DNA from: Candidatus Lightella neohaematopini
GTDB taxonomy: Bacteria > Pseudomonadota > Gammaproteobacteria > Enterobacterales > Enterobacteriaceae
Direction: 5' to 3'
Assembly: GCA_025728315.1 (NCBI GenBank)
Contig: JAOBJW010000002.1
Coordinates: 47,041-111,040, forward strand
Length of the DNA stretch: 64,000 nt
Shown here: positions 1-64,000 of the stretch, in pieces
How the letters are laid out: each line of letters begins with the position of its first letter
Position numbering within the stretch: position 1 is the first letter of the stretch
Position numbers and translations under genes: made by a program
The notes under the pieces: generated by a model
Databases searched by the model: none
Told to the model about the DNA's origin: nothing
What the model saw: the letters and a program-made list of their open reading frames with translations, nothing else

Positions 1-153
1 ATGTACAATCAATTATCTGTAAAAGTATTAAATATAGGATTACCAGATTTATTTATTAATCACGGTGATCAAAAACAAATACAAATTAATTTAGGTTTAG
101 ATAGTATAGGTATATATAAAAAAATTAATAATTGGTTAAATAAAGTTTTCTGA
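1..153 (+). CDS. dxs: 1-deoxy-D-xylulose-5-phosphate synthase, C-terminal end (partial)
   Basis: The frame is open from the first base and ends at TGA 151-153, giving the last 50 residues of DXS. They align with the E. coli C-terminus: VLNIGLPD, then HGDQ, LGLD and a final INNWL segment. DXS condenses pyruvate and glyceraldehyde 3-phosphate, the first step of the MEP isoprenoid pathway, and its product also feeds thiamine and pyridoxal synthesis. The ATG at base 1 is an internal Met, not the start; the catalytic domains lie before the window. The gene converges on pgpA and overlaps its end by 18 bases. In E. coli dxs also lies near pgpA on the opposite strand. Confidence 0.9.
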
Positions 154-591
154 TAAAAAAATAATACTAATAGTTATTAACGCAGCTAACACATCATCAG
201 CTATAATACCAAAACCATTATTTATACTATTTAAGTAACTTATTGGCCATGGTTTAATAATATCTAATATTCTAAATAAAAATATACTAGATAGTATTTC
301 TATAAAAGATTTATTAGGTAATAATAAAATTATTATTCCAGTACCAACAAATTCATCTAATACAATTGAATAGTGATCCTTAATACTAGAATAGTTATTA
401 ACAATATGACAAAATAATATACTTAATATAATTATTGTTATTAATTCTAATATATTAATAGGTATAATATAGTACCATACTATACTACTAATAATAGTAG
501 TTATAGTACCAGAACATGGTAAGTATCCTATACCGAAACCAATAACAATAATATATAATAACTTATATACATACACTATTATAAAATTCAT
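136..591 (-). CDS. pgpA: Phosphatidylglycerophosphatase A
   Basis: Small integral membrane protein of 151 residues (about 170 in E. coli) that dephosphorylates phosphatidylglycerol phosphate, the step after PgsA, whose gene lies near 6.1 kb. Visible family features are the N-terminal [12 protein letters not shown] segment, the acidic LDEFVGTG motif around residue 80, [11 protein letters not shown] near 107 and a terminal NGFGIIADD motif, with several hydrophobic segments between. It is the last gene of the minus-strand run ribD-ribH-nusB-thiL-pgpA, the E. coli order, and its last 18 bases overlap the end of dxs. The family match is secure; activity is inferred. Confidence 0.92.
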
Positions 592-617
592 TTACCCAAA
601 AAAAATAAGTTAATTTT

Positions 618-1592
618 TTAATTAAAATGATCATATCCTAATGGATTTTTTAGAAATTTACTATTATAATTCAGTAATAATAACTTTTTTCCTATATAAG
701 GAATAATTTTTCCAATATAAGTAATTTTAGTATTTTTATTTAATTTATACAATAAGTTAATATTATTTTTATTAATAGTAAAACATAATTCATAATCTTC
801 ACTATTACATACTAAATTTAGTGCATCATTATAATTAACATATTTTTTTAGTTTTTTAGATAATGGAAGATGATTAAGATATATTTTAGCACTATATTTA
901 GTATTGATTAGCATGCTGTATATTTCTTTTAAAATACCATCAGAAATATCAGTAGCAGAATTAGCAATAATTCTAATTTTTTTACTAAATTCTAATGGTG
1001 GTCTAGGTCTTAGATGTTTATTTATAAAATAAAGTTTATGTTTTATATTTAAAATTTTAATATTATTTTTTAATATTTCTAATCCATAAGCACTATCTCC
1101 AAGTGTACCAGTGACATAAATCATATCATTGATATTTATATTAGATTTAGTTAACTGTTTATTTATTGGTACAATTCCATATATAGTTGCTGTAATACTT
1201 AATAGCTTACCTTTACTAAGATCACCACCTATTAAATAAATATTATAGTAATTTAATTGTTTAAATAATTCATTACTAAATAAAGATAACCAGTATTCAT
1301 TATATTTTGGTAATATTAAAGATATAGTAATCCATTTTGGTTTAGCCCCCATAGCCATTATATCACTTATATTAACAACTACTATTTTATATCCTAAATC
1401 ACTTGGATTAGTATTAGGTAAAAAATGTATCCCAGACACTAATGAATTAGTACTTATCGCAATAAAATATTTATTGCTATCAACAGATAATAATGCACAA
1501 TCATCTCCAATACCAAGTTTAATACAGTTATCATTTATTTTTTTTTTAAAAAATCGATTTATAATATAAAATTCATTTATGACATTTTTCAT
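618..1592 (-). CDS. thiL: Thiamine-monophosphate kinase
   Basis: ATP-dependent kinase converting thiamine monophosphate to thiamine diphosphate. The 324 residues match the E. coli length of about 325. Family motifs are IGDDCALL near residue 28, VNISDIMAMGA near 75, GGDLSKGK near 122, a VTGTLGDSA segment and ATDISDGI near 215. It sits between nusB and pgpA as in E. coli. An uninterrupted run of ten T (1538-1547), read as A10 in the mRNA, codes for a Lys triplet near residue 17 and keeps the frame. Because ThiL only completes the cofactor, it fits either full synthesis or salvage of thiamine phosphate. Confidence 0.95.
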   Translation of the reverse strand: MKNVINEFYIINRFFKKKINDNCIKLGIGDDCALLSVDSNKYFIAISTNSLVSGIHFLPNTNPSDLGYKIVVVNISDIMAMGAKPKWITISLILPKYNEYWLSLFSNELFKQLNYYNIYLIGGDLSKGKLLSITATIYGIVPINKQLTKSNININDMIYVTGTLGDSAYGLEILKNNIKILNIKHKLYFINKHLRPRPPLEFSKKIRIIANSATDISDGILKEIYSMLINTKYSAKIYLNHLPLSKKLKKYVNYNDALNLVCNSEDYELCFTINKNNINLLYKLNKNTKITYIGKIIPYIGKKLLLLNYNSKFLKNPLGYDHFN

Positions 1593-1611
1593 TTAATTAA
1601 AAAATACGTGA

Positions 1612-2013
1612 TTATTTTTTTATATTAATTTTATTAATAATTTTATCTAGTACACCATTAATAAATTTATAACTACCATTAGTACCAAAAATCTTAGTTA
1701 ACTCAATAGCTTCATTAATTACTACTTTATATGGTATATAACTATGATATATTAGTTCGAATATAGCAATTCTTAATATTGTGTGTTCTATATAATCTAA
1801 TTTATTAATATCTCGCGATAAATAAGGTAACATAACATTATCTAATTTATTATAGTTCGTTAGTACTCCTAAATATAATTTATAAAAATAAGTTACATCA
1901 ACAATTGATTTATTTAATTTAAAAATAAAATTATTATTTACATTGTTCACTATTTTTAGAGAATATAATGCTTGTAATGCTCTTATTCTTGCTTTACGAC
2001 GATTTTGTTTCAA
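1612..2013 (-). CDS. nusB: Transcription antitermination factor NusB
   Basis: NusB binds boxA RNA together with ribosomal protein S10 and supports antitermination of rRNA operons. The 133 residues (139 in E. coli) start with an Arg/Lys-rich segment and the family signature RIRALQALYS. Later come YIEHTILRIAIFEL and the conserved PYKVVINEAIELTK, IFG and FINGVLDKI near the end. The gene lies 13 bases downstream of ribH and 19 upstream of thiL on the minus strand, so it is probably co-transcribed with the riboflavin genes as in E. coli. An antisense open frame at 1968-2222 is a shadow. Confidence 0.94.
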   Translation of the reverse strand: MKQNRRKARIRALQALYSLKIVNNVNNNFIFKLNKSIVDVTYFYKLYLGVLTNYNKLDNVMLPYLSRDINKLDYIEHTILRIAIFELIYHSYIPYKVVINEAIELTKIFGTNGSYKFINGVLDKIINKINIKK

Positions 2014-2026
2014 AAATTACCTTATT

Positions 2027-2497
2027 TTATTTTAAATCATATATTAAGTTTATCATTTCTAATGTTGTTAATGCTATTTCTACACCTTTATTATTTAATT
2101 TTATACCAGATCTTTTAACAGCTTGTTCTATATTGTTAGTAGTTAGTATACCAAAGGTTATTGGTATAATATTATTTACTGATATTTCTGATAATCTAGA
2201 TATACACTCATTAACAATATAGTAATGATGATTTGTTTCTCCTTTTATTACTGTTCCCAGTGTTACTATAGCTTGATATTTATTTATATGCACTAATTTA
2301 TTAGTAATTATAGGTATTTCATATACTCCAGGAACCCAAACAACAGTAATATTATTTTCTCTCATATTACCTACACGTATTAATGTATTAATTACTCCAT
2401 CTAATAAATTATTATTTATAGATTTGTTAAAACGTGATACAATTACAGCTACGTTAGTTTTATCATTAACTATAGTCTTAGCTTCTATTACATTCAT
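2027..2497 (-). CDS. ribH: 6,7-dimethyl-8-ribityllumazine synthase
   Basis: Lumazine synthase, the penultimate enzyme of riboflavin synthesis. It joins 5-amino-6-ribitylaminouracil with 3,4-dihydroxy-2-butanone 4-phosphate. The 156 residues equal the E. coli length. Visible motifs are VAVIVSRFN near residue 17, VWVPGVYEIP near 53, the substrate loop LGTVIKGETNHHYYI with the catalytic His pair near 88, and PITFGILTT near 112. The start lies inside the end of ribD, overlapping by 20 bases, which suggests translational coupling. RibD and RibE are also in the window; ribA, ribB and ribF are not. Confidence 0.96.
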   Translation of the reverse strand: MNVIEAKTIVNDKTNVAVIVSRFNKSINNNLLDGVINTLIRVGNMRENNITVVWVPGVYEIPIITNKLVHINKYQAIVTLGTVIKGETNHHYYIVNECISRLSEISVNNIIPITFGILTTNNIEQAVKRSGIKLNNKGVEIALTTLEMINLIYDLK

Positions 2498-3647
2498 TAT
2501 TATTCTCTCTTTTTTTATATGATTTATTAGGTGCTAAACGAATTCTAATATCTATTCCAATTTTTTTTACATCTAAAATTTTAAATTTTATTATTTTATA
2601 ATCGTTATATTTTTGGTTTATATTAAATAACGAACTAGCATTTGCACCTATTATTGTAGGTGATTGATATAGTATAAATTCATCTATTAATTCTTTCTTA
2701 ATTAAAATACTAGATAATGTTGATCCAGCTTCTACAAAAACTCTATTTATTTCATTTTTACCTAAATATACTAGTAATTCAAATAAATCTAAATAAATTT
2801 TATTATTTTTTAAATATGTAGGTAAAACAACTTGTTTAATTTTTGGTAACTTTAATAAGTTATCATTAATAATAGATCTTATTAACCAAGTTACTTTATT
2901 ATCTGTAATTACATTAAAATTCTCATTTATACGATTATTAACATCAATAATTACTCTAATAGGATCTTTAATATACTTAGTAGGATAAATATTTTTTATA
3001 TATTTAGGTAATAATGATTTACGTACTGTTAATCTTGGATTATCAACTATAACTGTTGATGAAGTAGATAAAATTACATTGCTTTTTGCTCTAAAAATCT
3101 GTACATCTTGTCTTGATTTAGTAGAAGTAATCCATTTTTTTTTATTAAAAACATAATTAACACGTCCATCTAATGATGATGCTAATTTTAAACTTACCCA
3201 AGGAATACCGGTATGAATTCTTTTAAAAAAATCATAATTAAGTTTTTCTGCTTCATCCAACATATAACCGTATTCTACTAAAATTCCATGGCTTCTTAAT
3301 TTATTAAATCCTTTACCAGATACTTTTGGGTTAGGATCAAGAGTAGCAGCTATTACTTTAAATACTTTACTTTTTATTAGAGCATCTGTACAAGGTGGTG
3401 TCTTATTATAATAGTTACATGGTTCTAAAGTAACGTAAACAGTAGAACCATATGCGTATTTACCAGCCATCATTAATGCATTTATTTCTGCATGATTACC
3501 ACCATAGTATTGGTGATAACCTTCACCAACAATATTATTATCTTTTACTATGACACATCCGACATTTGGATTAGAAAATGTAGAAAATTTACCTAACTTA
3601 GCTAATTTAAACGCACGAGAAAGATATATTTTGTCCTGATTATTCAT
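2478..3647 (-). CDS. ribD: Bifunctional riboflavin deaminase/reductase RibD
   Basis: Two-domain enzyme performing the second and third steps of the pyrimidine branch of riboflavin synthesis. The N-terminal deaminase domain (about 1-145) has the zinc site NHAEINA and PCNYYNKTPPC. The C-terminal reductase domain (about 146-370) shows VSLKLASSLDGR, ITSTKSRQDV, DNPRLTVR and VEAGSTL. At 389 residues it is somewhat longer than the E. coli protein (367), mainly from low-complexity Asn/Lys/Ile insertions and a charged tail. It overlaps yajC by 8 bases and ribH by 20. In E. coli, nrdR precedes ribD; here yajC does, so the intervening genes were deleted. Confidence 0.95.
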   Translation of the reverse strand: MNNQDKIYLSRAFKLAKLGKFSTFSNPNVGCVIVKDNNIVGEGYHQYYGGNHAEINALMMAGKYAYGSTVYVTLEPCNYYNKTPPCTDALIKSKVFKVIAATLDPNPKVSGKGFNKLRSHGILVEYGYMLDEAEKLNYDFFKRIHTGIPWVSLKLASSLDGRVNYVFNKKKWITSTKSRQDVQIFRAKSNVILSTSSTVIVDNPRLTVRKSLLPKYIKNIYPTKYIKDPIRVIIDVNNRINENFNVITDNKVTWLIRSIINDNLLKLPKIKQVVLPTYLKNNKIYLDLFELLVYLGKNEINRVFVEAGSTLSSILIKKELIDEFILYQSPTIIGANASSLFNINQKYNDYKIIKFKILDVKKIGIDIRIRLAPNKSYKKRENNNECNRS

Positions 3648-4041
3648 TATTTTTTTTATCTAATTTAGGTTTATTACTGATTATTTTTGTTAAATCATTA
3701 TTAAGTAAATTTACTGTACCTTTAGGTAAAATAATAGAAATATAATCTAATTTAATAATTACTTTATTATTATCCGTAAGTAATAATAATGCATATCCAT
3801 TATTAGTTTTTTCTAACACTACTCCTATCAAACCACCACTAGTCATAATTTCATCACCACTTTTAACACTATTAATTAATATTTTATGTGATTTTATACG
3901 TTTTTGTTGAGGTCTTATAATCATAAAATAAAATATTAATACAAAAATGAATAGCATTAACAAAATTGAATAAGGATTACTAGATGATTGTGAATAGTTG
4001 CTATAATTAACTGTAAGTATTTCATTTATAAAATTGTTCAT
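3640..4041 (-). CDS. yajC: Sec translocon accessory subunit YajC
   Basis: Small inner-membrane partner of SecDF in the holotranslocon. After a polar N-terminal stretch of about 24 residues comes one membrane helix (about 25-44) and the hallmark IIRPQQKRIKSH at its cytoplasmic end. A compact domain follows with SGDEIMTSGG, a GVVLEK strand and VIIKLDYISIILPKGT. The 133 residues exceed the 110 of E. coli because of an Asn-rich N-terminus and Lys-rich tail. In E. coli secD and secF follow yajC; here ribD follows directly, so secDF are either elsewhere or lost. Confidence 0.92.
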   Translation of the reverse strand: MNNFINEILTVNYSNYSQSSSNPYSILLMLFIFVLIFYFMIIRPQQKRIKSHKILINSVKSGDEIMTSGGLIGVVLEKTNNGYALLLLTDNNKVIIKLDYISIILPKGTVNLLNNDLTKIISNKPKLDKKNNE

Positions 4042-4216
4042 CTAAAATATCTTTTTAATTTACTAAACGTTATATTAACAATTTACATTATTATAATTAA
4101 AGTAATAATTTGATTATTATACTATGCAAATATTATAAAACAATATAATAAGTATTAATTTATTATTTTAATGTGTTAAAAAAATATTTAATATATCATT
4201 ACATTAATATATGTGT

Positions 4217-4250
4217 TATAATCTAATCCGGTTAAAATATTTATGGAGGA
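4217..4250 (+). promoter_or_regulatory. Predicted promoter -10 and strong ribosome binding site of the peroxiredoxin gene
   Basis: A perfect TATAAT (4217-4222) preceded by TGT forms an extended -10 element, with no convincing -35 box 17 bases upstream. GGAGGA (4245-4250) lies 6 bases before the ATG, one of the best Shine-Dalgarno sequences in the window. The same nine bases, TGTTATAAT, recur upstream of yccA. Function is inferred from sequence only. Confidence 0.55.
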
Positions 4251-4256
4251 TAAATT

Positions 4257-4856
4257 ATGTTAGTTACAAAAATAGCACCTAATTTCACAGCTCCAGCTGT
4301 ATTAAAGGATGGAACAATAATTAATAATTTTAATTTGTATGAATATATTAGTAATAAATATGCTGTTATATTTTTTTGGCCAATGGACTTTACTTTTGTA
4401 TGTCCGTCTGAATTAATTTCTTTTAATAAGCGTTATATAGAGTTTAAGCAACGTGATGTAAAGATAGTTGGTATATCTACAGATTCTGTGTTTTCACATA
4501 GCACATGGCGTTCTATGTCCATTAATAATGGAGGAATATTTAAAATTAATTATCCAATGGTTTCTGATATAAAAAGAAGTATTATAAAATCTTATGAAGT
4601 AGAACATCCAGAGTTAGGTGTGGCATTAAGAGGAACTTTTATATTAGATAAGGACAGTATTATTCGTCATCAATCTATAAATGATTTACCCATAGGTAGA
4701 AATATAGATGAAATAATAAGATTTATTGATGCTTTTAAACATCATGAAATTAACGGTCAAGTTTGTCCTGCTCAATGGCAAATAGGAAAAAACACAATTG
4801 AACCAACTAAAGATGGTATTAGTACTTATTTAAGTAATAATATTAATGATTTATAA
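4257..4856 (+). CDS. Typical 2-Cys peroxiredoxin (AhpC/TSA family)
   Basis: Thiol peroxidase of 199 residues that reduces hydrogen peroxide and organic peroxides. The peroxidatic Cys49 lies in FTFVCPSE and the resolving Cys170 in GQVCPAQW, so both cysteines are present. LRGTFILD around 124-131 and the RNIDEIIR segment are also typical. The protein resembles the tsaA-type peroxiredoxin of Buchnera more than E. coli AhpC. An extended -10 promoter and strong Shine-Dalgarno precede it and a hairpin terminator follows, so it is probably a monocistronic, well-expressed gene. The electron donor may be the thioredoxin system (trxB is at 14 kb), since no ahpF is seen; that is inference. Confidence 0.93.
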   Translation: MLVTKIAPNFTAPAVLKDGTIINNFNLYEYISNKYAVIFFWPMDFTFVCPSELISFNKRYIEFKQRDVKIVGISTDSVFSHSTWRSMSINNGGIFKINYPMVSDIKRSIIKSYEVEHPELGVALRGTFILDKDSIIRHQSINDLPIGRNIDEIIRFIDAFKHHEINGQVCPAQWQIGKNTIEPTKDGISTYLSNNINDL

Positions 4857-4909
4857 TTTATTTTCTATTAATATGATTAACTAAAATTACATAATTATTT
4901 TACGACTTT

Positions 4910-4943
4910 AGACCTTACTACATTATAGTAAGGTCTTTTGTTA
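4910..4943 (+). terminator. Rho-independent terminator after the peroxiredoxin gene
   Basis: Perfect 11-base-pair inverted repeat AGACCTTACTA / TAGTAAGGTCT (4910-4920 and 4926-4936) with loop CATTA, followed by TTTTGTTA. It is the most GC-rich hairpin of any intergenic region here and lies 54 bases after the stop codon. On the opposite strand no T-run follows, so it acts in the plus direction. Confidence 0.8.
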
Positions 4944-4980
4944 TTAAAAGATTTAAAATATTTAAAATAACTTAAAATTT

Positions 4981-5901
4981 ATGTTAAATTTATTTAAAAT
5001 TTTATTAATTACTATTTTAATAACTAAGTTATTCTATAATAATTATCTGTTTGCCACAACATATAAAATTTTTAATCCAAATAGCAGAATTATAGGTAAT
5101 AATATTAATTTTATTATTCCATTAAATAATAAATATTCATTGGAACATTTTTCTGCTAAATTTCAAGTAGGTATAACTAATATGTTAGAAGCAAATCCGA
5201 ATTTAGATGTTTATCTACCTAAATCATGTACTAAAGTAATTATACCTAAAAAAATGATACTACCAGATACTTTACACAAGGGAATCATAATTAATAGCGC
5301 AGAAATGCGTCTATACTTTTTTTTAAAAAATAATAAAGTTATTGTATTTCCTATTGGAATTGGAGAAATAGGTAATGAAACTCCTAGAAATTGGATTACT
5401 TATGTTAAGTATAAAAAAAGTAATCCTATATGGATTCCAACAAAAAATATTAGAGATGAATATATGCGTAATGGACAATGTATACCTAAAATATTTCCTG
5501 CTGGTCCAAGTAATCCAATGGGATTATTTGCTTTGTATCTTGGTAATTATTATGCTATACATGGAACTAATAGTAAATTTGGAATTGGTTTAAGAATTAG
5601 TCATGGTTGTGTACGTTTAAGAGATAATGATATTAAATTTTTATTTAAAAATGTTCCTGTAGGTACTAGAGTACAATTTATTAATGAACCAATAAAAATT
5701 ACTAAGGAACCAAATAATATGATATATTTAGAAGTACATCAACCATTATCTTCTAATAAAAGAGAATTTATGTCAAAAAAAATACTACCAATTAAAATAA
5801 ATGAATATATTAAAAAATTTATAGTGAATAATCATGTAAATATAAAAAAATTTAATAATGAATTAAATAGAAGATCTGGTATACCAATAATAATTAATTA
5901 A
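4981..5901 (+). CDS. L,D-transpeptidase (ErfK/YbiS/YcfS type)
   Basis: Secreted YkuD-domain transpeptidase of 306 residues, the size of E. coli YbiS (LdtB), which attaches Braun lipoprotein to peptidoglycan. A signal peptide covers about residues 1-25 (hydrophobic, ending near LFATTY). A LysM-like stretch follows (about 50-95, with ANPNLD and VIIPKKMILPD). The catalytic domain contains YAIHGTNS and the active-site motif SHGCVRLRDND with Cys210. In the same window lpp (36.0 kb) keeps the C-terminal Tyr-Arg-Lys that such enzymes use, so the tethering reaction is plausible. Which E. coli paralogue it descends from cannot be decided. Confidence 0.9.
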   Translation: MLNLFKILLITILITKLFYNNYLFATTYKIFNPNSRIIGNNINFIIPLNNKYSLEHFSAKFQVGITNMLEANPNLDVYLPKSCTKVIIPKKMILPDTLHKGIIINSAEMRLYFFLKNNKVIVFPIGIGEIGNETPRNWITYVKYKKSNPIWIPTKNIRDEYMRNGQCIPKIFPAGPSNPMGLFALYLGNYYAIHGTNSKFGIGLRISHGCVRLRDNDIKFLFKNVPVGTRVQFINEPIKITKEPNNMIYLEVHQPLSSNKREFMSKKILPIKINEYIKKFIVNNHVNIKKFNNELNRRSGIPIIIN

Positions 5902-5917
5902 GATTAAATTTTTAAAA

Positions 5918-6002
5918 TACCCGGGACGAGACTTGAACTCGTATAGCTTTTTAGCTGAGGGATTTTAAGTCCCTTGTGTCTACCAAATTTCACCACCCGG
6001 GC
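5918..6002 (-). tRNA. leuZ: tRNA-Leu(UAA)
   Basis: Complete type II tRNA of 85 bases on the minus strand. The acceptor stem is GCCCGGG/CCCGGGT with discriminator A, the anticodon loop ACTTAAAAT reads UAA, there is a variable arm, and the T-arm has GTTCAAGTC. It lies just after tRNA-Cys and pgsA, as leuZ does in E. coli. Confidence 0.95.
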
Positions 6003-6011
6003 AAATGAAAA

Positions 6012-6083
6012 AGACGTGTCCCAGAATCGAACTGGGATAAACGGATTTGCAATCCGCTACATAAACCATTCTGTCAACACGCC
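6012..6083 (-). tRNA. cysT: tRNA-Cys(GCA)
   Basis: 72-base tRNA on the minus strand. The acceptor GGCGTGT pairs with ACACGTC, the anticodon arm GCGGATTGCAAATCCGT reads GCA, the T-arm carries GTTCGATTC, and the discriminator is T, which is typical of tRNA-Cys. It sits between pgsA and tRNA-Leu(UAA). The glyW tRNA that precedes cysT in E. coli is missing here. Confidence 0.95.
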
Positions 6084-6132
6084 AAAAATTATACAATTAC
6101 TAATATATATTATATTTTATATTTTAACAATA

Positions 6133-6687
6133 TTAAAATTTTTTATAAAATTCATGTCTAATAATATATAAATATTTTAACATGGAATAAAAAGTTAGTA
6201 TTAATGCAATGTATAGAAAAATTATGCCAATTATTAGTACAGTATAATTATCTGATTGATATAGCAATGTAGTAATAGCAATAATTTGAATTGTAGTTTT
6301 TATCTTACTAATTAAGGTAACAGAAATATTATTATTTTTTCCTAATCTGGCTAACCATTCTCTTAGAGCCGAAATAATAATTTCTCTTGCAATAATTATT
6401 GATGATGGTAATGTAATCAACCAATAATGCAATTGATCAGATATTAATACTAATACTACTGATACCATTACTTTATCAGCGACTGGATCAAGAAAAGCTC
6501 CAAAATTACTTGTTTGTTTCCAACGACGAGCTAAAAATCCATCAAACCAATCAGTAATTGAAGCTAAGATAAATATTATAATACAACATAATCTAGACCA
6601 ACTAAATGGTAAATAAAAAATAAAGATAAATAATGGTGTTACTAATACTCGAAAAACAGTTAACCAAATTGGTATATTAAATTGCAT
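6133..6687 (-). CDS. pgsA: Phosphatidylglycerophosphate synthase
   Basis: CDP-alcohol phosphatidyltransferase of the inner membrane that makes phosphatidylglycerol phosphate from CDP-diacylglycerol and glycerol 3-phosphate. The 184 residues match E. coli PgsA (182). The diagnostic motif is DWFDGFLARRW followed by GAFLDPVADK (about residues 43-70), giving all three catalytic Asp positions. Several membrane helices follow. Together with pgpA (0.1 kb) and gpsA (50 kb), it completes the phosphatidylglycerol branch from dihydroxyacetone phosphate. It is followed by tRNA-Cys and tRNA-Leu(UAA), the order of E. coli. Confidence 0.96.
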   Translation of the reverse strand: MQFNIPIWLTVFRVLVTPLFIFIFYLPFSWSRLCCIIIFILASITDWFDGFLARRWKQTSNFGAFLDPVADKVMVSVVLVLISDQLHYWLITLPSSIIIAREIIISALREWLARLGKNNNISVTLISKIKTTIQIIAITTLLYQSDNYTVLIIGIIFLYIALILTFYSMLKYLYIIRHEFYKKF

Positions 6688-6793
6688 AATATTATATTTA
6701 TTAACTTAAATAAATATAAAGATTAAAAAATAAGTTCTTAGTTAAGAACTATTAACAATAATTTAATTTATTTTAAAATCATATTCCTCATAT

Positions 6794-6866
6794 TGGGTCG
6801 TGTAGGATTCGAACCTACGACCAATTGATTAAGAGTCAATTGCTCTACCAACTGAGCTAACGACCC
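6794..6866 (-). tRNA. tRNA-Lys(CUU)
   Basis: 73-base tRNA on the minus strand with acceptor GGGTCGT/ACGACCC, D-arm AGCTCAGTTGGTAGAGC and T-arm GGTTCGAATCC, all like E. coli tRNA-Lys. The anticodon loop, however, reads CTCTTAA, so the anticodon is CUU and not the usual UUU. A CUU anticodon is expected to read AAG only, while AAA is the dominant Lys codon in this sequence. A separate UUU tRNA must exist elsewhere, or the base is changed or miscalled. Confidence 0.92.
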
Positions 6867-6879
6867 AATAAAATTACAA

Positions 6880-6962
6880 CGGAGGAGTAGAGATTCGAAC
6901 TCTAGAGTATTTCTACTACCGATTTTCAAGACCGGTGCTTTAAACCACTCAGCCACTCCTCC
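6880..6962 (-). tRNA. tRNA-Ser(UGA)
   Basis: 83-base type II tRNA on the minus strand. The acceptor GGAGGAG pairs with CTCCTCC, discriminator G. The anticodon arm CCGGTCTTGAAAATCGG reads UGA, the variable arm is long, and the T-arm has GTTCGAATC. It lies 13 bases upstream of tRNA-Lys(CUU) and is probably in the same transcript. An open frame over both tRNAs is spurious. Confidence 0.95.
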
Positions 6963-7013
6963 AAAAAATTAATATTAATACTAATTTAATTGTAATTAGT
7001 ATTAATCAATTAA

Positions 7014-7042
7014 TTTACAATATCAAAAATTATTGTTATAAT
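7014..7042 (+). promoter_or_regulatory. Predicted sigma-70 promoter of yccA
   Basis: TTTACA (7014-7019) and TATAAT (7037-7042) are separated by 17 bases, and TGT precedes the -10 box, giving an extended -10. This is the best promoter match I found. It predicts a leader of roughly 75-80 bases before the yccA ATG at 7126, which has AGGAG at 7116-7120. Confidence 0.6.
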
Positions 7043-7125
7043 TGTGTAAAATTAATATATTTTATATTACAAACTATAGTACTTAAATTAATTTCACCAA
7101 CATTTACCATAAATTAGGAGCTTTT

Positions 7126-7782
7126 ATGAATCAATTAGTTAAGGATATTTTAATTAATAAGCCTATTCTAAATACTAATAAAGTTTTACGCAATACTTAT
7201 TTTTTATTATTTTTAACATTAGCATTTTCTGGATTTGTAGCTACTATTAGTACAATATATTGTTTGCCTAGTCCTGGTTTATTAGTTGTAATAGTTGGAT
7301 TTTATGGTTTATTATTTTTAACACAAAAATTATCTAATAGTATTTTTGGTATTTTTTCTACATTTGCTTTAACTGGATTTATGGGTTATACTTTAGGTCC
7401 TACTTTAAGTAAGATATTATTTACTGGAGCTAATGATATAATAATTTTATCTTTAATTGGTACTGCATTAATACTATTATTTTGTTCTCTTTATATTTTT
7501 ATAACTAAAAAAAATATGTCATTTTTATCAAGTATAATAATTAGTGGATTTTTATCATTATTTATATTAATTATTATAAATAGTTTTTTTAATTTATCTA
7601 TAGTATCATTAACAATTAGTATTATATTTATTATTTGTTCTTCTACTTCTATATTATGGGAAATAAGTAATATTATTTACGGTGGTGAAACTAATTATAT
7701 TAGAGCAACAATTAGTTTATATGTTTCATTATATAATATATTTGTTAGCTTAATAAGTAGTATTAATCTACTACGTAGATAA
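7126..7782 (+). CDS. yccA: Bax inhibitor-1 family membrane protein YccA
   Basis: Inner-membrane protein of 218 residues with seven predicted hydrophobic segments. Its C-terminus, GGETNYIRATISLYVSLYN followed by IFVSL, is the BI-1/YccA signature. In E. coli YccA is a substrate and modulator of the FtsH protease and can protect SecY from degradation. The usual N-terminal region and the loop containing TGFMGYTLGP are retained, so the gene looks functional. It is transcribed alone from a predicted sigma-70 promoter with a good ribosome binding site. The role in this organism is inferred only from the family. Confidence 0.93.
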   Translation: MNQLVKDILINKPILNTNKVLRNTYFLLFLTLAFSGFVATISTIYCLPSPGLLVVIVGFYGLLFLTQKLSNSIFGIFSTFALTGFMGYTLGPTLSKILFTGANDIIILSLIGTALILLFCSLYIFITKKNMSFLSSIIISGFLSLFILIIINSFFNLSIVSLTISIIFIICSSTSILWEISNIIYGGETNYIRATISLYVSLYNIFVSLISSINLLRR

Positions 7783-7979
7783 AATTAATTTATTATATAA
7801 ATTAAAATTTTAATAAATAATTTTAATTTAATAAAGAAATTTATTAATAGAATTGTCGTAGTGTGTATTAAATTATTTATTAATAATTTATGAGGTTGAT
7901 ATTTTATTTTCATATTACACTTAGTAATTTAAATAATTCAATATTAATATAAGATATTTATTCTGTTTTATATAATTTT

Positions 7980-8501
7980 ATGTTAGGTGAACAAAATTTT
8001 TTTTCAAAAAAGGATTTAATAGCATCTGGATATGGTAAATTGTTTGGTATAGATGGTCCTAAATTACCATCTTTAAATATGTTAATGATAGATAGAATAA
8101 CAAATATTACTAAAAATTATGGTAATTATAAAAATGGTTTTATAGAAGCTGAATTAGATATTAATCCTAATATGTGGTTTTTTTCCTGTCATTTTATAAA
8201 TGATCCAGTTATGCCAGGATGTTTAGGTTTAGATGCTATGTGGCAGTTAGTTGGTTTTTATCTTGGTTGGTTAGGTGGAAAGGGTAAAGGTAGAGCATTA
8301 GGGGTAAAAGAAGTAAAATTTTTTGGTCAAGTATTACCAACATCAAAAAAAATAATTTATCATGTTCATTTAAGACGTATTATTAGTAATAAATCAATAG
8401 TCGGTATTGCTGATGGTGAGTTATTATGTGATAATAAATTAATTTATACTGCTAATAATTTAAAAGTTGGATTATTTACAACAAAAACTAACTTAGTTTA
8501 A
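7980..8501 (+). CDS. fabA: 3-hydroxydecanoyl-[acyl-carrier-protein] dehydratase/isomerase
   Basis: Dehydratase that introduces the cis double bond of unsaturated fatty acids in the type II pathway. The 173 residues match E. coli FabA (172) and are very well conserved. The active site is His71 in [15 protein letters not shown] and Asp85 in LGLDAMWQL, followed by [10 protein letters not shown]. No Shine-Dalgarno is visible before the ATG; the start is supported by N-terminal alignment ([16 protein letters not shown]). FabI, the enoyl reductase, is at 39.5 kb, while FabB, which works with FabA, is not in the window. Upstream bases 7783-7979 hold nothing I recognise. Confidence 0.96.
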
Positions 8502-8506
8502 TTTAT

Positions 8507-11377
8507 TTATTTTATATAGTTAGATATTAACATCTTTTGTTTTATTAAAGTTAATTTTGTTTCGTTATATTTTTCTAGTTTATTTTTTACATCGCTTATA
8601 ATTATTTTAGGTGCACATTTAATAAATTTATTATTAAATAATTTTTTATTTAAAATTTGTATTTTTTTTTCTACTTTAATTAAGTGAGATTCAATTTTTT
8701 TGAATCTAAAATATAATATTTTTTTATCTAAATTATTTAATGGTATAATTAATTTAATGTTATTTATCTTCTCAAAAATATAAATATAATTATAATTATA
8801 TTCTTTATTATTATTTAATATAATAATTGACCTCAATTTAGCTATATTTTTAATAAATTTACTATTGTTTAGTATTATTAATTCTTCTTCGTTAGAAATA
8901 TTACTAAGAATAATTTTTATTAATGTATTGTTGTTTATATTTATTTCTGATCTCATTTTTCTAACAGTAGAAATAATATTTTTTATTAAACTAATACTAT
9001 TAAGTATATTTATATCATTAATATTTTTACTATGTAATTTACAATTTGGAAATGGTTGTAATATAATAGATTCATTATTATTAAATTTTTTATTAATACA
9101 TTGCCATATATATTCTGTAATAAATGGAATAATTGGATGAATTAGTAATAATATTTGTTTTAAAACTAATAGTAGAGTATTTTTAGTATATTTAATTTCT
9201 AATAGTGATCCGTTTTTAATATTAATTTTTGCTAATTCAATATACCAATCACAAAATTGATGCCATACAAATGTGTATAATATATTAACAGCTAAATCAA
9301 AACGATAACTATCTAATGCAAATTTAAAATTTTTTATTGTTTTATTTAATTCTATTAGTATCCATTTATCTATTAAAGATAGAGAAGATAATTCATAATT
9401 ACAAAAATTTTCACTATTTAGTAACACAAATCTACTAACTTGCCATAATTTATTACAGAAGTTATAATAACTAGATATTTGATTAATATTATAATTAATA
9501 TTTTTATGTGATGACGACATAGCTGTTAAAGCAAAACGTAAAGCATCAGCACCATATGCATTAATTCCATTAGGAAATTTATTTTTAATATATTTTATAA
9601 TATTTTTAATTGCAGTAAAACCAGTTACTTGTTTAGCACGTTCATAAATTAAATTTTTCAATGATATACCATCTATTATATCTATAGGATCAATAATATT
9701 TCCTTTAGATTTTGACATTTTTTGTCCAAGTTCATCGCATACTAATCCAGTAATGTATACTGTTTTAAATGGTATATTAACTGTATGATTATGATTTTTA
9801 ACTAAATAAGACGTTAACATAATCATCCTAGCAATCCAAAAAAATATTATATCAAAACCACTTATTACTAAATTAGTTGGATGAAACATCTTTAATAAAA
9901 TAGTATTTTTAGGCCATCCTAATGATGCAAAAGTCCATAATGAAGAAGAAAACCATGTATCTAATACATCATCATCTTGATATAATGCAGTATTTTTATC
10001 TATATTATATAATAATCTTATTTCTTGTTCATTATTACCAACATATACATTATTTTTAATATCATACCAAGCTGGAATACGGTGACCCCACCATATTTGT
10101 CTTGAAATACACCAATCTTGTATATCTTTCATCCAATTAAAATATAAGTTTTCATAATGCTTTGGAATAAATTTAATATATCCATTTTTAACAAGATTAA
10201 CAGCTAATTTTGATAATTTACTAGTACGCATATACCACTGACTAGTTAAAAGAGGTTCAATAATTTCATTATTACGATTATTATAAGAAATAATTAATTT
10301 ATGTAGTTTAATATCATCTACTAAGTTTAAATCTTTTAATTTATTTACAATAATATTACGAGCTTGAAATCTATCTAATCCTTGTAAATAATAAGGAATA
10401 TTATAAATATTCTTGTTATCTACTACACCATACTTATTAAATATTTCAGGTTTATTTAATATAGTACCATTTTTTGAAAATATATTTATTATTGATAAAT
10501 TATGTTTTTTTCCAATTTTGTAATCATTAAAATCATGTGCTGGAGTAATCTTTACACAGCCAGTACCTTTTTTAATATCTACATATTTGTCTGCTATAAT
10601 TGGTAATTGTTTATTTAATATTGGTAATATAGCATATTTACCAATTAAATTTTGGTAACGATTATCATAAGGATTAACAGCAATTGCAACATCACCTAAT
10701 ATTGTTTCTGGACGTGTAGTTGCTACAACTAAATAATTTAGATTATTTATAGTAAGTTGATTATTAGCTAATGGATATCTTAAATACCACATATTACCAA
10801 TGTGTTCTCGATTAACCACTTCTAAATCAGAAATAGCAGTTTTTAATTTAAAATCCCAATTTACTAATTTTTTACCTTTATATATTAAATTATCATTATA
10901 TAACTTTATAAATGCCGATTTTACTGAAGATGACATATTATGATCTAAAGTAAATCGATTATTACCCCAATATACAGAATTACCTAATCTTTTAATCTGA
11001 TAATTAATATAACTATTAAATTTATCCTTTATTTTCCATATTTCTTTAATAAAATCTTCACGATTATAATTTGTTCTAATTTTATTGTATTTATTTTTTA
11101 TAATTTTTTCAGCTGTAATTTGCATAGCGATACCAGCATGATCAGTACCCATTTGCCACAAAGTATTTTTTCCTTGCATTTTATTGTATCTAATTAATAT
11201 ATCTATTAAAGTATACTGATAAGCATGACCAATATGTAATTTTCCTGTAATATTAGGAGGAGGTATAACAATACAATAATTTTTTTTATTATTTTTAGTT
11301 GGTTGAAATAAATTATTTTTTTCCCAATATCTATATATTGATTGTTCTATATCTTTCGGATTATAATAATTATTCAT
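8507..11377 (-). CDS. valS: Valyl-tRNA synthetase
   Basis: Class I synthetase of 956 residues (951 in E. coli) charging tRNA-Val. The HIGH motif reads HIGHAYQ near residue 48 and the KMSKS loop is KMSKSKGN near 555. The CP1 editing domain is present, with TTRPETILGD near 222 and the conserved TPAHDFNDY near 280, and the anticodon-binding and C-terminal coiled-coil parts are retained, though rich in Asn and Lys. In E. coli holC precedes valS; holC is absent here. The gene converges on fabA and is divergent from lptF. It contrasts with ThrRS in this window, which has lost its editing domain. Confidence 0.97.
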   Translation of the reverse strand: MNNYYNPKDIEQSIYRYWEKNNLFQPTKNNKKNYCIVIPPPNITGKLHIGHAYQYTLIDILIRYNKMQGKNTLWQMGTDHAGIAMQITAEKIIKNKYNKIRTNYNREDFIKEIWKIKDKFNSYINYQIKRLGNSVYWGNNRFTLDHNMSSSVKSAFIKLYNDNLIYKGKKLVNWDFKLKTAISDLEVVNREHIGNMWYLRYPLANNQLTINNLNYLVVATTRPETILGDVAIAVNPYDNRYQNLIGKYAILPILNKQLPIIADKYVDIKKGTGCVKITPAHDFNDYKIGKKHNLSIINIFSKNGTILNKPEIFNKYGVVDNKNIYNIPYYLQGLDRFQARNIIVNKLKDLNLVDDIKLHKLIISYNNRNNEIIEPLLTSQWYMRTSKLSKLAVNLVKNGYIKFIPKHYENLYFNWMKDIQDWCISRQIWWGHRIPAWYDIKNNVYVGNNEQEIRLLYNIDKNTALYQDDDVLDTWFSSSLWTFASLGWPKNTILLKMFHPTNLVISGFDIIFFWIARMIMLTSYLVKNHNHTVNIPFKTVYITGLVCDELGQKMSKSKGNIIDPIDIIDGISLKNLIYERAKQVTGFTAIKNIIKYIKNKFPNGINAYGADALRFALTAMSSSHKNINYNINQISSYYNFCNKLWQVSRFVLLNSENFCNYELSSLSLIDKWILIELNKTIKNFKFALDSYRFDLAVNILYTFVWHQFCDWYIELAKINIKNGSLLEIKYTKNTLLLVLKQILLLIHPIIPFITEYIWQCINKKFNNNESIILQPFPNCKLHSKNINDINILNSISLIKNIISTVRKMRSEININNNTLIKIILSNISNEEELIILNNSKFIKNIAKLRSIIILNNNKEYNYNYIYIFEKINNIKLIIPLNNLDKKILYFRFKKIESHLIKVEKKIQILNKKLFNNKFIKCAPKIIISDVKNKLEKYNETKLTLIKQKMLISNYIK

Positions 11378-11533
11378 TAATTGATGTCCACAATTGTTAA
11401 TATTATTATCTTCTTATTATACTAAATTTTGTCATATAAAACTAAAATATTTAAATTATAATAGATATATCTAAAAATTATTAAATCTAATTAATAAAAT
11501 AATTTCAAGTTAAATCAAATATAATATGCAATT

Positions 11534-12553
11534 ATGATTATTATTAAATATATCTTTAATAAGATATGTAAAGTTCAAATTATTATTATACTAATTTTAG
11601 TATTAGTATTTCTTTGTCATAAAGCAATGAGAATACTAAAATTAATTGTTATTGGACATATTACTAAAAAATTAGCTATTATCTTAATAATTTTAAAAAT
11701 TCCTGAAATAATACAAATTATAGTACCTATAAGTATTATAATAAGTGTATTTATTACTATACAATATATACATAACAATAACGAATTATTAGTTATATAT
11801 AGTTGTGGATATAGTAAGAATATAATATATTTAACATTGTTAATTATAAGTATTTTTGCTATGCTTTTGACTACCATCAATAGTATGTGGCTTGTACCAA
11901 TATCTAACAGATATTATTGTCAATTATTAATCGATAATAGACAAAATAATATTAATCAATTAGCATTAAGTAATTTATCTACTAATATTAAAAATAATGA
12001 TATTATTTTTAATAAAAAATTAAATAATATTTTTTTAATAAAAATTAAAAAAAATAAATATTATCTAATAAGTACTGGTAATATTTGTAATTTTATTTGT
12101 AGTAAAAAATATAAATTAATTATATTATTTAATGGTAATAACTATTATTATGATTTATTAAATCAAAATTTAATAATAACAAAATTTAAAAAATACTATT
12201 TATTTTTTCAAATTAAAAATAAAAAATATAATTTATTATCTAATCAATTAAATTTAAATCAATTAATATTTAATATTAATAACCAAAATATAAATGAATT
12301 ACATTGGAGATATAACTTAGTATTATCTATACCATTATTTTATTTATTATCTGCAATTATTTTAGTTAGTAATATTAAAAAAATATTAGGTATTTCAATT
12401 GTAATAATACTATATATATTTTTTTTTATTATACAATACTTATTACGTATTAATATAACTAGTTATTCACATATGTTAATGTGGTTAATTTATATATTTT
12501 ACTTAATTATTATAATATTAACTAGGTATTTAACTGAAAAGTTATTACTATGA
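11534..12553 (+). CDS. lptF: LPS export ABC transporter permease LptF
   Basis: Inner-membrane permease of the LptB2FG complex that extracts lipopolysaccharide from the membrane. The 339 residues (366 in E. coli) start with MIIIKYIFNK, close to the E. coli N-terminus, and keep the coupling-helix region LLVIYSCGYSKN near residue 85. Three N-terminal and three C-terminal membrane segments flank a periplasmic beta-jellyroll stretch (about 130-255) that has become Asn/Lys/Ile-rich and hard to align. The stop overlaps the lptG start as ATGA. It lies divergent from valS, matching the E. coli lptFG/pepA-holC-valS region with pepA and holC lost. An antisense frame at 11617-11880 is a shadow. Confidence 0.88.
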   Translation: MIIIKYIFNKICKVQIIIILILVLVFLCHKAMRILKLIVIGHITKKLAIILIILKIPEIIQIIVPISIIISVFITIQYIHNNNELLVIYSCGYSKNIIYLTLLIISIFAMLLTTINSMWLVPISNRYYCQLLIDNRQNNINQLALSNLSTNIKNNDIIFNKKLNNIFLIKIKKNKYYLISTGNICNFICSKKYKLIILFNGNNYYYDLLNQNLIITKFKKYYLFFQIKNKKYNLLSNQLNLNQLIFNINNQNINELHWRYNLVLSIPLFYLLSAIILVSNIKKILGISIVIILYIFFFIIQYLLRINITSYSHMLMWLIYIFYLIIIILTRYLTEKLLL

Positions 12554-13614
12554 TAAGTAAAATTAATAAATATATCAAATTAGTATTTGGTATATTAAAT
12601 TTATATATTTTAAAAAATATTTTTACTTATACCATACAAATTTCATGTATTATAAGTTTATTATCTTGTATTAATAAATTAATTGAAATATCAAATAAAA
12701 TACATAACTATCCAGTAATTCATATTATATTAATAATTTTATTTAATATTATTAAAGATATGGAATTATTTTTACCAATAATAATTTCTTTATCTGTATT
12801 ATGCAGTATAATTTCATTAATACTAAAAAATGAATTAATAATAATTTTGACATTAAAAAAAAAATGTTATCAAATTACAATATTAATCATTAAAATTAGT
12901 ATTATTACTGCAATATTTTTTTTATTAATTTTAGAAACTATTTTATCCTTTAACTATCTTCTATTTAATTTTAATATGAAAAAAAATACTACTAATTATA
13001 GTATTTATATTAAAAATAATAAAAAATCTATTTTAATAGATAATATTTATAATAATAAAATATTTAATATAAATATATTTTATACTACAAATAATAATAA
13101 ACTATATAGCATATATCATGCTAAAACAGCAAAATTTATCAAAAATTATTGGATATTATATGATGTAAAACATTTGAAATTAACAAAACCTATATTAAAT
13201 GATTATATACCAATTTGTATATGGCATACTAATTTAACACCATACGAACTACATATTTTTACTTTGACTCCAGAATTATTATCTATTAAACAATTATATC
13301 ATCAAATTAATTTTTTAAAAAAAAATAATATGGATTATTATTATTATCAACTATATATGTGGAATAAATTACTATTGCCTATTAATATTACTATTATTAT
13401 ATTTATTATAACTTCAATAAGTTTTCGTAAATTAGATAAATTATCTATAAAAAGTATAGTAATAAATAGCTTGATAGTAAATTTTTTGTTTTATATTATA
13501 CATCAATTTATATTATATATAAGTTTTATTGTACATAAAATCTTACTAATAGTATTAGTATCACACTTAATAGTATTATTATACTGTATAAAAATAAATA
13601 GAAGTATACTATAA
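12550..13614 (+). CDS. lptG: LPS export ABC transporter permease LptG
   Basis: Second permease of LptB2FG, 354 residues (360 in E. coli), with membrane segments at both ends and a diverged periplasmic domain between. It is assigned mainly from position, size and topology plus weak matches such as DMELFLPIIISLS and LPINITIIIFIITSISF. Translation is coupled to lptF through the ATGA overlap. A run of ten A (12855-12864) falls in a Lys triplet with the frame intact. The partner ATPase gene lptB (16 kb) carries a frameshift at a similar tract. Identification is good; functional quality is uncertain because of divergence. Confidence 0.85.
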   Translation: MISKINKYIKLVFGILNLYILKNIFTYTIQISCIISLLSCINKLIEISNKIHNYPVIHIILIILFNIIKDMELFLPIIISLSVLCSIISLILKNELIIILTLKKKCYQITILIIKISIITAIFFLLILETILSFNYLLFNFNMKKNTTNYSIYIKNNKKSILIDNIYNNKIFNINIFYTTNNNKLYSIYHAKTAKFIKNYWILYDVKHLKLTKPILNDYIPICIWHTNLTPYELHIFTLTPELLSIKQLYHQINFLKKNNMDYYYYQLYMWNKLLLPINITIIIFIITSISFRKLDKLSIKSIVINSLIVNFLFYIIHQFILYISFIVHKILLIVLVSHLIVLLYCIKINRSIL

Positions 13615-13635
13615 TTAATACTGTGCATTTTAAAT

Positions 13636-13720
13636 ACCGAAGTGGCGAAATTGGTAAACGCAGTTAACTCAAAATTAACCGTCTATTAAGGACTTATCGG
13701 TTCAAATCCGATCTTCGGTA
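13636..13720 (+). tRNA. leuX: tRNA-Leu(CAA)
   Basis: 85-base type II tRNA with anticodon arm GTTAACTCAAAATTAAC, reading CAA. It closely follows E. coli leuX and lies just after lptG, in the same neighbourhood as leuX. The first base is A pairing with T at the end of the acceptor stem, where E. coli has G, a small change in the top base pair. Confidence 0.95.
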
Positions 13721-13728
13721 AAAATATA

Positions 13729-13947
13729 TTATCGATTACGAAATATTATTCTACCCTTATTTATATCATAAGGAGTTAATTCAACAATAACTTTATCTCC
13801 AGTAAGAATTCTAATATAATTTTTACGCATTTTACCAGAAATATGAGCAGTAACTATATGATTATTATCTAGTTTAACTCTAAACATAGTATTTGGTAAT
13901 GTATCTAATACAGTTCCCCACATTTCAATATTATTTTTTTTATTCAT
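13729..13947 (-). CDS. infA: Translation initiation factor IF-1
   Basis: 72-residue S1-fold factor that binds the ribosomal A site during initiation. It is nearly identical to E. coli IF-1: [14 protein letters not shown], then [30 protein letters not shown] and a terminal KGRIIFRNR. The gene is 4 bases downstream of trxB and is probably co-transcribed with it; in E. coli other genes separate the two. Its 3' end faces tRNA-Leu(CAA). IF-3 (26.1 kb) is in the window too; IF-2 is not. Confidence 0.97.
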
Positions 13948-13951
13948 AATT

Positions 13952-14890
13952 TTAAAAATTATTTAAATAATCTATGACATCTAATGCAGCTATACAACCA
14001 CTACCAGCTGCTACTATAGCTTGTCGATAATTACCATAAACTATATCACCAGCTGCAAAAATACCAGGTATAGAAGTTGAAGTTTTATAATTTTTATTAA
14101 AGTTTGTGCATATATAATTATTTTTTAATATTAATTGATTATTAAATATATCTGTATTTGCAATATGACCTATTGCTAAAAATAAACCATTAATATTAAT
14201 ATTTATAATATTTTGATTTAATATATTTTTAATCTTAATATTAGTTAAAATATGATTGTTACCTAATATTTCTTGAACAATACTATTTTTATATAATACT
14301 ACTTTATTATTTTTAACTAAGCACATAACTTTATCTACTATTATAGATTCTGCATTAAATTTATCTTTTCTATGTATAATATATATTTTTTTAACAATAT
14401 TTGATAAATATAAAGCTTCTTCTAATGCAGTATTACCCCCACCAACAATAGCTACTGTCTTATTTTTATAAAAGTTACCATCACACAATGCACAAGTAGA
14501 TATACCTTTGTTTTCATAAGTTTTTTCTGATAATAAACCCAAACGACGAGAATACGTTCCAATAGCAATAATTATTACATCACATTTATATACATAATTA
14601 TTACTATATAAAATAAAGGGATTAGTACTAAAATTAGTTTTTATAATATTATCATTAATAATGTCTATTTTATACTGTTTAATTTGTTTAAACAATTTGT
14701 TCATTAAATCATAACCAGATATATTACATTCTCCAGGCCAATTTTCTATATTAATAGTATTAATTAATTGTCCACCAATATTATTACCAGTAATTAGTAA
14801 CGGTTTTAAATTAGCACGAGCTGTATACATAGCAGCAGTATAACCAGCTGGACCAGAACCTAATATAATTAATTTATTATACTTATACAT
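13952..14890 (-). CDS. trxB: Thioredoxin reductase
   Basis: FAD- and NADPH-dependent reductase of thioredoxin, 312 residues (321 in E. coli). The FAD-binding motif is [12 protein letters not shown] near residue 9, the redox-active pair is Cys133/Cys136 in STCALCDG (E. coli has CATC), the NADPH motif is [11 protein letters not shown] near 149, and the C-terminal FAD motif is [11 protein letters not shown] near 276. It probably provides electrons for the 2-Cys peroxiredoxin at 4.3 kb; thioredoxin itself is not in the window. The 205 bases upstream (14891-15095) carry no recognisable gene. Confidence 0.96.
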
Positions 14891-15095
14891 AAAATTTTTA
14901 AAAAATTAATAATTTATTTGCTTTTAATTACCTATTTTATTTAGTATTTAAAATAAATTCTTCTCTATAAAAAATTCTACAATTAATACATTTTATTAGA
15001 TCAAATAAGTAATTAATTAATCACAAATTATTTATTTTAATTTAAATATTAATAAAAAATATTATCAAATACTAAAATAATATCATAATTGCTTA

Positions 15096-15287
15096 TTAAT
15101 TATAAATCGAATAGTTTTCTTCAATGTCCTTAAGAGCAATAACTGTACATTTATCATTAATTGTATTACTTAATATAGACATTCTTTCACTATTTTGTAT
15201 ATTTCTTGCTTTATTTGCAGCAATTAAAATTAAATCAAATACATTACCTACTTTTTCTACTGCTTTTTGTACAGTTATTCTTGCCAT
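15096..15287 (-). CDS. rpoZ: RNA polymerase omega subunit
   Basis: Small subunit that helps assemble RNA polymerase and forms part of a ppGpp site. I use the second ATG (15285-15287), giving MARITVQKAV, the family N-terminus; the ATG four codons earlier lacks support, and GGGAA lies before the chosen one. The 63 residues (91 in E. coli) contain NVFDLILIAANKARN, corresponding to the NRFDLVLVAARRARQ core, and end soon after, so the variable C-terminal tail is missing. It overlaps the extended end of gmk by 44 bases. The spoT gene that follows in E. coli is absent here. Confidence 0.92.
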   Translation of the reverse strand: MARITVQKAVEKVGNVFDLILIAANKARNIQNSERMSILSNTINDKCTVIALKDIEENYSIYN

Positions 15288-15900
15288 AAATATTCCCATT
15301 TAGTAAAAAATTATTTTTTTGATATTTAGTTTTTAATTGTTCAACTAATATAATAGATTTTAATTGTTTTAAAGTTAGTTCAAACTTATCATTTATTATT
15401 AAATAATTATATTCCTTATAATGTCTTATATCATTATAAAACTGATTAATTCTATTTTTAATAACATGAATACTATCTTGGCCTCTTAAATACAATCTAT
15501 TATTTAATTCTTTTATAGATGGGGGAATTATAAATATACTACAGACATTAGATAATTTATTTTTAACTTGTCTTGCTCCTTGCCAATCTATATTTAAAAT
15601 TACACTAGTATTATTACTTATTAAATTTTCTATATTTTTGTAAGTAGTACCATAATAATTACCAAAAACAACAGCATATTCTAAAAAAAATTTTTTTTTA
15701 ATCATTTCTTTAAATTCTTTTACTGAAATAAAAAAATAGTGTTTACCATGTTTTTCTCCTACTCTTTTTTTTCTTGTTGTATATGAAACTGATATAGTTA
15801 TGTTTTTTAAAAATTTTTTATTAATAAAAGATTTAATTAAACTAGATTTTCCAGTTCCACTAGGAGCCGAAATAATATATATTATACTGTAATTTAACAT
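15244..15900 (-). CDS. gmk: Guanylate kinase
   Basis: Phosphorylates GMP to GDP. The P-loop SAPSGTGKSSLI is near residue 11, and the GMP-binding segment VSYTTRKKRVGEKHGKHYFF follows near 38. Also visible are NIDWQGARQVK near 100 and IFIIPPSIKEL near 122. The 218 residues exceed the E. coli length of 207. The last dozen or so codons run past the position of the usual stop and into rpoZ in another frame, overlapping it by 44 bases. This looks like loss of the ancestral stop rather than a functional extension. gmk-rpoZ is the E. coli order. Confidence 0.94.
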   Translation of the reverse strand: MLNYSIIYIISAPSGTGKSSLIKSFINKKFLKNITISVSYTTRKKRVGEKHGKHYFFISVKEFKEMIKKKFFLEYAVVFGNYYGTTYKNIENLISNNTSVILNIDWQGARQVKNKLSNVCSIFIIPPSIKELNNRLYLRGQDSIHVIKNRINQFYNDIRHYKEYNYLIINDKFELTLKQLKSIILVEQLKTKYQKNNFLLNGNIYGKNNCTKSSRKSR

Positions 15901-15974
15901 AATATATTAATACTAATTAATAAAATTATTAAATTAAATATATTATACTTATGAAGTAGTAGACTAATTTATCT

Positions 15975-16705
15975 TTATGTTTTATACATAAAATCACTTC
16001 CTAAATACAATAATTTTACTTTTTTATTAGATCTAACTTCTTTAGACGTACCATGAGCAATAACTTGACCCTTATATAAAATATATAAATCATCACATAA
16101 ATCAAGAATTTCTTTAGTATTATGATCAGTAATTATTATTCCTAAACCATCATTTTTAAGTTGTTTAATAATATTTTTTATATTTAATATTGATATTGGA
16201 TCTATACCTAAAAATGGTTCATCAAATAATATAAATTTGGGATTAGTTGCTATAACACGAGCTATTTCTACTTTTCTACATTCACCTCCTGATAATGTAT
16301 AACCAATATTATTAGTTAAATGTTCTATATTAAATTTTTTAATTAATGATAATACTAATTCATTTTTTTTTTATACGACAAATGTTTTTTGTTTTCTAAT
16401 GCAATCATAATATTATCAAAAACACTTAAACTACGAAAAATAGAAGTCTTTTGTGGTAAAAAATTAATACCATAATGTACTCTTTTATGTATAGAAAATT
16501 TATTTATATTAATATTATTAATTAACACATCTCCTTTATTACTTTTAATAATACCAACAATTATATAAAATATAGTAGTTTTACCAGAACCATTAGGACC
16601 TAATATACCTATTATTTTTCTTGAATTAAAGTATAAATTAATATTATTAATTATTATGGTATTATTATATTTCTTACTAAGATTTTTTACAATTAAATAA
16701 CTCAT
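15975..16705 (-). CDS. lptB: LPS export ATPase LptB, frameshifted in an A10 tract
   Basis: ATP-binding subunit of LptB2FG. The first frame (16705 to 16355) gives Walker A GPNGSGKT and the Q-loop region, then stops just after a run of ten A in the mRNA sense (T run 16363-16372). One extra A, or two fewer, restores a frame that continues to the stop at 15975-15977. That frame carries the signature LSGGECRKVEIARV, Walker B FILFDEP, IITDHN and the terminal LYLGSDF, for about 243 residues against 241 in E. coli. All catalytic motifs survive, so the gene is probably expressed by slippage on the A tract, or the base count is a sequencing error. Confidence 0.88.
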
Positions 16706-16719
16706 TTATTATTTACGCA

Positions 16720-17223
16720 TTAAAAAGATTTAATCAAAATATGTACTTGATTACTATTATCAAATGATATTATTTGTTTTTTACTAATTACATACATTAT
16801 ATATTTACCATATATATGAATACTATTATAACAAATATTAACATGATTTATTAAAAGAATAATATTTTTATCTATGTTAAAATAAAATTGATTAGATTTA
16901 CCTAATAAATTAATATTATTAATACATATTTTAATATATATTAATGGTCTTCCATATCCATAAACTATATTAGTATTATTGTTATGATTAGTGCTATTAA
17001 TAATAGCTTTGTTAGCATTAATTATTATATTAGAATATTTTATTTTAACATTATTAATAAATTTAATAGTATTACTAAATAAATTAATTATCTGTTTATC
17101 TGATGATATTAAAATATCATTTTTCGTATTTGCCAATACATTGTAACTAATAAATAAAATTAATAATATATACAAAAAATTAATTATTTTTAAATATTTA
17201 TAATAAATAACGAAATAATTCAT
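16720..17223 (-). CDS. lptA: Periplasmic LPS transport protein LptA (diverged)
   Basis: 167-residue protein with an N-terminal signal peptide (about residues 15-32, ending VLAN) and an OstA/LptA-like beta-strand domain: DKQIINLFSNTIKFINNVKI and the ANKAII, GYGRPLIYIKI and HIYGKYIMYV segments. LptA bridges the inner- and outer-membrane parts of the LPS export machine. Sequence similarity is low, so the call rests partly on position between kdsC and lptB, the E. coli order. The E. coli gene lptC should lie between kdsC and lptA; only 96 bases separate them here, so lptC has been deleted. Confidence 0.82.
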   Translation of the reverse strand: MNYFVIYYKYLKIINFLYILLILFISYNVLANTKNDILISSDKQIINLFSNTIKFINNVKIKYSNIIINANKAIINSTNHNNNTNIVYGYGRPLIYIKICINNINLLGKSNQFYFNIDKNIILLINHVNICYNSIHIYGKYIMYVISKKQIISFDNSNQVHILIKSF

Positions 17224-17319
17224 TTATTTAATTATATTAATATCTTTTATTGTTAACTTAATTAAGATACTATATTTAATACTAATTAATCATACAAAAT
17301 CATATCTAATATTATTAGA

Positions 17320-17865
17320 TTAATAAACTAATTTATTCTGTGAAATAAGTAATAAATCACATACTTCTCTTACAGCTCCATTACCACCTACATAATTAGT
17401 TACATAATTAGCTACTTTAAATAGAGCTGGATGAGCATCAGATACAGCTACACTAAATTTTACTAATTTCATAACAGGAATATCTATTAAATCATCACCA
17501 ATATAAGCAGTATTATCAACAGTTAAATTTGTTTGATCTAATATTTCATATAATATTGGTACTTTATTTAATTTATTTTGATAAATATATTTAATATTTA
17601 AAGTATTACAATAATAGTTAACTACTTTAGAATATCTACCACTAATTACTGCAACTTCTATATTAAATTTTTTTAAACAAAAAATACCATAACTATCACG
17701 AACATTAAATGATCTTAATTCTTCGCCATTATGATCAACATAGATAATATTATTAGTCATAACACCATCTATATCACAAACTAATAATTTAATATTTTTA
17801 GTAAGTTTCAATATTTGTTGTGTTATTAAACCCGTATTAGTATTTTTTAATTCCTTTTTATTCAT
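17320..17865 (-). CDS. kdsC: 3-deoxy-D-manno-octulosonate 8-phosphate phosphatase
   Basis: HAD-superfamily phosphatase releasing Kdo from Kdo 8-phosphate. The 181 residues (188 in E. coli) show motif 1 LLVCDIDGVMT near residue 31 and the FNVRDSYGI segment near 54. Motif 2 is VAVISGR, and the terminal motif is YIGDDLIDIPVM, followed by VSDAHPALF. It follows kdsD by 9 bases and is probably in one operon with it and lptA-lptB. Kdo made here would be used by WaaA (48 kb). Confidence 0.95.
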   Translation of the reverse strand: MNKKELKNTNTGLITQQILKLTKNIKLLVCDIDGVMTNNIIYVDHNGEELRSFNVRDSYGIFCLKKFNIEVAVISGRYSKVVNYYCNTLNIKYIYQNKLNKVPILYEILDQTNLTVDNTAYIGDDLIDIPVMKLVKFSVAVSDAHPALFKVANYVTNYVGGNGAVREVCDLLLISQNKLVY

Positions 17866-17874
17866 TATTTTAAT

Positions 17875-18846
17875 TTATACAAAAATATCATATATATTAA
17901 TTATACCAGTTAATTTGTAATTATCTATTACAATTAAATTTTTTATTTTATTTAATTTAATTAAATTAATAGCATTAATTAATGGTTGATTAGATGTAAT
18001 ACTAATTAAATTAGTTTTCATTATTGATAAAATTTTAGTTTGTTTTAAATTACTATTGTTAAGCAAAAAATTTTTTATGTCTTTATTTGTTACTATACCA
18101 ATAACATTATTATCTTTATTATAAATAATTACTATACCTAAAGAATTATTTATTTTTTGAATTACTTCATATAGTGAATTATCGTGATACATTACTGGTA
18201 AATCTTTAACATCACGCATTACATCGCTAACTTTAATTAAATTAGTATTTTTTATTGTACCTTCTGGATGTGATAGAATAAACTTATTTAAAGTAAATTT
18301 TTTTATTTTAGATAAAGTAATTGCTAAAGTATCACCAATTATTAACATAGCAGTGGTACTAGTAGTTGGTGCTAATCCAAATATACAAATCTCTTGTATA
18401 ATATTAGTGTAAATATTAACTTGAGATATTTTACTAATAGTGTTGCCAACATTTCTCGTTATACTAATAATGTTTACTTTTAAGTGCTTTAACGCTGGAA
18501 TTAAAACTAACAATTCTCTAGATTCTCCAGAATTAGATAATATTACAATAATATCATTACTAGATATCATACCTAAATCACCATGACCAGCATCATTAGG
18601 ATGAATAAAAAATGATGGAGTACCAGTACTAGAAAAAGTAGCTGCTATTTTTTTAGCTATATGTCCAGATTTACCAACACCCATTGTGATTACTTTACCT
18701 GTACAATATAATATTAATTTACATGCATTATGAAAATTAATATCAATACATTTACTTAAGTTTTTTAGGCAATCTATTTCTTGTTTTAAGATAGATTTAC
18801 CAATAGATATAAAATTACAAGAAACTAATAATTCATTATAAGACAT
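17875..18846 (-). CDS. kdsD: D-arabinose 5-phosphate isomerase
   Basis: Makes arabinose 5-phosphate from ribulose 5-phosphate, the first step towards Kdo. The 323 residues (328 in E. coli) form an N-terminal SIS domain, with TMGVGKSGHIAKKIAATFSS near residue 55 and HGDLGMIS, SNSGES further on. A C-terminal pair of CBS domains (about 205-323) follows, with SDVMRD near its start. The mla genes and yrbG that separate this cluster from ibaG-murA in E. coli are gone, leaving a 234-base divergent gap to ibaG in which I see no gene. Confidence 0.95.
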   Translation of the reverse strand: MSYNELLVSCNFISIGKSILKQEIDCLKNLSKCIDINFHNACKLILYCTGKVITMGVGKSGHIAKKIAATFSSTGTPSFFIHPNDAGHGDLGMISSNDIIVILSNSGESRELLVLIPALKHLKVNIISITRNVGNTISKISQVNIYTNIIQEICIFGLAPTTSTTAMLIIGDTLAITLSKIKKFTLNKFILSHPEGTIKNTNLIKVSDVMRDVKDLPVMYHDNSLYEVIQKINNSLGIVIIYNKDNNVIGIVTNKDIKNFLLNNSNLKQTKILSIMKTNLISITSNQPLINAINLIKLNKIKNLIVIDNYKLTGIINIYDIFV

Positions 18847-19080
18847 ATAAATTCCGATAACATAATAAAAGTTAATAAAATATAATTTTAATTTTTTAAT
18901 ATAGAATGATAATTATTACAATACAATATATTATTATTAATTAATACATTTATTAAACTAATTAATATTTTATTTGCAATGTTAAATATTGTACAATTTG
19001 TTTTGGTAAAAATTATTTGTATGTAATTTTTATTATAAATACAATTTTATATATTATTAACATAATTTAGTAAGATAATT

Positions 19081-19335
19081 ATGGATATAGAAAAAATAAA
19101 GAAAGATTTATTAGATTATTTATCTCCTGATGAGTATTATATTAATAATTATAATAATCATTTATGCATTATAATAATAAAAGATAGTTTTATTAATTTA
19201 AATATATTAGAAAGACAGCAAGAAGTTTACAAACCGTTATTTAAGTATATAAAAAGTAATATAATTCATTCTGTATCGATTACAACATATACTAAGAATG
19301 AATGGAAAGATTATAATAATAAGAAAAATAATTAG
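19081..19335 (+). CDS. ibaG: BolA-family protein IbaG (YrbA)
   Basis: 84-residue BolA-like protein matching E. coli IbaG in size and position directly upstream of murA. The segment QQEVYKPLFKYIKS with a following HSVSITTYTKNEW corresponds to the BolA helix-strand core. BolA-type proteins pair with CGFS glutaredoxins such as GrxD (37.2 kb) in Fe-S handling. The gene is 22 bases upstream of murA and is likely co-transcribed with it. The invariant RHR-type segment of BolA proteins is not clearly visible, so function is less certain than identity. Confidence 0.82.
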   Translation: MDIEKIKKDLLDYLSPDEYYINNYNNHLCIIIIKDSFINLNILERQQEVYKPLFKYIKSNIIHSVSITTYTKNEWKDYNNKKNN

Positions 19336-19357
19336 TATTTATATAAATTAAAACTTA

Positions 19358-20623
19358 ATGAATAAATTTCATATTTATGGCCCAACTAAATTAAGTGGAA
19401 AAGTAAATATTTCTGGTGCAAAAAATTCTGCTTTACCAATATTATTTGCTACATTATTAACAGAAAATGTTGTAGAAATAAAAAATATACCTAAATTAGA
19501 AGATATTAATATAGCAATAAAATTATTAAATAAACTTGGTGCAAAAATTAAAAAAAGTAAATCAATATATATTAATCCTAAAAATATAAATATTTGTTGT
19601 CCACATTATTTATCAAATAATATACGTGCATCCATATGGATACTAAGTCCATTATTAGCTAGATTTGGTTATGGTATAATACCATTACCTGGAGGGTGTG
19701 CTATTGGTGCAAGACCAATAGATCTTCATTTATTTGGACTAAGAAAATTAGGAGCTAATGTAACTATAAAAGATAAGTATATTAAAGCATCAGTATCAGG
19801 AAAATTAAAAGGAGTTTATATAAATATGAGTAAAATTAGTGTTGGGGCAACTTTAACTATCATGATTGCTGCAACATTAGCTATTGGAACAACAATAATA
19901 GATAATGCAGCTAAAGAACCAGAAATAATTGATACTGCTAATTTTTTAATTACTTTAGGTGCTAAAATATATGGAGCAGGTACTAATAAAATTATAATAA
20001 ATGGAGTTAATTATCTTAATGGTGGTGTTTATAAAATATTACCAGATAGAATAGAAACTGGTACTTTTTTAGTAGCTGCAGCTATTTCTAGAGGACATAT
20101 TACTTGCTATTCAACATATCCTACTTTATTAAATGAAGTATTAATTAAATTATATGAAGCAGGTGCTGATATTAAAACTGGTGAAAATTGGATAAGTTTA
20201 AATATGCATGGTAAAAGACCTAATGGGGTTATAATACGTACATCTCCATATCCAGGATTTCCTACCGATATGCAAGCTCAATTTAGTTTATTAAATTTAG
20301 TTGCTAATGGAGTTAGTAAAGTTACTGAAACAATATTTGAAAATCGTTTTAGACATATTATTGAATTAACTAAAATGGGAGCAAAAGCAAAAATAATAGG
20401 TAATACTGTATTATGTTATGGAGTTAAAAAACTATTTGGAACAGATGTAATAGCTACTGATTTAAGATCATCAATTAGTTTAATATTAGCTGGTTGTATA
20501 GCTCAAGGGGTTACTACCGTACATAATACACATTATGTGTATAGAGGTTATGATTCCATAGAAAAAAAGTTAAAGTTAATTGGCGCAAATATTAGACTAA
20601 CCAATAGTAAATTAAATAAATAG
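19358..20623 (+). CDS. murA: UDP-N-acetylglucosamine 1-carboxyvinyltransferase
   Basis: First committed enzyme of peptidoglycan synthesis, transferring enolpyruvate from PEP to UDP-GlcNAc. The 421 residues match E. coli MurA (419). The active-site Cys is residue 114 in [13 protein letters not shown], the fosfomycin-binding residue of the family. Other conserved parts are [11 protein letters not shown] near residue 19, [14 protein letters not shown] near 230 and [12 protein letters not shown] near 302. Protein conservation is high. It converges on degQ with only 3 bases between the stops. Confidence 0.97.
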
Positions 20624-20626
20624 TAT

Positions 20627-22000
20627 TTAATTAGCTAATAAAAACATATTAGTCTTTCCTCTAATAATATGAAATACTATAACGGGTAATTTTTTACTTA
20701 AAATTTTTTTTAATTGTAGAATATTATCAATATTCTCTTTATTAATACCAACGATTATATCGTTCTTTTGTAAACCAATATTAAATGCTGAAGAGTTTTT
20801 TATTATACTATTAATCAGTACTCCTTTTATTTTACCAGAGTTATTACTTAATAAAGCTCCTTGTAAAATAGGTATGTTACTAATTTCTTCTATACTACTA
20901 TACTTAGTATTACCATCTTCTAGTGTAACAGAAATATTATTAATTTTATTATCTCTTAATATGCCAATTATAATAGTATCTCCAGGATTAGTAATACTAA
21001 TTTTAACTCTTAATTCTGCAAAACTATTAATCTTTCTACCATTAATTGAAATAATTATATCTCCTGCTTTAATACCAGCTTTATAAGCTGCTGAGTTTAC
21101 TATTACTTCACTAACAAAAGCACCATGTTGAGTACTAATTTGCAAAGCATTTGCTATATCAGCTGTTAACTCTGTTCCTTTTATACCTAATTGACCACGT
21201 CTAATTTCTCCATATTTAATTAATTGCTCACTTAAACTTTTTACTATATTACTAGGAATAGCAAATCCAATACCAATATTACCACCATTAGGGGCTAAAA
21301 TTGCTGTATTAATACCAACTAATTCACCATTCAAATTAATTAAAGCACCACCAGAATTACCTCTATTTATTGAGGCATCAGTTTGTATAAAATTTTCTAA
21401 TCCTTCTAAATTTAACCCACTACGACTAAGAGCAGATACAATACCTGATGTTACAGTTTGACCTAAACCAAAAGGATTACCAATTGCAATAACAAAATCA
21501 CCAACTTTTAAATTATCAGAATCAGCTATTTTAATTTCTGTTAAATTATTTGGATTAGATATTTTTAATAAAGCTAAATCAGTTTTATCATCACATCCAA
21601 CTAATTTAGCATAAAATTCTCTCCCATCATGTAATTGAATTTTAATCTTATCAGCATTATGTATTACATGATTATTAGTAATAATATAACCATTATTAGC
21701 ATCTATAATTACACCAGATCCTAATCCTTCAAATTGACGTACACTACTATTATTAGGTATATTAGGACCAAAAAAGTATCTAAATTCTTTAGGTAAAATC
21801 GATTGTCTAATAATTTGTGTACCTTCTATATGCATATTAACTACTGCTGGTAGCACTTTATTTATCATAGAAGATAAACTAGGAATATTATTAGAGTTAT
21901 TTGTGTTAATTAAAGGAAAAGATGCATAAATATTAATATTACTAAATAAAATAATAATAGTAATCATAAATACTTTAATTAATAAGAGTACTATATTCAT
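20627..22000 (-). CDS. degQ: Periplasmic serine protease/chaperone DegQ
   Basis: HtrA-family envelope protease of 457 residues (455 in E. coli DegQ, 474 in DegP). A signal peptide spans about residues 1-26. The catalytic triad is His111 (ITNNHVIH), Asp141 (TDLALL) and Ser216 (RGNSGGAL). Two PDZ domains follow (about 255-350 and 370-457), with RGQLGIKG and GIKAGDIIISING visible. It is named degQ and not degP because it lies next to rplM-rpsI, where degQ-degS sit in E. coli; degS is missing. It is probably the main periplasmic quality-control protease here. Confidence 0.92.
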   Translation of the reverse strand: MNIVLLLIKVFMITIIILFSNINIYASFPLINTNNSNNIPSLSSMINKVLPAVVNMHIEGTQIIRQSILPKEFRYFFGPNIPNNSSVRQFEGLGSGVIIDANNGYIITNNHVIHNADKIKIQLHDGREFYAKLVGCDDKTDLALLKISNPNNLTEIKIADSDNLKVGDFVIAIGNPFGLGQTVTSGIVSALSRSGLNLEGLENFIQTDASINRGNSGGALINLNGELVGINTAILAPNGGNIGIGFAIPSNIVKSLSEQLIKYGEIRRGQLGIKGTELTADIANALQISTQHGAFVSEVIVNSAAYKAGIKAGDIIISINGRKINSFAELRVKISITNPGDTIIIGILRDNKINNISVTLEDGNTKYSSIEEISNIPILQGALLSNNSGKIKGVLINSIIKNSSAFNIGLQKNDIIVGINKENIDNILQLKKILSKKLPVIVFHIIRGKTNMFLLAN

Positions 22001-22218
22001 ATATAGTTAGCCTTTTTTTACTAGTTAATATTTACTTTAAATTGTTTAAGTAAAAAATTATTATTTCATAATAATTCAATATACATTATATAAACATAAA
22101 TTAAAAATTAATAAAACTAAAATACAATAAATTAAGTTAAATTATTGATAATATATAAAAATAATGCTAGATTATTAATTTATCTAATTTAATATTTTTA
22201 TTTTTTATTATATTTAAT

Positions 22219-22626
22219 ATGAAAAACAATAATTGTTGTTGGTACTTAGTTGATGCAGAAAATCAAGTATTAGGGCGTCTTGCTAGTAAAATTGCTAACT
22301 TATTAATTGGTAAACATAAAATTAATTATTTACCTAATTTAGTTACTGGAGATTATGTTATAGTAATTAATGCTAACAAGATAATTGTTACTGGTAATAA
22401 ATACAAAGATAAAATATATTATAAACATACTGGTTATATTGGTAATTTAAAAAAGAAATTATTCAAGGATATTTTTGTAAAAAATCCAAAGTATATTATA
22501 TCACATGCTGTTAGTGGTATGTTACCCCGTAATTCCTTAAAAAAAAATATAATTAAAAAACTAAAAATTTATTTAGATACAAATCATAAACATATGTCAC
22601 AAAAACCAAAAGTATTTAATTTATAA
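22219..22626 (+). CDS. rplM: 50S ribosomal protein L13
   Basis: 135 residues (142 in E. coli). Family motifs are [16 protein letters not shown] near residue 8, [10 protein letters not shown] near 33, GDYVIVINA near 45 and [10 protein letters not shown] near 95, followed by the basic C-terminal region. It forms the usual rplM-rpsI pair with a 14-base gap. The 218-base stretch upstream, between the degQ start and this gene, must hold divergent promoters, but I could not pick them out of the A/T background. Confidence 0.96.
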
Positions 22627-22640
22627 AATGGAATATTATT

Positions 22641-23030
22641 ATGTCTATACATTATTATGGTACAGGACGTAGAAAAAGTGCTATTGCTAGAGTTTTCTTA
22701 AAAGAAGGAAATAATAAAATAGTGATTAATAATATTGATATTAATCAATACTGTAATAAAAAAATAGTTATTTTTATAATTAATCAGGTATTAAATATAG
22801 TTAATTTACCAGATAAATTTAATATATATATAACAGTTAAAGGTGGTGGTATTTTAGGACAAGCAAATGCAATTAAACATGGAATTTCTCGTGCATTAAT
22901 AACTTATAATAATAATTTATACTGTAAATTACGTGAATCAGGATTTATTACTAGAGATTCACGTATTGTAGAAAGAAAAAAAGTTGGATTAAAAAAATCT
23001 CGTTGTCGTCCTCAATTTTCTAAAAGATAA
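22641..23030 (+). CDS. rpsI: 30S ribosomal protein S9
   Basis: 129 residues (130 in E. coli). It begins with [19 protein letters not shown], has the [21 protein letters not shown] motif near residue 70, and ends in the conserved [11 protein letters not shown] tail that reaches the P-site tRNA on the ribosome. It follows rplM and precedes serC by 18 bases, so serC may be read from the same transcript. Confidence 0.97.
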
Positions 23031-23048
23031 ATAATATAAATTCTTACT

Positions 23049-24146
23049 ATGTTATATAATAAAAAATTTAATTTTAGTGCTAGTCAAGCAATGATCCCAT
23101 ATACTGTGTTAAAACAAATAAAAAAAGATTTATTTAACTGGAATAATAAAAATATATCTATAATGGAAATTAATCATCGTAGTAATTATTTTGTTTCTAT
23201 AGTAGAAAATACTAAGAAATATTTACGAGAATTATTAAATATACCCTTAAATTATAAAATAATATTTTGTTTTGGGGGGGCAAGAGTACAATTTTCTATT
23301 ATTCCAATTAATCTTATAAAAAATAAATTTAGTTCTGCTGATTACGTAAATAGTGGATACTGGTCCAGTAGTGCTATAGATGAAGCTAAAAAATATTGTC
23401 TCGTTAATCAACTAGACGTTTTATATAAAGAAGATGGGTTAATAAAAGTTTATCCTATGAGTAATTGGTTAATTTCTAATAATAGTTCGTATTTACATTA
23501 TTGCCCTAATGAAACGGCAAATGGTATATATATTAATGAGTTACCTGATTTTCATAATCGTATTGTTATTGCTGATTGTTCATCAATAATATTATCTCGT
23601 GTGTTAGATATAAGTAAATTTGGTTTAATATACGCAAGTACTCAAAAAAATATTGGTTTATCTGGATTAACTTTGTTAATAATACGTGATGATTTAGTTA
23701 ACATAAATAAAAATAATATAGTACCGTCAACTTTTAATTATCAATTCTTAATAAAATATAATTCCATGTTTAGTACCCCACCAACTTTTGTTTGGTATGT
23801 TGCTAATTTAATACTTAAGTGGTTAAAAAAAAAAGGGGGACTATCTAAAATTGAAAAAATAAATAAAATTAAATCTGATATCTTATATAAAGTAATAGAT
23901 AACAGTACTATATATAATAATAATATTTCATCTTTGTATCGATCATATACTAATATAATATTTAAATTACCTAATACTAATTTGCATAAGTTATTTTTAA
24001 AAGAATCTAATAAAGCAGGATTTTTAAATTTAGCTGGCCACAGAGCAATTGGTGGTATCAGAATATCTTTATATAATAGCATGACATTATTAGGAGTAAA
24101 AAAACTTGCTAAATTTATGTTTAATTTTTCTAATAAGTATAGCTGA
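23049..24146 (+). CDS. serC: Phosphoserine/phosphohydroxythreonine aminotransferase
   Basis: PLP-dependent aminotransferase of 365 residues (362 in E. coli). It acts in serine synthesis and, with 4-phosphohydroxythreonine, in pyridoxal phosphate synthesis (PdxF). Motifs are FNFSASQAMIP near the start, FCFGGARVQFSIIP near 75, the PLP lysine in YASTQKNIGLSG near 198, and a terminal AGHRAIGGIRISLYN. A run of ten A (23825-23834) before GGGGG lies inside WLKKKGG with the frame intact. With dxs present, retention of serC fits vitamin B6 synthesis; other pdx genes and serA/serB are not in the window. Confidence 0.95.
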   Translation: MLYNKKFNFSASQAMIPYTVLKQIKKDLFNWNNKNISIMEINHRSNYFVSIVENTKKYLRELLNIPLNYKIIFCFGGARVQFSIIPINLIKNKFSSADYVNSGYWSSSAIDEAKKYCLVNQLDVLYKEDGLIKVYPMSNWLISNNSSYLHYCPNETANGIYINELPDFHNRIVIADCSSIILSRVLDISKFGLIYASTQKNIGLSGLTLLIIRDDLVNINKNNIVPSTFNYQFLIKYNSMFSTPPTFVWYVANLILKWLKKKGGLSKIEKINKIKSDILYKVIDNSTIYNNNISSLYRSYTNIIFKLPNTNLHKLFLKESNKAGFLNLAGHRAIGGIRISLYNSMTLLGVKKLAKFMFNFSNKYS

Positions 24147-24165
24147 TATAACTGTATTATCTTAT

Positions 24166-24642
24166 TTAATATTGCATTGCATATATAATAATAATTATAG
24201 ATATTAATCTTTCTAATCTAATATTAGATTTCTTTATTATTGGTATACTAAATTTTTTACTATAAGGCCAAAATAATGGAATTCCTGCAGGAGTTAGCAT
24301 ATCAGCAATAATATGACTAATATATCCTATAACCATTGCATAAATTACATCTATAGGAACATTAATTTTACTAATACTTATATAAATCATCATTATAATT
24401 ATTAACAATAAACTATGAGTAAGACTTCTATGTCCAAAAAGTTTATAAATTGGTATAGATAACCATTTAAATCTTTTTCCTATAAAAGATTTTGGGTGAT
24501 CTATATCTGGTAATAAGCATGTTGCTAAACTACCTAAAATAACGTGCCACCAATCACCACTAGTTATAAAATATATTAATTTAGTTTTTTTTATCAAAAT
24601 TATATTAGATATAGCAAAACAAATATGTCCTTCAGTTGTCAT
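24166..24642 (-). CDS. ydjM: YdjM-like inner-membrane metal-dependent hydrolase family protein
   Basis: 158-residue membrane protein of the YdjM/DUF457 family. Metal-site-like motifs are GHICFAIS near residue 5, LLPDIDHPKS near 43, HRSLTHSLL near 71 and YISHIIADMLTPAGIPLFWP near 107, separated by hydrophobic helices. In E. coli ydjM is a LexA-regulated gene of uncertain function. It is a curious retention in a reduced genome, and no LexA-like box is evident upstream. It converges on serC with 19 bases between them. The substrate is unknown. Confidence 0.88.
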   Translation of the reverse strand: MTTEGHICFAISNIILIKKTKLIYFITSGDWWHVILGSLATCLLPDIDHPKSFIGKRFKWLSIPIYKLFGHRSLTHSLLLIIIMMIYISISKINVPIDVIYAMVIGYISHIIADMLTPAGIPLFWPYSKKFSIPIIKKSNIRLERLISIIIIIYAMQY

Positions 24643-24841
24643 AATTATAAATAATTACTATAATTTATTAAAATTTATATTATAAAAATAACTAATATGT
24701 TAATAATTTATAATAAGTTATAATTCATATATTTAGTTTAATAAAATTAAATATAGATATATTGCAGTTTCTTTATAGGGATGATATTTTACTAAATAAA
24801 TATAATTTTAACAATTTAATTAATTAATTTTTAGAAATTTA

Positions 24842-26068
24842 ATGTGTCAGAATAATTATAAAGATAACATTTTATTTTGTGATCATCGAAAAATTGCTAA
24901 ACAAATGGACTTGTATCATATTCAAGAAGAAGCACCTGGAATGATATTTTGGCATAATAATGGATTAATTATATTTAAAGAATTAGAAAAATTTATTAGA
25001 TTACAATTAAAAAATTTTTCTTATCAAGAAGTTAAGTGTCCATCTATGATGGATAAAAATATATGGAAAATTACAGGTCATTGGGATAATTATTCAAGTA
25101 ATATATTTACTACTAGTTCAGAAAATAGAGAATATTGTATTAAACCTATGAATTGTCCAGGACATATACAAATATTTAATCAAACAATACAATCTTATCG
25201 TAATCTACCTTTAAGAATAGCAGAATTTGGTAGTTGTCATAGAAATGAACCATCTGGATCTTTATATGGATTAATGCGTATTAGAAATTTTACTCAAGAT
25301 GATGCGCATATATTTTGCACAGAAGAGCAAATATATGATGAAATTAGTAATTGTATAAAAATGATATACTATGTTTACAATATATTTGGTTTTAAAAACA
25401 TTAAAGTTAAATTATCAACTAGACCAAAGTGTAGAATTGGTGATGATAATACATGGAATTGGGCCGAAAAAAAATTGGTTGATTCTTTAAAAGGAAATAA
25501 TATAATTTTTGATTATCAATTAGGAGATGGTGCTTTTTACGGACCAAAAATAGAGTTTATATTATTAGATTCATTGGGAAGATTTTGGCAATGTGGTACT
25601 ATACAGTTAGATTTTTTTCTTCCAAATCGTTTAGGTGCTTACTATATTAATAAAAATAATTCTCGTAGTACTCCAATTATGATACATCGTTCTATTTTAG
25701 GCTCAATAGAACGTTTTATAGGAATAATTACGGAAGAATATGCTGGACTTTATCCAATATGGTTAGCACCAATACAAGTAGTTATTACAAATATAAGTAT
25801 TAATCAATATAATTATGTAAATGAAATTGGAAAAATTCTAATATCATTAAATATAAGAACTAAAATAGATACTAGAAACAAAAAACTAGGTTTTAAAATT
25901 AGAGAATATATCATTTGTAAAATACCATATATAATTGTTTGTGGTAACGAAGAAATATCATCAAAAAAATTATCAGTTAGAACTAGTAAGAGTAATAATT
26001 TTTATATTATAAGTATTAATAATTTTATAGAAAAAATTAAATATGAGATAAATAATTATTTAATTTAA
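24842..26068 (+). CDS. thrS: Threonyl-tRNA synthetase lacking TGS and editing domains
   Basis: Class II synthetase reduced to 408 residues (642 in E. coli). The protein begins just before [13 protein letters not shown], which in E. coli is the start of the catalytic domain near residue 244, and then aligns to the C-terminus. Zinc ligands Cys105 (MNCPGH), His156 (DDAHIF) and His282 (IHRSIL) and class II motifs 2 and 3 are intact, as is the anticodon-binding domain (about 305-408). The N-terminal TGS and Ser-editing domains are absent, and the 199 bases upstream show no trace of them. The enzyme should charge tRNA-Thr but not clear Ser-tRNA-Thr. It heads the thrS-infC-rpmI-rplT-pheST cluster. 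Confidence 0.95.
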
Positions 26069-26077
26069 AATTAAGAT

Positions 26078-26089
26078 GGGAGTTAAATT
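26078..26089 (+). promoter_or_regulatory. infC translation start region: GGGAG Shine-Dalgarno and AUU start codon
   Basis: GGGAG (26078-26082) precedes ATT AAA at 26087, with an in-frame stop TAA at 26084-26086 directly before it. No ATG, GTG or TTG occurs in frame until TTG 26216, deep inside the conserved protein. E. coli infC starts with AUU AAA and uses it for autoregulation by IF-3. A second in-frame ATT at 26093 is an alternative start. Confidence 0.75.
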
Positions 26090-26641
26090 AAAATTAACAT
26101 TAAATCAAAATCAGTAAAATTTAAAAATAGAATTAACGAAGAAATAAAAGCAGATAAAGTTCGTTTAATTAATATAGATTTAAAACAAATTGGTATTGTT
26201 AGTTTACAAGATGCTTTGCTTAGAGCAAGTAAATTGAATTCTGATTTAATAGAAATAAATCCTAATATTATCCCACCTGTTTGTAGAATAATAAATTATG
26301 GTAAATTTATATATGAAAAAAGTAAGTTAATTAAAGAACAAAAAAAGAAACAAAAATCTTTAAATATTAAAGAAATTAAATTTAGACCTAATACACAAGA
26401 AAATGATTATAATATTAAGTTACGTAATATTATTAGACTTCTAAATAAAGGTAATAAAATAAAAGTTACTCTAAAATTTAGAGGTAGAGAAATTGTACAT
26501 CAACAAATTGGTATTAATATGTTAAAACGTATGAAAAATGATTTACATAAATTAATAATTATGGATAATTCTTTATTAAGAATTGAAGGAAAACAAATTA
26601 GTATTATGTTAACTCCGCAAAAAAATAAAAATAAGATATAA
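26087..26641 (+). CDS. infC: Translation initiation factor IF-3 (AUU start)
   Basis: IF-3 blocks subunit joining and checks the initiation codon. Read from ATT at 26087 it has 184 residues (180 in E. coli). The N-terminal domain contains KNRINEEIKADKVRLI and IGIVSLQDAL. Next come PPVCRIINYGKF, the Lys-rich linker with KEIKFRP, and the C-terminal domain with LKFRGREIVHQQIG. Starting at the first common start codon (TTG 26216) would delete about 43 conserved residues, so a non-standard start is needed. AUU is known for E. coli infC, where IF-3 represses its own translation; the same control is likely here. Confidence 0.92.
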   Translation: MKINIKSKSVKFKNRINEEIKADKVRLINIDLKQIGIVSLQDALLRASKLNSDLIEINPNIIPPVCRIINYGKFIYEKSKLIKEQKKKQKSLNIKEIKFRPNTQENDYNIKLRNIIRLLNKGNKIKVTLKFRGREIVHQQIGINMLKRMKNDLHKLIIMDNSLLRIEGKQISIMLTPQKNKNKI

Positions 26642-26663
26642 AATTATAAAGAGTAAATTTAAT

Positions 26664-26861
26664 ATGTTGAAAATAAAAACAATACGTAGTTTTACAAAAA
26701 GATTTAGAAAATTATCATCTGGTAAATTTAAATATAAAAAATCTAACATGCGTCATATTTTAACAAAAAAAACATCAAAATATAAACGGCAATTAAGATC
26801 TAAAGCAATAATAACAAGAAGTAATTCAAAAGTAATTAATAGGTGCTTACCTTATTTATAG
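26664..26861 (+). CDS. rpmI: 50S ribosomal protein L35
   Basis: 65 residues, the E. coli length, with KTIRSFTKRFRKLSSGKFK, the HILTKKTSKYKRQLR segment and a final CLPYL. It follows infC by 22 bases, and rplT follows 21 bases later. In E. coli L20 represses this operon by binding a pseudoknot and helix upstream of rpmI; I cannot see a matching structure in the AT-rich leader. Confidence 0.97.
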   Translation: MLKIKTIRSFTKRFRKLSSGKFKYKKSNMRHILTKKTSKYKRQLRSKAIITRSNSKVINRCLPYL

Positions 26862-26882
26862 TAGTAAATTTTGGAGGATAAT

Positions 26883-27230
26883 ATGACTCGTGTTAAAAGA
26901 GGGGTAACTGCTCATCAACGACACAAAAAAATATTAAAACAAGCGAGTGGTTACTACGGAGCTAGATCAAGAACATATCGTTCAGCTTTTCAAGCAGTTA
27001 TAAAAGCTAATCAATATAGTTATAGAGATCGTCGAAATAAAAAAAGACAATTTCGTAAATCATGGATTATTAAAATAAATGCAGCTTCTAGATTATATGG
27101 ATTAACTTACAGTCAATTAATATATAGATTAAAAAAATTATCTATTCTAATAAATAGAAAAATAATTACTAATTTAATTATACATAATCCAGAAATATTT
27201 AGAAATTTAATTAAACAAATAAAACAATAG
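26883..27230 (+). CDS. rplT: 50S ribosomal protein L20
   Basis: 115 residues (118 in E. coli). I choose the ATG at 26883, which gives [15 protein letters not shown] and has GGAGG 5 bases upstream at 26873-26877; a TTG four codons earlier overlaps that Shine-Dalgarno and is not used. Conserved parts are [31 protein letters not shown] and [13 protein letters not shown]. pheS follows after 29 bases, so the pheM leader peptide and attenuator of E. coli are gone. Confidence 0.97.
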
Positions 27231-27259
27231 TTTTTATTTATTATTTAATTCTAATTAAT

Positions 27260-28240
27260 ATGTCTAGTATCAAAAACTTATTTAATAAAGTAAAAGAAAA
27301 GGTATCATCATCAAAAAGTATTTATGAATTAGATTTAATTTATAGTAAGTTTTTAGGTAAAAATAGTTATCTTAATAAATTAACAAAAAAAATACATTTA
27401 ATATGTCTAAAAGATAGATCGTATGTCGGTAAACTAATAAATAAAACAAAATATGATATTACAAATATAATATTAAAACATAGAGCAAATTTAGAAAAAG
27501 AAATATTAAAAAAATCTATTACTGACGAAACAATAGATATTACATTACCTGGAAGAACTAATAGAATAGGTGGATTACATCCAATTACATCTGCAATAAT
27601 AGATATTAATTACTTTTTTTATAAATTAAATTTTATTAATGTTCTTGGATTAGAAATAGAAGATAGTTATCATAATTTTGATGCATTAAATATACCAATT
27701 AATCATCCATCAAGAAATCCTCAAGATACTTTTTGGTTAGATAAAGAAGTACTATTACGCACACAAACATCTAGTATACAAATTAGGTATATGAAACATA
27801 ACAAACCACCAATACGTATTATTTCTTTTGGTAAAGTTTACAGAAAAGATTATAGTATTACTCACACACCAATGTTCCATCAAATGGAAGGATTAGTAGT
27901 TGATCGTAATATAAATTTATTACATTTAAAAAATATAATATACGAATTTTTAAATTTTTTCTTTAATAAAAGAAAAATTATTCGTTTTCGTATGTCTTAT
28001 TTCCCATTTACTGAACCCTCGATGGAAGTTGACATTATGAATAATAATAATTGGTTAGAAGTTATTGGTTGTGGTATGGTTCATCCTAAAGTACTAAAAA
28101 ATTTAAATATAAATACAAAAATTTTTTCGGGTTTTGCTTTTGGTTTAGGAATAGAACGTTTAGTAATGATACGTTATAATATTAACGATATAAGATATTT
28201 TTTTAAAAATGATTTACGTTTTCTTAAACAATTTAAATAA
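27260..28240 (+). CDS. pheS: Phenylalanyl-tRNA synthetase alpha subunit
   Basis: Catalytic subunit of the alpha2-beta2 enzyme; 326 residues, essentially the E. coli length of 327. The N-terminal coiled coil is retained (about 1-85). The class II core shows LPGRTNRIGGLHPI, the motif 2 region FGKVYRKDYSITHTPMFHQMEG near residue 193, FRMSYFPFTEPSMEVD near 255, and motif 3 FGLGIERLVMI near 294. pheT follows by 11 bases. Confidence 0.97.
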   Translation: MSSIKNLFNKVKEKVSSSKSIYELDLIYSKFLGKNSYLNKLTKKIHLICLKDRSYVGKLINKTKYDITNIILKHRANLEKEILKKSITDETIDITLPGRTNRIGGLHPITSAIIDINYFFYKLNFINVLGLEIEDSYHNFDALNIPINHPSRNPQDTFWLDKEVLLRTQTSSIQIRYMKHNKPPIRIISFGKVYRKDYSITHTPMFHQMEGLVVDRNINLLHLKNIIYEFLNFFFNKRKIIRFRMSYFPFTEPSMEVDIMNNNNWLEVIGCGMVHPKVLKNLNINTKIFSGFAFGLGIERLVMIRYNINDIRYFFKNDLRFLKQFK

Positions 28241-28251
28241 TGAGATACTAA

Positions 28252-30624
28252 ATGATATTTAGTGAGTTTTGGTTACGTGAAATTTTAAATTTTAACATTA
28301 ATATAAATTATTTAATTAATAAATTAACTATATCAGGATTTGAGGTAGATAATGTTAATTTATTAATTAATAATAATATTTCAGGATTAGTGATTGGTGT
28401 TATTACAGAAATTAGATATTTATCAAAACTAAATAATTTATTTTTATTAAAAATTAATATTGGTTGTAAAATTATTAATGTTATTTTAGATAATATAATG
28501 GTTAATATTAATACTAAAGTAGTAGTTGCTCCAGTAGGAGCAACTACTATAATACATAAACATATTCAATACGTTAAAATAAATGGAATGTCATCAGAAG
28601 GTATTTTATGTTCATTTTTAGATTTAGGTATTAATGAATATGGTAATAATATTATAACATTACCATATGATGCTCCAGTAGGTTATGACATAAAAAAATA
28701 TTTAAATTTAAATGATAATATTATTAATGTTAATATTCCATTTAACAGGATTGACTGTTATAATGTTTTAGGATTAGCTAGGGAAATATTAGCACTCAAT
28801 AACATTAAATTTAATTTATTTAATTATTATCATGTAATACCACCAAAGATAGAAGATGTTATTAAAATTACTGTAAAAGTTCCTTATATATGTCCAATTT
28901 ATTTATCAAGAATAATTAAAAATATTAGTATTAATAATCCATTACCTATATGGTTATTAGAAAAATTACGTAGAGTAGGTATAAAACTAACATTTTCTAT
29001 TTTAGATATTATTAATTATATTTTTCTAGAATTAGGTTATGTGGTAATGATTTTTAATAAAAATATTGTTGATAACGGAATTATAATTCGTAAGTTACAA
29101 TCAACTGATAATATAGAACAAAATAAATTAAATTTCTTACCTAAGAATATAGTTATTTCTAACTATAGAAAAATATTATCTTATTTAGAATTATCTAATA
29201 ACAATAATGATAATATAGATATAGTTATTAGTTGTGCTTTTTTTAATACTTTAGATAATATTACTTATATCAATAAATTTACCACACATAATAATTTTAA
29301 TATTATTATGAATAAATTAGACTATCATTTAGTAACAGTTGTTATAGAAAAAACTACTGAGTTATTGGTAAAAATATATGGTGGTATTCCAGGACCAATC
29401 ACAAGTGTAATTTATAATAAGCTATTACCAAAAAATAAACAAATAATATTAAAAAAAAATAAACTTTATAAAATAACTGGAGTTAAAATACCAAGTTATG
29501 ATGTAGATAATATATTATCTAATATTGGTTGTTTAGTTAACAAAAAAAAATATTCTTGGTATGTTTATTCTCCTAGTTGGCGTTGTGATTTATTACAAGA
29601 AGAAGATTTAATTGAAGAGTTAATACGTATATATGGCTTTGATAATATTTATAATAATGATAAATTAAATAATAATAAATATATAACATTATCTAAATAT
29701 AGATTATCAACATTATTAGATCGTACCAAAATACTACTAGTAGATAAAGGATATCAAGAAATTATTAGTTATAGTTTCATTGATAAACAATTACAAACTT
29801 TGTTATATCCAAATAAAAAATTAGTTACATTAATTAATCCAATAAATACTAATATGTCATCTATGAGATTATCTTTATTACCTGGATTAATTCAAGTATT
29901 AATTTATAATAAAAATAGACAATTGCAATGTATTCGTTTGTTTGAATCAGGATTTTGTTTTTCCTATAATAAAAATTATAATAATAATCATATTTTACAA
30001 CATTTTATGTTATCAGGATTAGCATATGGTAATTATTCATATAAACATTGGAATTTATCTAATAGATTATTAGATTTCTACGATATCAAAGGTGATTTAG
30101 AAGCAATATTTACTTTAACTAATATAATAGATAATGTAGAATTTAAAATTTGTAATGATCCGTTATTACATCCTGGACAAAGTGCATATATTTTTTTTAA
30201 AAATACTTATATAGGCTTAATTGGAACTATTCATCCATTAATACAAAAAAAATTATCTTTATCAAATAAAATATTAGTTTTTGAATTATTATGGAATTAT
30301 ATTAATAAATTTAAAAAAAATAGAAAAATTAATTTATTATCTAAATATCCAGTTAGTTACAGAGAATTATCTATTATAGTTTCAGATAATATATTGTCTA
30401 TTGATATTATTAAAGAATGTAAAAAATGTATTGATACTAGTTTAATTAATGTTAAAATATTTGATGTGTATAAAGGTAGTAATATTCCTGAAGGTTATAA
30501 AAGTGTTACTATTAGTATAAAAATACAAAATTCTTCTCGTAATTTAGAAGAAAATGAAATATCCAGTATTGTTAATAAATGTTTTTTAAGATTAAAACAA
30601 AGATTTGGTGCTTATTTAAGATAA
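28252..30624 (+). CDS. pheT: Phenylalanyl-tRNA synthetase beta subunit
   Basis: 790 residues (795 in E. coli), so all domains appear present by length: the EMAP-like tRNA-binding domain (about 40-150), a B3/B4 editing region (about 200-395), the B5 domain and synthetase-like core (about 400-680), and a C-terminal ferredoxin-fold anticodon-binding domain with YPVSYRELSIIVS and VYKGSNIPEGYKSVTISIKI. The editing region is Ile/Asn-rich and poorly conserved, so its activity is doubtful. The ihfA gene that follows pheT in E. coli is missing; sufB begins 118 bases later. Confidence 0.95.
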   Translation: MIFSEFWLREILNFNININYLINKLTISGFEVDNVNLLINNNISGLVIGVITEIRYLSKLNNLFLLKINIGCKIINVILDNIMVNINTKVVVAPVGATTIIHKHIQYVKINGMSSEGILCSFLDLGINEYGNNIITLPYDAPVGYDIKKYLNLNDNIINVNIPFNRIDCYNVLGLAREILALNNIKFNLFNYYHVIPPKIEDVIKITVKVPYICPIYLSRIIKNISINNPLPIWLLEKLRRVGIKLTFSILDIINYIFLELGYVVMIFNKNIVDNGIIIRKLQSTDNIEQNKLNFLPKNIVISNYRKILSYLELSNNNNDNIDIVISCAFFNTLDNITYINKFTTHNNFNIIMNKLDYHLVTVVIEKTTELLVKIYGGIPGPITSVIYNKLLPKNKQIILKKNKLYKITGVKIPSYDVDNILSNIGCLVNKKKYSWYVYSPSWRCDLLQEEDLIEELIRIYGFDNIYNNDKLNNNKYITLSKYRLSTLLDRTKILLVDKGYQEIISYSFIDKQLQTLLYPNKKLVTLINPINTNMSSMRLSLLPGLIQVLIYNKNRQLQCIRLFESGFCFSYNKNYNNNHILQHFMLSGLAYGNYSYKHWNLSNRLLDFYDIKGDLEAIFTLTNIIDNVEFKICNDPLLHPGQSAYIFFKNTYIGLIGTIHPLIQKKLSLSNKILVFELLWNYINKFKKNRKINLLSKYPVSYRELSIIVSDNILSIDIIKECKKCIDTSLINVKIFDVYKGSNIPEGYKSVTISIKIQNSSRNLEENEISSIVNKCFLRLKQRFGAYLR

Positions 30625-30742
30625 TAAATAAATTTTTTGTTAAAAAATATTTTATATTAATAATTAGTATTAAATAATTTAAAAGCTTAATAAGTAAAAT
30701 TATTGATATTTTATCACTTATTAATGTTAATAAGTATACATA

Positions 30743-32200
30743 ATGATAAATAAAAATGAAAAAGATATAATTAATTTGGTAAAAAAAAATATAAAATACA
30801 AAGAAGGATTTTATACTAAATTAATTAGTGATGAGTTAGAAAATGGATTAAATGAACAAGTGGTACGTGATATTTCGAAAAAAAAGTGTGAACCAGATTG
30901 GATGTTAGAGTTTCGTCTTAAAGCTTATCACACATGGGTAAATATGAAAGAACCACATTGGTTAAATGCTTATTATCCTAATATTGATTATAATAGTTAT
31001 AGTTATTATTCTGCACCAAAATATAAAAATAATATAGTAAATAATAAAAAAATAAATAACTATTATCTTACTAATGAAGTAAAACAAACATTTGATAAGT
31101 TAGGAATTCCTACTGAAGAAATTAATAATATTGCAATTGATGCAGTATTTGATTCTGTATCAGTATCTACTACTTACCAAAAAGAATTATTAAATTATGG
31201 TATTATTTTTTGTTCTTTAAGTTTCGCAATAAATAATTATCCAAAATTAGTTCGTAAGTACTTAGGTAGTGTTGTTCCTATAAACGATAATTTTTTTTCA
31301 GCTCTTAATTCTGCAGTGTTATCAGATGGTACATTTATTTATATTCCCAAAGGGGTAAAATGCCCAATAGAATTATCTACATATTTTCGTATTAATTCTA
31401 TAAATACTGGACAATTTGAACGAACTATTATTATAGCAGACCAAGATAGTTATGTTAGTTATATTGAAGGATGTTCAGCTCCAATAAGAAAAAATTATCA
31501 ATTACACGCAGCAGTAGTAGAAATAATTATATTAGATAATGCTACAGTAAAATACTCTACTATTCAAAATTGGTTTGCAGGTATTAATCATATAAGTGGA
31601 ATATTAAATTTTGTAACTAAACGTGCATTATGCATAGGTAATAATTCAAAAATGTCTTGGATTCAATCAGAGACTGGTTCAGCAATAACTTGGAAATATC
31701 CAAGTATTATTCTTAAAGGTAATAATGCTACAGGTGAATTTTATTCTATTGCACTTACTAATATGCATCAATGTGCTGATACTGGAACAAAAATGATTCA
31801 TATAGGTAAAAACACTAACTCTACTATAATTTCTAAGAGTATTTCAGCTGGTCGTAGTAAAAATACTTATCGGGGATTAGTAAAAATAAATTCTAATGCT
31901 AGTTACTCACGTAACTATACGCAATGTCATTCTATTATGATTGGTGATAAATGTGGTACCTACACTTTACCAGATATTCAAGTACATAATAATACTTCAC
32001 AGGTAGAACATGAAGCTTTAACCTCGTCAGTAGGTGAAAATCAATTATTTTATCTTAATCAAAGAGGAATAGATAATGATAATGCTATTTCTATGATAAT
32101 TAGTGGATTCTGTCAAGATATATTTACTAAATTACCGTTAGAATTTGCGATGGAAGCAAAAAAATTACTTACTATAAATTTAGATGAAGGTTTGGGATAA
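30743..32200 (+). CDS. sufB: Fe-S cluster scaffold subunit SufB
   Basis: Scaffold of the SufBC2D complex, on which Fe-S clusters are built; 485 residues (495 in E. coli). It is well conserved: GIPTEEI, YIPKGVKCPIELSTYFRIN, the FERTIIIADQDSYVSYIEGCSAP segment, WIQSETGSAITWKYPS, and a terminal EFAMEAKKLL. It is the first gene of sufBCDSE; the E. coli leader gene sufA is absent and the 118-base upstream region shows no relic of it. Suf is probably the main route of Fe-S assembly and would serve PFOR (nifJ). Confidence 0.97.
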   Translation: MINKNEKDIINLVKKNIKYKEGFYTKLISDELENGLNEQVVRDISKKKCEPDWMLEFRLKAYHTWVNMKEPHWLNAYYPNIDYNSYSYYSAPKYKNNIVNNKKINNYYLTNEVKQTFDKLGIPTEEINNIAIDAVFDSVSVSTTYQKELLNYGIIFCSLSFAINNYPKLVRKYLGSVVPINDNFFSALNSAVLSDGTFIYIPKGVKCPIELSTYFRINSINTGQFERTIIIADQDSYVSYIEGCSAPIRKNYQLHAAVVEIIILDNATVKYSTIQNWFAGINHISGILNFVTKRALCIGNNSKMSWIQSETGSAITWKYPSIILKGNNATGEFYSIALTNMHQCADTGTKMIHIGKNTNSTIISKSISAGRSKNTYRGLVKINSNASYSRNYTQCHSIMIGDKCGTYTLPDIQVHNNTSQVEHEALTSSVGENQLFYLNQRGIDNDNAISMIISGFCQDIFTKLPLEFAMEAKKLLTINLDEGLG

Positions 32201-32235
32201 TATAAATTACTTCAGTTTATTTTGATTGGGATTGT

Positions 32236-32985
32236 ATGTTAATTATAGAAAATTTAGATGTTAGCGTAAATAATAATATTATTATAAAAAAATTAAATCT
32301 TATAGTTAATTATGGTGAAGTGCATGTTATTATGGGTCCTAATGGATCAGGAAAAAGTACTTTATCTGCTGTTGTAGCAGGTAATAAAAAATATAATATT
32401 ACTAATGGTAAAATAACATTTAATAATAATAATTTACTAAATCTTAATCCTGATGAAAGAGCAAAATATGGGATATTTGTCGCTTTTCAATATCCAATAG
32501 ATATTCCAGGTGTGAATAATTTTACTTTTCTTAAAGTAGCAATTAATAATATAAGAAAAAGTAATAACTTATTAGCATTAGATAATGCACATCTAATACC
32601 GTTAATAACAAGTAAAATTAAATTACTAAATATGTCTGATGATTTATTACATAAATTTGTTAATGTGGGTTTATCTGGTGGGGAAAGAAAATTAAATGAA
32701 GTTTTACAATTATTATTATTAGAACCAAAATTATGTATACTAGATGAAATAGATTCAGGTTTAGATATTGATTCATTAAAATTAGTAGCTACTACTATAA
32801 ATAGTATACGAAATAAAAACAGATCATTTATTATTATTACTCATTACAAAAGAATTTTAAAATATATTGAACCAGATAAAGTACACATACTATATAATGG
32901 TTGTATTATTAAATCTGGTAATAAGATTTTAGTAGAAAAATTAGAGGAACATGGATATGACTGGTTTGCTAAACAGCAATACTAG
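32236..32985 (+). CDS. sufC: Fe-S assembly ATPase SufC
   Basis: ABC-type ATPase of SufBC2D; 249 residues (248 in E. coli). Walker A is MGPNGSGKST near residue 35, the Q-loop is FVAFQYP near 82, the signature is GLSGGERK near 147, and Walker B with the SufC-specific end is CILDEIDSGLDIDSL near 172, followed by ITHYKR. Its 3' end overlaps sufD by 29 bases. A good GGG(A)TTG-like ribosome binding sequence lies before the ATG. Confidence 0.97.
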   Translation: MLIIENLDVSVNNNIIIKKLNLIVNYGEVHVIMGPNGSGKSTLSAVVAGNKKYNITNGKITFNNNNLLNLNPDERAKYGIFVAFQYPIDIPGVNNFTFLKVAINNIRKSNNLLALDNAHLIPLITSKIKLLNMSDDLLHKFVNVGLSGGERKLNEVLQLLLLEPKLCILDEIDSGLDIDSLKLVATTINSIRNKNRSFIIITHYKRILKYIEPDKVHILYNGCIIKSGNKILVEKLEEHGYDWFAKQQY

Positions 32986-34210
32986 TAATTTATTACCTCA
33001 ATGGTATAAATTATTTAGCAAAGAAAAAACTTATAATTCAATAAAATTTTATAAGCACTGGAAATATATTAAAATGTTATGGTCAATACCAAATACTTAT
33101 AATAAGTATTATAATGATATAAATTATAACAAATTATTAAAAAGTAAATTCATATTGCAAAATAATAAATATTTTAATGATTTTAATATATCTAGTATTA
33201 TTTCAAATGTTCATATATTAGTTTTTATTAATGGTAATTTTTATTCTGAATTAAGTAGTTATAGTAATAATATTAATATTAAACTTGAATATAATGATAA
33301 TAATATAAATTTTAATAAAAATTCTGATATATTTTATCATTTAACAGAAAGTTTTTGTTATAAAACATATATTATTGATATAAATAAAGATATTGATGAA
33401 AAACCAATATATTTATTACATATTAATGATGGTTTATCTAAAAGTACAGTTAATATATTACAAAATCGTTATTATATTAATATTTTAAAAAATGCGAAAA
33501 CACATATTATAGAATATTTTACTAATAAAAATAAATATTATTCTTACATTAATAGTATTAATACATTTATATTTATCCATAATTATGCTACACTTGAGTA
33601 TACTAAGTTATCATTAGAAAACTATTATAGTTATCATTTTAATTATAAATATATTACTATTAGTGACCATGCTAAATTAAATAGTAATATATTTGTTATA
33701 GGAAATAAAATTCATAAAGATGAAATGCATATTAAATCAAATGGAGTTGATACATCAATATGTGCTAATAGCTTATCTGTATTATCAAATAATAGTAATA
33801 TAATTGATACTAATATGCATCATATTGCTAGTAATTGTACTAGTAATCAGTTACATAAAGCTATTATTAGTAATAATAGTAAATATTTATTTAATGGGAT
33901 GATAAAGATAACAAAATTAGCTTCAAAAATTAATAGTAATATATTTAGTCAGGGATTACTGTTAGATAGTACTTCACAATTTAATACAAAACCACAAATA
34001 GAAATATATAACCGTAAGGTTCATTGTACTCATGGAGTAATTATTAGTAATATTAATTATGATCAAATTTTTTACTTATGTTCGAGGGGGATTAGTTATG
34101 TTGATGCTAAAAAAATAATTATTAATGCTTCTTTTAAAGAAGTAATTAATAAAATTAGTCATTATGAATTACGTAAAATAATATTTGATATTTTTAAAAG
34201 TTTAATTTAG
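32957..34210 (+). CDS. sufD: Fe-S assembly protein SufD
   Basis: Partner of SufB in the scaffold complex; 417 residues from the ATG at 32957 (423 in E. coli). This start gives MTGLLNSNTSN, matching the E. coli beginning MAGLPNSSN, and is preferred over the ATG two codons earlier. It overlaps sufC by 29 bases, implying coupled translation. The N-terminal half is strongly diverged and Asn/Tyr-rich. The C-terminal part keeps the beta-helix core: KIHKDEMHIKSNGVDT, FNGMIKI, PQIEIYNRKVHCTHGV and the YLCSRGIS motif near residue 375. Confidence 0.94.
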   Translation: MTGLLNSNTSNLLPQWYKLFSKEKTYNSIKFYKHWKYIKMLWSIPNTYNKYYNDINYNKLLKSKFILQNNKYFNDFNISSIISNVHILVFINGNFYSELSSYSNNINIKLEYNDNNINFNKNSDIFYHLTESFCYKTYIIDINKDIDEKPIYLLHINDGLSKSTVNILQNRYYINILKNAKTHIIEYFTNKNKYYSYINSINTFIFIHNYATLEYTKLSLENYYSYHFNYKYITISDHAKLNSNIFVIGNKIHKDEMHIKSNGVDTSICANSLSVLSNNSNIIDTNMHHIASNCTSNQLHKAIISNNSKYLFNGMIKITKLASKINSNIFSQGLLLDSTSQFNTKPQIEIYNRKVHCTHGVIISNINYDQIFYLCSRGISYVDAKKIIINASFKEVINKISHYELRKIIFDIFKSLI

Positions 34211-34216
34211 TAAATT

Positions 34217-35449
34217 ATGATGTATCCCATATCAAAAATCAGATTAGATTTTCCTATTTTAAATAAAAAGATAAATAATAATAAATTAGTATACTTTGAT
34301 AATGCAGCTAGTTCATTAAAACCTAACTATGTAATAGAACGTGAGATGAACTATTATAAATACGAATATGCAGCAGTTCATAGAGGTATTCATACATTAA
34401 GTCGTGAAGCAACTAATAAAGTAGAACAAGTACGTTGTAAGATAGCTAATTTTATTAATGCTAAACAAACTGAAGAAATTATATTTACTAAGGGTACAAC
34501 TGAGAGTATTAATTTAGTTGCTTACAGTTGGGGTAGAAAATTTTTACGTCCTGGAGATAGTATTGTTATTACAGAAATGGAACATCATGCTAATATTGTG
34601 CCTTGGCAGATATTAGCAAAAGAAAAGAAACTATTTATTAAATATGTACCATTACTACCGAATGGTACTTTAGATTTATCACAATTATCATCATTAATAA
34701 ATAACAATACTCGTTTATTTGCCATTACTGCAGCATCAAATGTATTAGGTATTATTAATCCAATAAAAGATATTATTAACCAAGTAAAAACTATTAGTAA
34801 TAGTTTAGTATTAGTTGATGGAGCACAATGTGTTATGCATCAAAAAGTTGATGTACAATTACTAAATTGTGATTTTTATGTATTTTCAGGTCACAAAATG
34901 TATGGTCCAACTGGTATTGGAATATTATATGGTAAAAAACATTTACTTGATAGTATGTCTCCTTGGGAGACTGGTGGTGCTATGATTAAAAATGTAAGTT
35001 TAACAAAAGAGACTACTTTTAATCAAGTACCATGGAAATTTGAAGCTGGCTCACCTAATACTGCTGGTATTATAGGATTAGGTGCTGCTATTGATTATAT
35101 AAAAGATATTGGATTACAACAGATTATATTACATGAAAAATTATTAACTAAATATGCTTTTGATGTTTTAAATAATATTCCTAATATAAAAATTTATGGA
35201 TCTATTACATATAATAGAATTAGTGTAATCTCTTTTAATTTGGGAACACATCATGCTTATGATATAGGTAGTTTATTAGATATTTATGGTATTGCTATCC
35301 GTACTGGTCATCAATGTGCATTACCGATTATGAATTATTTTAAAGTTAGTAGTATGTGTAGAATATCATTAGCTATGTATAATGATTATTTTGAAATAGA
35401 TAAATTAGTAGACATTTTAACAAAAATTAACAAAATACTAATTACTTAA
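34217..35449 (+). CDS. sufS: Cysteine desulfurase SufS
   Basis: PLP enzyme of 410 residues (406 in E. coli) that takes sulfur from cysteine as a persulfide. Conserved parts are VYFDNAASS near residue 26, HRGIHTLSREAT near 57, EMEHHANIVPWQ near 120, the PLP lysine in VFSGHKMYGPTGIG near 225, and the catalytic Cys in RTGHQCALP near 365. It follows sufD by 6 bases and sufE follows by 17. No iscS is in the window, so SufS may be the general sulfur donor, for instance for tRNA thiolation. Confidence 0.97.
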   Translation: MMYPISKIRLDFPILNKKINNNKLVYFDNAASSLKPNYVIEREMNYYKYEYAAVHRGIHTLSREATNKVEQVRCKIANFINAKQTEEIIFTKGTTESINLVAYSWGRKFLRPGDSIVITEMEHHANIVPWQILAKEKKLFIKYVPLLPNGTLDLSQLSSLINNNTRLFAITAASNVLGIINPIKDIINQVKTISNSLVLVDGAQCVMHQKVDVQLLNCDFYVFSGHKMYGPTGIGILYGKKHLLDSMSPWETGGAMIKNVSLTKETTFNQVPWKFEAGSPNTAGIIGLGAAIDYIKDIGLQQIILHEKLLTKYAFDVLNNIPNIKIYGSITYNRISVISFNLGTHHAYDIGSLLDIYGIAIRTGHQCALPIMNYFKVSSMCRISLAMYNDYFEIDKLVDILTKINKILIT

Positions 35450-35466
35450 ATTAAGTAAAAACGGCA

Positions 35467-35874
35467 ATGAATCAAGAACAATTAATATATAATTTCAATA
35501 ATTGTTTTTCTTGGGAAGAAAAATATTTATATTTAATTGAATTAGGACAACAATTACCATTGTTTCCTAATAAATATAAAATATCTAAATACTTAATTCC
35601 TGATTGTCAAAGTCAAGTATGGATAGTTTTAACTAATCACAATAATAAAGTTAACTTACAAGGATATAGTGATGCTTTAATAGTAAAAGGATTAATTGCT
35701 GTAGTATTTATTTTATATAAGGATTTAAATCTAACAGAATTAATTAACTTTAATATATACTCGTTATTAAATAATTTAAATTTAAATAAATATTTAACTA
35801 TATCTAGAAATCATGGTTTACAATCAATAATTAAAAATATAAAAGACCAAGCAAAGCAACACCTAATTACCTAA
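35467..35874 (+). CDS. sufE: Sulfur acceptor protein SufE
   Basis: Accepts sulfur from SufS and passes it to SufB; 135 residues (138 in E. coli). The acceptor Cys47 lies in LIPDCQSQVW, as in the family. Other visible parts are NNCFSWEEKYLYLIELG near residue 11 and GYSDALIVKGLIAVV near 75. It is the last gene of the suf operon, and a hairpin lies 31 bases downstream between it and the converging lpp. Confidence 0.95.
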   Translation: MNQEQLIYNFNNCFSWEEKYLYLIELGQQLPLFPNKYKISKYLIPDCQSQVWIVLTNHNNKVNLQGYSDALIVKGLIAVVFILYKDLNLTELINFNIYSLLNNLNLNKYLTISRNHGLQSIIKNIKDQAKQHLIT

Positions 35875-35905
35875 ATATTATAAATATAAACTTCTCTACT
35901 ACTTA

Positions 35906-35940
35906 GTAGAATAACGAATATTGACTAAACGTTATTCTAC
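35906..35940. terminator. Hairpin between sufE and lpp, possible bidirectional terminator
   Basis: Perfect 11-base inverted repeat GTAGAATAACG / CGTTATTCTAC (35906-35916 and 35930-35940) with a 13-base loop. It lies in the 84-base gap between the converging genes sufE and lpp. No clean T-run follows on either strand, so terminator function is inferred from position. Confidence 0.5.
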
Positions 35941-35958
35941 ATACAATATAACAAATTT

Positions 35959-36195
35959 TTACTTACGATAATTAGTAATCTGATTATCTAATCTTTGGTT
36001 AGCTCTAACTGCATTATTCTTAGCATTTTGTATATCAGAATGCATATTATTCATATCATTACTAATTTTATTAAATTTCGTATCTAATGTTTTAACTTCT
36101 GAAGATATTTGATTAATTTTATTTTTATTAGAACAACCAACTAAAGAAAAACAACCAATAATTAAAGCAGTTTGGATTAATTTAATATAACTCAT
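35959..36195 (-). CDS. lpp: Major outer membrane (murein) lipoprotein Lpp
   Basis: 78 residues, exactly the size of E. coli Braun lipoprotein. A signal peptide ends in the lipobox LVGC with the lipidated Cys21, followed by SNKNKINQISSEVKTLD. The coiled-coil heptads continue to QRLDNQITNYRK, whose final Lys is the covalent attachment site to peptidoglycan. AAGGAAG precedes the start. The neighbour sufE matches E. coli, where lpp lies close to the suf operon. With the L,D-transpeptidase at 5.0 kb it could tether the outer membrane to the wall. Confidence 0.96.
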   Translation of the reverse strand: MSYIKLIQTALIIGCFSLVGCSNKNKINQISSEVKTLDTKFNKISNDMNNMHSDIQNAKNNAVRANQRLDNQITNYRK

Positions 36196-36345
36196 AATTA
36201 TCTTCCTTATATATTAATTCAATAACATAATAAAAATTAAAATATTTTATAATTTATTAAATTTACGTTGTATTATCAATAATTATTTATAATTATATTT
36301 AAATAATATTACACCTATATAGATAATAATTAATTTTTGCTTAAA

Positions 36346-36420
36346 TACGTCCGAGTGGATTTGAACCACCGACCATCACTATGTCACAGTGATACTCTTA
36401 CCATACTGAGCTACGGACGT
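36346..36420 (-). tRNA. valW: tRNA-Val(GAC)
   Basis: 75-base tRNA on the minus strand with acceptor ACGTCCG/CGGACGT, anticodon stem TCACT/AGTGA and loop GTGACAT, giving anticodon GAC. It closely follows E. coli valW, including TCGGTGGTTCAAATCC. The base 5' of U33 is G, where most tRNAs have a pyrimidine. Position between lpp and ribE matches E. coli valVW. Confidence 0.92.
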
Positions 36421-36568
36421 ATTAATTCAATTAAAATTTACTAATTTAGTTATATAACTATAATATCATTAGATTTTATTTAAATCTAGTAATTATAATT
36501 ATTTAATACTAAAATAATTAATAGTAAAATCATTATTTTAATATTATATAAAAAAAGGGAATAAATAT

Positions 36569-37183
36569 ATGTTTACTGGAATAATACAATTATCTACACC
36601 TGTAATATGTATTAATAAAAAAGATAATTTTTTAACTTTATCAATAAAATTAACTAAAAACTTATTAAATAATTTAATTGTTGGTGCATCAATTGCTATA
36701 AATGGGTGTTGTTTAACAGTTACTGTTATTAATAATAATATAATTAGTTTTGATGTAATAAAAGAAACTTTATACTGTACTAATTTAAAATTTTTAAAGA
36801 TAGGTGATATAGTAAATGTAGAAAGATCTATGAATCTTAATAAAGAAATTGGGGGTCATTTAGTTTCTGGTCATATCCATGGATTAGGTAAAATTATTAA
36901 TATTATTAATTTAAATAATAATAAAATTATTTGGTTTAATGTAAAAAATAAATTAATTAAATTTATATTACCTAAAGGATTTATTAGTATAGACGGTATT
37001 AGTTTAACTATAGGTAGAATAATTAATAATAATTTTTGTGTTCATTTAATTCCAGAGACATTAAGATGTACTAATTTAAAAAACAGAAAATTATTTGATT
37101 TTGTTAATATTGAAATTGATTATCAAACTAAAACTATAATATCTACTGTAGAAAAATTTATGCAAAGTAAAATTAGTAATTAA
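36569..37183 (+). CDS. ribE: Riboflavin synthase alpha subunit
   Basis: Final enzyme of riboflavin synthesis, dismutating two lumazine molecules. The 204 residues (213 in E. coli) form two lumazine-binding repeats. The first begins MFTGIIQ and contains GASIAINGCCLTV. The second starts at the GGHLVSGHIHGLG segment and contains FISIDGISLTIG and PETLRCTNL. AAAAAGGGAA lies before the ATG. The gene is also called ribC in E. coli. With RibD and RibH it covers the late riboflavin pathway. grxD follows 30 bases later. Confidence 0.96.
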   Translation: MFTGIIQLSTPVICINKKDNFLTLSIKLTKNLLNNLIVGASIAINGCCLTVTVINNNIISFDVIKETLYCTNLKFLKIGDIVNVERSMNLNKEIGGHLVSGHIHGLGKIINIINLNNNKIIWFNVKNKLIKFILPKGFISIDGISLTIGRIINNNFCVHLIPETLRCTNLKNRKLFDFVNIEIDYQTKTIISTVEKFMQSKISN

Positions 37184-37213
37184 TTTTATAAAATTAACAT
37201 TTAAGGAAATACA

Positions 37214-37549
37214 ATGGATTCTATAATTGTAAAAATTAAAAAACAAATTAATAATAACCCAATAATTTTATATATGAAAGGTACACCAGAAAGACCTAGT
37301 TGTAGTTTTTCTATGCAAGCTATAAAAATATTATTTGCATGTGGTAAGAGATTTGCATATATTAATGTACTAGAACATGATGATATTCGACGTATATTAC
37401 CTATATATAGTAATTGGCCAACATTTCCTCAATTATGGTTAGATAAAAAATTAATTGGGGGTTGCGATATTATAACTGATATGTACCATAATGGTAAATT
37501 AGAAATTTTAATAGAAAAAGTTTTTAATAAATACAGTAGTCTTAATTAA
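37214..37549 (+). CDS. grxD: Monothiol glutaredoxin GrxD with CSFS active site
   Basis: Monothiol glutaredoxin that carries [2Fe-2S] clusters; 111 residues (115 in E. coli). KGTPERPSCSFSMQAI has the active Cys30, but the usual CGFS motif reads CSFS because GGT has become AGT. The other glutathione- and cluster-related parts are normal: NWPTFPQLWLDKKLIGGCDIITDMY. The BolA partner IbaG (19.1 kb) and the Suf machinery are present. The next 576 bases hold no gene. Confidence 0.94.
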   Translation: MDSIIVKIKKQINNNPIILYMKGTPERPSCSFSMQAIKILFACGKRFAYINVLEHDDIRRILPIYSNWPTFPQLWLDKKLIGGCDIITDMYHNGKLEILIEKVFNKYSSLN

Positions 37550-38125
37550 TCATTAATTAATTTATAAATACAGTAACTATTACTACTATTTAATAGTACT
37601 TTAATTAATAACTATTTATGTTATTATTTATTAACTTATTAAAAACTAATTACAAAAGTTATTAAATACTTATATTATAAATTTATATTTTATGGTTAAT
37701 AACATAAATTATATTTCTTTATTTTTAAAATAAAAAATAAAAATAATGAAATATATAATTTAGCTAAAAAATAATCATATGAAATTTATTTTTTATTATT
37801 TTTATAAATAAATAAGTTATGATAAATAATTAACCATTAAAATTAAGTATTTCTGATATAATAATTAATTAATATATAATAATTAATTAGATTATACTAA
37901 TACTAGTAGGATAACGATATTTAATTTAATTATATTATTAATAAACAAATTTTACCCTTAGAATATTAATAATAAAAATATTATTGGTTTTGTCTAATAA
38001 TATAATACTATAAATAAATGTTATTATTTTAATAAATACAAATTAATATCTATAAAATTTTTGCTGTAAAATAAATAAAAAATATTGTAATTAAATAAAT
38101 TACCTATTTAGTATATATAAATAAT
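37550..38125. other. 576-base gene-free stretch between grxD and tyrS
   Basis: No open frame, tRNA or protein-like remnant is recognisable. The DNA is almost only A and T, with a small hairpin-like palindrome (TACTATT / AATAGTA) near 37594-37608. In E. coli several genes lie between grxD and the tyrS region, so this is probably an eroded remnant plus the tyrS promoter region. Confidence 0.7.
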
Positions 38126-39397
38126 ATGAATATAGTTCAAGAATTAAAAGATAGAGGTATTATAAAACATATTATTAATGATAATGTTTTACAAGAAAAA
38201 ATAAAACATGAATTCATTTCCTTATATTGTGGTTTTGATCCAACATCAGATAGTTTACATTTAGGTCATTTAGCTTTATTAGTTTGTCTAAAGTATTTTC
38301 AATTAGCAGGTCACAAAATTATTGTTGTAATTGGTGGAGCTACTAGTGTAATAGGTGATCCTAGTTTTAAATCTCAGAAGCGTAAGCTACAAGACTTAGA
38401 AAAAATTAAACTTTATATAAAAAAACTTAAATCACAAATATCTAAATTTTTAAATTCTGATTGGGGTAATAATATTATTATTTTGAATAATTTTAGTTGG
38501 TTTAAAAAAATTAACTTAATTAAGTTTTTAAAATGTATAGGAAAACATTTTTCTATAAAAAATATGATAAGTAAATATTTTATTAAATTAAGATTAAATA
38601 ATGATTTTGGTATCACTTTTACTGAATTTTCTTATACTTTACTACAAGGATATGATTTTCTTCATTTAAGTAAACATTATAATGTAGTATTACAGATTGG
38701 TGGTTCTGATCAATGGAATAATATCATTTCTGGTATTAATCTAATAAAAAACATTCACCACAAGTTAGTCACTGGTTTTACTTTACCATTAATATTAAAA
38801 TCAGATGGTACTAAATATAGTAAAACTGGTTGTGGGGTAATTTGGTTAGATCCAAAAAAAACTAGCCCATATAAATTTTATCAATTCTTAATTAATATTA
38901 ATGATAGTTATATATATAACTATTTAAAATTGTTTACTTTAATTAATTTAAAAACTATTCTTTTCTTAGAAAGAAGAAATATAAAAATTAATAATGTACC
39001 ATTAGCAAAATATATACTTGCAAAGTATGCTACATTGATGGTACATGGATCATCAGGTTTTTCATCAGCAAAACGTATTACTAATAGCTTATTTAAACAA
39101 AATAATAAAATAAATTTACTAACAATTAAGGATTTTAAACAACTATCTCAAGATGGAATACCGTCAATTAATATTAGTAATAAACAAATTAACTTACAAC
39201 AAGTTTTAATACTTGCTAATTTAGCTAAATCTTATAAAGAAGCTCGTATAATGATTAAATCAAATTCAATAAAAATTAATAATGTAAAAAATAATATTCC
39301 TAATTATGTTTTTGTCAAAAAAGATAAATTATATAATAATTATACTCTAATTTGTAGAGGAAGAAAAAATTTTTGTTTACTTATATGGAATAAGTAG
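38126..39397 (+). CDS. tyrS: Tyrosyl-tRNA synthetase
   Basis: Class I synthetase of 423 residues (424 in E. coli). YCGFDPTSDSLHLGHL near residue 34 holds the HIGH-type motif, and LLQGYDFLHL and QIGGSDQWNNI form the Tyr and tRNA-acceptor site. KYSKTG near 233 is the KMSKS loop (KFGKT in E. coli), followed by VIWLDPKKTSPYKFYQF. The C-terminal S4-like RNA-binding domain (about 350-423) is present. No strong ribosome binding site precedes the ATG. Confidence 0.97.
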   Translation: MNIVQELKDRGIIKHIINDNVLQEKIKHEFISLYCGFDPTSDSLHLGHLALLVCLKYFQLAGHKIIVVIGGATSVIGDPSFKSQKRKLQDLEKIKLYIKKLKSQISKFLNSDWGNNIIILNNFSWFKKINLIKFLKCIGKHFSIKNMISKYFIKLRLNNDFGITFTEFSYTLLQGYDFLHLSKHYNVVLQIGGSDQWNNIISGINLIKNIHHKLVTGFTLPLILKSDGTKYSKTGCGVIWLDPKKTSPYKFYQFLININDSYIYNYLKLFTLINLKTILFLERRNIKINNVPLAKYILAKYATLMVHGSSGFSSAKRITNSLFKQNNKINLLTIKDFKQLSQDGIPSINISNKQINLQQVLILANLAKSYKEARIMIKSNSIKINNVKNNIPNYVFVKKDKLYNNYTLICRGRKNFCLLIWNK

Positions 39398-39411
39398 AAT
39401 TGAATTATTTA

Positions 39412-39484
39412 CTCCTCTGACTGGATTCGAACCAGTGACACACGGATTAACAGTCCGTTGTTCTACCAACTGAACTACAGAGGA
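39412..39484 (-). tRNA. tRNA-Asn(GUU)
   Basis: 73-base tRNA on the minus strand: acceptor TCCTCTG/CAGAGGA, discriminator G, anticodon arm CGGACTGTTAATCCG reading GUU, and T-arm CTGGTTCGAATCCAG. It is nearly identical to E. coli tRNA-Asn. It lies 19 bases downstream of fabI on the same strand and converges with tyrS. Confidence 0.96.
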
Positions 39485-39503
39485 ATAATTATAAAATTAA
39501 TTA

Positions 39504-40283
39504 TTATATCGGTGAACAAGATAAAATATTAAAACCATTATCAACATTAATTACTTCACCAGTAATACCATTTGATAAATCAGAACATAAAAATACTGCA
39601 ACGTTACCAATGTTATCTATAGTAATCTCTTTTTTTATACAATTATGACTTAAATAATAAGAAAACATGCTCTTAAAATTTTTTATTTTATATGATGATA
39701 TTGTTTTTATTGGTCCTGAAGAAATTGCATTAACTTTAATATTATTTTTTCCCATAGAATAAGCCATATAACGTACATTAGCTTCTAGTGAAGCTTTAGC
39801 AACACCCATAACATTATAGTTAGGAACTACTTTATTAGAACCAAGATAAGTTATTGTTACTAATGAAGAATTTTCATTTAGCATATTAAAACTAGCTTTT
39901 GATAAAGCTACAAAACTATAAGAACTAATTTCGTGTGCTTTAACGAAGTCGTTTCTATTAATTACTTTAATATAATCATCATTTAATTGTATACTATTAG
40001 TATATGCAATAGAATGTATTAATCCATCAAATTTAGACCATATTTTAGACAATTTAACAAACAATAAATCTATTTCATTATCTTGAGATACATCACATGT
40101 GATTATATCAATAGGATTTAAATTATTCAAAATTTTTTTAATACGTGATTTTAATTTTTTATTTTGACATGTAATAACTAAGTCAGCACCGGCTTTTTGT
40201 AAAGCTTTAGCAATACCATAAGCAATAGAATACTTACTTGATATGCCAGTTACTAATATTTTTTTATTTAATAAAAGTTTCAT
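39504..40283 (-). CDS. fabI: Enoyl-[acyl-carrier-protein] reductase (NADH)
   Basis: Last reduction step of fatty acid elongation and the triclosan target in E. coli; 259 residues (262 in E. coli). It has ILVTGISSKYSIAYGIAKAL at the NADH site near residue 10 and LIHSIAYT near 87. The catalytic region is VPNYNVMGVAKASLEANVRYM near 153, with Tyr and Lys spaced by six residues. SSGPIKTISS and FLCSDLSNGITGEVINVDNGF follow. It lies next to tRNA-Asn. With fabA in the window, both unsaturated and saturated fatty acids are probably made. Confidence 0.97.
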   Translation of the reverse strand: MKLLLNKKILVTGISSKYSIAYGIAKALQKAGADLVITCQNKKLKSRIKKILNNLNPIDIITCDVSQDNEIDLLFVKLSKIWSKFDGLIHSIAYTNSIQLNDDYIKVINRNDFVKAHEISSYSFVALSKASFNMLNENSSLVTITYLGSNKVVPNYNVMGVAKASLEANVRYMAYSMGKNNIKVNAISSGPIKTISSYKIKNFKSMFSYYLSHNCIKKEITIDNIGNVAVFLCSDLSNGITGEVINVDNGFNILSCSPI

Positions 40284-41138
40284 ATTTTTTAATTTAATTA
40301 GAATAAAGATAAACTAAGATTAGTAAATTAAATATCCTAAATACTAATATTAATGTCTATTAATTAAATTAACAATAAAATATATAGTATAATTACTAAA
40401 AATAAAAATATAATTATATTATAGTTTTTACTAAATTCATATCGAAATAATTATATAAATAAAAAATTTATGTGTAATTTCAATAATTAATAAAAATTAA
40501 TATATAAATAATATAACATTTTATTATCTTAATTAAGATTATTAATAATAATAAGTAAAATTATTAAAAATTAACTAATATAAATAACTTAAATAATTTA
40601 GATTATTATTTTAGTACTTTATTAAGTATATAATTTTATTAATTAAATAACTATAACTAAAAGCAAATTAATAATAAATTAGTTGAAATAAAAATAAAAA
40701 ATAAAGATTAATAAATATTAATATTAATATAAATTAAAATAAGATTTTATTATAATACTAAAAAAGTATTAGTATTATAATATAGTTAATAACTAATATG
40801 ATTATTAATTATATTATAATTTTAATTATTATCTAATTCGTTAAATCTTTATGGTTAAATTTTTTGGACTAGTATTTAGTAATCAAAATATTAATTAATA
40901 TAATTTATTATTTTAATTATTAATTAAAAATTACGATATAAGAATAATAAAATTATTAAATAATTTATTAGTATTAATAATTGTACTAGATTTAAATAAA
41001 GTGTGATAAATTAAGTTAATTAAATTATTTTAAAAACAATTTAAAAATTATATATTTTAAATTTAAATAATTTAATAATACAATAAAAAAATTATAATAC
41101 AAATTTTAACTATCTAATTAATTTATTAATAAATAAAT
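40284..41138. other. 855-base gene-free stretch between fabI and nifJ
   Basis: The longest gap in the window, nearly pure A/T, lying between two divergent genes. I found no open frame with protein-like composition, no tRNA, and no conserved core of RNase P RNA, tmRNA or 4.5S RNA. It contains a 13-base perfect inverted repeat at 40748-40782. A TATAAT at 41093-41098 precedes nifJ, but such hexamers are expected by chance here. Confidence 0.7.
40748..40782. repeat. 13-base perfect inverted repeat in the fabI-nifJ gap
   Basis: Arms TATTATAATACTA (40748-40760) and TAGTATTATAATA (40770-40782) flank the 9-base loop AAAAAGTAT. No T-run follows. It could be a terminator relic, a protein binding site or a chance palindrome in A/T-rich DNA. 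Confidence 0.5.
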
Positions 41139-44100
41139 ATGATTATTATAGATGGTAATCAATCAGTAGCAAATATTGCTTATGTTATAAATGAAATTAT
41201 AACAATTTATCCAATTACTCCTAGTTCTACTATGTCAAATTTAGTTAGTCAATGGTCAGATAGTAATGTACCTAACATATGGGGAAATGTACCTAAAGTA
41301 ATAAAAATGCAGTCAGAAATTGGTGTAATTGCTAGTATACATGGAGCATTACAAACAGGATCTTTAGCTACATCATTTACATCTTCACAAGGATTATTAT
41401 TAATGATTCCTAATTTATATAAAATAGCTGGACAACTTATGCCATTTGTATTACATGTTGCAACTAGATCAGTAGCAACAAGCTCATTATCAATTTTTAG
41501 TGATCATTCTGATGTTATGGCTGCACGTACTACAGGATGTGCAATGTTATGTTCTAGTAGTGTACAAGAAGCGCAAGATTTTGCATTAATATCACAAGCT
41601 ACTAGCTTAAATAGTAGAATACCATTTATACATTTTTTTGATGGTTTTAGAACATCACATGAAATAAATAAAATAAATTCATTAAATAAAAAAATTATAT
41701 GTTCTATAATTTCACAAACATCAATAAATAATCATAGAAAAAGATCATTAGATCCTAGTAATCCATTAATTAGAGGAGTATCTGCTAATGATGATATTTA
41801 TTTTCAATCTAGAGAAGCATCGAATATTTACTATAATAATGTATTAAAAAATATTTTATGTATTATGAATAATTTTTATTTACTTACTGGAAGAAAATAT
41901 AATCCATTTGAGTATTATGGACATCTACAAGCAAATTCAATTATAGTAGTTATGGGATCAGCTTCTTATGTTTGTAAAGAAGTAGTAATGTACTTAATTA
42001 AAAAAAATTATAGAGTTGGTGTAATTATAACAAAATTATATCGTCCATTCTTTTATCAAGAATTTATAAAAGTTTTACCGAAAACAGTTTCTGCAATTGC
42101 TGTATTAGATCGAACTAAAGAACCAGGATCTTCTGGTGAACCATTATATTTAGATGTTAATAGTTCATTAACTAAAGCATTTTACAATAAACAAATAAGG
42201 TATTTACCACTAATAATTAGTGGTAGATTTGGTTTAGGATCAAAGGAATTTAACTTAAATTGTGTATTTTCAATATTTAAGGAATTAAATAAAAATAATC
42301 CAAAATTACATTTTACTGTTGGTATTTATGATGATGTTACTAATTTATCACTAAAAGTATCAAATAATAAATATTCGTTACATAATAGTTATATAATAGA
42401 AGCAATATTTTATGGTATTAGTGGAGATGGTTCAGTATCTGCTGCTAAAAATAGTGTAGCTATAATTGGTAATAATACTAATTTATTTGTACAAAGTTAT
42501 TCTCATCATGATTCTAGAAAATCTGGTAGTTTAACTTCTTCTCATATTAGAGTTAGTAATAATAATATTAATGCTCCTTATTTAATAAAATCAGCTAATT
42601 TTATAAGTTGTAGTCATTTACAGATTTTAAATAAATATAATATATTAAACAATTTAAATAAAAATGGTATTTTATTAGTTAATACAGTATATTGTTCTGA
42701 TAAAATACTGGATATGTTTTCTAATAATATTAAATCAATACTTTATAGTAAAAAAATTAAATTATACATAATAAATGCTAAACACATAGCTGATAAATAT
42801 AAGTTAGGTAGTAAAACTAATATTATTATGCAAGTAATATTTTTTAAATTAATAAAAATATTGCCAATGAATATAGTAATAAATCATTTAAAAAATCTAA
42901 TAATAGATGTTTATGAAAGTAAAAATAAACAATTAGTATTAAATTACTTAAATTTATTACCTAATATAACTAAATTAGTAAAACTTGTACCCATAAAATT
43001 AAATACTATTAATTTTAATTTAAATAATAAAATAAATAATTATATTAATAATCGTACTATATGTAAAAAAAATTTAATTTATAATATGATTCATGGATTA
43101 GGTAATTATATTCCTGTTTCTATGTTTCCTGTTGATGGAAGTTGGTATACTGGTACTTCAAAATTAGAAAAACGTAATCTTGCAGACCGTATTCCTGTAT
43201 GGAATGCTAGTTTATGTAGACAATGTAATTATTGTGTAGCAATATGTCCTCACGCTGCATTAAGAGTTAAAATAGTTGATAACAAAAATTTAGATAATAA
43301 ACCAAATAAAATGTCTTTTTTATCATTAAAATTGAAAAATTTTGAAGATAAAAAATACATATTACAAGTATCTCCAGAAGATTGTACTGGATGTAAGTTG
43401 TGTGTAGAAGCTTGTCCAGTTACAATAAATGGGATTAAAGCAATTAATATGAAATCTAATTTAAGACATTTTAATCAAGAAAAAATTAATTTTAATTTCT
43501 TTAAAAATTTACCAGATAGTATAAATACTAATAATTTTAAAAAATTAAATATTAGAACATCACAATTTATTCAACCATTATTTGAATATCCAAGTGCATG
43601 TTCTGGATGTGGAGAAACATCATATATAAAATTATTAACTCAATTATATGGTAAGAAATTAATAATAGCAAATGCTACTGGTTGTTCTTCTATTTATAGT
43701 GGTAATTTACCAACTACTCCGTATACAAAAGATAATTTTGGTAGAGGTCCAGCATGGGCTAATTCTTTGTTTGAAGATAATGCAGAATTTGGTCTAGGAT
43801 TTAAATTATCTATTAATTTTCATAAAAAAAGAGTATTAAGAATAATAAATAAATTAAAAAAAATAATACCTAGTTTAAATAATTATATTAATATAATTTT
43901 AAATGAAAATGAATTATCATATGAACATATTGAAGAAATAAAAAAATTAATAAATAATGACTACTTACTTAAGAATAGTATTTCTCATGATGATTTGAAT
44001 TATTTAATTAATAAATCAATATGGATTATTGGTGGTGATGGTTGGGCTTATGATATAGGAATTAGTGGTTTAAAATATGTATTAAATTCAAAAGAAAATA

Positions 44101-44666
44101 TTAATATTCTTGTATTAGATACACAATGTTATTCAAATACTGGTGGACAGTATTCTAGTGCTACTCCTTTAGGAGTGGTTACTAAATTTAGTAAATATGG
44201 AAAATTAAGTAAAAATAATAATTTAGGATTAAATATAATTAATACATACAATCATATATATGTTGCACAAATTTCTATAGGTGCTAATTTTCAACAAACA
44301 ATAAAAGCAATGCAAGAAGCAGAATTATATAATGGACCATCATTAATCATTGCTTATAGTCCATGTATAGAACATGGATACGATTTATCTTATAGTTATC
44401 AGCAAGTTAATAAACTAACATCTATTGGATTTTGGCCATTATATAGATTTAATCCTAATTTAATAATGAAAGGTATAAATCCATTATTTATTGATTATAG
44501 TATTACATCTGATAATGTATTAAATACATTAATAAAAGAACAACGTTTTAGAAGATTATATGAAATTAATCAAGAAAAATTTTATGACTTTTTAAAAGAA
44601 ATTAAAAAAGAAATAAAATACAAATTTAATTACTTATTAAGTATAAGTAAAAGATTTACTAAATAA
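41139..44666 (+). CDS. nifJ: Pyruvate:flavodoxin/ferredoxin oxidoreductase
   Basis: Large single-chain PFOR of 1175 residues (YdbK in E. coli, 1174) converting pyruvate and CoA to acetyl-CoA, CO2 and reduced flavodoxin or ferredoxin. Domain order: pyruvate/TPP pyrimidine domain (IYPITPSSTM near residue 26), CoA-binding domain (about 255-415), gamma domain, two [4Fe-4S] motifs (CRQCNYCVAICPH at 693 and CTGCKLCVEACP at 749), a cluster Cys in ACSGCGET near 820, and the TPP domain with GDGWAYDIGISGL near 967 and NTGGQYSSATPLG near 1003. All motifs are intact. The enzyme is oxygen-sensitive in most bacteria. Its neighbours (fabI, dut) do not suggest an operon. Confidence 0.96.
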   Translation: MIIIDGNQSVANIAYVINEIITIYPITPSSTMSNLVSQWSDSNVPNIWGNVPKVIKMQSEIGVIASIHGALQTGSLATSFTSSQGLLLMIPNLYKIAGQLMPFVLHVATRSVATSSLSIFSDHSDVMAARTTGCAMLCSSSVQEAQDFALISQATSLNSRIPFIHFFDGFRTSHEINKINSLNKKIICSIISQTSINNHRKRSLDPSNPLIRGVSANDDIYFQSREASNIYYNNVLKNILCIMNNFYLLTGRKYNPFEYYGHLQANSIIVVMGSASYVCKEVVMYLIKKNYRVGVIITKLYRPFFYQEFIKVLPKTVSAIAVLDRTKEPGSSGEPLYLDVNSSLTKAFYNKQIRYLPLIISGRFGLGSKEFNLNCVFSIFKELNKNNPKLHFTVGIYDDVTNLSLKVSNNKYSLHNSYIIEAIFYGISGDGSVSAAKNSVAIIGNNTNLFVQSYSHHDSRKSGSLTSSHIRVSNNNINAPYLIKSANFISCSHLQILNKYNILNNLNKNGILLVNTVYCSDKILDMFSNNIKSILYSKKIKLYIINAKHIADKYKLGSKTNIIMQVIFFKLIKILPMNIVINHLKNLIIDVYESKNKQLVLNYLNLLPNITKLVKLVPIKLNTINFNLNNKINNYINNRTICKKNLIYNMIHGLGNYIPVSMFPVDGSWYTGTSKLEKRNLADRIPVWNASLCRQCNYCVAICPHAALRVKIVDNKNLDNKPNKMSFLSLKLKNFEDKKYILQVSPEDCTGCKLCVEACPVTINGIKAINMKSNLRHFNQEKINFNFFKNLPDSINTNNFKKLNIRTSQFIQPLFEYPSACSGCGETSYIKLLTQLYGKKLIIANATGCSSIYSGNLPTTPYTKDNFGRGPAWANSLFEDNAEFGLGFKLSINFHKKRVLRIINKLKKIIPSLNNYINIILNENELSYEHIEEIKKLINNDYLLKNSISHDDLNYLINKSIWIIGGDGWAYDIGISGLKYVLNSKENINILVLDTQCYSNTGGQYSSATPLGVVTKFSKYGKLSKNNNLGLNIINTYNHIYVAQISIGANFQQTIKAMQEAELYNGPSLIIAYSPCIEHGYDLSYSYQQVNKLTSIGFWPLYRFNPNLIMKGINPLFIDYSITSDNVLNTLIKEQRFRRLYEINQEKFYDFLKEIKKEIKYKFNYLLSISKRFTK

Positions 44667-44669
44667 ATT

Positions 44670-45125
44670 TTATTTTATGCCAGAATGACCAAATCCTTTA
44701 TTGTAACGTTTACTTCTATTAGTAAAATGTTTTACTACTTTTAATTTTACTTTAATGATTGGTGTAAATATTATTTGTGCAATTCTATAATTTGGTTTAA
44801 TAATAAAATTATATTTACTACGATTAAATAAAGAAATTAATATAGGACCTTGATAATCTGAATCTATTAAACCAATATTATTACTTAATATAATTCCATG
44901 ATTATGACTTAATCCTGATCTGGGCAATATAATAGCTGCTATATTATAACTATTAATATGTATAGCTATACCAGTAGATATAAGTTTAGTTTGCCTAGAT
45001 TTTAAAGTTATAGAGTTTGTTATACAAGCTCGTAGATCTAAACCTGCAGAACCATCAGTTTCATAAGATGGTAATTTATAATTAAAATTTTTATTTAATA
45101 ATTTAATGTTTACTGTCTTTTTCAT
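44670..45125 (-). CDS. dut: Deoxyuridine 5'-triphosphate nucleotidohydrolase
   Basis: Hydrolyses dUTP to dUMP, keeping uracil out of DNA and feeding dTMP synthesis. The 151 residues equal the E. coli size. Trimeric dUTPase motifs: GSAGLDLRA near residue 26, LPRSGLSHNHGI near 72, GLIDSDYQGPI near 87, YRIAQIIF near 112 and the C-terminal RYNKGFGHSG that closes the active site. The start lies 23 bases inside the end of coaBC, the same coaBC-dut order as E. coli. It converges on nifJ with 3 bases between the stops. Confidence 0.97.
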   Translation of the reverse strand: MKKTVNIKLLNKNFNYKLPSYETDGSAGLDLRACITNSITLKSRQTKLISTGIAIHINSYNIAAIILPRSGLSHNHGIILSNNIGLIDSDYQGPILISLFNRSKYNFIIKPNYRIAQIIFTPIIKVKLKVVKHFTNRSKRYNKGFGHSGIK

Positions 45126-46317
45126 ATCTAATAATAATTTGTTTCATTAATTGTTTTGCTAATACTTGTTTTTTGTTTAAAGATAAAAGCATTTCTCCAT
45201 CATTCCATATTAAATATAGTTCATTATAATCATTATTAATATTATTAAATCTATTTTTAGAAACATTATTAGCACAAATTAGATCTAATTTTTTTTCAAT
45301 TAGTTTTTTTCTAGCATGTTCCTTAATCAAATTAGTTTCAGCAGAAAAACCTATAACATATGGACGATTTTTAGTTAATTGACTAACTTCTGATATAATA
45401 TCAGGATTTTTAATTAAATTAATAATTAAATTATCTTTTTTAGCAATTTTATTAGAAGAAAAATTAATTATTCTATAATCTGACACAGCAGCGCAACCAA
45501 TAAAAATTTTTTGATTACTTATATTATTCATAACAGCTTGTTTCATTTCTAATGCACTTATTACATTGATACGTTTTATATTACCTGGAGGAGTTAGTAA
45601 ATTAACTGGACCAGATATTAATGTTACATTAGCACCAAGCAAAGCAGCAACATAAGCAATAGAAAATCCCATTTTTCCAGAACTATAGTTACTAATAAAA
45701 CGTACTGGATCTATTAATTCATGAGTAGGACCAGCAGTAATCATAATATTAAAATTTTTTAATGGTGTATTAAAATATTGTTTTAATTTTTTTATAATTA
45801 TATTTGGATTTAACATAGATCCTAAGCCAATATCTCCACAAATTTGTTTACCAAAATTAGGACCCCAAATTAAAATACCTCTACTACGTAATATTTTTAT
45901 ATTATGTTGAGTAGCAGAAGACTGATACATGTAATTATTCATAGATGGAATAATTATTATTTTTGCTTTAGTTGCCAAACATATAGTACTTAATAAATCA
46001 TCAGCTAATCCTAAAGCTATTTTTGCTATAATATTTGCAGTTGCTGGAGCTAATAATATTAAATCTGCCCATTTTGCTAATTTAATATGTATTATATTAT
46101 TATTAGTAGTATAAAATATATCATCAAATACTTTATAATTAGATAAAATTTGTAAACTTAATTTATTAATTAGTTTTTTTGATGTTTTAGTCATCACTAT
46201 GCGTACTATTGCTTGTTTTTTTCTTAAATAACGTATTAATTCAAATACTTTGTATATAGCAATACTTCCACTAATACCTAATAATATACGTTTTTTTAAT
46301 AAAGTTATCATACACAA
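45103..46317 (-). CDS. coaBC: Phosphopantothenoylcysteine decarboxylase/synthetase
   Basis: Bifunctional CoA biosynthesis enzyme of 404 residues (406 in E. coli). The N-terminal CoaC flavoprotein domain (about 1-190) has ILLGISGSIAIYK, the LLAPATANIIAK segment, PSMNNYMY and the active-site region QICGDIGLGSM. The C-terminal CoaB domain shows ITAGPTHELIDPVRFISNYSSGKMG, then GCAAVSDYR and IGFSAET. The true start may be the second Met, two codons in. With coaD at 47.8 kb it covers most steps from phosphopantothenate to dephospho-CoA. Confidence 0.96.
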   Translation of the reverse strand: MCMITLLKKRILLGISGSIAIYKVFELIRYLRKKQAIVRIVMTKTSKKLINKLSLQILSNYKVFDDIFYTTNNNIIHIKLAKWADLILLAPATANIIAKIALGLADDLLSTICLATKAKIIIIPSMNNYMYQSSATQHNIKILRSRGILIWGPNFGKQICGDIGLGSMLNPNIIIKKLKQYFNTPLKNFNIMITAGPTHELIDPVRFISNYSSGKMGFSIAYVAALLGANVTLISGPVNLLTPPGNIKRINVISALEMKQAVMNNISNQKIFIGCAAVSDYRIINFSSNKIAKKDNLIINLIKNPDIISEVSQLTKNRPYVIGFSAETNLIKEHARKKLIEKKLDLICANNVSKNRFNNINNDYNELYLIWNDGEMLLSLNKKQVLAKQLMKQIIIRYEKDSKH

Positions 46318-46493
46318 TACCTTATAATTATAGTAATTACTATGATTTTATAATAAACTAATATGTTACCTATATATTTTAATTACAATAAATTTTTGAT
46401 TATACTAATTATATATATTTTAAATAATTATATTATTAATTTTTTAAAAAATTAATAATATAATATATAATAATAAGTTGGGAGTATTTGGAA

Positions 46494-46718
46494 ATGACAA
46501 AATTTTGTTGTGTTACTAATAAAAAATCAGTTAGTGGAAATAGAAGATCTCATTCTATGAATATTACTAAAAGAAAATTTTTACCTAACTTACATTATCA
46601 CCGTTTTTGGTATTCTAAAGAAAAACGTTTTATAAAATTACGTGTTACAACTAAAGGTATGAGAATAATTGATAAAAAGGGTATAGAAAATTTTTTATTT
46701 AAAAATCTATTAAAATAA
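46494..46718 (+). CDS. rpmB: 50S ribosomal protein L28
   Basis: 74 residues (78 in E. coli): [21 protein letters not shown], then [13 protein letters not shown] and [18 protein letters not shown] use the ATG at 46494; the TTG two codons earlier is rejected because family proteins start at the ATG position. GGGAG (46480-46484) lies 9 bases upstream. rpmG and mutM follow, the E. coli order. Confidence 0.96.
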
Positions 46719-46759
46719 TAAACAAACTTGTACAATCTAATCTTTTAAAAGAGTTTAAA

Positions 46760-46924
46760 ATGTCTAAGAAAAATTGTATTAATATTAAATTAGTTTCATC
46801 AGCCGGCACAAAACATTTTTATGTTACGACAAAAAGCAGATTTAATAAAGTAAAAAAAATGGAATTAAAAAAATTTGACCCAATTATTAGAAAACATGTT
46901 TTATATAAAGAATCTAAAATATGA
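46760..46924 (+). CDS. rpmG: 50S ribosomal protein L33
   Basis: A short gene of 54 residues (55 in E. coli) 41 bases after rpmB. The translation contains [19 protein letters not shown], then [20 protein letters not shown], the L33 signature through to the C-terminus. It precedes mutM by 53 bases. Confidence 0.96.
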
Positions 46925-46977
46925 TTTTTAATGTTATTAATAACTAATGCTAAATATAATTAATATTAATTATCAAA

Positions 46978-47784
46978 ATGCCTGAATTACCAGAAGTAGA
47001 AGTAACTAAGCGTATTATTAAACCATATATTTTTGGTTATACAATTTTATATACTAAAATATATAATATTAATTTACGTTGGCCAATAAGTAATGAATTA
47101 ATTAGTATTAAAAATCAAATAGTAATTGATGTTATTAGACGAGCTAAATATATTTTATTAGAATTAACAAATGGATTTATAATTATTCATCTTGGTATGT
47201 CTGGTAAATTAGAAGTGTTACATAAAAATATTAGACCAGGAAAGCATGATCATATTGATTTTGTTATGAACAATAACGTAATTATTAGATATAATGATAG
47301 TAGAAAATTTGGATCATTAATATGGAGTCATAAGTATCATTTACCTAAAAATATTTTAAATTTAGGAGTAGAACCATTAAGTAATGATCTTAATTATAAT
47401 TGGTTTTGTAATAATATTCGTAATAAAAATTCTTTAATTAAACCTTTATTAATGAGTACTAAATGGATAGTAGGTATAGGTAATATTTATGCTAATGAAA
47501 TATTATTTGCATCAAAGATTATGCCAACTAGAATTATTAGGACTTTAGATGATAATGAAGTAAAAGTTCTAATATATAACATAAAGAAAATACTGTTATA
47601 TGCTATTAATCTGGGAGGATCTACTATAAATAATTTTAGTTGTAACCAATTTACTGGTATGTTTAGTAAAAAATTACAAGTATATGGACGTTACAACTCT
47701 AAATGTAATAAATGTATGAATATGATAAAAACTATACGTATGAATAATAGAAGTACATTTTTTTGTGATATTTGTCAAAAGTAA
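46978..47784 (+). CDS. mutM: Formamidopyrimidine-DNA glycosylase
   Basis: Removes 8-oxoguanine and formamidopyrimidines from DNA; 268 residues (269 in E. coli). It starts MPELPEVEV, where Pro2 is the catalytic nucleophile and Glu3 is essential. RRAKYILLEL near residue 54 carries the conserved Lys, followed by LGMSGKL. VGIGNIYANEILF marks the helix-two-turn-helix. The C-terminal zinc finger is present: KCNKCMNM and a terminal FFCDICQK. Retention is notable with much of DNA repair reduced (polA, priA), and would limit the G-to-T changes that oxidation causes. Confidence 0.97.
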   Translation: MPELPEVEVTKRIIKPYIFGYTILYTKIYNINLRWPISNELISIKNQIVIDVIRRAKYILLELTNGFIIIHLGMSGKLEVLHKNIRPGKHDHIDFVMNNNVIIRYNDSRKFGSLIWSHKYHLPKNILNLGVEPLSNDLNYNWFCNNIRNKNSLIKPLLMSTKWIVGIGNIYANEILFASKIMPTRIIRTLDDNEVKVLIYNIKKILLYAINLGGSTINNFSCNQFTGMFSKKLQVYGRYNSKCNKCMNMIKTIRMNNRSTFFCDICQK

Positions 47785-47788
47785 AATC

Positions 47789-48274
47789 TTAGCTAATGTT
47801 AAATTTTTTATATACTGCGTGAGCAATTAATTTTGGTAAAAAACATTCTATATTACCACCATAATATGCAATTTCTTTTACTATGGTTGATGATAAATTT
47901 ATCCATTTTTTATCAGAAAACATAAATATGTTCTCTAGTTTAGGCATAAGTTTATTATTAATTTGTGCTAATTGCATTTCATAATCACAATCAAATATCG
48001 ATCTAATTCCCCTAATTATTACATTTATTCTTTTATAGCGTGCATAATCTACTATTAGTCCACTAAAACTAGTAATAGTAACATTACGAATATGCAATGT
48101 TGCTTGTCTAGCTAGGTAAATTCTTTCATTTAAACTAAATAATAATTTTTTATTATAATTGTTAGTAATAGCAACAATTACGTTATCAAATAATTTTGCT
48201 GCACGAGCAATAATATTTAAATGACCATTAGTTAATGGATCAAAAGTTCCTGGATAAATAACTTTATTTAACAT
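47789..48274 (-). CDS. coaD: Phosphopantetheine adenylyltransferase
   Basis: Adenylates 4'-phosphopantetheine to dephospho-CoA. The 161 residues (159 in E. coli) have the nucleotidyltransferase motif VIYPGTFDPLTNGHLNI near residue 5 and VIIRGIRSIFDCDYEMQLA near 85. Also present are SSTIVKEIAYYGG and a C-terminal PKLIAHAVYKK. It overlaps the 3' end of waaA by 11 bases and faces mutM, as in the E. coli mutM/coaD-waaA region. Confidence 0.97.
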   Translation of the reverse strand: MLNKVIYPGTFDPLTNGHLNIIARAAKLFDNVIVAITNNYNKKLLFSLNERIYLARQATLHIRNVTITSFSGLIVDYARYKRINVIIRGIRSIFDCDYEMQLAQINNKLMPKLENIFMFSDKKWINLSSTIVKEIAYYGGNIECFLPKLIAHAVYKKFNIS

Positions 48275-49550
48275 ATTTATCTATTAAATGTACTATTTTT
48301 TTTGATGAACCACAATACTTGTTAAGTACTAAATTAGTATAACAAGTACGATAATGATAATAAGCTTTATTATATAATAAATTATTAATTTCTTTTATTA
48401 AGGAATCTAGTGAATTAACTATTATTACACTATTATTTTTTTTTAATTTATGATAAACATCATGAAAATTATTGGTATATCGACCTACAATAATTGGAAT
48501 TATATGCACAATAGCTTCTAATGGATTATGACCTCCATAGTTTAATAAACTACCGCCAATAATAGCTATATCAGAAATACCATATAATAATAATAAATCA
48601 CCTATTGTATTTACTAGTAATATATGATGTTGTTTATTTAGTGTAATTTGTTTATTAAATATAATATAAGATAAATTATTTTTAGATATTAAATATATTA
48701 ATTCCTTAATGCGTTTTATGTTACGGGGAGCTATAATAAGTAATAAATTAGGAAATTTGCGTATTAATTTTTTGTATGCTTTTAATATTATAATTTCTTC
48801 TCCAGGATGAGTACTAGAAGCAATTAATGTTGGTCTATTATTATGTAATAACCACTTAAAACGTAATTTTACTGATTCAATTAAAATATTTTTTGTTAAA
48901 TATATATCAAATTTTAAATTATTTATTACTTCTAATTTGTTAGAAGTAATTCCTAATGACTTAAAACGATTACTATCTAATATACTTTGTGCAAAAACAT
49001 AATGAATATTATTTAATATATTAGACATAAAACTACTAATAATTTTATATTTTCTAAATGAAGAATCTGAAATACGAGCATTAATTAAAATAATAGGAAT
49101 ATTTCTTTTATTTAATAATTTAATTAAATTAGGCCACAATTCTGTTTCCACAATTATAAAAATTTTTGGTTTTACATGATTAATAAATTTGTTTATAAAA
49201 AATCTAATGTCATATGGTAAATAGATGTTATCTACATAACTTAAATAGTTATTTACTATCATTTTCCCAGTAAATGTTATATTAGTAATTAATATTGATG
49301 TAGAAGGATAGTAATGTTTTAAAATGTTAACTAATGGAATAATTGATAATGTTTCTCCTACAGAAGCAGCATGTAATACTATACTGTTAGATTTTATATT
49401 TTTATAAAATCCATAACGTTCATACCATTTATGGTAATAGTAATTTTTTTTTACCATTGACCAAATTATTCTAATAATTAGAATAGGCTGTAACAAGTAT
49501 AATATAATGTTGTATATTATATTAATTAATAATATTTTAAATTTTATCAT
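48264..49550 (-). CDS. waaA: 3-deoxy-D-manno-octulosonic acid transferase
   Basis: Adds Kdo residues to lipid IVA, 428 residues (425 in E. coli). An N-terminal hydrophobic helix (about 5-30) anchors it to the inner membrane. It has WYERYGFY near residue 42 and HAASVGETLSIIPLV near 60. The central IIVETELWPNLI and IPIILINARISD segments are retained. The C-terminal GT-B part shows SSTHPGEEI and IIGGSLLNYGGHNPLEA. Kdo supply comes from KdsD and KdsC in the window. Core glycosyltransferases that neighbour waaA in E. coli are absent, so LPS may be of the deep-rough type. Confidence 0.95.
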   Translation of the reverse strand: MIKFKILLINIIYNIILYLLQPILIIRIIWSMVKKNYYYHKWYERYGFYKNIKSNSIVLHAASVGETLSIIPLVNILKHYYPSTSILITNITFTGKMIVNNYLSYVDNIYLPYDIRFFINKFINHVKPKIFIIVETELWPNLIKLLNKRNIPIILINARISDSSFRKYKIISSFMSNILNNIHYVFAQSILDSNRFKSLGITSNKLEVINNLKFDIYLTKNILIESVKLRFKWLLHNNRPTLIASSTHPGEEIIILKAYKKLIRKFPNLLLIIAPRNIKRIKELIYLISKNNLSYIIFNKQITLNKQHHILLVNTIGDLLLLYGISDIAIIGGSLLNYGGHNPLEAIVHIIPIIVGRYTNNFHDVYHKLKKNNSVIIVNSLDSLIKEINNLLYNKAYYHYRTCYTNLVLNKYCGSSKKIVHLIDKYVK

Positions 49551-49749
49551 TGTAATAAATAATTTTTTTTAAATATAATTACTTTTAATTATTAAAATTA
49601 CACTAATTTTAATTAAATTATTAATTGATCTATTAATTTTTATTTAACTTTATTATAAAATAATTTAAAAATATTTTAATTAATAATTATAATTATTATA
49701 ATATTACTGTTTATTTTTTAATTAAAAAATAAGTTAAGATATATACTTT

Positions 49750-50178
49750 ATGCAAAATATTATTAATTTTTTTTATCATCATACATTTATTTGTTTAATT
49801 TGGTTAATAATATTATTTATTTTAATATATATTCAATATTGGTTTTATACAATTGGTATAACTAAAGAAATTAATTGTTATGAAGCAGTTATGTTAATTA
49901 ATAATAACTCAATAATAATTGATTTAAGAAGTAATGTTGAATACTGTAATGGTCATATTATAAATAGTATAAATATTTCTTCTTATAATTTTAAACAAGC
50001 TACATTTACTAATATAAATAATAACCAATCTATCATTATTATATCTAATAAATTTTTTTCTAGAAGTTTAGTAGATAAATTAAATAAAATTGGATTTAAA
50101 AAAATATATTTATTAAAATCTGGTATATCAGCTTGGAATGAATGTGGTTTGCCTTTAATAAGAAATAATATTTTTTAA
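49750..50178 (+). CDS. yibN: Membrane-anchored rhodanese-like protein YibN
   Basis: 142 residues (143 in E. coli YibN). A hydrophobic anchor spans about residues 10-35 and a rhodanese-fold domain follows, with AVMLINNNSIIIDLRSNVEYCNGHI near residue 45 and a C-terminal LLKSGISAWNECGLPLI. No Cys is visible at the catalytic loop position (IIIISNKFFSRS), so it is probably not an active sulfurtransferase. It is 26 bases upstream of gpsA; grxC and secB, which lie between them in E. coli, are deleted. Confidence 0.88.
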   Translation: MQNIINFFYHHTFICLIWLIILFILIYIQYWFYTIGITKEINCYEAVMLINNNSIIIDLRSNVEYCNGHIINSINISSYNFKQATFTNINNNQSIIIISNKFFSRSLVDKLNKIGFKKIYLLKSGISAWNECGLPLIRNNIF

Positions 50179-50204
50179 TAAAAAATAATTTATATTAGAA
50201 TTTT

Positions 50205-51209
50205 ATGTTAAAAAAAAATAATATAGCAGTAATTGGTACTGGATCTTATGGTACTGCTTTAGCAGTTGCTATTGCACGTAATAATAATATTGTATCATTA
50301 TGGAGTAATAATATTAATAAATTAAATAAGTTAAATATTTCTCGTTGTAATACATATTCATTACCAAATATTATATTTCCAAAAACTTTAAAAATTGAAT
50401 TTTCAATAAAAAATTTATTTATTAAAAATAAGTATATAATTATTGCTGTACCAAGTATTTTTCTAGTTAGTATTATTAATATAATTAAACCATATGTTAG
50501 AGATAATACATGTATTATTCTAGGAACTAAAGGAATAAGATATAGTTATGGTGAGTTACCATATAAGGTAATTCAAGAAAAATTAAAAAAAAATGTGTCA
50601 ATTGCTGTAATTTCTGGACCAACTCTTGCTATGGAACTAGCTGTAGGATTACCTACCGCTATTACTGTAGCTAGTAGTAATTATAGCTTAATTTCATATT
50701 TAAAAAAGATATTACACAACAATAAAATTTTTAGAGTGTATTATAGTTATGATATTATAGGTGTCCAACTTGGAGGAATAGTAAAAAATATTATTGCAAT
50801 AGGAGTAGGTATTTCTGATGGTATTGGATTAGGTAATAATATTAAATCAGTATTAATTACTAAAGGATTTAAAGAAATTATTAATTTAGGAATAAAACTA
50901 GGTGCTAAATTAAATACTTTACTTGGTATATCTGGTTTGGGTGATCTTATATTAACTAGTACTACTAATAAGTCACGTAATAGATATTTTGGTTTACTAA
51001 TAGCTCAAGGTTATAATATAAAAGAAGCAAAAAATAAAGTAGGACAAATAATAGAAGGATATTATAATGTTAAAACTATTATGTATTTATCAAAAAAACA
51101 TAATGTGTATATGCCAATTATAAGTGCTATTTATCGTATTCTATATAAAAATAAAAATCCTTATCGAACAATGATGGCACTACTTAGATACGTACCTCAG
51201 AAAGAATAA
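50205..51209 (+). CDS. gpsA: Glycerol-3-phosphate dehydrogenase [NAD(P)+]
   Basis: Reduces dihydroxyacetone phosphate to glycerol 3-phosphate for phospholipid synthesis; 334 residues (339 in E. coli). The Rossmann motif IGTGSYGTALAVAIA is near residue 10, GTKGI near 108, and VISGPTLAMELAVGLPTA near 137. The catalytic Lys is in GGIVKNIIAIGVGISDGI near 190, followed by GLGDLILTST. TpiA converges on it with a 13-base overlap and supplies its substrate. Confidence 0.97.
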   Translation: MLKKNNIAVIGTGSYGTALAVAIARNNNIVSLWSNNINKLNKLNISRCNTYSLPNIIFPKTLKIEFSIKNLFIKNKYIIIAVPSIFLVSIINIIKPYVRDNTCIILGTKGIRYSYGELPYKVIQEKLKKNVSIAVISGPTLAMELAVGLPTAITVASSNYSLISYLKKILHNNKIFRVYYSYDIIGVQLGGIVKNIIAIGVGISDGIGLGNNIKSVLITKGFKEIINLGIKLGAKLNTLLGISGLGDLILTSTTNKSRNRYFGLLIAQGYNIKEAKNKVGQIIEGYYNVKTIMYLSKKHNVYMPIISAIYRILYKNKNPYRTMMALLRYVPQKE

Positions 51210-51973
51210 TTATTATTTATTATATTAAGTATTTTAATAAAGCTTTCTGTATCTAGAGATGCTCTACCAATTAATACTCCATCAATATCTTGTTGTTTTA
51301 GAAGATTTAATACATTAGTAAAATTTACAGAACCACCATATTGAATACTAATATTTTTACTTATCTTGCAGTTAATTTTCATTAAATAATTTCTAATAGT
51401 ACTATGTATTTTTTGTATATAAGTTGGATCAATAATAATTTTATTATCAATTGCCCAAATTGGTTCATAAGCAATTATAGTATTTTGAAGAGCCAAAATA
51501 CCTAAATTTTTTATAATATTATTTATTTGTTTAATGCAAACTGCTATCGTTTGGTTACTTTGATATTCTTTTTTAGTTTCTCCAATGCATAATATCGGAG
51601 AAATATCTTCTGATTTTAGAAGAGTAAATTTTTTTAATATTATATCATTATTTTCTTTATGGAAAATTTTTCTATCAGCATGACCTATAATTGCATATTT
51701 TATACCAATATCTTTTAGCATTTTAGCAGAAATTTCTCCAGTAAAAGAACCATAGTTATGTATGTCAATATTTTGTGCACTTAATAAGATATGATTATCA
51801 CACTTATAAAACTTAATTATTTGTTGCATATAATCTAAATATAATAATGGTGGAGCTATAACTATAGAAAAATTACAACCTTTTATTACATGACTAATTT
51901 TATTGATAAAATTATTAATTAAATACTTACTACCATTTAATTTCCAGTTACTTATAATTAATAAATTTTTCAT
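51197..51973 (-). CDS. tpiA: Triosephosphate isomerase with GHADR in place of GHSER
   Basis: Interconverts dihydroxyacetone phosphate and glyceraldehyde 3-phosphate; 258 residues (255 in E. coli). The N-terminal ISNWKLNGS carries the catalytic Asn and Lys, His98 is present, and the catalytic Glu lies in AYEPIWAI. The phosphate loops IQYGGSV and GVLIGRASLD are normal. The segment after the catalytic His reads GHADRK where nearly all TIMs have GHSERR or similar, so the conserved Glu (E97 in usual numbering) is Asp100. This may lower turnover. It overlaps the end of gpsA by 13 bases on the opposite strand. Confidence 0.96.
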   Translation of the reverse strand: MKNLLIISNWKLNGSKYLINNFINKISHVIKGCNFSIVIAPPLLYLDYMQQIIKFYKCDNHILLSAQNIDIHNYGSFTGEISAKMLKDIGIKYAIIGHADRKIFHKENNDIILKKFTLLKSEDISPILCIGETKKEYQSNQTIAVCIKQINNIIKNLGILALQNTIIAYEPIWAIDNKIIIDPTYIQKIHSTIRNYLMKINCKISKNISIQYGGSVNFTNVLNLLKQQDIDGVLIGRASLDTESFIKILNIINNNYSF

Positions 51974-52157
51974 TATTATTTCCTTGATTATTAAGTAAAT
52001 AATTTCTGAAATAACGTTATAAATTATCAGTTAAATATTAAAATTAATAATATCATTAGTTTACATTATATATAAACTAACACTGTTAATTAATATACAT
52101 AATACAATAATTTTACCTAATTATAAGATATTAATTAAATAAATTAATTTATTATGA

Positions 52158-53495
52158 CTATAAAATAAACAAACTTAAATCTTCGTTAGATATTAATGAA
52201 TCTAAGTGATTATGAACATAATTTGCATCAATAGATAATTTTTTACCACTCCATTCGCTAGCTTCATATGATATATCTTCCATTAATCTCTCTAATACAG
52301 TATGTAAACGGCGAGCACCAATATTTTCGGTTCGTTCATTAACTTGCCAGGCAGCTTCAGCAATACATTTGATCCCATCAGCAGTAAAAGTAATATTTAC
52401 TCCTTCGGTAGCCATCAAAGCAATATATTGAGTAGTTAATGATGCATTAGGTTCGGTTAAAATACGCTCAAAATCTTCAGTAGTTAGTGCTTTTAATTCA
52501 ACTCTAATAGGTAATCTACCTTGTAATTCTGGAATTAAATCAGCTGGACTAGACACTTGAAATGCACCAGAAGCAATAAATAAAATATGATCTGTTTTTA
52601 CCATACCATGTTTAGTAGATACTGTACATCCTTCTACAAGAGGTAATAAATCGCGTTGTACTCCTTCTCTTGAAATATCTGGACCAGATATTTCCCCTCC
52701 CCTTCTACATATTTTATCTATTTCATCAATAAAAACTATTCCATGTTGTTCTACTGCTTCGATAGCTTTTTCTTTTAATTCTTCAGGATTAATTAATTTA
52801 GCAGCTTCTTCTTCAATAAGAAGTTTGATGGCGTCTTTAATTTTAATTTTTCTTAGCTTTTGTTTTTGTCCAGCAAGATTTTTAAACATGGATTGTAGTT
52901 GATTAGTCATTTCTTCCATTCCTGGAGGAGCCATAATTTCTACTCCTAATGAAGATGTTGCGATATTAATTTCAATTTCTTGATTATCTAATTTACCTTC
53001 ACGTAGTTGTTTACGAAAATTTTGTCTAATCTGTGATAAATCTTGTTGCTCATCTACTTGCCCCCAAGTATTTTTTTTAGTTGTTGGTACTAATACATCG
53101 ATAATTCTTTCCTCTGCTAATTCTTCAGCACGAAAACGATTTTGTTCCATATACTGTAATCTAATCATTTTTACCGCTGTATCAGTTAAATCACGAATTA
53201 TGGAATCTACTTCTTTTCCAACATATCCTACTTCAGTAAATTTAGTTGCTTCTACTTTAATAAATGGAGCATTAGCTAATTTTGCTAAACGACGAGCAAT
53301 TTCTGTTTTCCCAACACCTGTTGGACCAATCATTAAAATATTTTTAGGAGTAATTTCATGACGTAATACTTCATCTAATTGCATACGACGCCAACGATTT
53401 CTTAAAGCAATAGCAACTGCTCGTTTAGCATGATATTGTCCAATAATGTAAGCATCAAGTTCACTAACTATTTCACGGGGGGTCATTTCAGACAT
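52158..53495 (-). CDS. hslU: HslU unfoldase ATPase of the HslUV protease
   Basis: AAA+ unfoldase feeding proteins to HslV; 445 residues (443 in E. coli). Walker A is [15 protein letters not shown] near residue 57, the pore motif is KEVDSI with GYVG near 90, Walker B is [10 protein letters not shown] near 250, and the arginine-containing [13 protein letters not shown] lies near 390. The C-terminal EDLSLFIL docks into HslV. Long stretches are identical to E. coli and the DNA is much richer in G+C than the neighbours. It follows hslV by 10 bases. menA, its E. coli neighbour, is absent. Confidence 0.98.
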
Positions 53496-53505
53496 ATTTT
53501 CGCCT

Positions 53506-54036
53506 TTAAGTTTTTGATATTAGTTCTTCAATAGTATAAGAATAATTTGTGTATATACAAATATCACTAGAAATTTTTAAAGCTTTTTTAACAATTTCTT
53601 TTGCATTTAAGTTAGTATTTTCTAGTAATGCAAGTGCTGCAGATTGACCATAAGGACCACCAGAGCCAATGGCAATTAAATTATTTTCTGGTTGTATAAC
53701 ATCACCATTACCAGTAATAATTAAAGAAGTGTTATTATCAGCTACAGCTAATAAAGCTTCTAATCTACGTAACATACGATCAGTACGCCAATCTTTAGCT
53801 AATTCTACCGCAGCTCTAGTTAAATGACCTTGATGTAACTCTAATTTACGTTCAAATAATTCAAATAACGCAAAAGCATCTGCTGTACTACCAGCAAAAC
53901 CAGCAATAACTTTATTATTATGTAATTTTCGTACTTTACGAACATTACTTTTCATGATAGTATTACCAATTGTTGCTTGACCATCGCCACCAATAACAAC
54001 ATGCCCATGACGACGTACACCTATAATAGTTGTCAT
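53506..54036 (-). CDS. hslV: HslV peptidase subunit of the HslUV protease
   Basis: Threonine peptidase of 176 residues, the E. coli length. Removal of Met exposes the catalytic Thr in [19 protein letters not shown]. The conserved [15 protein letters not shown] near residue 27 and [18 protein letters not shown] near 122 are intact. No clear sigma-32 promoter is visible upstream. Like hslU it is unusually conserved and G+C-rich for this genome. ftsN and cytR, which separate hslV from priA in E. coli, are gone, leaving 200 bases of A/T-rich DNA. Confidence 0.98.
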
Positions 54037-54236
54037 AATCTTTTTATTTTATTATTATAATATATTTAAAGAATATTATTTATTATATTATGAAACACAA
54101 TTATATAATTTTCAATATTTTATTTAATTGTTTATATTATATTAATTACTAATTATATTGTTGATATATAGTAATGAATAGAATATCTTAATACATTATA
54201 ATAATATAGATTATATTAAAAATTAATTTTGATAAT

Positions 54237-56363
54237 TTAATAATGTACTGGATCTATATCTATTAACCAACTAATTTTATATTTATTTGATACTAAACTA
54301 ATATAAGAATAATATTCATCAATAATACTATGTAATATATTTCTTGATTGACTAATTAGTAATAAGTACCAATAAAAATAATTTCTTAATTTAAAATAAT
54401 ATGAATATCGTGGTCCTACTATTAGAATTTTATTTTTTATAACATTATTTAATATCTGTTTTAGTTCTAATAAAAATAATTTTGCTAGTTGATTATTATT
54501 AACAGCTTTAATTAAAGCATGAAAATTAAATGGGGGTAATTTAGTTAGTTTTCTATTATTTAGAATATATTTTGCAGCATTATAATAATTAGTATTTATT
54601 AATTGTTGTATTAATGGATGATTAGGAAAATTAGTCTGTACAATAATTTCATATCTCTTACTTACATAATTAATTAACTGATTATATAATTGAATAAAAT
54701 ATTCAATATATCTAAAATTTTTAGAAAGTAATATATTATCAATATTCATTAGTAAAATTAATGTATCTTTAGTAAAATAATATTTTTTAGATAAAAATAA
54801 TGTACTACTAATTATTATACTAGCATTATTTATAATACTATCTTTATATTCATTAAAATAATCTAAATCATATATTGATGTATTAGGAAATATACTAGAT
54901 AATAATTTTTTAAAATTATTTATATTAATATTAACAAATTTAAGTTTATTATTACAAACGTGACACGTATTAGGAATTGTTAATAACACATTACAAAAAT
55001 CACATTTCAATTTATTATAATATTTATTATATTTATAATACTGTTTACATGTAACACAATTAATAATGTGATGACATGTATTACATATTAATACTAATGT
55101 ATTATTTAGTGTATTAACAAATATTAATACCTGATTATTATTTTTTAGATATATTTCAATTTTATTTAATAATATAGGGGATAATTTATTTATTTGTGAG
55201 TAATAATTAATATCTATTAATAATAGATTAGTAATATTATTTGGATAATTTTTATTAATTAATATTTGTTGATACTTATTTTTTTTTATATTATTAATCG
55301 TTTCTAACGATGGGGTTAATGAACTTAATATTATTGGAATATTATCTACTTTAGCTCTTAGAATAGCTAAATTTCTTGCATTATAGCACCACTTATAATT
55401 TGCTTTGTATAATATGCTATGTTCATCATCTACAATAATTAATCCTAATTTACTAAATGGTATAAATAAGGAACATTTAGTACCAATTACTATTGGTATG
55501 GTATTATACCAAGTATTTAACCAAGTATTAAATTTTATTTTATCATTTAAGTTAGAATACATAATCCCTATTGGAAAATTTATTTTATCTTTTAATAAAG
55601 ATAATAACTTAAATATTAGTGCTACTTCTGGTACGAGAATAAGTATTTGTTTTCTATATTTTAAAATATTTTTTATAATATCTAAAAATATTTTAATTTT
55701 GTCGTTATCTTTTATATTACTAATTACTGTTACTGAAAAATTATCTATATTTTTAAACAAATTATAACTATTGTTAATTATGTTTTTATTTAAAAACTTA
55801 TTATAAGTTTTATACCATATTTTTGACATTAAAGGATTAAAATATAATTTGCATAATTTTTTTTTATGTAATATTTTTAATGCTTTGATAGATTTTTTTG
55901 AAAAGTTTATAATATTATAGTATATTGGTTGACTAATTAGAGTACTTAGTATTGTTTTTTGTTCTTTAGCAAAGAATAAATTGTTTTCTATAGTTATTTT
56001 ATTTAGCTGAGTTACTACTAGTGTTTGTGATTGATCATTTATTAGTTGTCCACTTTTAATTTGTTTTGGTAAAACACTAAATAGTGCTAAACCAATTGGA
56101 TAGTGATAATATTTAGAACCCCATTTTATTATGTACCATAGACTAGTAGTAAATAATGATCTTTTATCAAAAATATAAATTACATATTTAATATTATTAG
56201 TTAATAATTTACTACTTACATTTATATCTGTTATAATACCGATAATGCTTTTTTTACCAAATGGAACTAACACTCTTGTACCAATTATTGGATTAACATA
56301 ATTAGCTACTTTATAAACGAAGGTTTTAAATATCGGTATAGGTAAAGCAACATTAATGATCAA
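54237..56363 (-). CDS. priA: Primosomal protein N' (PriA) with degenerate ATPase motifs
   Basis: Replication-restart protein of 708 residues (732 in E. coli). The N-terminal DNA-binding domain starts VALPIPIFKTFVYKV. Helicase motif II is kept as DDEH (312-315), and LTPSLET follows. The paired zinc-binding Cys motifs are present (CNTCHHIINCVTC, then CDFCN and CHVCN). But the Walker A position reads VISNIKDNDK (Lys222) with no GxGK, the GTQM segment is SSTL, and the motif VI position (about 562-571) reads QLINYVSKR with no AGRAGR. The fold and DNA-binding parts are thus kept while ATP hydrolysis looks lost. A 120-residue antisense frame inside it is a shadow. Confidence 0.92.
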   Translation of the reverse strand: MIINVALPIPIFKTFVYKVANYVNPIIGTRVLVPFGKKSIIGIITDINVSSKLLTNNIKYVIYIFDKRSLFTTSLWYIIKWGSKYYHYPIGLALFSVLPKQIKSGQLINDQSQTLVVTQLNKITIENNLFFAKEQKTILSTLISQPIYYNIINFSKKSIKALKILHKKKLCKLYFNPLMSKIWYKTYNKFLNKNIINNSYNLFKNIDNFSVTVISNIKDNDKIKIFLDIIKNILKYRKQILILVPEVALIFKLLSLLKDKINFPIGIMYSNLNDKIKFNTWLNTWYNTIPIVIGTKCSLFIPFSKLGLIIVDDEHSILYKANYKWCYNARNLAILRAKVDNIPIILSSLTPSLETINNIKKNKYQQILINKNYPNNITNLLLIDINYYSQINKLSPILLNKIEIYLKNNNQVLIFVNTLNNTLVLICNTCHHIINCVTCKQYYKYNKYYNKLKCDFCNVLLTIPNTCHVCNNKLKFVNININNFKKLLSSIFPNTSIYDLDYFNEYKDSIINNASIIISSTLFLSKKYYFTKDTLILLMNIDNILLSKNFRYIEYFIQLYNQLINYVSKRYEIIVQTNFPNHPLIQQLINTNYYNAAKYILNNRKLTKLPPFNFHALIKAVNNNQLAKLFLLELKQILNNVIKNKILIVGPRYSYYFKLRNYFYWYLLLISQSRNILHSIIDEYYSYISLVSNKYKISWLIDIDPVHY

Positions 56364-56451
56364 CTTGTATCCTTTACTAAATTTAGTAAAATATTTAGTA
56401 CATTATAATATATAAATTAATTATGTTAAATCTATTTTAAGGATATATATT

Positions 56452-56661
56452 ATGAAAAAAAATGTTCATCCCAGTTATAATAATATTATAGTCACATGTG
56501 TTTGTGGTAATCAAATTAATATTAAATCTACTATTCACAATAATATTAATATAGATGTATGTAATAAATGTCATCCATTTTATACTGGTAAACAAAGGTT
56601 ATTAGATAATATTGGTCGAGTAAGTATTTTTAATAAAAGATTTAATGCCTATTATAAATAA
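56452..56661 (+). CDS. rpmE: 50S ribosomal protein L31 (zinc-binding type)
   Basis: 69 residues (70 in E. coli). It begins MKKNVHPSYNNI and carries the zinc-binding type's cysteines: Cys16 and Cys18 (TCVCGN), Cys37 and the Cys-x2-Cys at NKCHPFYTGKQR. AAGGA lies before the ATG. It is divergent from priA as in E. coli. The zinc-independent paralogue YkgM is not in the window. Confidence 0.96.
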   Translation: MKKNVHPSYNNIIVTCVCGNQINIKSTIHNNINIDVCNKCHPFYTGKQRLLDNIGRVSIFNKRFNAYYK

Positions 56662-56716
56662 ATATTATAAAATATATTATTGACAAAATAATAATTTTAT
56701 AACAAATATTATCTAT

Positions 56717-57529
56717 TTAAATATTAATTATATTTAATGATTCAAAACCATAGTGTTGTAATATTATTGATAAGTTTTTTGTTTTTTTGGTTAAACTAAC
56801 ACAATATGCTTTGTCACATGTAAATTTACTATTTTGGTTATAATTTATATTTTTCTTTATAAAATTTAATATAAAATTAATAGTAATGATATTAGAATCA
56901 ATAATAATCTTTTTCTTTAAAATGTGTAGTAAATTTAACGTAAATAAACTAAAATGTGTACAACCTAATATTATTGTATCCGGAGTTTCTTTACTGTTAT
57001 TTTTCCATGTAGTAAATATTTTATATAGTGGTAAATTTAATAAATAGTAACCTTGTAAAATTTTCTCTGCTAGATATACTAATTGCATAGAAGGTATCAG
57101 TGTAATTTTATATTTATAGGATAATTTATTTATTATATTACCTATATAAGTACTATAAATAGTGTTATTAGTAGCTAGTAAACAAATATGGTTATTTTTA
57201 GTAAGTTTTGTAGCCATTTGTATAGCTGGTAAAACTCCTATAATGGGATAATTTAATAAATTTCTTAATTTTGATAATGTTAAAATACTAGCTGTATTAC
57301 AAGCTATAATAATTAAATCTATTTTGCTTAACTTACAGATATTATTAATAATTTTTATTATTCTGTTAATAATATAATTTTTATCCTTATTACCGTAGGG
57401 AAAACCAATATTATCAAATACATAAAAATAATTAGAATAAGGAATAATTCTTTTTATTTGATTATAAAATAATAAACCACCTAATCCAGAATCAAATATC
57501 ATAATGTTTAATTTATATTTAAAATACAT
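56717..57529 (-). CDS. murI: Glutamate racemase
   Basis: Makes D-glutamate for peptidoglycan; 270 residues (285 in E. coli). It has IMIFDSGLGGLLFYNQI near residue 9, and the two catalytic cysteines lie in IIACNTAS near 75 and LGCTHFSL near 192. IGVLPAIQMA lies between them. It shares no operon here; rpmE converges on it. With murA, it shows that the wall precursor pathway is being kept. Confidence 0.95.
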   Translation of the reverse strand: MYFKYKLNIMIFDSGLGGLLFYNQIKRIIPYSNYFYVFDNIGFPYGNKDKNYIINRIIKIINNICKLSKIDLIIIACNTASILTLSKLRNLLNYPIIGVLPAIQMATKLTKNNHICLLATNNTIYSTYIGNIINKLSYKYKITLIPSMQLVYLAEKILQGYYLLNLPLYKIFTTWKNNSKETPDTIILGCTHFSLFTLNLLHILKKKIIIDSNIITINFILNFIKKNINYNQNSKFTCDKAYCVSLTKKTKNLSIILQHYGFESLNIINI

Positions 57530-57770
57530 TATATAATCAAAAATAGTAATTTTAACTTTGCTAAAAATTATGTATCATATTACTTTATTATATTTATTAT
57601 AAGTATAATATAGAGTTAAAGTATATTAAATAATTAACAAATTGTATTTATTTGTAGTTTACAATGCTAACATTTATTAATTTATCGTGATAATATTATA
57701 CTTAATTGATTAGTAAAATTATTAATTTTAATAATTTATTAATATAATTTTAATTAATTTTATCTTAAAC

Positions 57771-58625
57771 ATGACTAATAATCTTTTGATAATTATAGAT
57801 GGTTCATATTGTTTGTATCGTACATACTATTCGATAGTATCAATTAACAAAAATCTAGGTGAATCTAATGGAGTAATTTATGGAGTATTAAATATTATTA
57901 GTTATTTATTAACTAAGTATAAACCTAGTCATTTTGTAATTACTTTTGATAAAGGTGGAAAAACGTTTCGTAATAATTTGTATAATAATTATAAGTGTAA
58001 TAGAAACCCAATGCCAGATAATTTACGTAAACAAATTACTCCATTAAAAAAATTAATTAAAGCAATTGGTATTTCAACAATATCTATTACTGGAGTAGAA
58101 GGTGATGATATAATTGGTACTATTGCTTTATCAACTATAAATTATGATATTAATGTTATTATCGTTAGTAATGATAAAGATATGGCTCAATTAGTATCTA
58201 ATAAAATTAGATTATTAATTAAAATTTCTGGAAATGTTCTTGGTCCAAATGAAATAAAAGATAAATTTGGAGTTTCACCTAATTTAATTATTGATTATTT
58301 AGCATTAGTAGGGGATAGAATTGATAACATTCCTGGAGTTCCTGGTATAGGAGTAAAAACTGCCAGATTATTATTAAATAAATTAGGTAACCTAAAATTA
58401 TTATATAGTCATTTAGATAAAATTAATAGTGGTGAGTTTTATAGAGCTAAAAAAATTATATCTAATTTAATGCTGTATCGAGAAAATGCTTTTCTCTCTT
58501 ATAAGTTAGCTACTATTAAGACTAATGTGCCAATAAAATATTCTTATCATGACTTTATACTAAAACAATCTAAGTTAAGATTTTTATCTAGTATACTAAA
58601 GCAATATAATTGTATTGTTTCATAA
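57771..58625 (+). CDS. polA: DNA polymerase I reduced to its 5'-3' exonuclease domain
   Basis: 284 residues corresponding to the first third of E. coli PolA (928). Nuclease motifs are LLIIDGSYCLYRTYYS near residue 5, VITFDKGGKTFRNNLY near 55, the metal-binding EGDDIIGTIA near 110, SNDKDMAQLV near 140, and the helix-hairpin-helix region ALVGDRIDNIPGVPGIGVKTA near 185. The frame ends at the domain border and 53 bases later the opposing recG gene ends, so the proofreading and polymerase domains are absent. The same reduction is known in Buchnera. It should still remove RNA primers and flaps. Confidence 0.96.
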   Translation: MTNNLLIIIDGSYCLYRTYYSIVSINKNLGESNGVIYGVLNIISYLLTKYKPSHFVITFDKGGKTFRNNLYNNYKCNRNPMPDNLRKQITPLKKLIKAIGISTISITGVEGDDIIGTIALSTINYDINVIIVSNDKDMAQLVSNKIRLLIKISGNVLGPNEIKDKFGVSPNLIIDYLALVGDRIDNIPGVPGIGVKTARLLLNKLGNLKLLYSHLDKINSGEFYRAKKIISNLMLYRENAFLSYKLATIKTNVPIKYSYHDFILKQSKLRFLSSILKQYNCIVS

Positions 58626-58630
58626 ATAAA

Positions 58631-58651
58631 TTAAAACTTATTAAGTTTTAA
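58631..58651. terminator. Hairpin between polA and recG, possible bidirectional terminator
   Basis: Inverted repeat TTAAAACTT / AAGTTTTAA (9 base pairs, 3-base loop) in the 53-base gap between the converging genes polA and recG. Only two of its pairs are G-C, so it may be chance in A/T-rich DNA. Confidence 0.35.
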
Positions 58652-58678
58652 ATTTAATAAGAGAAATTAAATTAGATA

Positions 58679-60754
58679 TTATAAATTTAAATAGGATTTT
58701 TTAGGTAACCATCGTTTAATAAGTAATTTAATCTTTTCCGGATAATTTTTTTTTATGTAAAAAGCTAGTAACTTAGTTTGATTAATAATATTATAATCAT
58801 ACTTAATATCGAATAATTTTAATTTTAATTGACCAATTTGATTTAACTCAAATAATTTACCAGGTCCTCTAAGTTCTAAATCCTTATTTGCAATAAGTAA
58901 GCCATTATAATTATGACGTAATATCATTAATTTATGTTTAGCTTGATTACTAATTGGGGATGTATATAGTAATATACAGTAAGATTTATTGTTGCCTCTA
59001 CCAATACGTCCTCTTAACTGATATAATTGTGTTAATCCTAAACGATCAGCATTTTCTATAATCATAATATTAGCATTAGGAATATCAATACCTACTTCAA
59101 TTACTGTAGTAGTAACTAATAAATTAATTTTACCATCTTTAAAATCTTGTATTATTTGTTGCTTTTTAAAAAAATTTAGTTTACCGTATATTAAACCAAT
59201 ATTAATCCCCGGTAATTTACTAACTAATTCTTTCCATACTATTTTAGCAGATTTAATATGACAATTTTTAGAAGGCTCTACAATTGAACATACCCAATAT
59301 ACTTGATATGCTTTATTTAAACATAATTCATAAATACGTTTTATTATAATATTACGTTTGTTTTCTGACATTAATACAGTAATAATTGATATCTTATTTT
59401 GCTGAGATAATGAGTTCATAGTAGAAATATTTACTCCAAAATATTTTGCAATAGCTAATGTTCTAGGTATTGGAGTAGCTGTCATAATTAATTGATGAGG
59501 ATAACAATTATTTATAATGCCTTTATTATATAAAATAAGTCTTTGGTATACTCCAAAACGATGTTGTTCATCAATTATAATTAATGCTAATTTAGCAAAA
59601 TTTACTTGTTTTTGTAATAATGTATGTGTTCCGATAATCATTAGTACACTGCCGTTACTAATTTTTAAGCATTGTTCATAATAATTTTTGTTATTAATTT
59701 TTTTAGTAAGAATACATACATTAATACCTAGTGGATTAAACCATTTTTTAAATGTTTTTCCATGTTGGATTGCTAATATTTCTGTTGGTACCATAAAAGC
59801 AACTTGCTTTCCACTACCAATAACTACTAATGCAGTTAATGCAGCTATAACAGTTTTGCCAGAACCAACATCTCCTTGTAATAATCTAACCATTGGAATA
59901 TTTTTATACAAATCGTTAACAATTAATTTAAAAATGTTATTTTGGACTTTATTTAAAGTAAATGGTAAATTTTTTATAAATAAATTAATTAATTTATCAT
60001 TATAGTAATTTATGCGATAACTATTTTTTTTATCATAAAAATTAATAAAACTTAGATAATATGACAGTAATTCTTCAATTACTAATCTTTTTCTTGCTGG
60101 ATTATTATACAAACGTAAATTATTGATTATTGTATTATTTGGTGGATAATGTATATTATATAGTGCATCTTGTAGTGTAGTCAATTTATTAAAATAATTA
60201 TTACTTGGTAATAATTCATCTAATAATATATTATCTTTTAAGTACCTTAATGCATGTAATACTATTTTTCTAATTCTATCTTGACTAATACCCTTAATAT
60301 TTGGATATATAGGTATATAATCATTATTAATATAAAAGTTAGTTAGTAATCTATACTCTGGATTAATAATGGTAATACCATAATTAGTACATTTGGCTAT
60401 TCCACTAAGTAAAATAGTTTTATTTGTTAAGTAACTAATATATCGTTTAATATTTTTAGCATTAAAAAAATATACTTTAATTTTGCTACTACTGTCATAA
60501 AAATAACAAACCAAAATTAGTTTTTGATTAACATTAATAACATAATTATTTTTAATTACACCTTTAATTGTAATTAACGTATTTGGTTTAATATCTTTAA
60601 TTAGTGTAATTTTGTTGTAGTTATAATACTTAATTGGTAAGTAAAATAGTATATCACATAAATTTTTAATACCGACTGACTTTAATATATTAATGATTTT
60701 ACTATTGACATTTAATATAGTATTAGTTAATAAAAAATTACATAACGGATACAT
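58679..60754 (-). CDS. recG: ATP-dependent DNA helicase RecG
   Basis: Branch-migration helicase that remodels stalled forks and junctions; 691 residues (693 in E. coli). The N-terminal wedge domain (about 1-200) is diverged. Helicase motifs are intact: Walker A LLQGDVGSGKTVIAAL near 293, Walker B LIIDEQHRFG near 393, and LIMTATPIPRTLA near 420. Motif V VTTTVIEVGIDIPNA lies near 560 and motif VI QLYQLRGRIGRG near 590. Its good condition contrasts with PriA, whose ATPase motifs are gone. It converges on polA. Confidence 0.96.
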   Translation of the reverse strand: MYPLCNFLLTNTILNVNSKIINILKSVGIKNLCDILFYLPIKYYNYNKITLIKDIKPNTLITIKGVIKNNYVINVNQKLILVCYFYDSSSKIKVYFFNAKNIKRYISYLTNKTILLSGIAKCTNYGITIINPEYRLLTNFYINNDYIPIYPNIKGISQDRIRKIVLHALRYLKDNILLDELLPSNNYFNKLTTLQDALYNIHYPPNNTIINNLRLYNNPARKRLVIEELLSYYLSFINFYDKKNSYRINYYNDKLINLFIKNLPFTLNKVQNNIFKLIVNDLYKNIPMVRLLQGDVGSGKTVIAALTALVVIGSGKQVAFMVPTEILAIQHGKTFKKWFNPLGINVCILTKKINNKNYYEQCLKISNGSVLMIIGTHTLLQKQVNFAKLALIIIDEQHRFGVYQRLILYNKGIINNCYPHQLIMTATPIPRTLAIAKYFGVNISTMNSLSQQNKISIITVLMSENKRNIIIKRIYELCLNKAYQVYWVCSIVEPSKNCHIKSAKIVWKELVSKLPGINIGLIYGKLNFFKKQQIIQDFKDGKINLLVTTTVIEVGIDIPNANIMIIENADRLGLTQLYQLRGRIGRGNNKSYCILLYTSPISNQAKHKLMILRHNYNGLLIANKDLELRGPGKLFELNQIGQLKLKLFDIKYDYNIINQTKLLAFYIKKNYPEKIKLLIKRWLPKKSYLNL

Positions 60755-60806
60755 TAAAATTTTATTTGTTTAACAAGTTAACAAAATAATACTAATTATA
60801 TTAATT

Positions 60807-61508
60807 TTAGTAAATATTGAATTTAATTAATATAATGTTATTATCTTTAATTTCTAATATTACTCCATAATTATACCATGAACCAAGTATAATATGACAA
60901 TAATTATTACGATTAATAATTATCTCTCTATGAAGATGACCATGTATAATAATTGATGGTTTATATTTATTTACATTACGTAATAATTTATAATTATTAA
61001 TATTAAAATTATTATGTGATTTATTTGTACTATGTATTCTTATTATATTTTTTAGCTTTATTCTAATCTTAATAGGTAATTTTAAAAATAAATATTTTAT
61101 AAATTTACATCTAGTTAACCAAAAAAATAGTTTATAACCAATATCATTTGTACATAAATCATCACCATGTAATATTAATATTTTATTAGTTAAATAATTA
61201 ATTGTTAATTTAGAAGGTAATAACTTAATCTTACAAAGATTAGCATAATTGTCACCTAATAAAAAATCTCTATTACCATGAATTAAATAACATGGTATAT
61301 TATATTGATTTAGTATATTAATTACATGAGCTATTTTTTTTGATATTTTGTCTATGTAATCATCACCAATCCATGATTCAAATAAATCACCTAAGATATA
61401 TAATGCTGTAGAATGTATAGCATATCTTTTGATAAAAAAATCAAAATGATTAATAATATCTGGTTTATTATTACTTAAATGTATATCTGCAATAAATAGT
61501 ATTGTCAT
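60807..61508 (-). CDS. lpxH: UDP-2,3-diacylglucosamine pyrophosphatase
   Basis: Hydrolyses UDP-2,3-diacylglucosamine to lipid X in lipid A synthesis; 233 residues (240 in E. coli). Metallophosphatase motifs run in order: FIADIHLS near residue 5, LGDLFESWIGDD near 40, HGNRDFLLGDN near 79, LHGDDLCTND near 113 and IHGHLHRE near 195. It is divergent from cysS across an 80-base gap. In E. coli lpxH is near folD and cysS, so this is a conserved neighbourhood. Confidence 0.96.
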   Translation of the reverse strand: MTILFIADIHLSNNKPDIINHFDFFIKRYAIHSTALYILGDLFESWIGDDYIDKISKKIAHVINILNQYNIPCYLIHGNRDFLLGDNYANLCKIKLLPSKLTINYLTNKILILHGDDLCTNDIGYKLFFWLTRCKFIKYLFLKLPIKIRIKLKNIIRIHSTNKSHNNFNINNYKLLRNVNKYKPSIIIHGHLHREIIINRNNYCHIILGSWYNYGVILEIKDNNIILIKFNIY

Positions 61509-61588
61509 ATAATATATCTTAAACTATAATTATATTAATTTTAGTATATAATAAGATTAATGATTTTATCTATAAGAAATTTTTATTT

Positions 61589-62974
61589 ATGTTGAAAATA
61601 TTTAATTCATTAACAAGAAAAAAAGAATATTTTACACCATTAACTAATAATATTATTAATATTTATATATGTGGAGTTACTACTTACGATTTATGCCATA
61701 TAGGTCATGGTAGAACATTTTTATTATTTGATGTAATTATTAGATATTTACGTTATAAGGGTTACTTAGTCAGGTATGCACGTAATATTACTGATATTGA
61801 TGATAAAATTATCAATGTAGCAAATAATAATAATGAATCAGTTGAAAAACTAACTAATCGCATGATTGATTTTATGCATAATGATTTTAAAAAACTTAAT
61901 ATTATTAAACCTAATTTAGAACCAAGAGTAACCAATCATATTAGTGAAATATTAAATTTAATAATGTGTTTAGTGAAAAAAAAACATGCTTATATTACCA
62001 AAAATGGTGATGTAGCGTTTAGTGTTAATAGTTATAAAAATTACGGTGCTTTATCTAACTGTAATATTAATAATATTTATTATAACAATAAAGTTTCTTT
62101 TAAAAATAAAAATTATCCATTAGATTTTATTTTATGGAAAAGAATCAATGATCATTATATAAATTGGATATCACCATGGGGAAAGGGTAGACCTGGATGG
62201 CATACAGAATGTGCTGCTATATGTAATTATTTATTTGGTAATAAGTTTGATATTCATGGAGGTGGTATTGATTTAATTTTTCCTCATCATGAAAATGAAA
62301 TAGCTCAGGCTATTTGTGCTTATGGTGGAATATATTCAAATATTTGGATGCATACTGGAATAGTAAAAGTAAATAATAGCAAAATGTCAAAATCATTAAA
62401 AAATTATTGTACAATTAAAGATCTATTAAAATTATTTGATGGTGAAGTAATAAGATTATTTGTTATATCTAGTCACTATCGTAGTAGCATTAATTATGAA
62501 TTAAATAATTTACTTAAATCATATAAAGCATTAAGAAAATTATATATTACACTAAATTATTTTCATCAATCCACATTTGATAATAATAATATTGATGATC
62601 GATATATACAACTATTTTTTCAAGCTATGGATGATGATTTTAATACTCCGTTAGCTATATCAATATTATTTAATATAGCACATAAAATTAATTTTTTAAG
62701 AACTAAACACAATAATATAGTATTTAGGTTGGCTAATACCTTAAGAAAATTAGCTAATATACTAGGATTACTGTATCATGATACTAACGATTTTTTAAAT
62801 CAATATAAAAAAAAATTTTCTGATTTAACTAAAATTAATTTATTAATACAACAAAGAGATTTAGCTAGAAAACAAAAAAAATGGGATATAGCTGATAATA
62901 TCAGAAAACAATTATTGTTAAAAGGTATAAGATTAGAAGACCACAATGATGATACTACTTGGTTTACTACTTAA
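61589..62974 (+). CDS. cysS: Cysteinyl-tRNA synthetase
   Basis: Class I synthetase of 461 residues, the same length as E. coli. It has IYICGVTTYDLCHIGHGR near residue 25 with the zinc Cys and HIGH motif, and RYARNITDIDDKI near 68. GRPGWHTECAAI near 200 and FDIHGGGIDLIFPHHENEIAQ near 225 hold further zinc ligands. The KMSKS loop is SKMSKSLKN near 266. The C-terminal domain ends with a DDTTWF stretch. It converges on folD by 6 bases. Confidence 0.97.
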   Translation: MLKIFNSLTRKKEYFTPLTNNIINIYICGVTTYDLCHIGHGRTFLLFDVIIRYLRYKGYLVRYARNITDIDDKIINVANNNNESVEKLTNRMIDFMHNDFKKLNIIKPNLEPRVTNHISEILNLIMCLVKKKHAYITKNGDVAFSVNSYKNYGALSNCNINNIYYNNKVSFKNKNYPLDFILWKRINDHYINWISPWGKGRPGWHTECAAICNYLFGNKFDIHGGGIDLIFPHHENEIAQAICAYGGIYSNIWMHTGIVKVNNSKMSKSLKNYCTIKDLLKLFDGEVIRLFVISSHYRSSINYELNNLLKSYKALRKLYITLNYFHQSTFDNNNIDDRYIQLFFQAMDDDFNTPLAISILFNIAHKINFLRTKHNNIVFRLANTLRKLANILGLLYHDTNDFLNQYKKKFSDLTKINLLIQQRDLARKQKKWDIADNIRKQLLLKGIRLEDHNDDTTWFTT

Positions 62975-62980
62975 ATTTAA

Positions 62981-63826
62981 TTAATCTAATAAAGTAGCTG
63001 CCTGTAATGTGTTTTTCATTAAAATTGCTACTGTAATTGGTCCAATTCCGCCTGGTACTGGAGTAATGTAACTAGCTCTATTTAAAGAATTTTTATAATC
63101 AATATCACCAACTAACTTACCATTTAACTTATTAATACCAATATCAATAATTATTGCACCTAATTTAATCCACGAACCAGGAATAAAATTAGGTTTACCA
63201 ATTGCAACTATTAATAAATCAGCATGATTTACATAATACTTTAAATTATTAGTATGTTTATTTATTACAGTAACTGTACAACCAATATTTAATAATTCAA
63301 AAAACATTGGTCTTCCTACTATATTTGATGAATTAATAATTACAGCATGTAATCCAGAAACATTAATATTATAATATTTTAATAATGTAATAACAGCTAA
63401 AGGAGTACATGGACTAAGTATCGGATTATTTTGACATAAACGTCCAATATTATATGGATGAAATCCATCAACATCTTTTTTGTGATTAATATGTTGTAAT
63501 ATACTAAATTTAATGTTGCTTGGTAATGGAAGTTGTATCAAAATACCATGTATTTTTTTGTTTTTATTAAGTTTTTTAATAATAGTAACTAATTCTAGTG
63601 TACTAACAGAATTAGGTAAATTATAATATAAAGAAAAAAAACCTACTTCTTGACAAACTTCTCTTTTATGTTTAATATAAATTATCGACGCAGGATTATT
63701 ACCAACTAAAATAGTTGCTAATCCAGGAATTAGTTTTCCTAGTTTTACTCTTTTTTTTACTATTGACAAAATTTTATTTTTTATATGTTTGGCCACTAAA
63801 TGACCATCAAATATTTTTGCTGTCAT
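62981..63826 (-). CDS. folD: Methylenetetrahydrofolate dehydrogenase/cyclohydrolase
   Basis: Bifunctional one-carbon enzyme that links 5,10-methylene- and 10-formyl-tetrahydrofolate; 281 residues (288 in E. coli). It shows the substrate site YIKHKREVCQEVGF with the catalytic Tyr and Lys near residue 50 and HGILIQLPLP near 93. KDVDGFHPYNIGRL, SPCTPLAVI, VIINSSNIVGRPM and the C-terminal PVPGGIGPITVAILM follow. It supports formyl-Met-tRNA, purine and thymidylate synthesis. tRNA-Arg(UCU) is divergent 46 bases away; in E. coli folD also lies near argU. Confidence 0.97.
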   Translation of the reverse strand: MTAKIFDGHLVAKHIKNKILSIVKKRVKLGKLIPGLATILVGNNPASIIYIKHKREVCQEVGFFSLYYNLPNSVSTLELVTIIKKLNKNKKIHGILIQLPLPSNIKFSILQHINHKKDVDGFHPYNIGRLCQNNPILSPCTPLAVITLLKYYNINVSGLHAVIINSSNIVGRPMFFELLNIGCTVTVINKHTNNLKYYVNHADLLIVAIGKPNFIPGSWIKLGAIIIDIGINKLNGKLVGDIDYKNSLNRASYITPVPGGIGPITVAILMKNTLQAATLLD

Positions 63827-63872
63827 TTTGTTTAAATTAGTATTTAATTTTAATAAAAAATATATAAAATTT

Positions 63873-63946
63873 GCGCTCTTAGCTCAACTGGATAGAGCAA
63901 CAGCCTTCTAAGCTGTAGGTTACAGGTTCGATTCCTGTAGAGCGTA
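63873..63946 (+). tRNA. argU: tRNA-Arg(UCU)
   Basis: 74-base tRNA with acceptor GCGCTCT/AGAGCGT (one G-T pair), D-arm TTAGCTCAACTGGATAGAGC and anticodon arm ACAGCCTTCTAAGCTGT, reading UCU. The T-arm is CAGGTTCGATTCCTG. It closely follows E. coli argU and decodes AGA, the main Arg codon in an A/T-rich genome. Only 19 bases separate it from the 3' end of the opposing 23S rRNA gene. Confidence 0.96.
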
Positions 63947-63965
63947 AAACAACTTAGGTGTTATA

Positions 63966-64000
63966 AGGTTAAATTCTCACGGGCAATTAGTATCAGTTAG
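63966..64000 (-). rRNA. rrl: 23S ribosomal RNA, 3' end (partial)
   Basis: Read on the minus strand, the last 35 bases run CTAACTGATACTAATT, CCCGTGAGAATTTAACCTT, which aligns with the 3' end of 23S rRNA (E. coli ends GTGAGGCTTAACCTT). The following bases, ATAACACCTAAGTTGTTTT, also resemble the start of the E. coli 23S-5S spacer. The rest of the gene lies beyond the window. Where 5S rRNA would be expected there is instead tRNA-Arg(UCU) on the opposite strand. Confidence 0.88.

Follow-up and report, generated by a model that had tools for sequence, protein, structure and literature searches.

The lptB gene of Candidatus Lightella neohaematopini is divided between two reading frames at a run of ten A (A10) in the 64-kb stretch of DNA analysed here (the window), which belongs to draft L469 of this chipmunk-louse symbiont (7 contigs, 463,572 bases). 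The split is real and the gene in all likelihood functional, and we consider it highly probable that lptB undergoes some form of rescue. Our preferred explanation, to which we give a probability of about 0.65, is that lptB carries a stable frameshift that is rescued mainly by transcriptional slippage of RNA polymerase; from the comparisons below we infer the slippage, its transcriptional level, and a useful full-length protein. That figure was lowered from 0.72 because two further split genes, bamE and rnpA, have T TTT TTA as their zero-frame heptamer. At least six Lightella genes (lptB, dapB, lipB, bamE, rnpA, and murB) are split at homopolymers, of which the earlier note on this DNA had reported one.

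Results

The comparison set consisted of seven Lightella drafts, G000 (L469), G001 (L207), G002 (L220), G003 (L217), G004 (L218), G005 (L201), and G006 (L208). One study and one assembler stand behind all of them; SPAdes in meta mode produced L469 from 100-nt paired reads, and the remaining drafts come from 160-nt reads (PMC9376444). A word search of the main text of that article found no mention of frameshift, homopolymer, slippage, lptB, dapB, or lipB, and our literature search returned nothing on slippage in Lightella and nothing on an lptB frameshift in endosymbionts.

On the minus strand, lptB begins with an ATG at 16705 and continues for 111 codons to TAT, ten A, and then TG AAT TAG. This first frame terminates at 16355, and its product lacks the signature motif and Walker B, while the remaining 128 codons lie in the -1 frame and finish with a TAA that ends at 15975. 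The earlier note had placed the break in the A10 tract at 16363-16372 and had listed the motifs LSGGE, FILFDEP, IITDHN, and LYLGSDF downstream; direct reading of the minus strand confirmed its coordinates and the break, and all of these motifs are found in the -1 frame that runs to 15975. In a profile search, TIGR04406 (LPS_export_lptB) matched the first half with an E value of 2.3e-36 and the second with 5.8e-49, and the two pieces, searched apart, scored 125 and 167 bits (cut-off, 240). The unbroken orthologue of L207 (locus L001:5001-5720, 240 aa) passes the same cut-off with 300 bits and does not reach that of the narrower NF008144 (285 versus 381). ATG, GTG, and TTG are absent from the second frame of L469 until its last eleven codons, and the tract contains the heptamer A AAA AAA in the zero frame.

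The gene stands in the company kdsD-kdsC-lptA-lptB, adjacent open reading frames (ORFs) that were named by NCBIfam (Table 1); no ORF for lptC is listed between kdsC and lptA, where the gap at 17224-17319 measures 96 bases. Most of the remaining LPS pathway is retained, with lpxC, kdsC, kdsD, waaA, two LptF/G permeases, and lptA. A profile search for the LptD barrel (PF04453) gave no match at E 1e-3. A 698-aa frame on the minus strand of locus L208 (1-1794; G000:C7 near 98218) has a weak LptD_N match below cut-off and is perhaps a very diverged LptD.

Comparison with related strains, a check for which the earlier note had asked, revealed the same break in five of the seven genomes (G000, G002, G003, G004, and G006), each with a pure A10 tract and a broken lptB frame, a recurrence that speaks for more than a chance event; in G004 the base following the tract is changed and the stop is kept. 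The frame is open in the other two genomes, with the tract broken up by a G in G001 and interrupted differently in G005. None of the seven genomes has a stop or an indel in the second half of the gene. In G003 and G006 the second frame has a GTG or ATG among its first six codons, and no early start is common to the split genomes. A tree built from 10,136 gap-free columns, with SH-aLRT and UFBoot support, joined G001 and G002 as sisters (99.1 and 99, respectively) and likewise G005 and G006 (100/100), the other nodes being weak. Because the in-frame G001 is the sister of the split G002, a single restoration is favored in G001. This copy is nested among split strains, and one such event is a simpler history than four independent losses. 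Across the genus, a split on the stem followed by two restorations requires as many changes as two splits and one restoration, and we prefer neither ancestral state, since lptB is in frame in the related genome G012.

The sequence after the break evolves under constraint. We computed pN/pS for lptB, dapB, and lipB. Summed over pairs of the seven genomes, the value for lptB was 0.276 before the tract and 0.231 after it; among the five split genomes it was 0.316 before and 0.182 after. The wrong frames of the second half gave 0.77 and 1.51. Individual pairs were more widely spread, with dN/dS after the tract ranging from 0.08 to 0.58. When the second half of L469 lptB was evolved neutrally with simplified branch lengths taken from the tree (n = 2000), no simulation (0/2000) was stop-free in all five split genomes, and the minimum pN/pS was 0.69. 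Downstream pN/pS was 0.33 for dapB and 0.25 for lipB.

All six split genes need a shift in the -1 direction. Both dapB and lipB are split at an A10 tract in every one of the seven Lightella genomes, and their pieces cover positions 2-116 and 123-269 of 270 in TIGR00036 (dapB) and positions 4-137 and 136-210 of 215 in NF010922 (lipB). In related genera, dapB has an open frame of 261-282 aa in three of the four genomes searched and lipB one of 216-239 aa in all four, and because of these open frames the dapB and lipB splits seem to belong to Lightella. The bamE gene is split at a T9 tract (mRNA sense) in all seven genomes; one frame carries the lipobox NSGC, and the other the BamE domain (PF04355, 46.4 bits, above cut-off). 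The rnpA gene was seen in five genomes (all but G003 and G004); a T9 tract splits it in three of them, G000, G001, and G002, and the copies of G005 and G006 are whole. Its first frame covers positions 1-75 of 109 in PF00825; the last 28 residues, which make up the second frame, matched no family when searched alone and are too short for such a match. In G006 alone, murB is split at an A11 tract near the gene start, the other six genomes being open there; the search reported one TGA elsewhere in the murB gene of G004. The zero-frame heptamer is A AAA AAA in lptB, dapB, lipB, and the murB of G006, and T TTT TTA in bamE and rnpA.

We inspected all 108 pure runs of at least ten bases in the seven genomes (93 of ten and 15 of eleven). 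Twenty of them split a gene (dapB, 7; lipB, 7; lptB, 5; murB, 1). Among the other 88, 84 lie within open frames that extend for 600 nt or more, and six of the 84 are near presumed natural gene ends; three reach the edge of a stretch or contig, one being open in another stretch, and the run in locus L158 is in no long frame. Judging by where the E. coli genes end, we take the dapD- and ddl-like genes to end naturally close to their runs of ten. Fourteen of the 15 runs of eleven A are in open frames, the one in locus L142 traced just to the contig end, and the last is the murB split of G006.

The frequency of splits rose with run length. In L469, 3 of the 16 runs of ten (those in lptB, dapB, and lipB) split a gene, as did 2 of the 83 runs of nine (bamE and rnpA; ten versus nine, Fisher p = 0.03). 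The other 13 of 16 runs of ten are in open frames. Among runs of eight, of which the window and the further stretches examined contain 119, we judged none to split a gene. These counts are lower bounds, as splits whose first frame stays open past the tract escape detection; for runs of nine, a criterion of long pieces on both sides misses bamE and rnpA, and shorter pieces find both. We rejected the other flagged runs of eight or nine as splits and assigned them to gene junctions, to the ends of genes, or to open frames; the junctions among them are presumably yajC/ribD-, rpmC/rpsQ-, and rpsQ/rplN-like. There is weak evidence that tracts are more conserved at split sites, where A10 occurs in 7, 7, and 5 of seven genomes versus 1 to 7 at 13 in-frame sites (one-sided p = 0.04).

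Table 1. Features of lptB, its LPS gene context, control tracts, and other split genes (window positions unless a locus is given)
Feature	Position	Strand	Basis or remark
lptB, LPS export ABC-transporter ATPase, two frames	15975..16705	-	pieces match TIGR04406 separately
lptB first frame, 116 aa, P-loop GPNGSGKT and segment FLPQKTS	16355..16705	-	ORF list; TIGR04406 positions 2-112/239
A10 tract (mRNA sense), site of frame break	16363..16372	-	read directly
lptB second frame, LSGGE, Walker B FILFDEP, IITDHN, LYLGSDF	15975..16361	-	TIGR04406 positions 118-238/239
lptA, directly upstream of lptB	16720..17223	-	NF008143 E 3.5e-17, TIGR03002 E 1.5e-14 (both below cut-off); PF03968 above cut-off
kdsC, KDO-8-P phosphatase	17320..17865	-	NF007019 221 bits, cut-off 208
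kdsD, arabinose-5-P isomerase	17875..18846	-	NF008141 E 1e-93 below cut-off; TIGR00393 above cut-off
LptF/LptG permease 1	11534..12553	+	PF03739 115.6 bits
LptF/LptG permease 2, with in-frame A10	12550..13614	+	PF03739 98.1 bits
waaA/kdtA, KDO transferase	48264..49550	-	PF04413 198.5 bits
Control A10 in open frame (ORF 618-1592)	1538..1547	-	G000:C6:48578-48587; locus L065, frame 972 nt
Control A10 in open frame (LptF/G permease 2)	12855..12864	+	G000:C6:59895-59904; locus L066, frame 1074 nt
Control A10 in open frame (ORF 23049-24146)	23825..23834	+	G000:C6:70865-70874; locus L067, frame 1104 nt
bamE split	locus L171 near 1270 (G000:C5 near 64649)		also loci L113, L096, L142, L128, L250, L251
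rnpA split	locus L179 near 1005 (G000:C7 near 47764)	-	also loci L246, L247; whole in L248, L249
murB split	loci L084 / L199 (G006:C6)		

Discussion

Three features of lptB agree with those of genes rescued by slippage: the break lies in a pure run of at least nine bases, the gene is otherwise whole, and the break is conserved across diverged strains, with purifying selection downstream of it. We propose that a stable one-base frameshift in the A10 tract would be compensated when RNA polymerase slips on the tract and generates a mixed pool of lptB mRNA, in which transcripts with one extra A (a net shift of -1 from the genomic frame) would encode the whole of LptB. That lptB is a rescued gene is supported by the conserved A10 split, the conserved downstream frame, the nested in-frame copy, and the presence of other such genes. 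The earlier note had likewise taken lptB for a rescued gene instead of an ordinary pseudogene or a sequencing error, and comparison with the six other genomes backs this part of its claim, slippage being the step that we infer. Several points weigh on the other side, among them that L469 itself has no run of eleven or more A and that the end of RnpA matched no family when searched alone. The missing match to the LptD barrel may mean that the export chain is reduced, and excerpts of one study argue that certain AT-rich symbionts, Wigglesworthia being an example, may suppress slippage (PMC1088944).

The same full-length protein could be made from a faithful mRNA if the ribosome shifted by -1 within the tract and read one base again, which we regard as less likely but as a serious rival. 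A slippery heptamer is in the zero frame of all six genes, their common -1 direction is what ribosomal frameshifting predicts, and a tRNA-Lys with anticodon TTT is present. However, the RNA 3' of the lptB, dapB, and lipB tracts folds no better than shuffled sequences in a test of pseudoknot-free folds (z values of 0.74 for lptB, -1.06 and 0.15 for dapB, and 0.13 and 0.16 for lipB; five stretches were used, and that of locus L048 was left out as lying too far downstream), and a Shine-Dalgarno-like element upstream of the A10 tracts is not obvious by eye. Moreover, a ribosomal heptamer requires no more than seven bases, and still, by our reading, no gene is split at any of the 119 runs of eight. 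RNA polymerase slippage has a threshold of nine bases according to excerpts of a previous study (PMC1088944), and the length effect that we observed fits this threshold better than a seven-base ribosomal shift; faster mutation of longer runs could be a partial source of the effect.

That the split simply inactivates lptB, leaving an ordinary pseudogene with a decaying second half, would agree with a first frame cut to 116 aa that is devoid of the signature motif and Walker B, and with the strongly reduced genome of this genus, in which L207 has 29 listed pseudogenes (PMC9376444). The state of the second half speaks strongly against such decay, as it is without stops or indels in all seven genomes and has a pN/pS of 0.18 in the five split ones, far from the outcome of the neutral simulations; the in-frame G001 is nested among split strains, and the second halves of dapB and lipB are similarly constrained. 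We therefore consider inactivation highly improbable. An artifact, in which the assembler dropped one A from a true A11 tract, draws some support from the single study and assembler behind all drafts and from L469 itself, whose A runs reach ten bases at 16 sites and never exceed that length; about three runs of eleven would be expected there (15 to 77 in the other drafts), and the chance of finding zero is near 0.045. Against this, the lptB A10 is shared by five libraries from different lice and with reads of both 100 and 160 nt, the four 160-nt libraries agreeing with L469, and most A10 tracts of L469 lie within open frames. The other six drafts contain one to three runs of eleven A each, which indicates that the assembler had no ceiling at ten, and we hold an error to be exceedingly improbable. 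Just as little credit is due to the idea that two polypeptides assemble into a split ATPase. The pieces span nearly the full TIGR04406 profile, and G003 and G006 have an early GTG or ATG in the second frame, but the second frame of L469 has no ATG, GTG, or TTG before its last eleven codons and the split genomes share no early start. One could further imagine a steady one-way bias of the Lightella expression machinery that reads long A and T runs as one base longer, so that a -1 run would count for almost as much as an intact frame. Six genes, some of them essential in other organisms, would have drifted into that state, and run length would perhaps be selected and set the protein dose. We consider this reading unlikely.

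Frameshifted genes of Buchnera and Blochmannia are reportedly rescued at poly(A) tracts, as stated by Tamas et al. in 2008 and Wernegreen et al. in 2010. This background, on which the earlier note had relied, is borne out by excerpts of three articles that describe homopolymer-frameshifted genes of the same arrangement in these symbionts (PMC3017870, PMC5009743, PMC4389277), one of which gives the corrected frame in 12-50% of transcripts at such tracts (PMC5009743). In those excerpts, as in Lightella, a long stretch of A or T carries one indel, the gene is otherwise whole, the split is conserved across diverged strains, and selection acts downstream; several genes are split per Lightella genome, which resembles the four to eight per genome described for Blochmannia (PMC3017870, PMC4389277). 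Lightella differs in being a lineage of louse symbionts and in that lptB, dapB, lipB, bamE, and rnpA go unmentioned in the excerpts. It differs further from what they describe in that split and in-frame alleles coexist in sister strains and that three splits occur in all seven genomes. The phenomenon is thus already known, and what is new is the lineage, the genes, the coexisting split and in-frame alleles, and the set of at least six genes. According to an excerpt on Citrobacter rodentium, the prematurely interrupted tssM is expressed via transcriptional frameshifting; an interrupted gene is common to both cases, while the gene and the organism differ (PMC4256274).

Programmed -1 ribosomal frameshifting occurs in E. 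coli dnaX, which the Lightella genes resemble in the slippery heptamer and the -1 direction. In contrast to dnaX, the Lightella run is longer and pure, with no stimulatory structure found at lptB, dapB, or lipB, and lptB would yield one full-length enzyme instead of two designed products.

Plain annotation would score lptB, dapB, lipB, bamE, and rnpA as broken and lead to wrongly inferred losses of function, namely, of LPS export, the synthesis of lysine or of peptidoglycan precursors, the attachment of lipoate, the assembly of the outer membrane, and the processing of tRNA. This lineage of louse symbionts joins those in which slippage appears to protect genes from homopolymer indels. The occurrence of lptB and rnpA both split and in frame in sister strains, together with dapB, lipB, and bamE split in all seven genomes, offers a natural comparison of the cost of rescue and of RNA polymerase versus ribosome.

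Some further observations concern L469. L469 retains both tRNA-Lys isoacceptors, CTT and TTT (window 6793-6867; locus L211). The frames at 24842-26068 (408 aa) and 57771-58625 (284 aa) look shortened compared with the E. coli lengths; we take them to be ThrS-like and PolA-like, respectively. A frame of 1175 aa at 41139-44666, unexpected for so small a genome, resembles a pyruvate:flavodoxin oxidoreductase.
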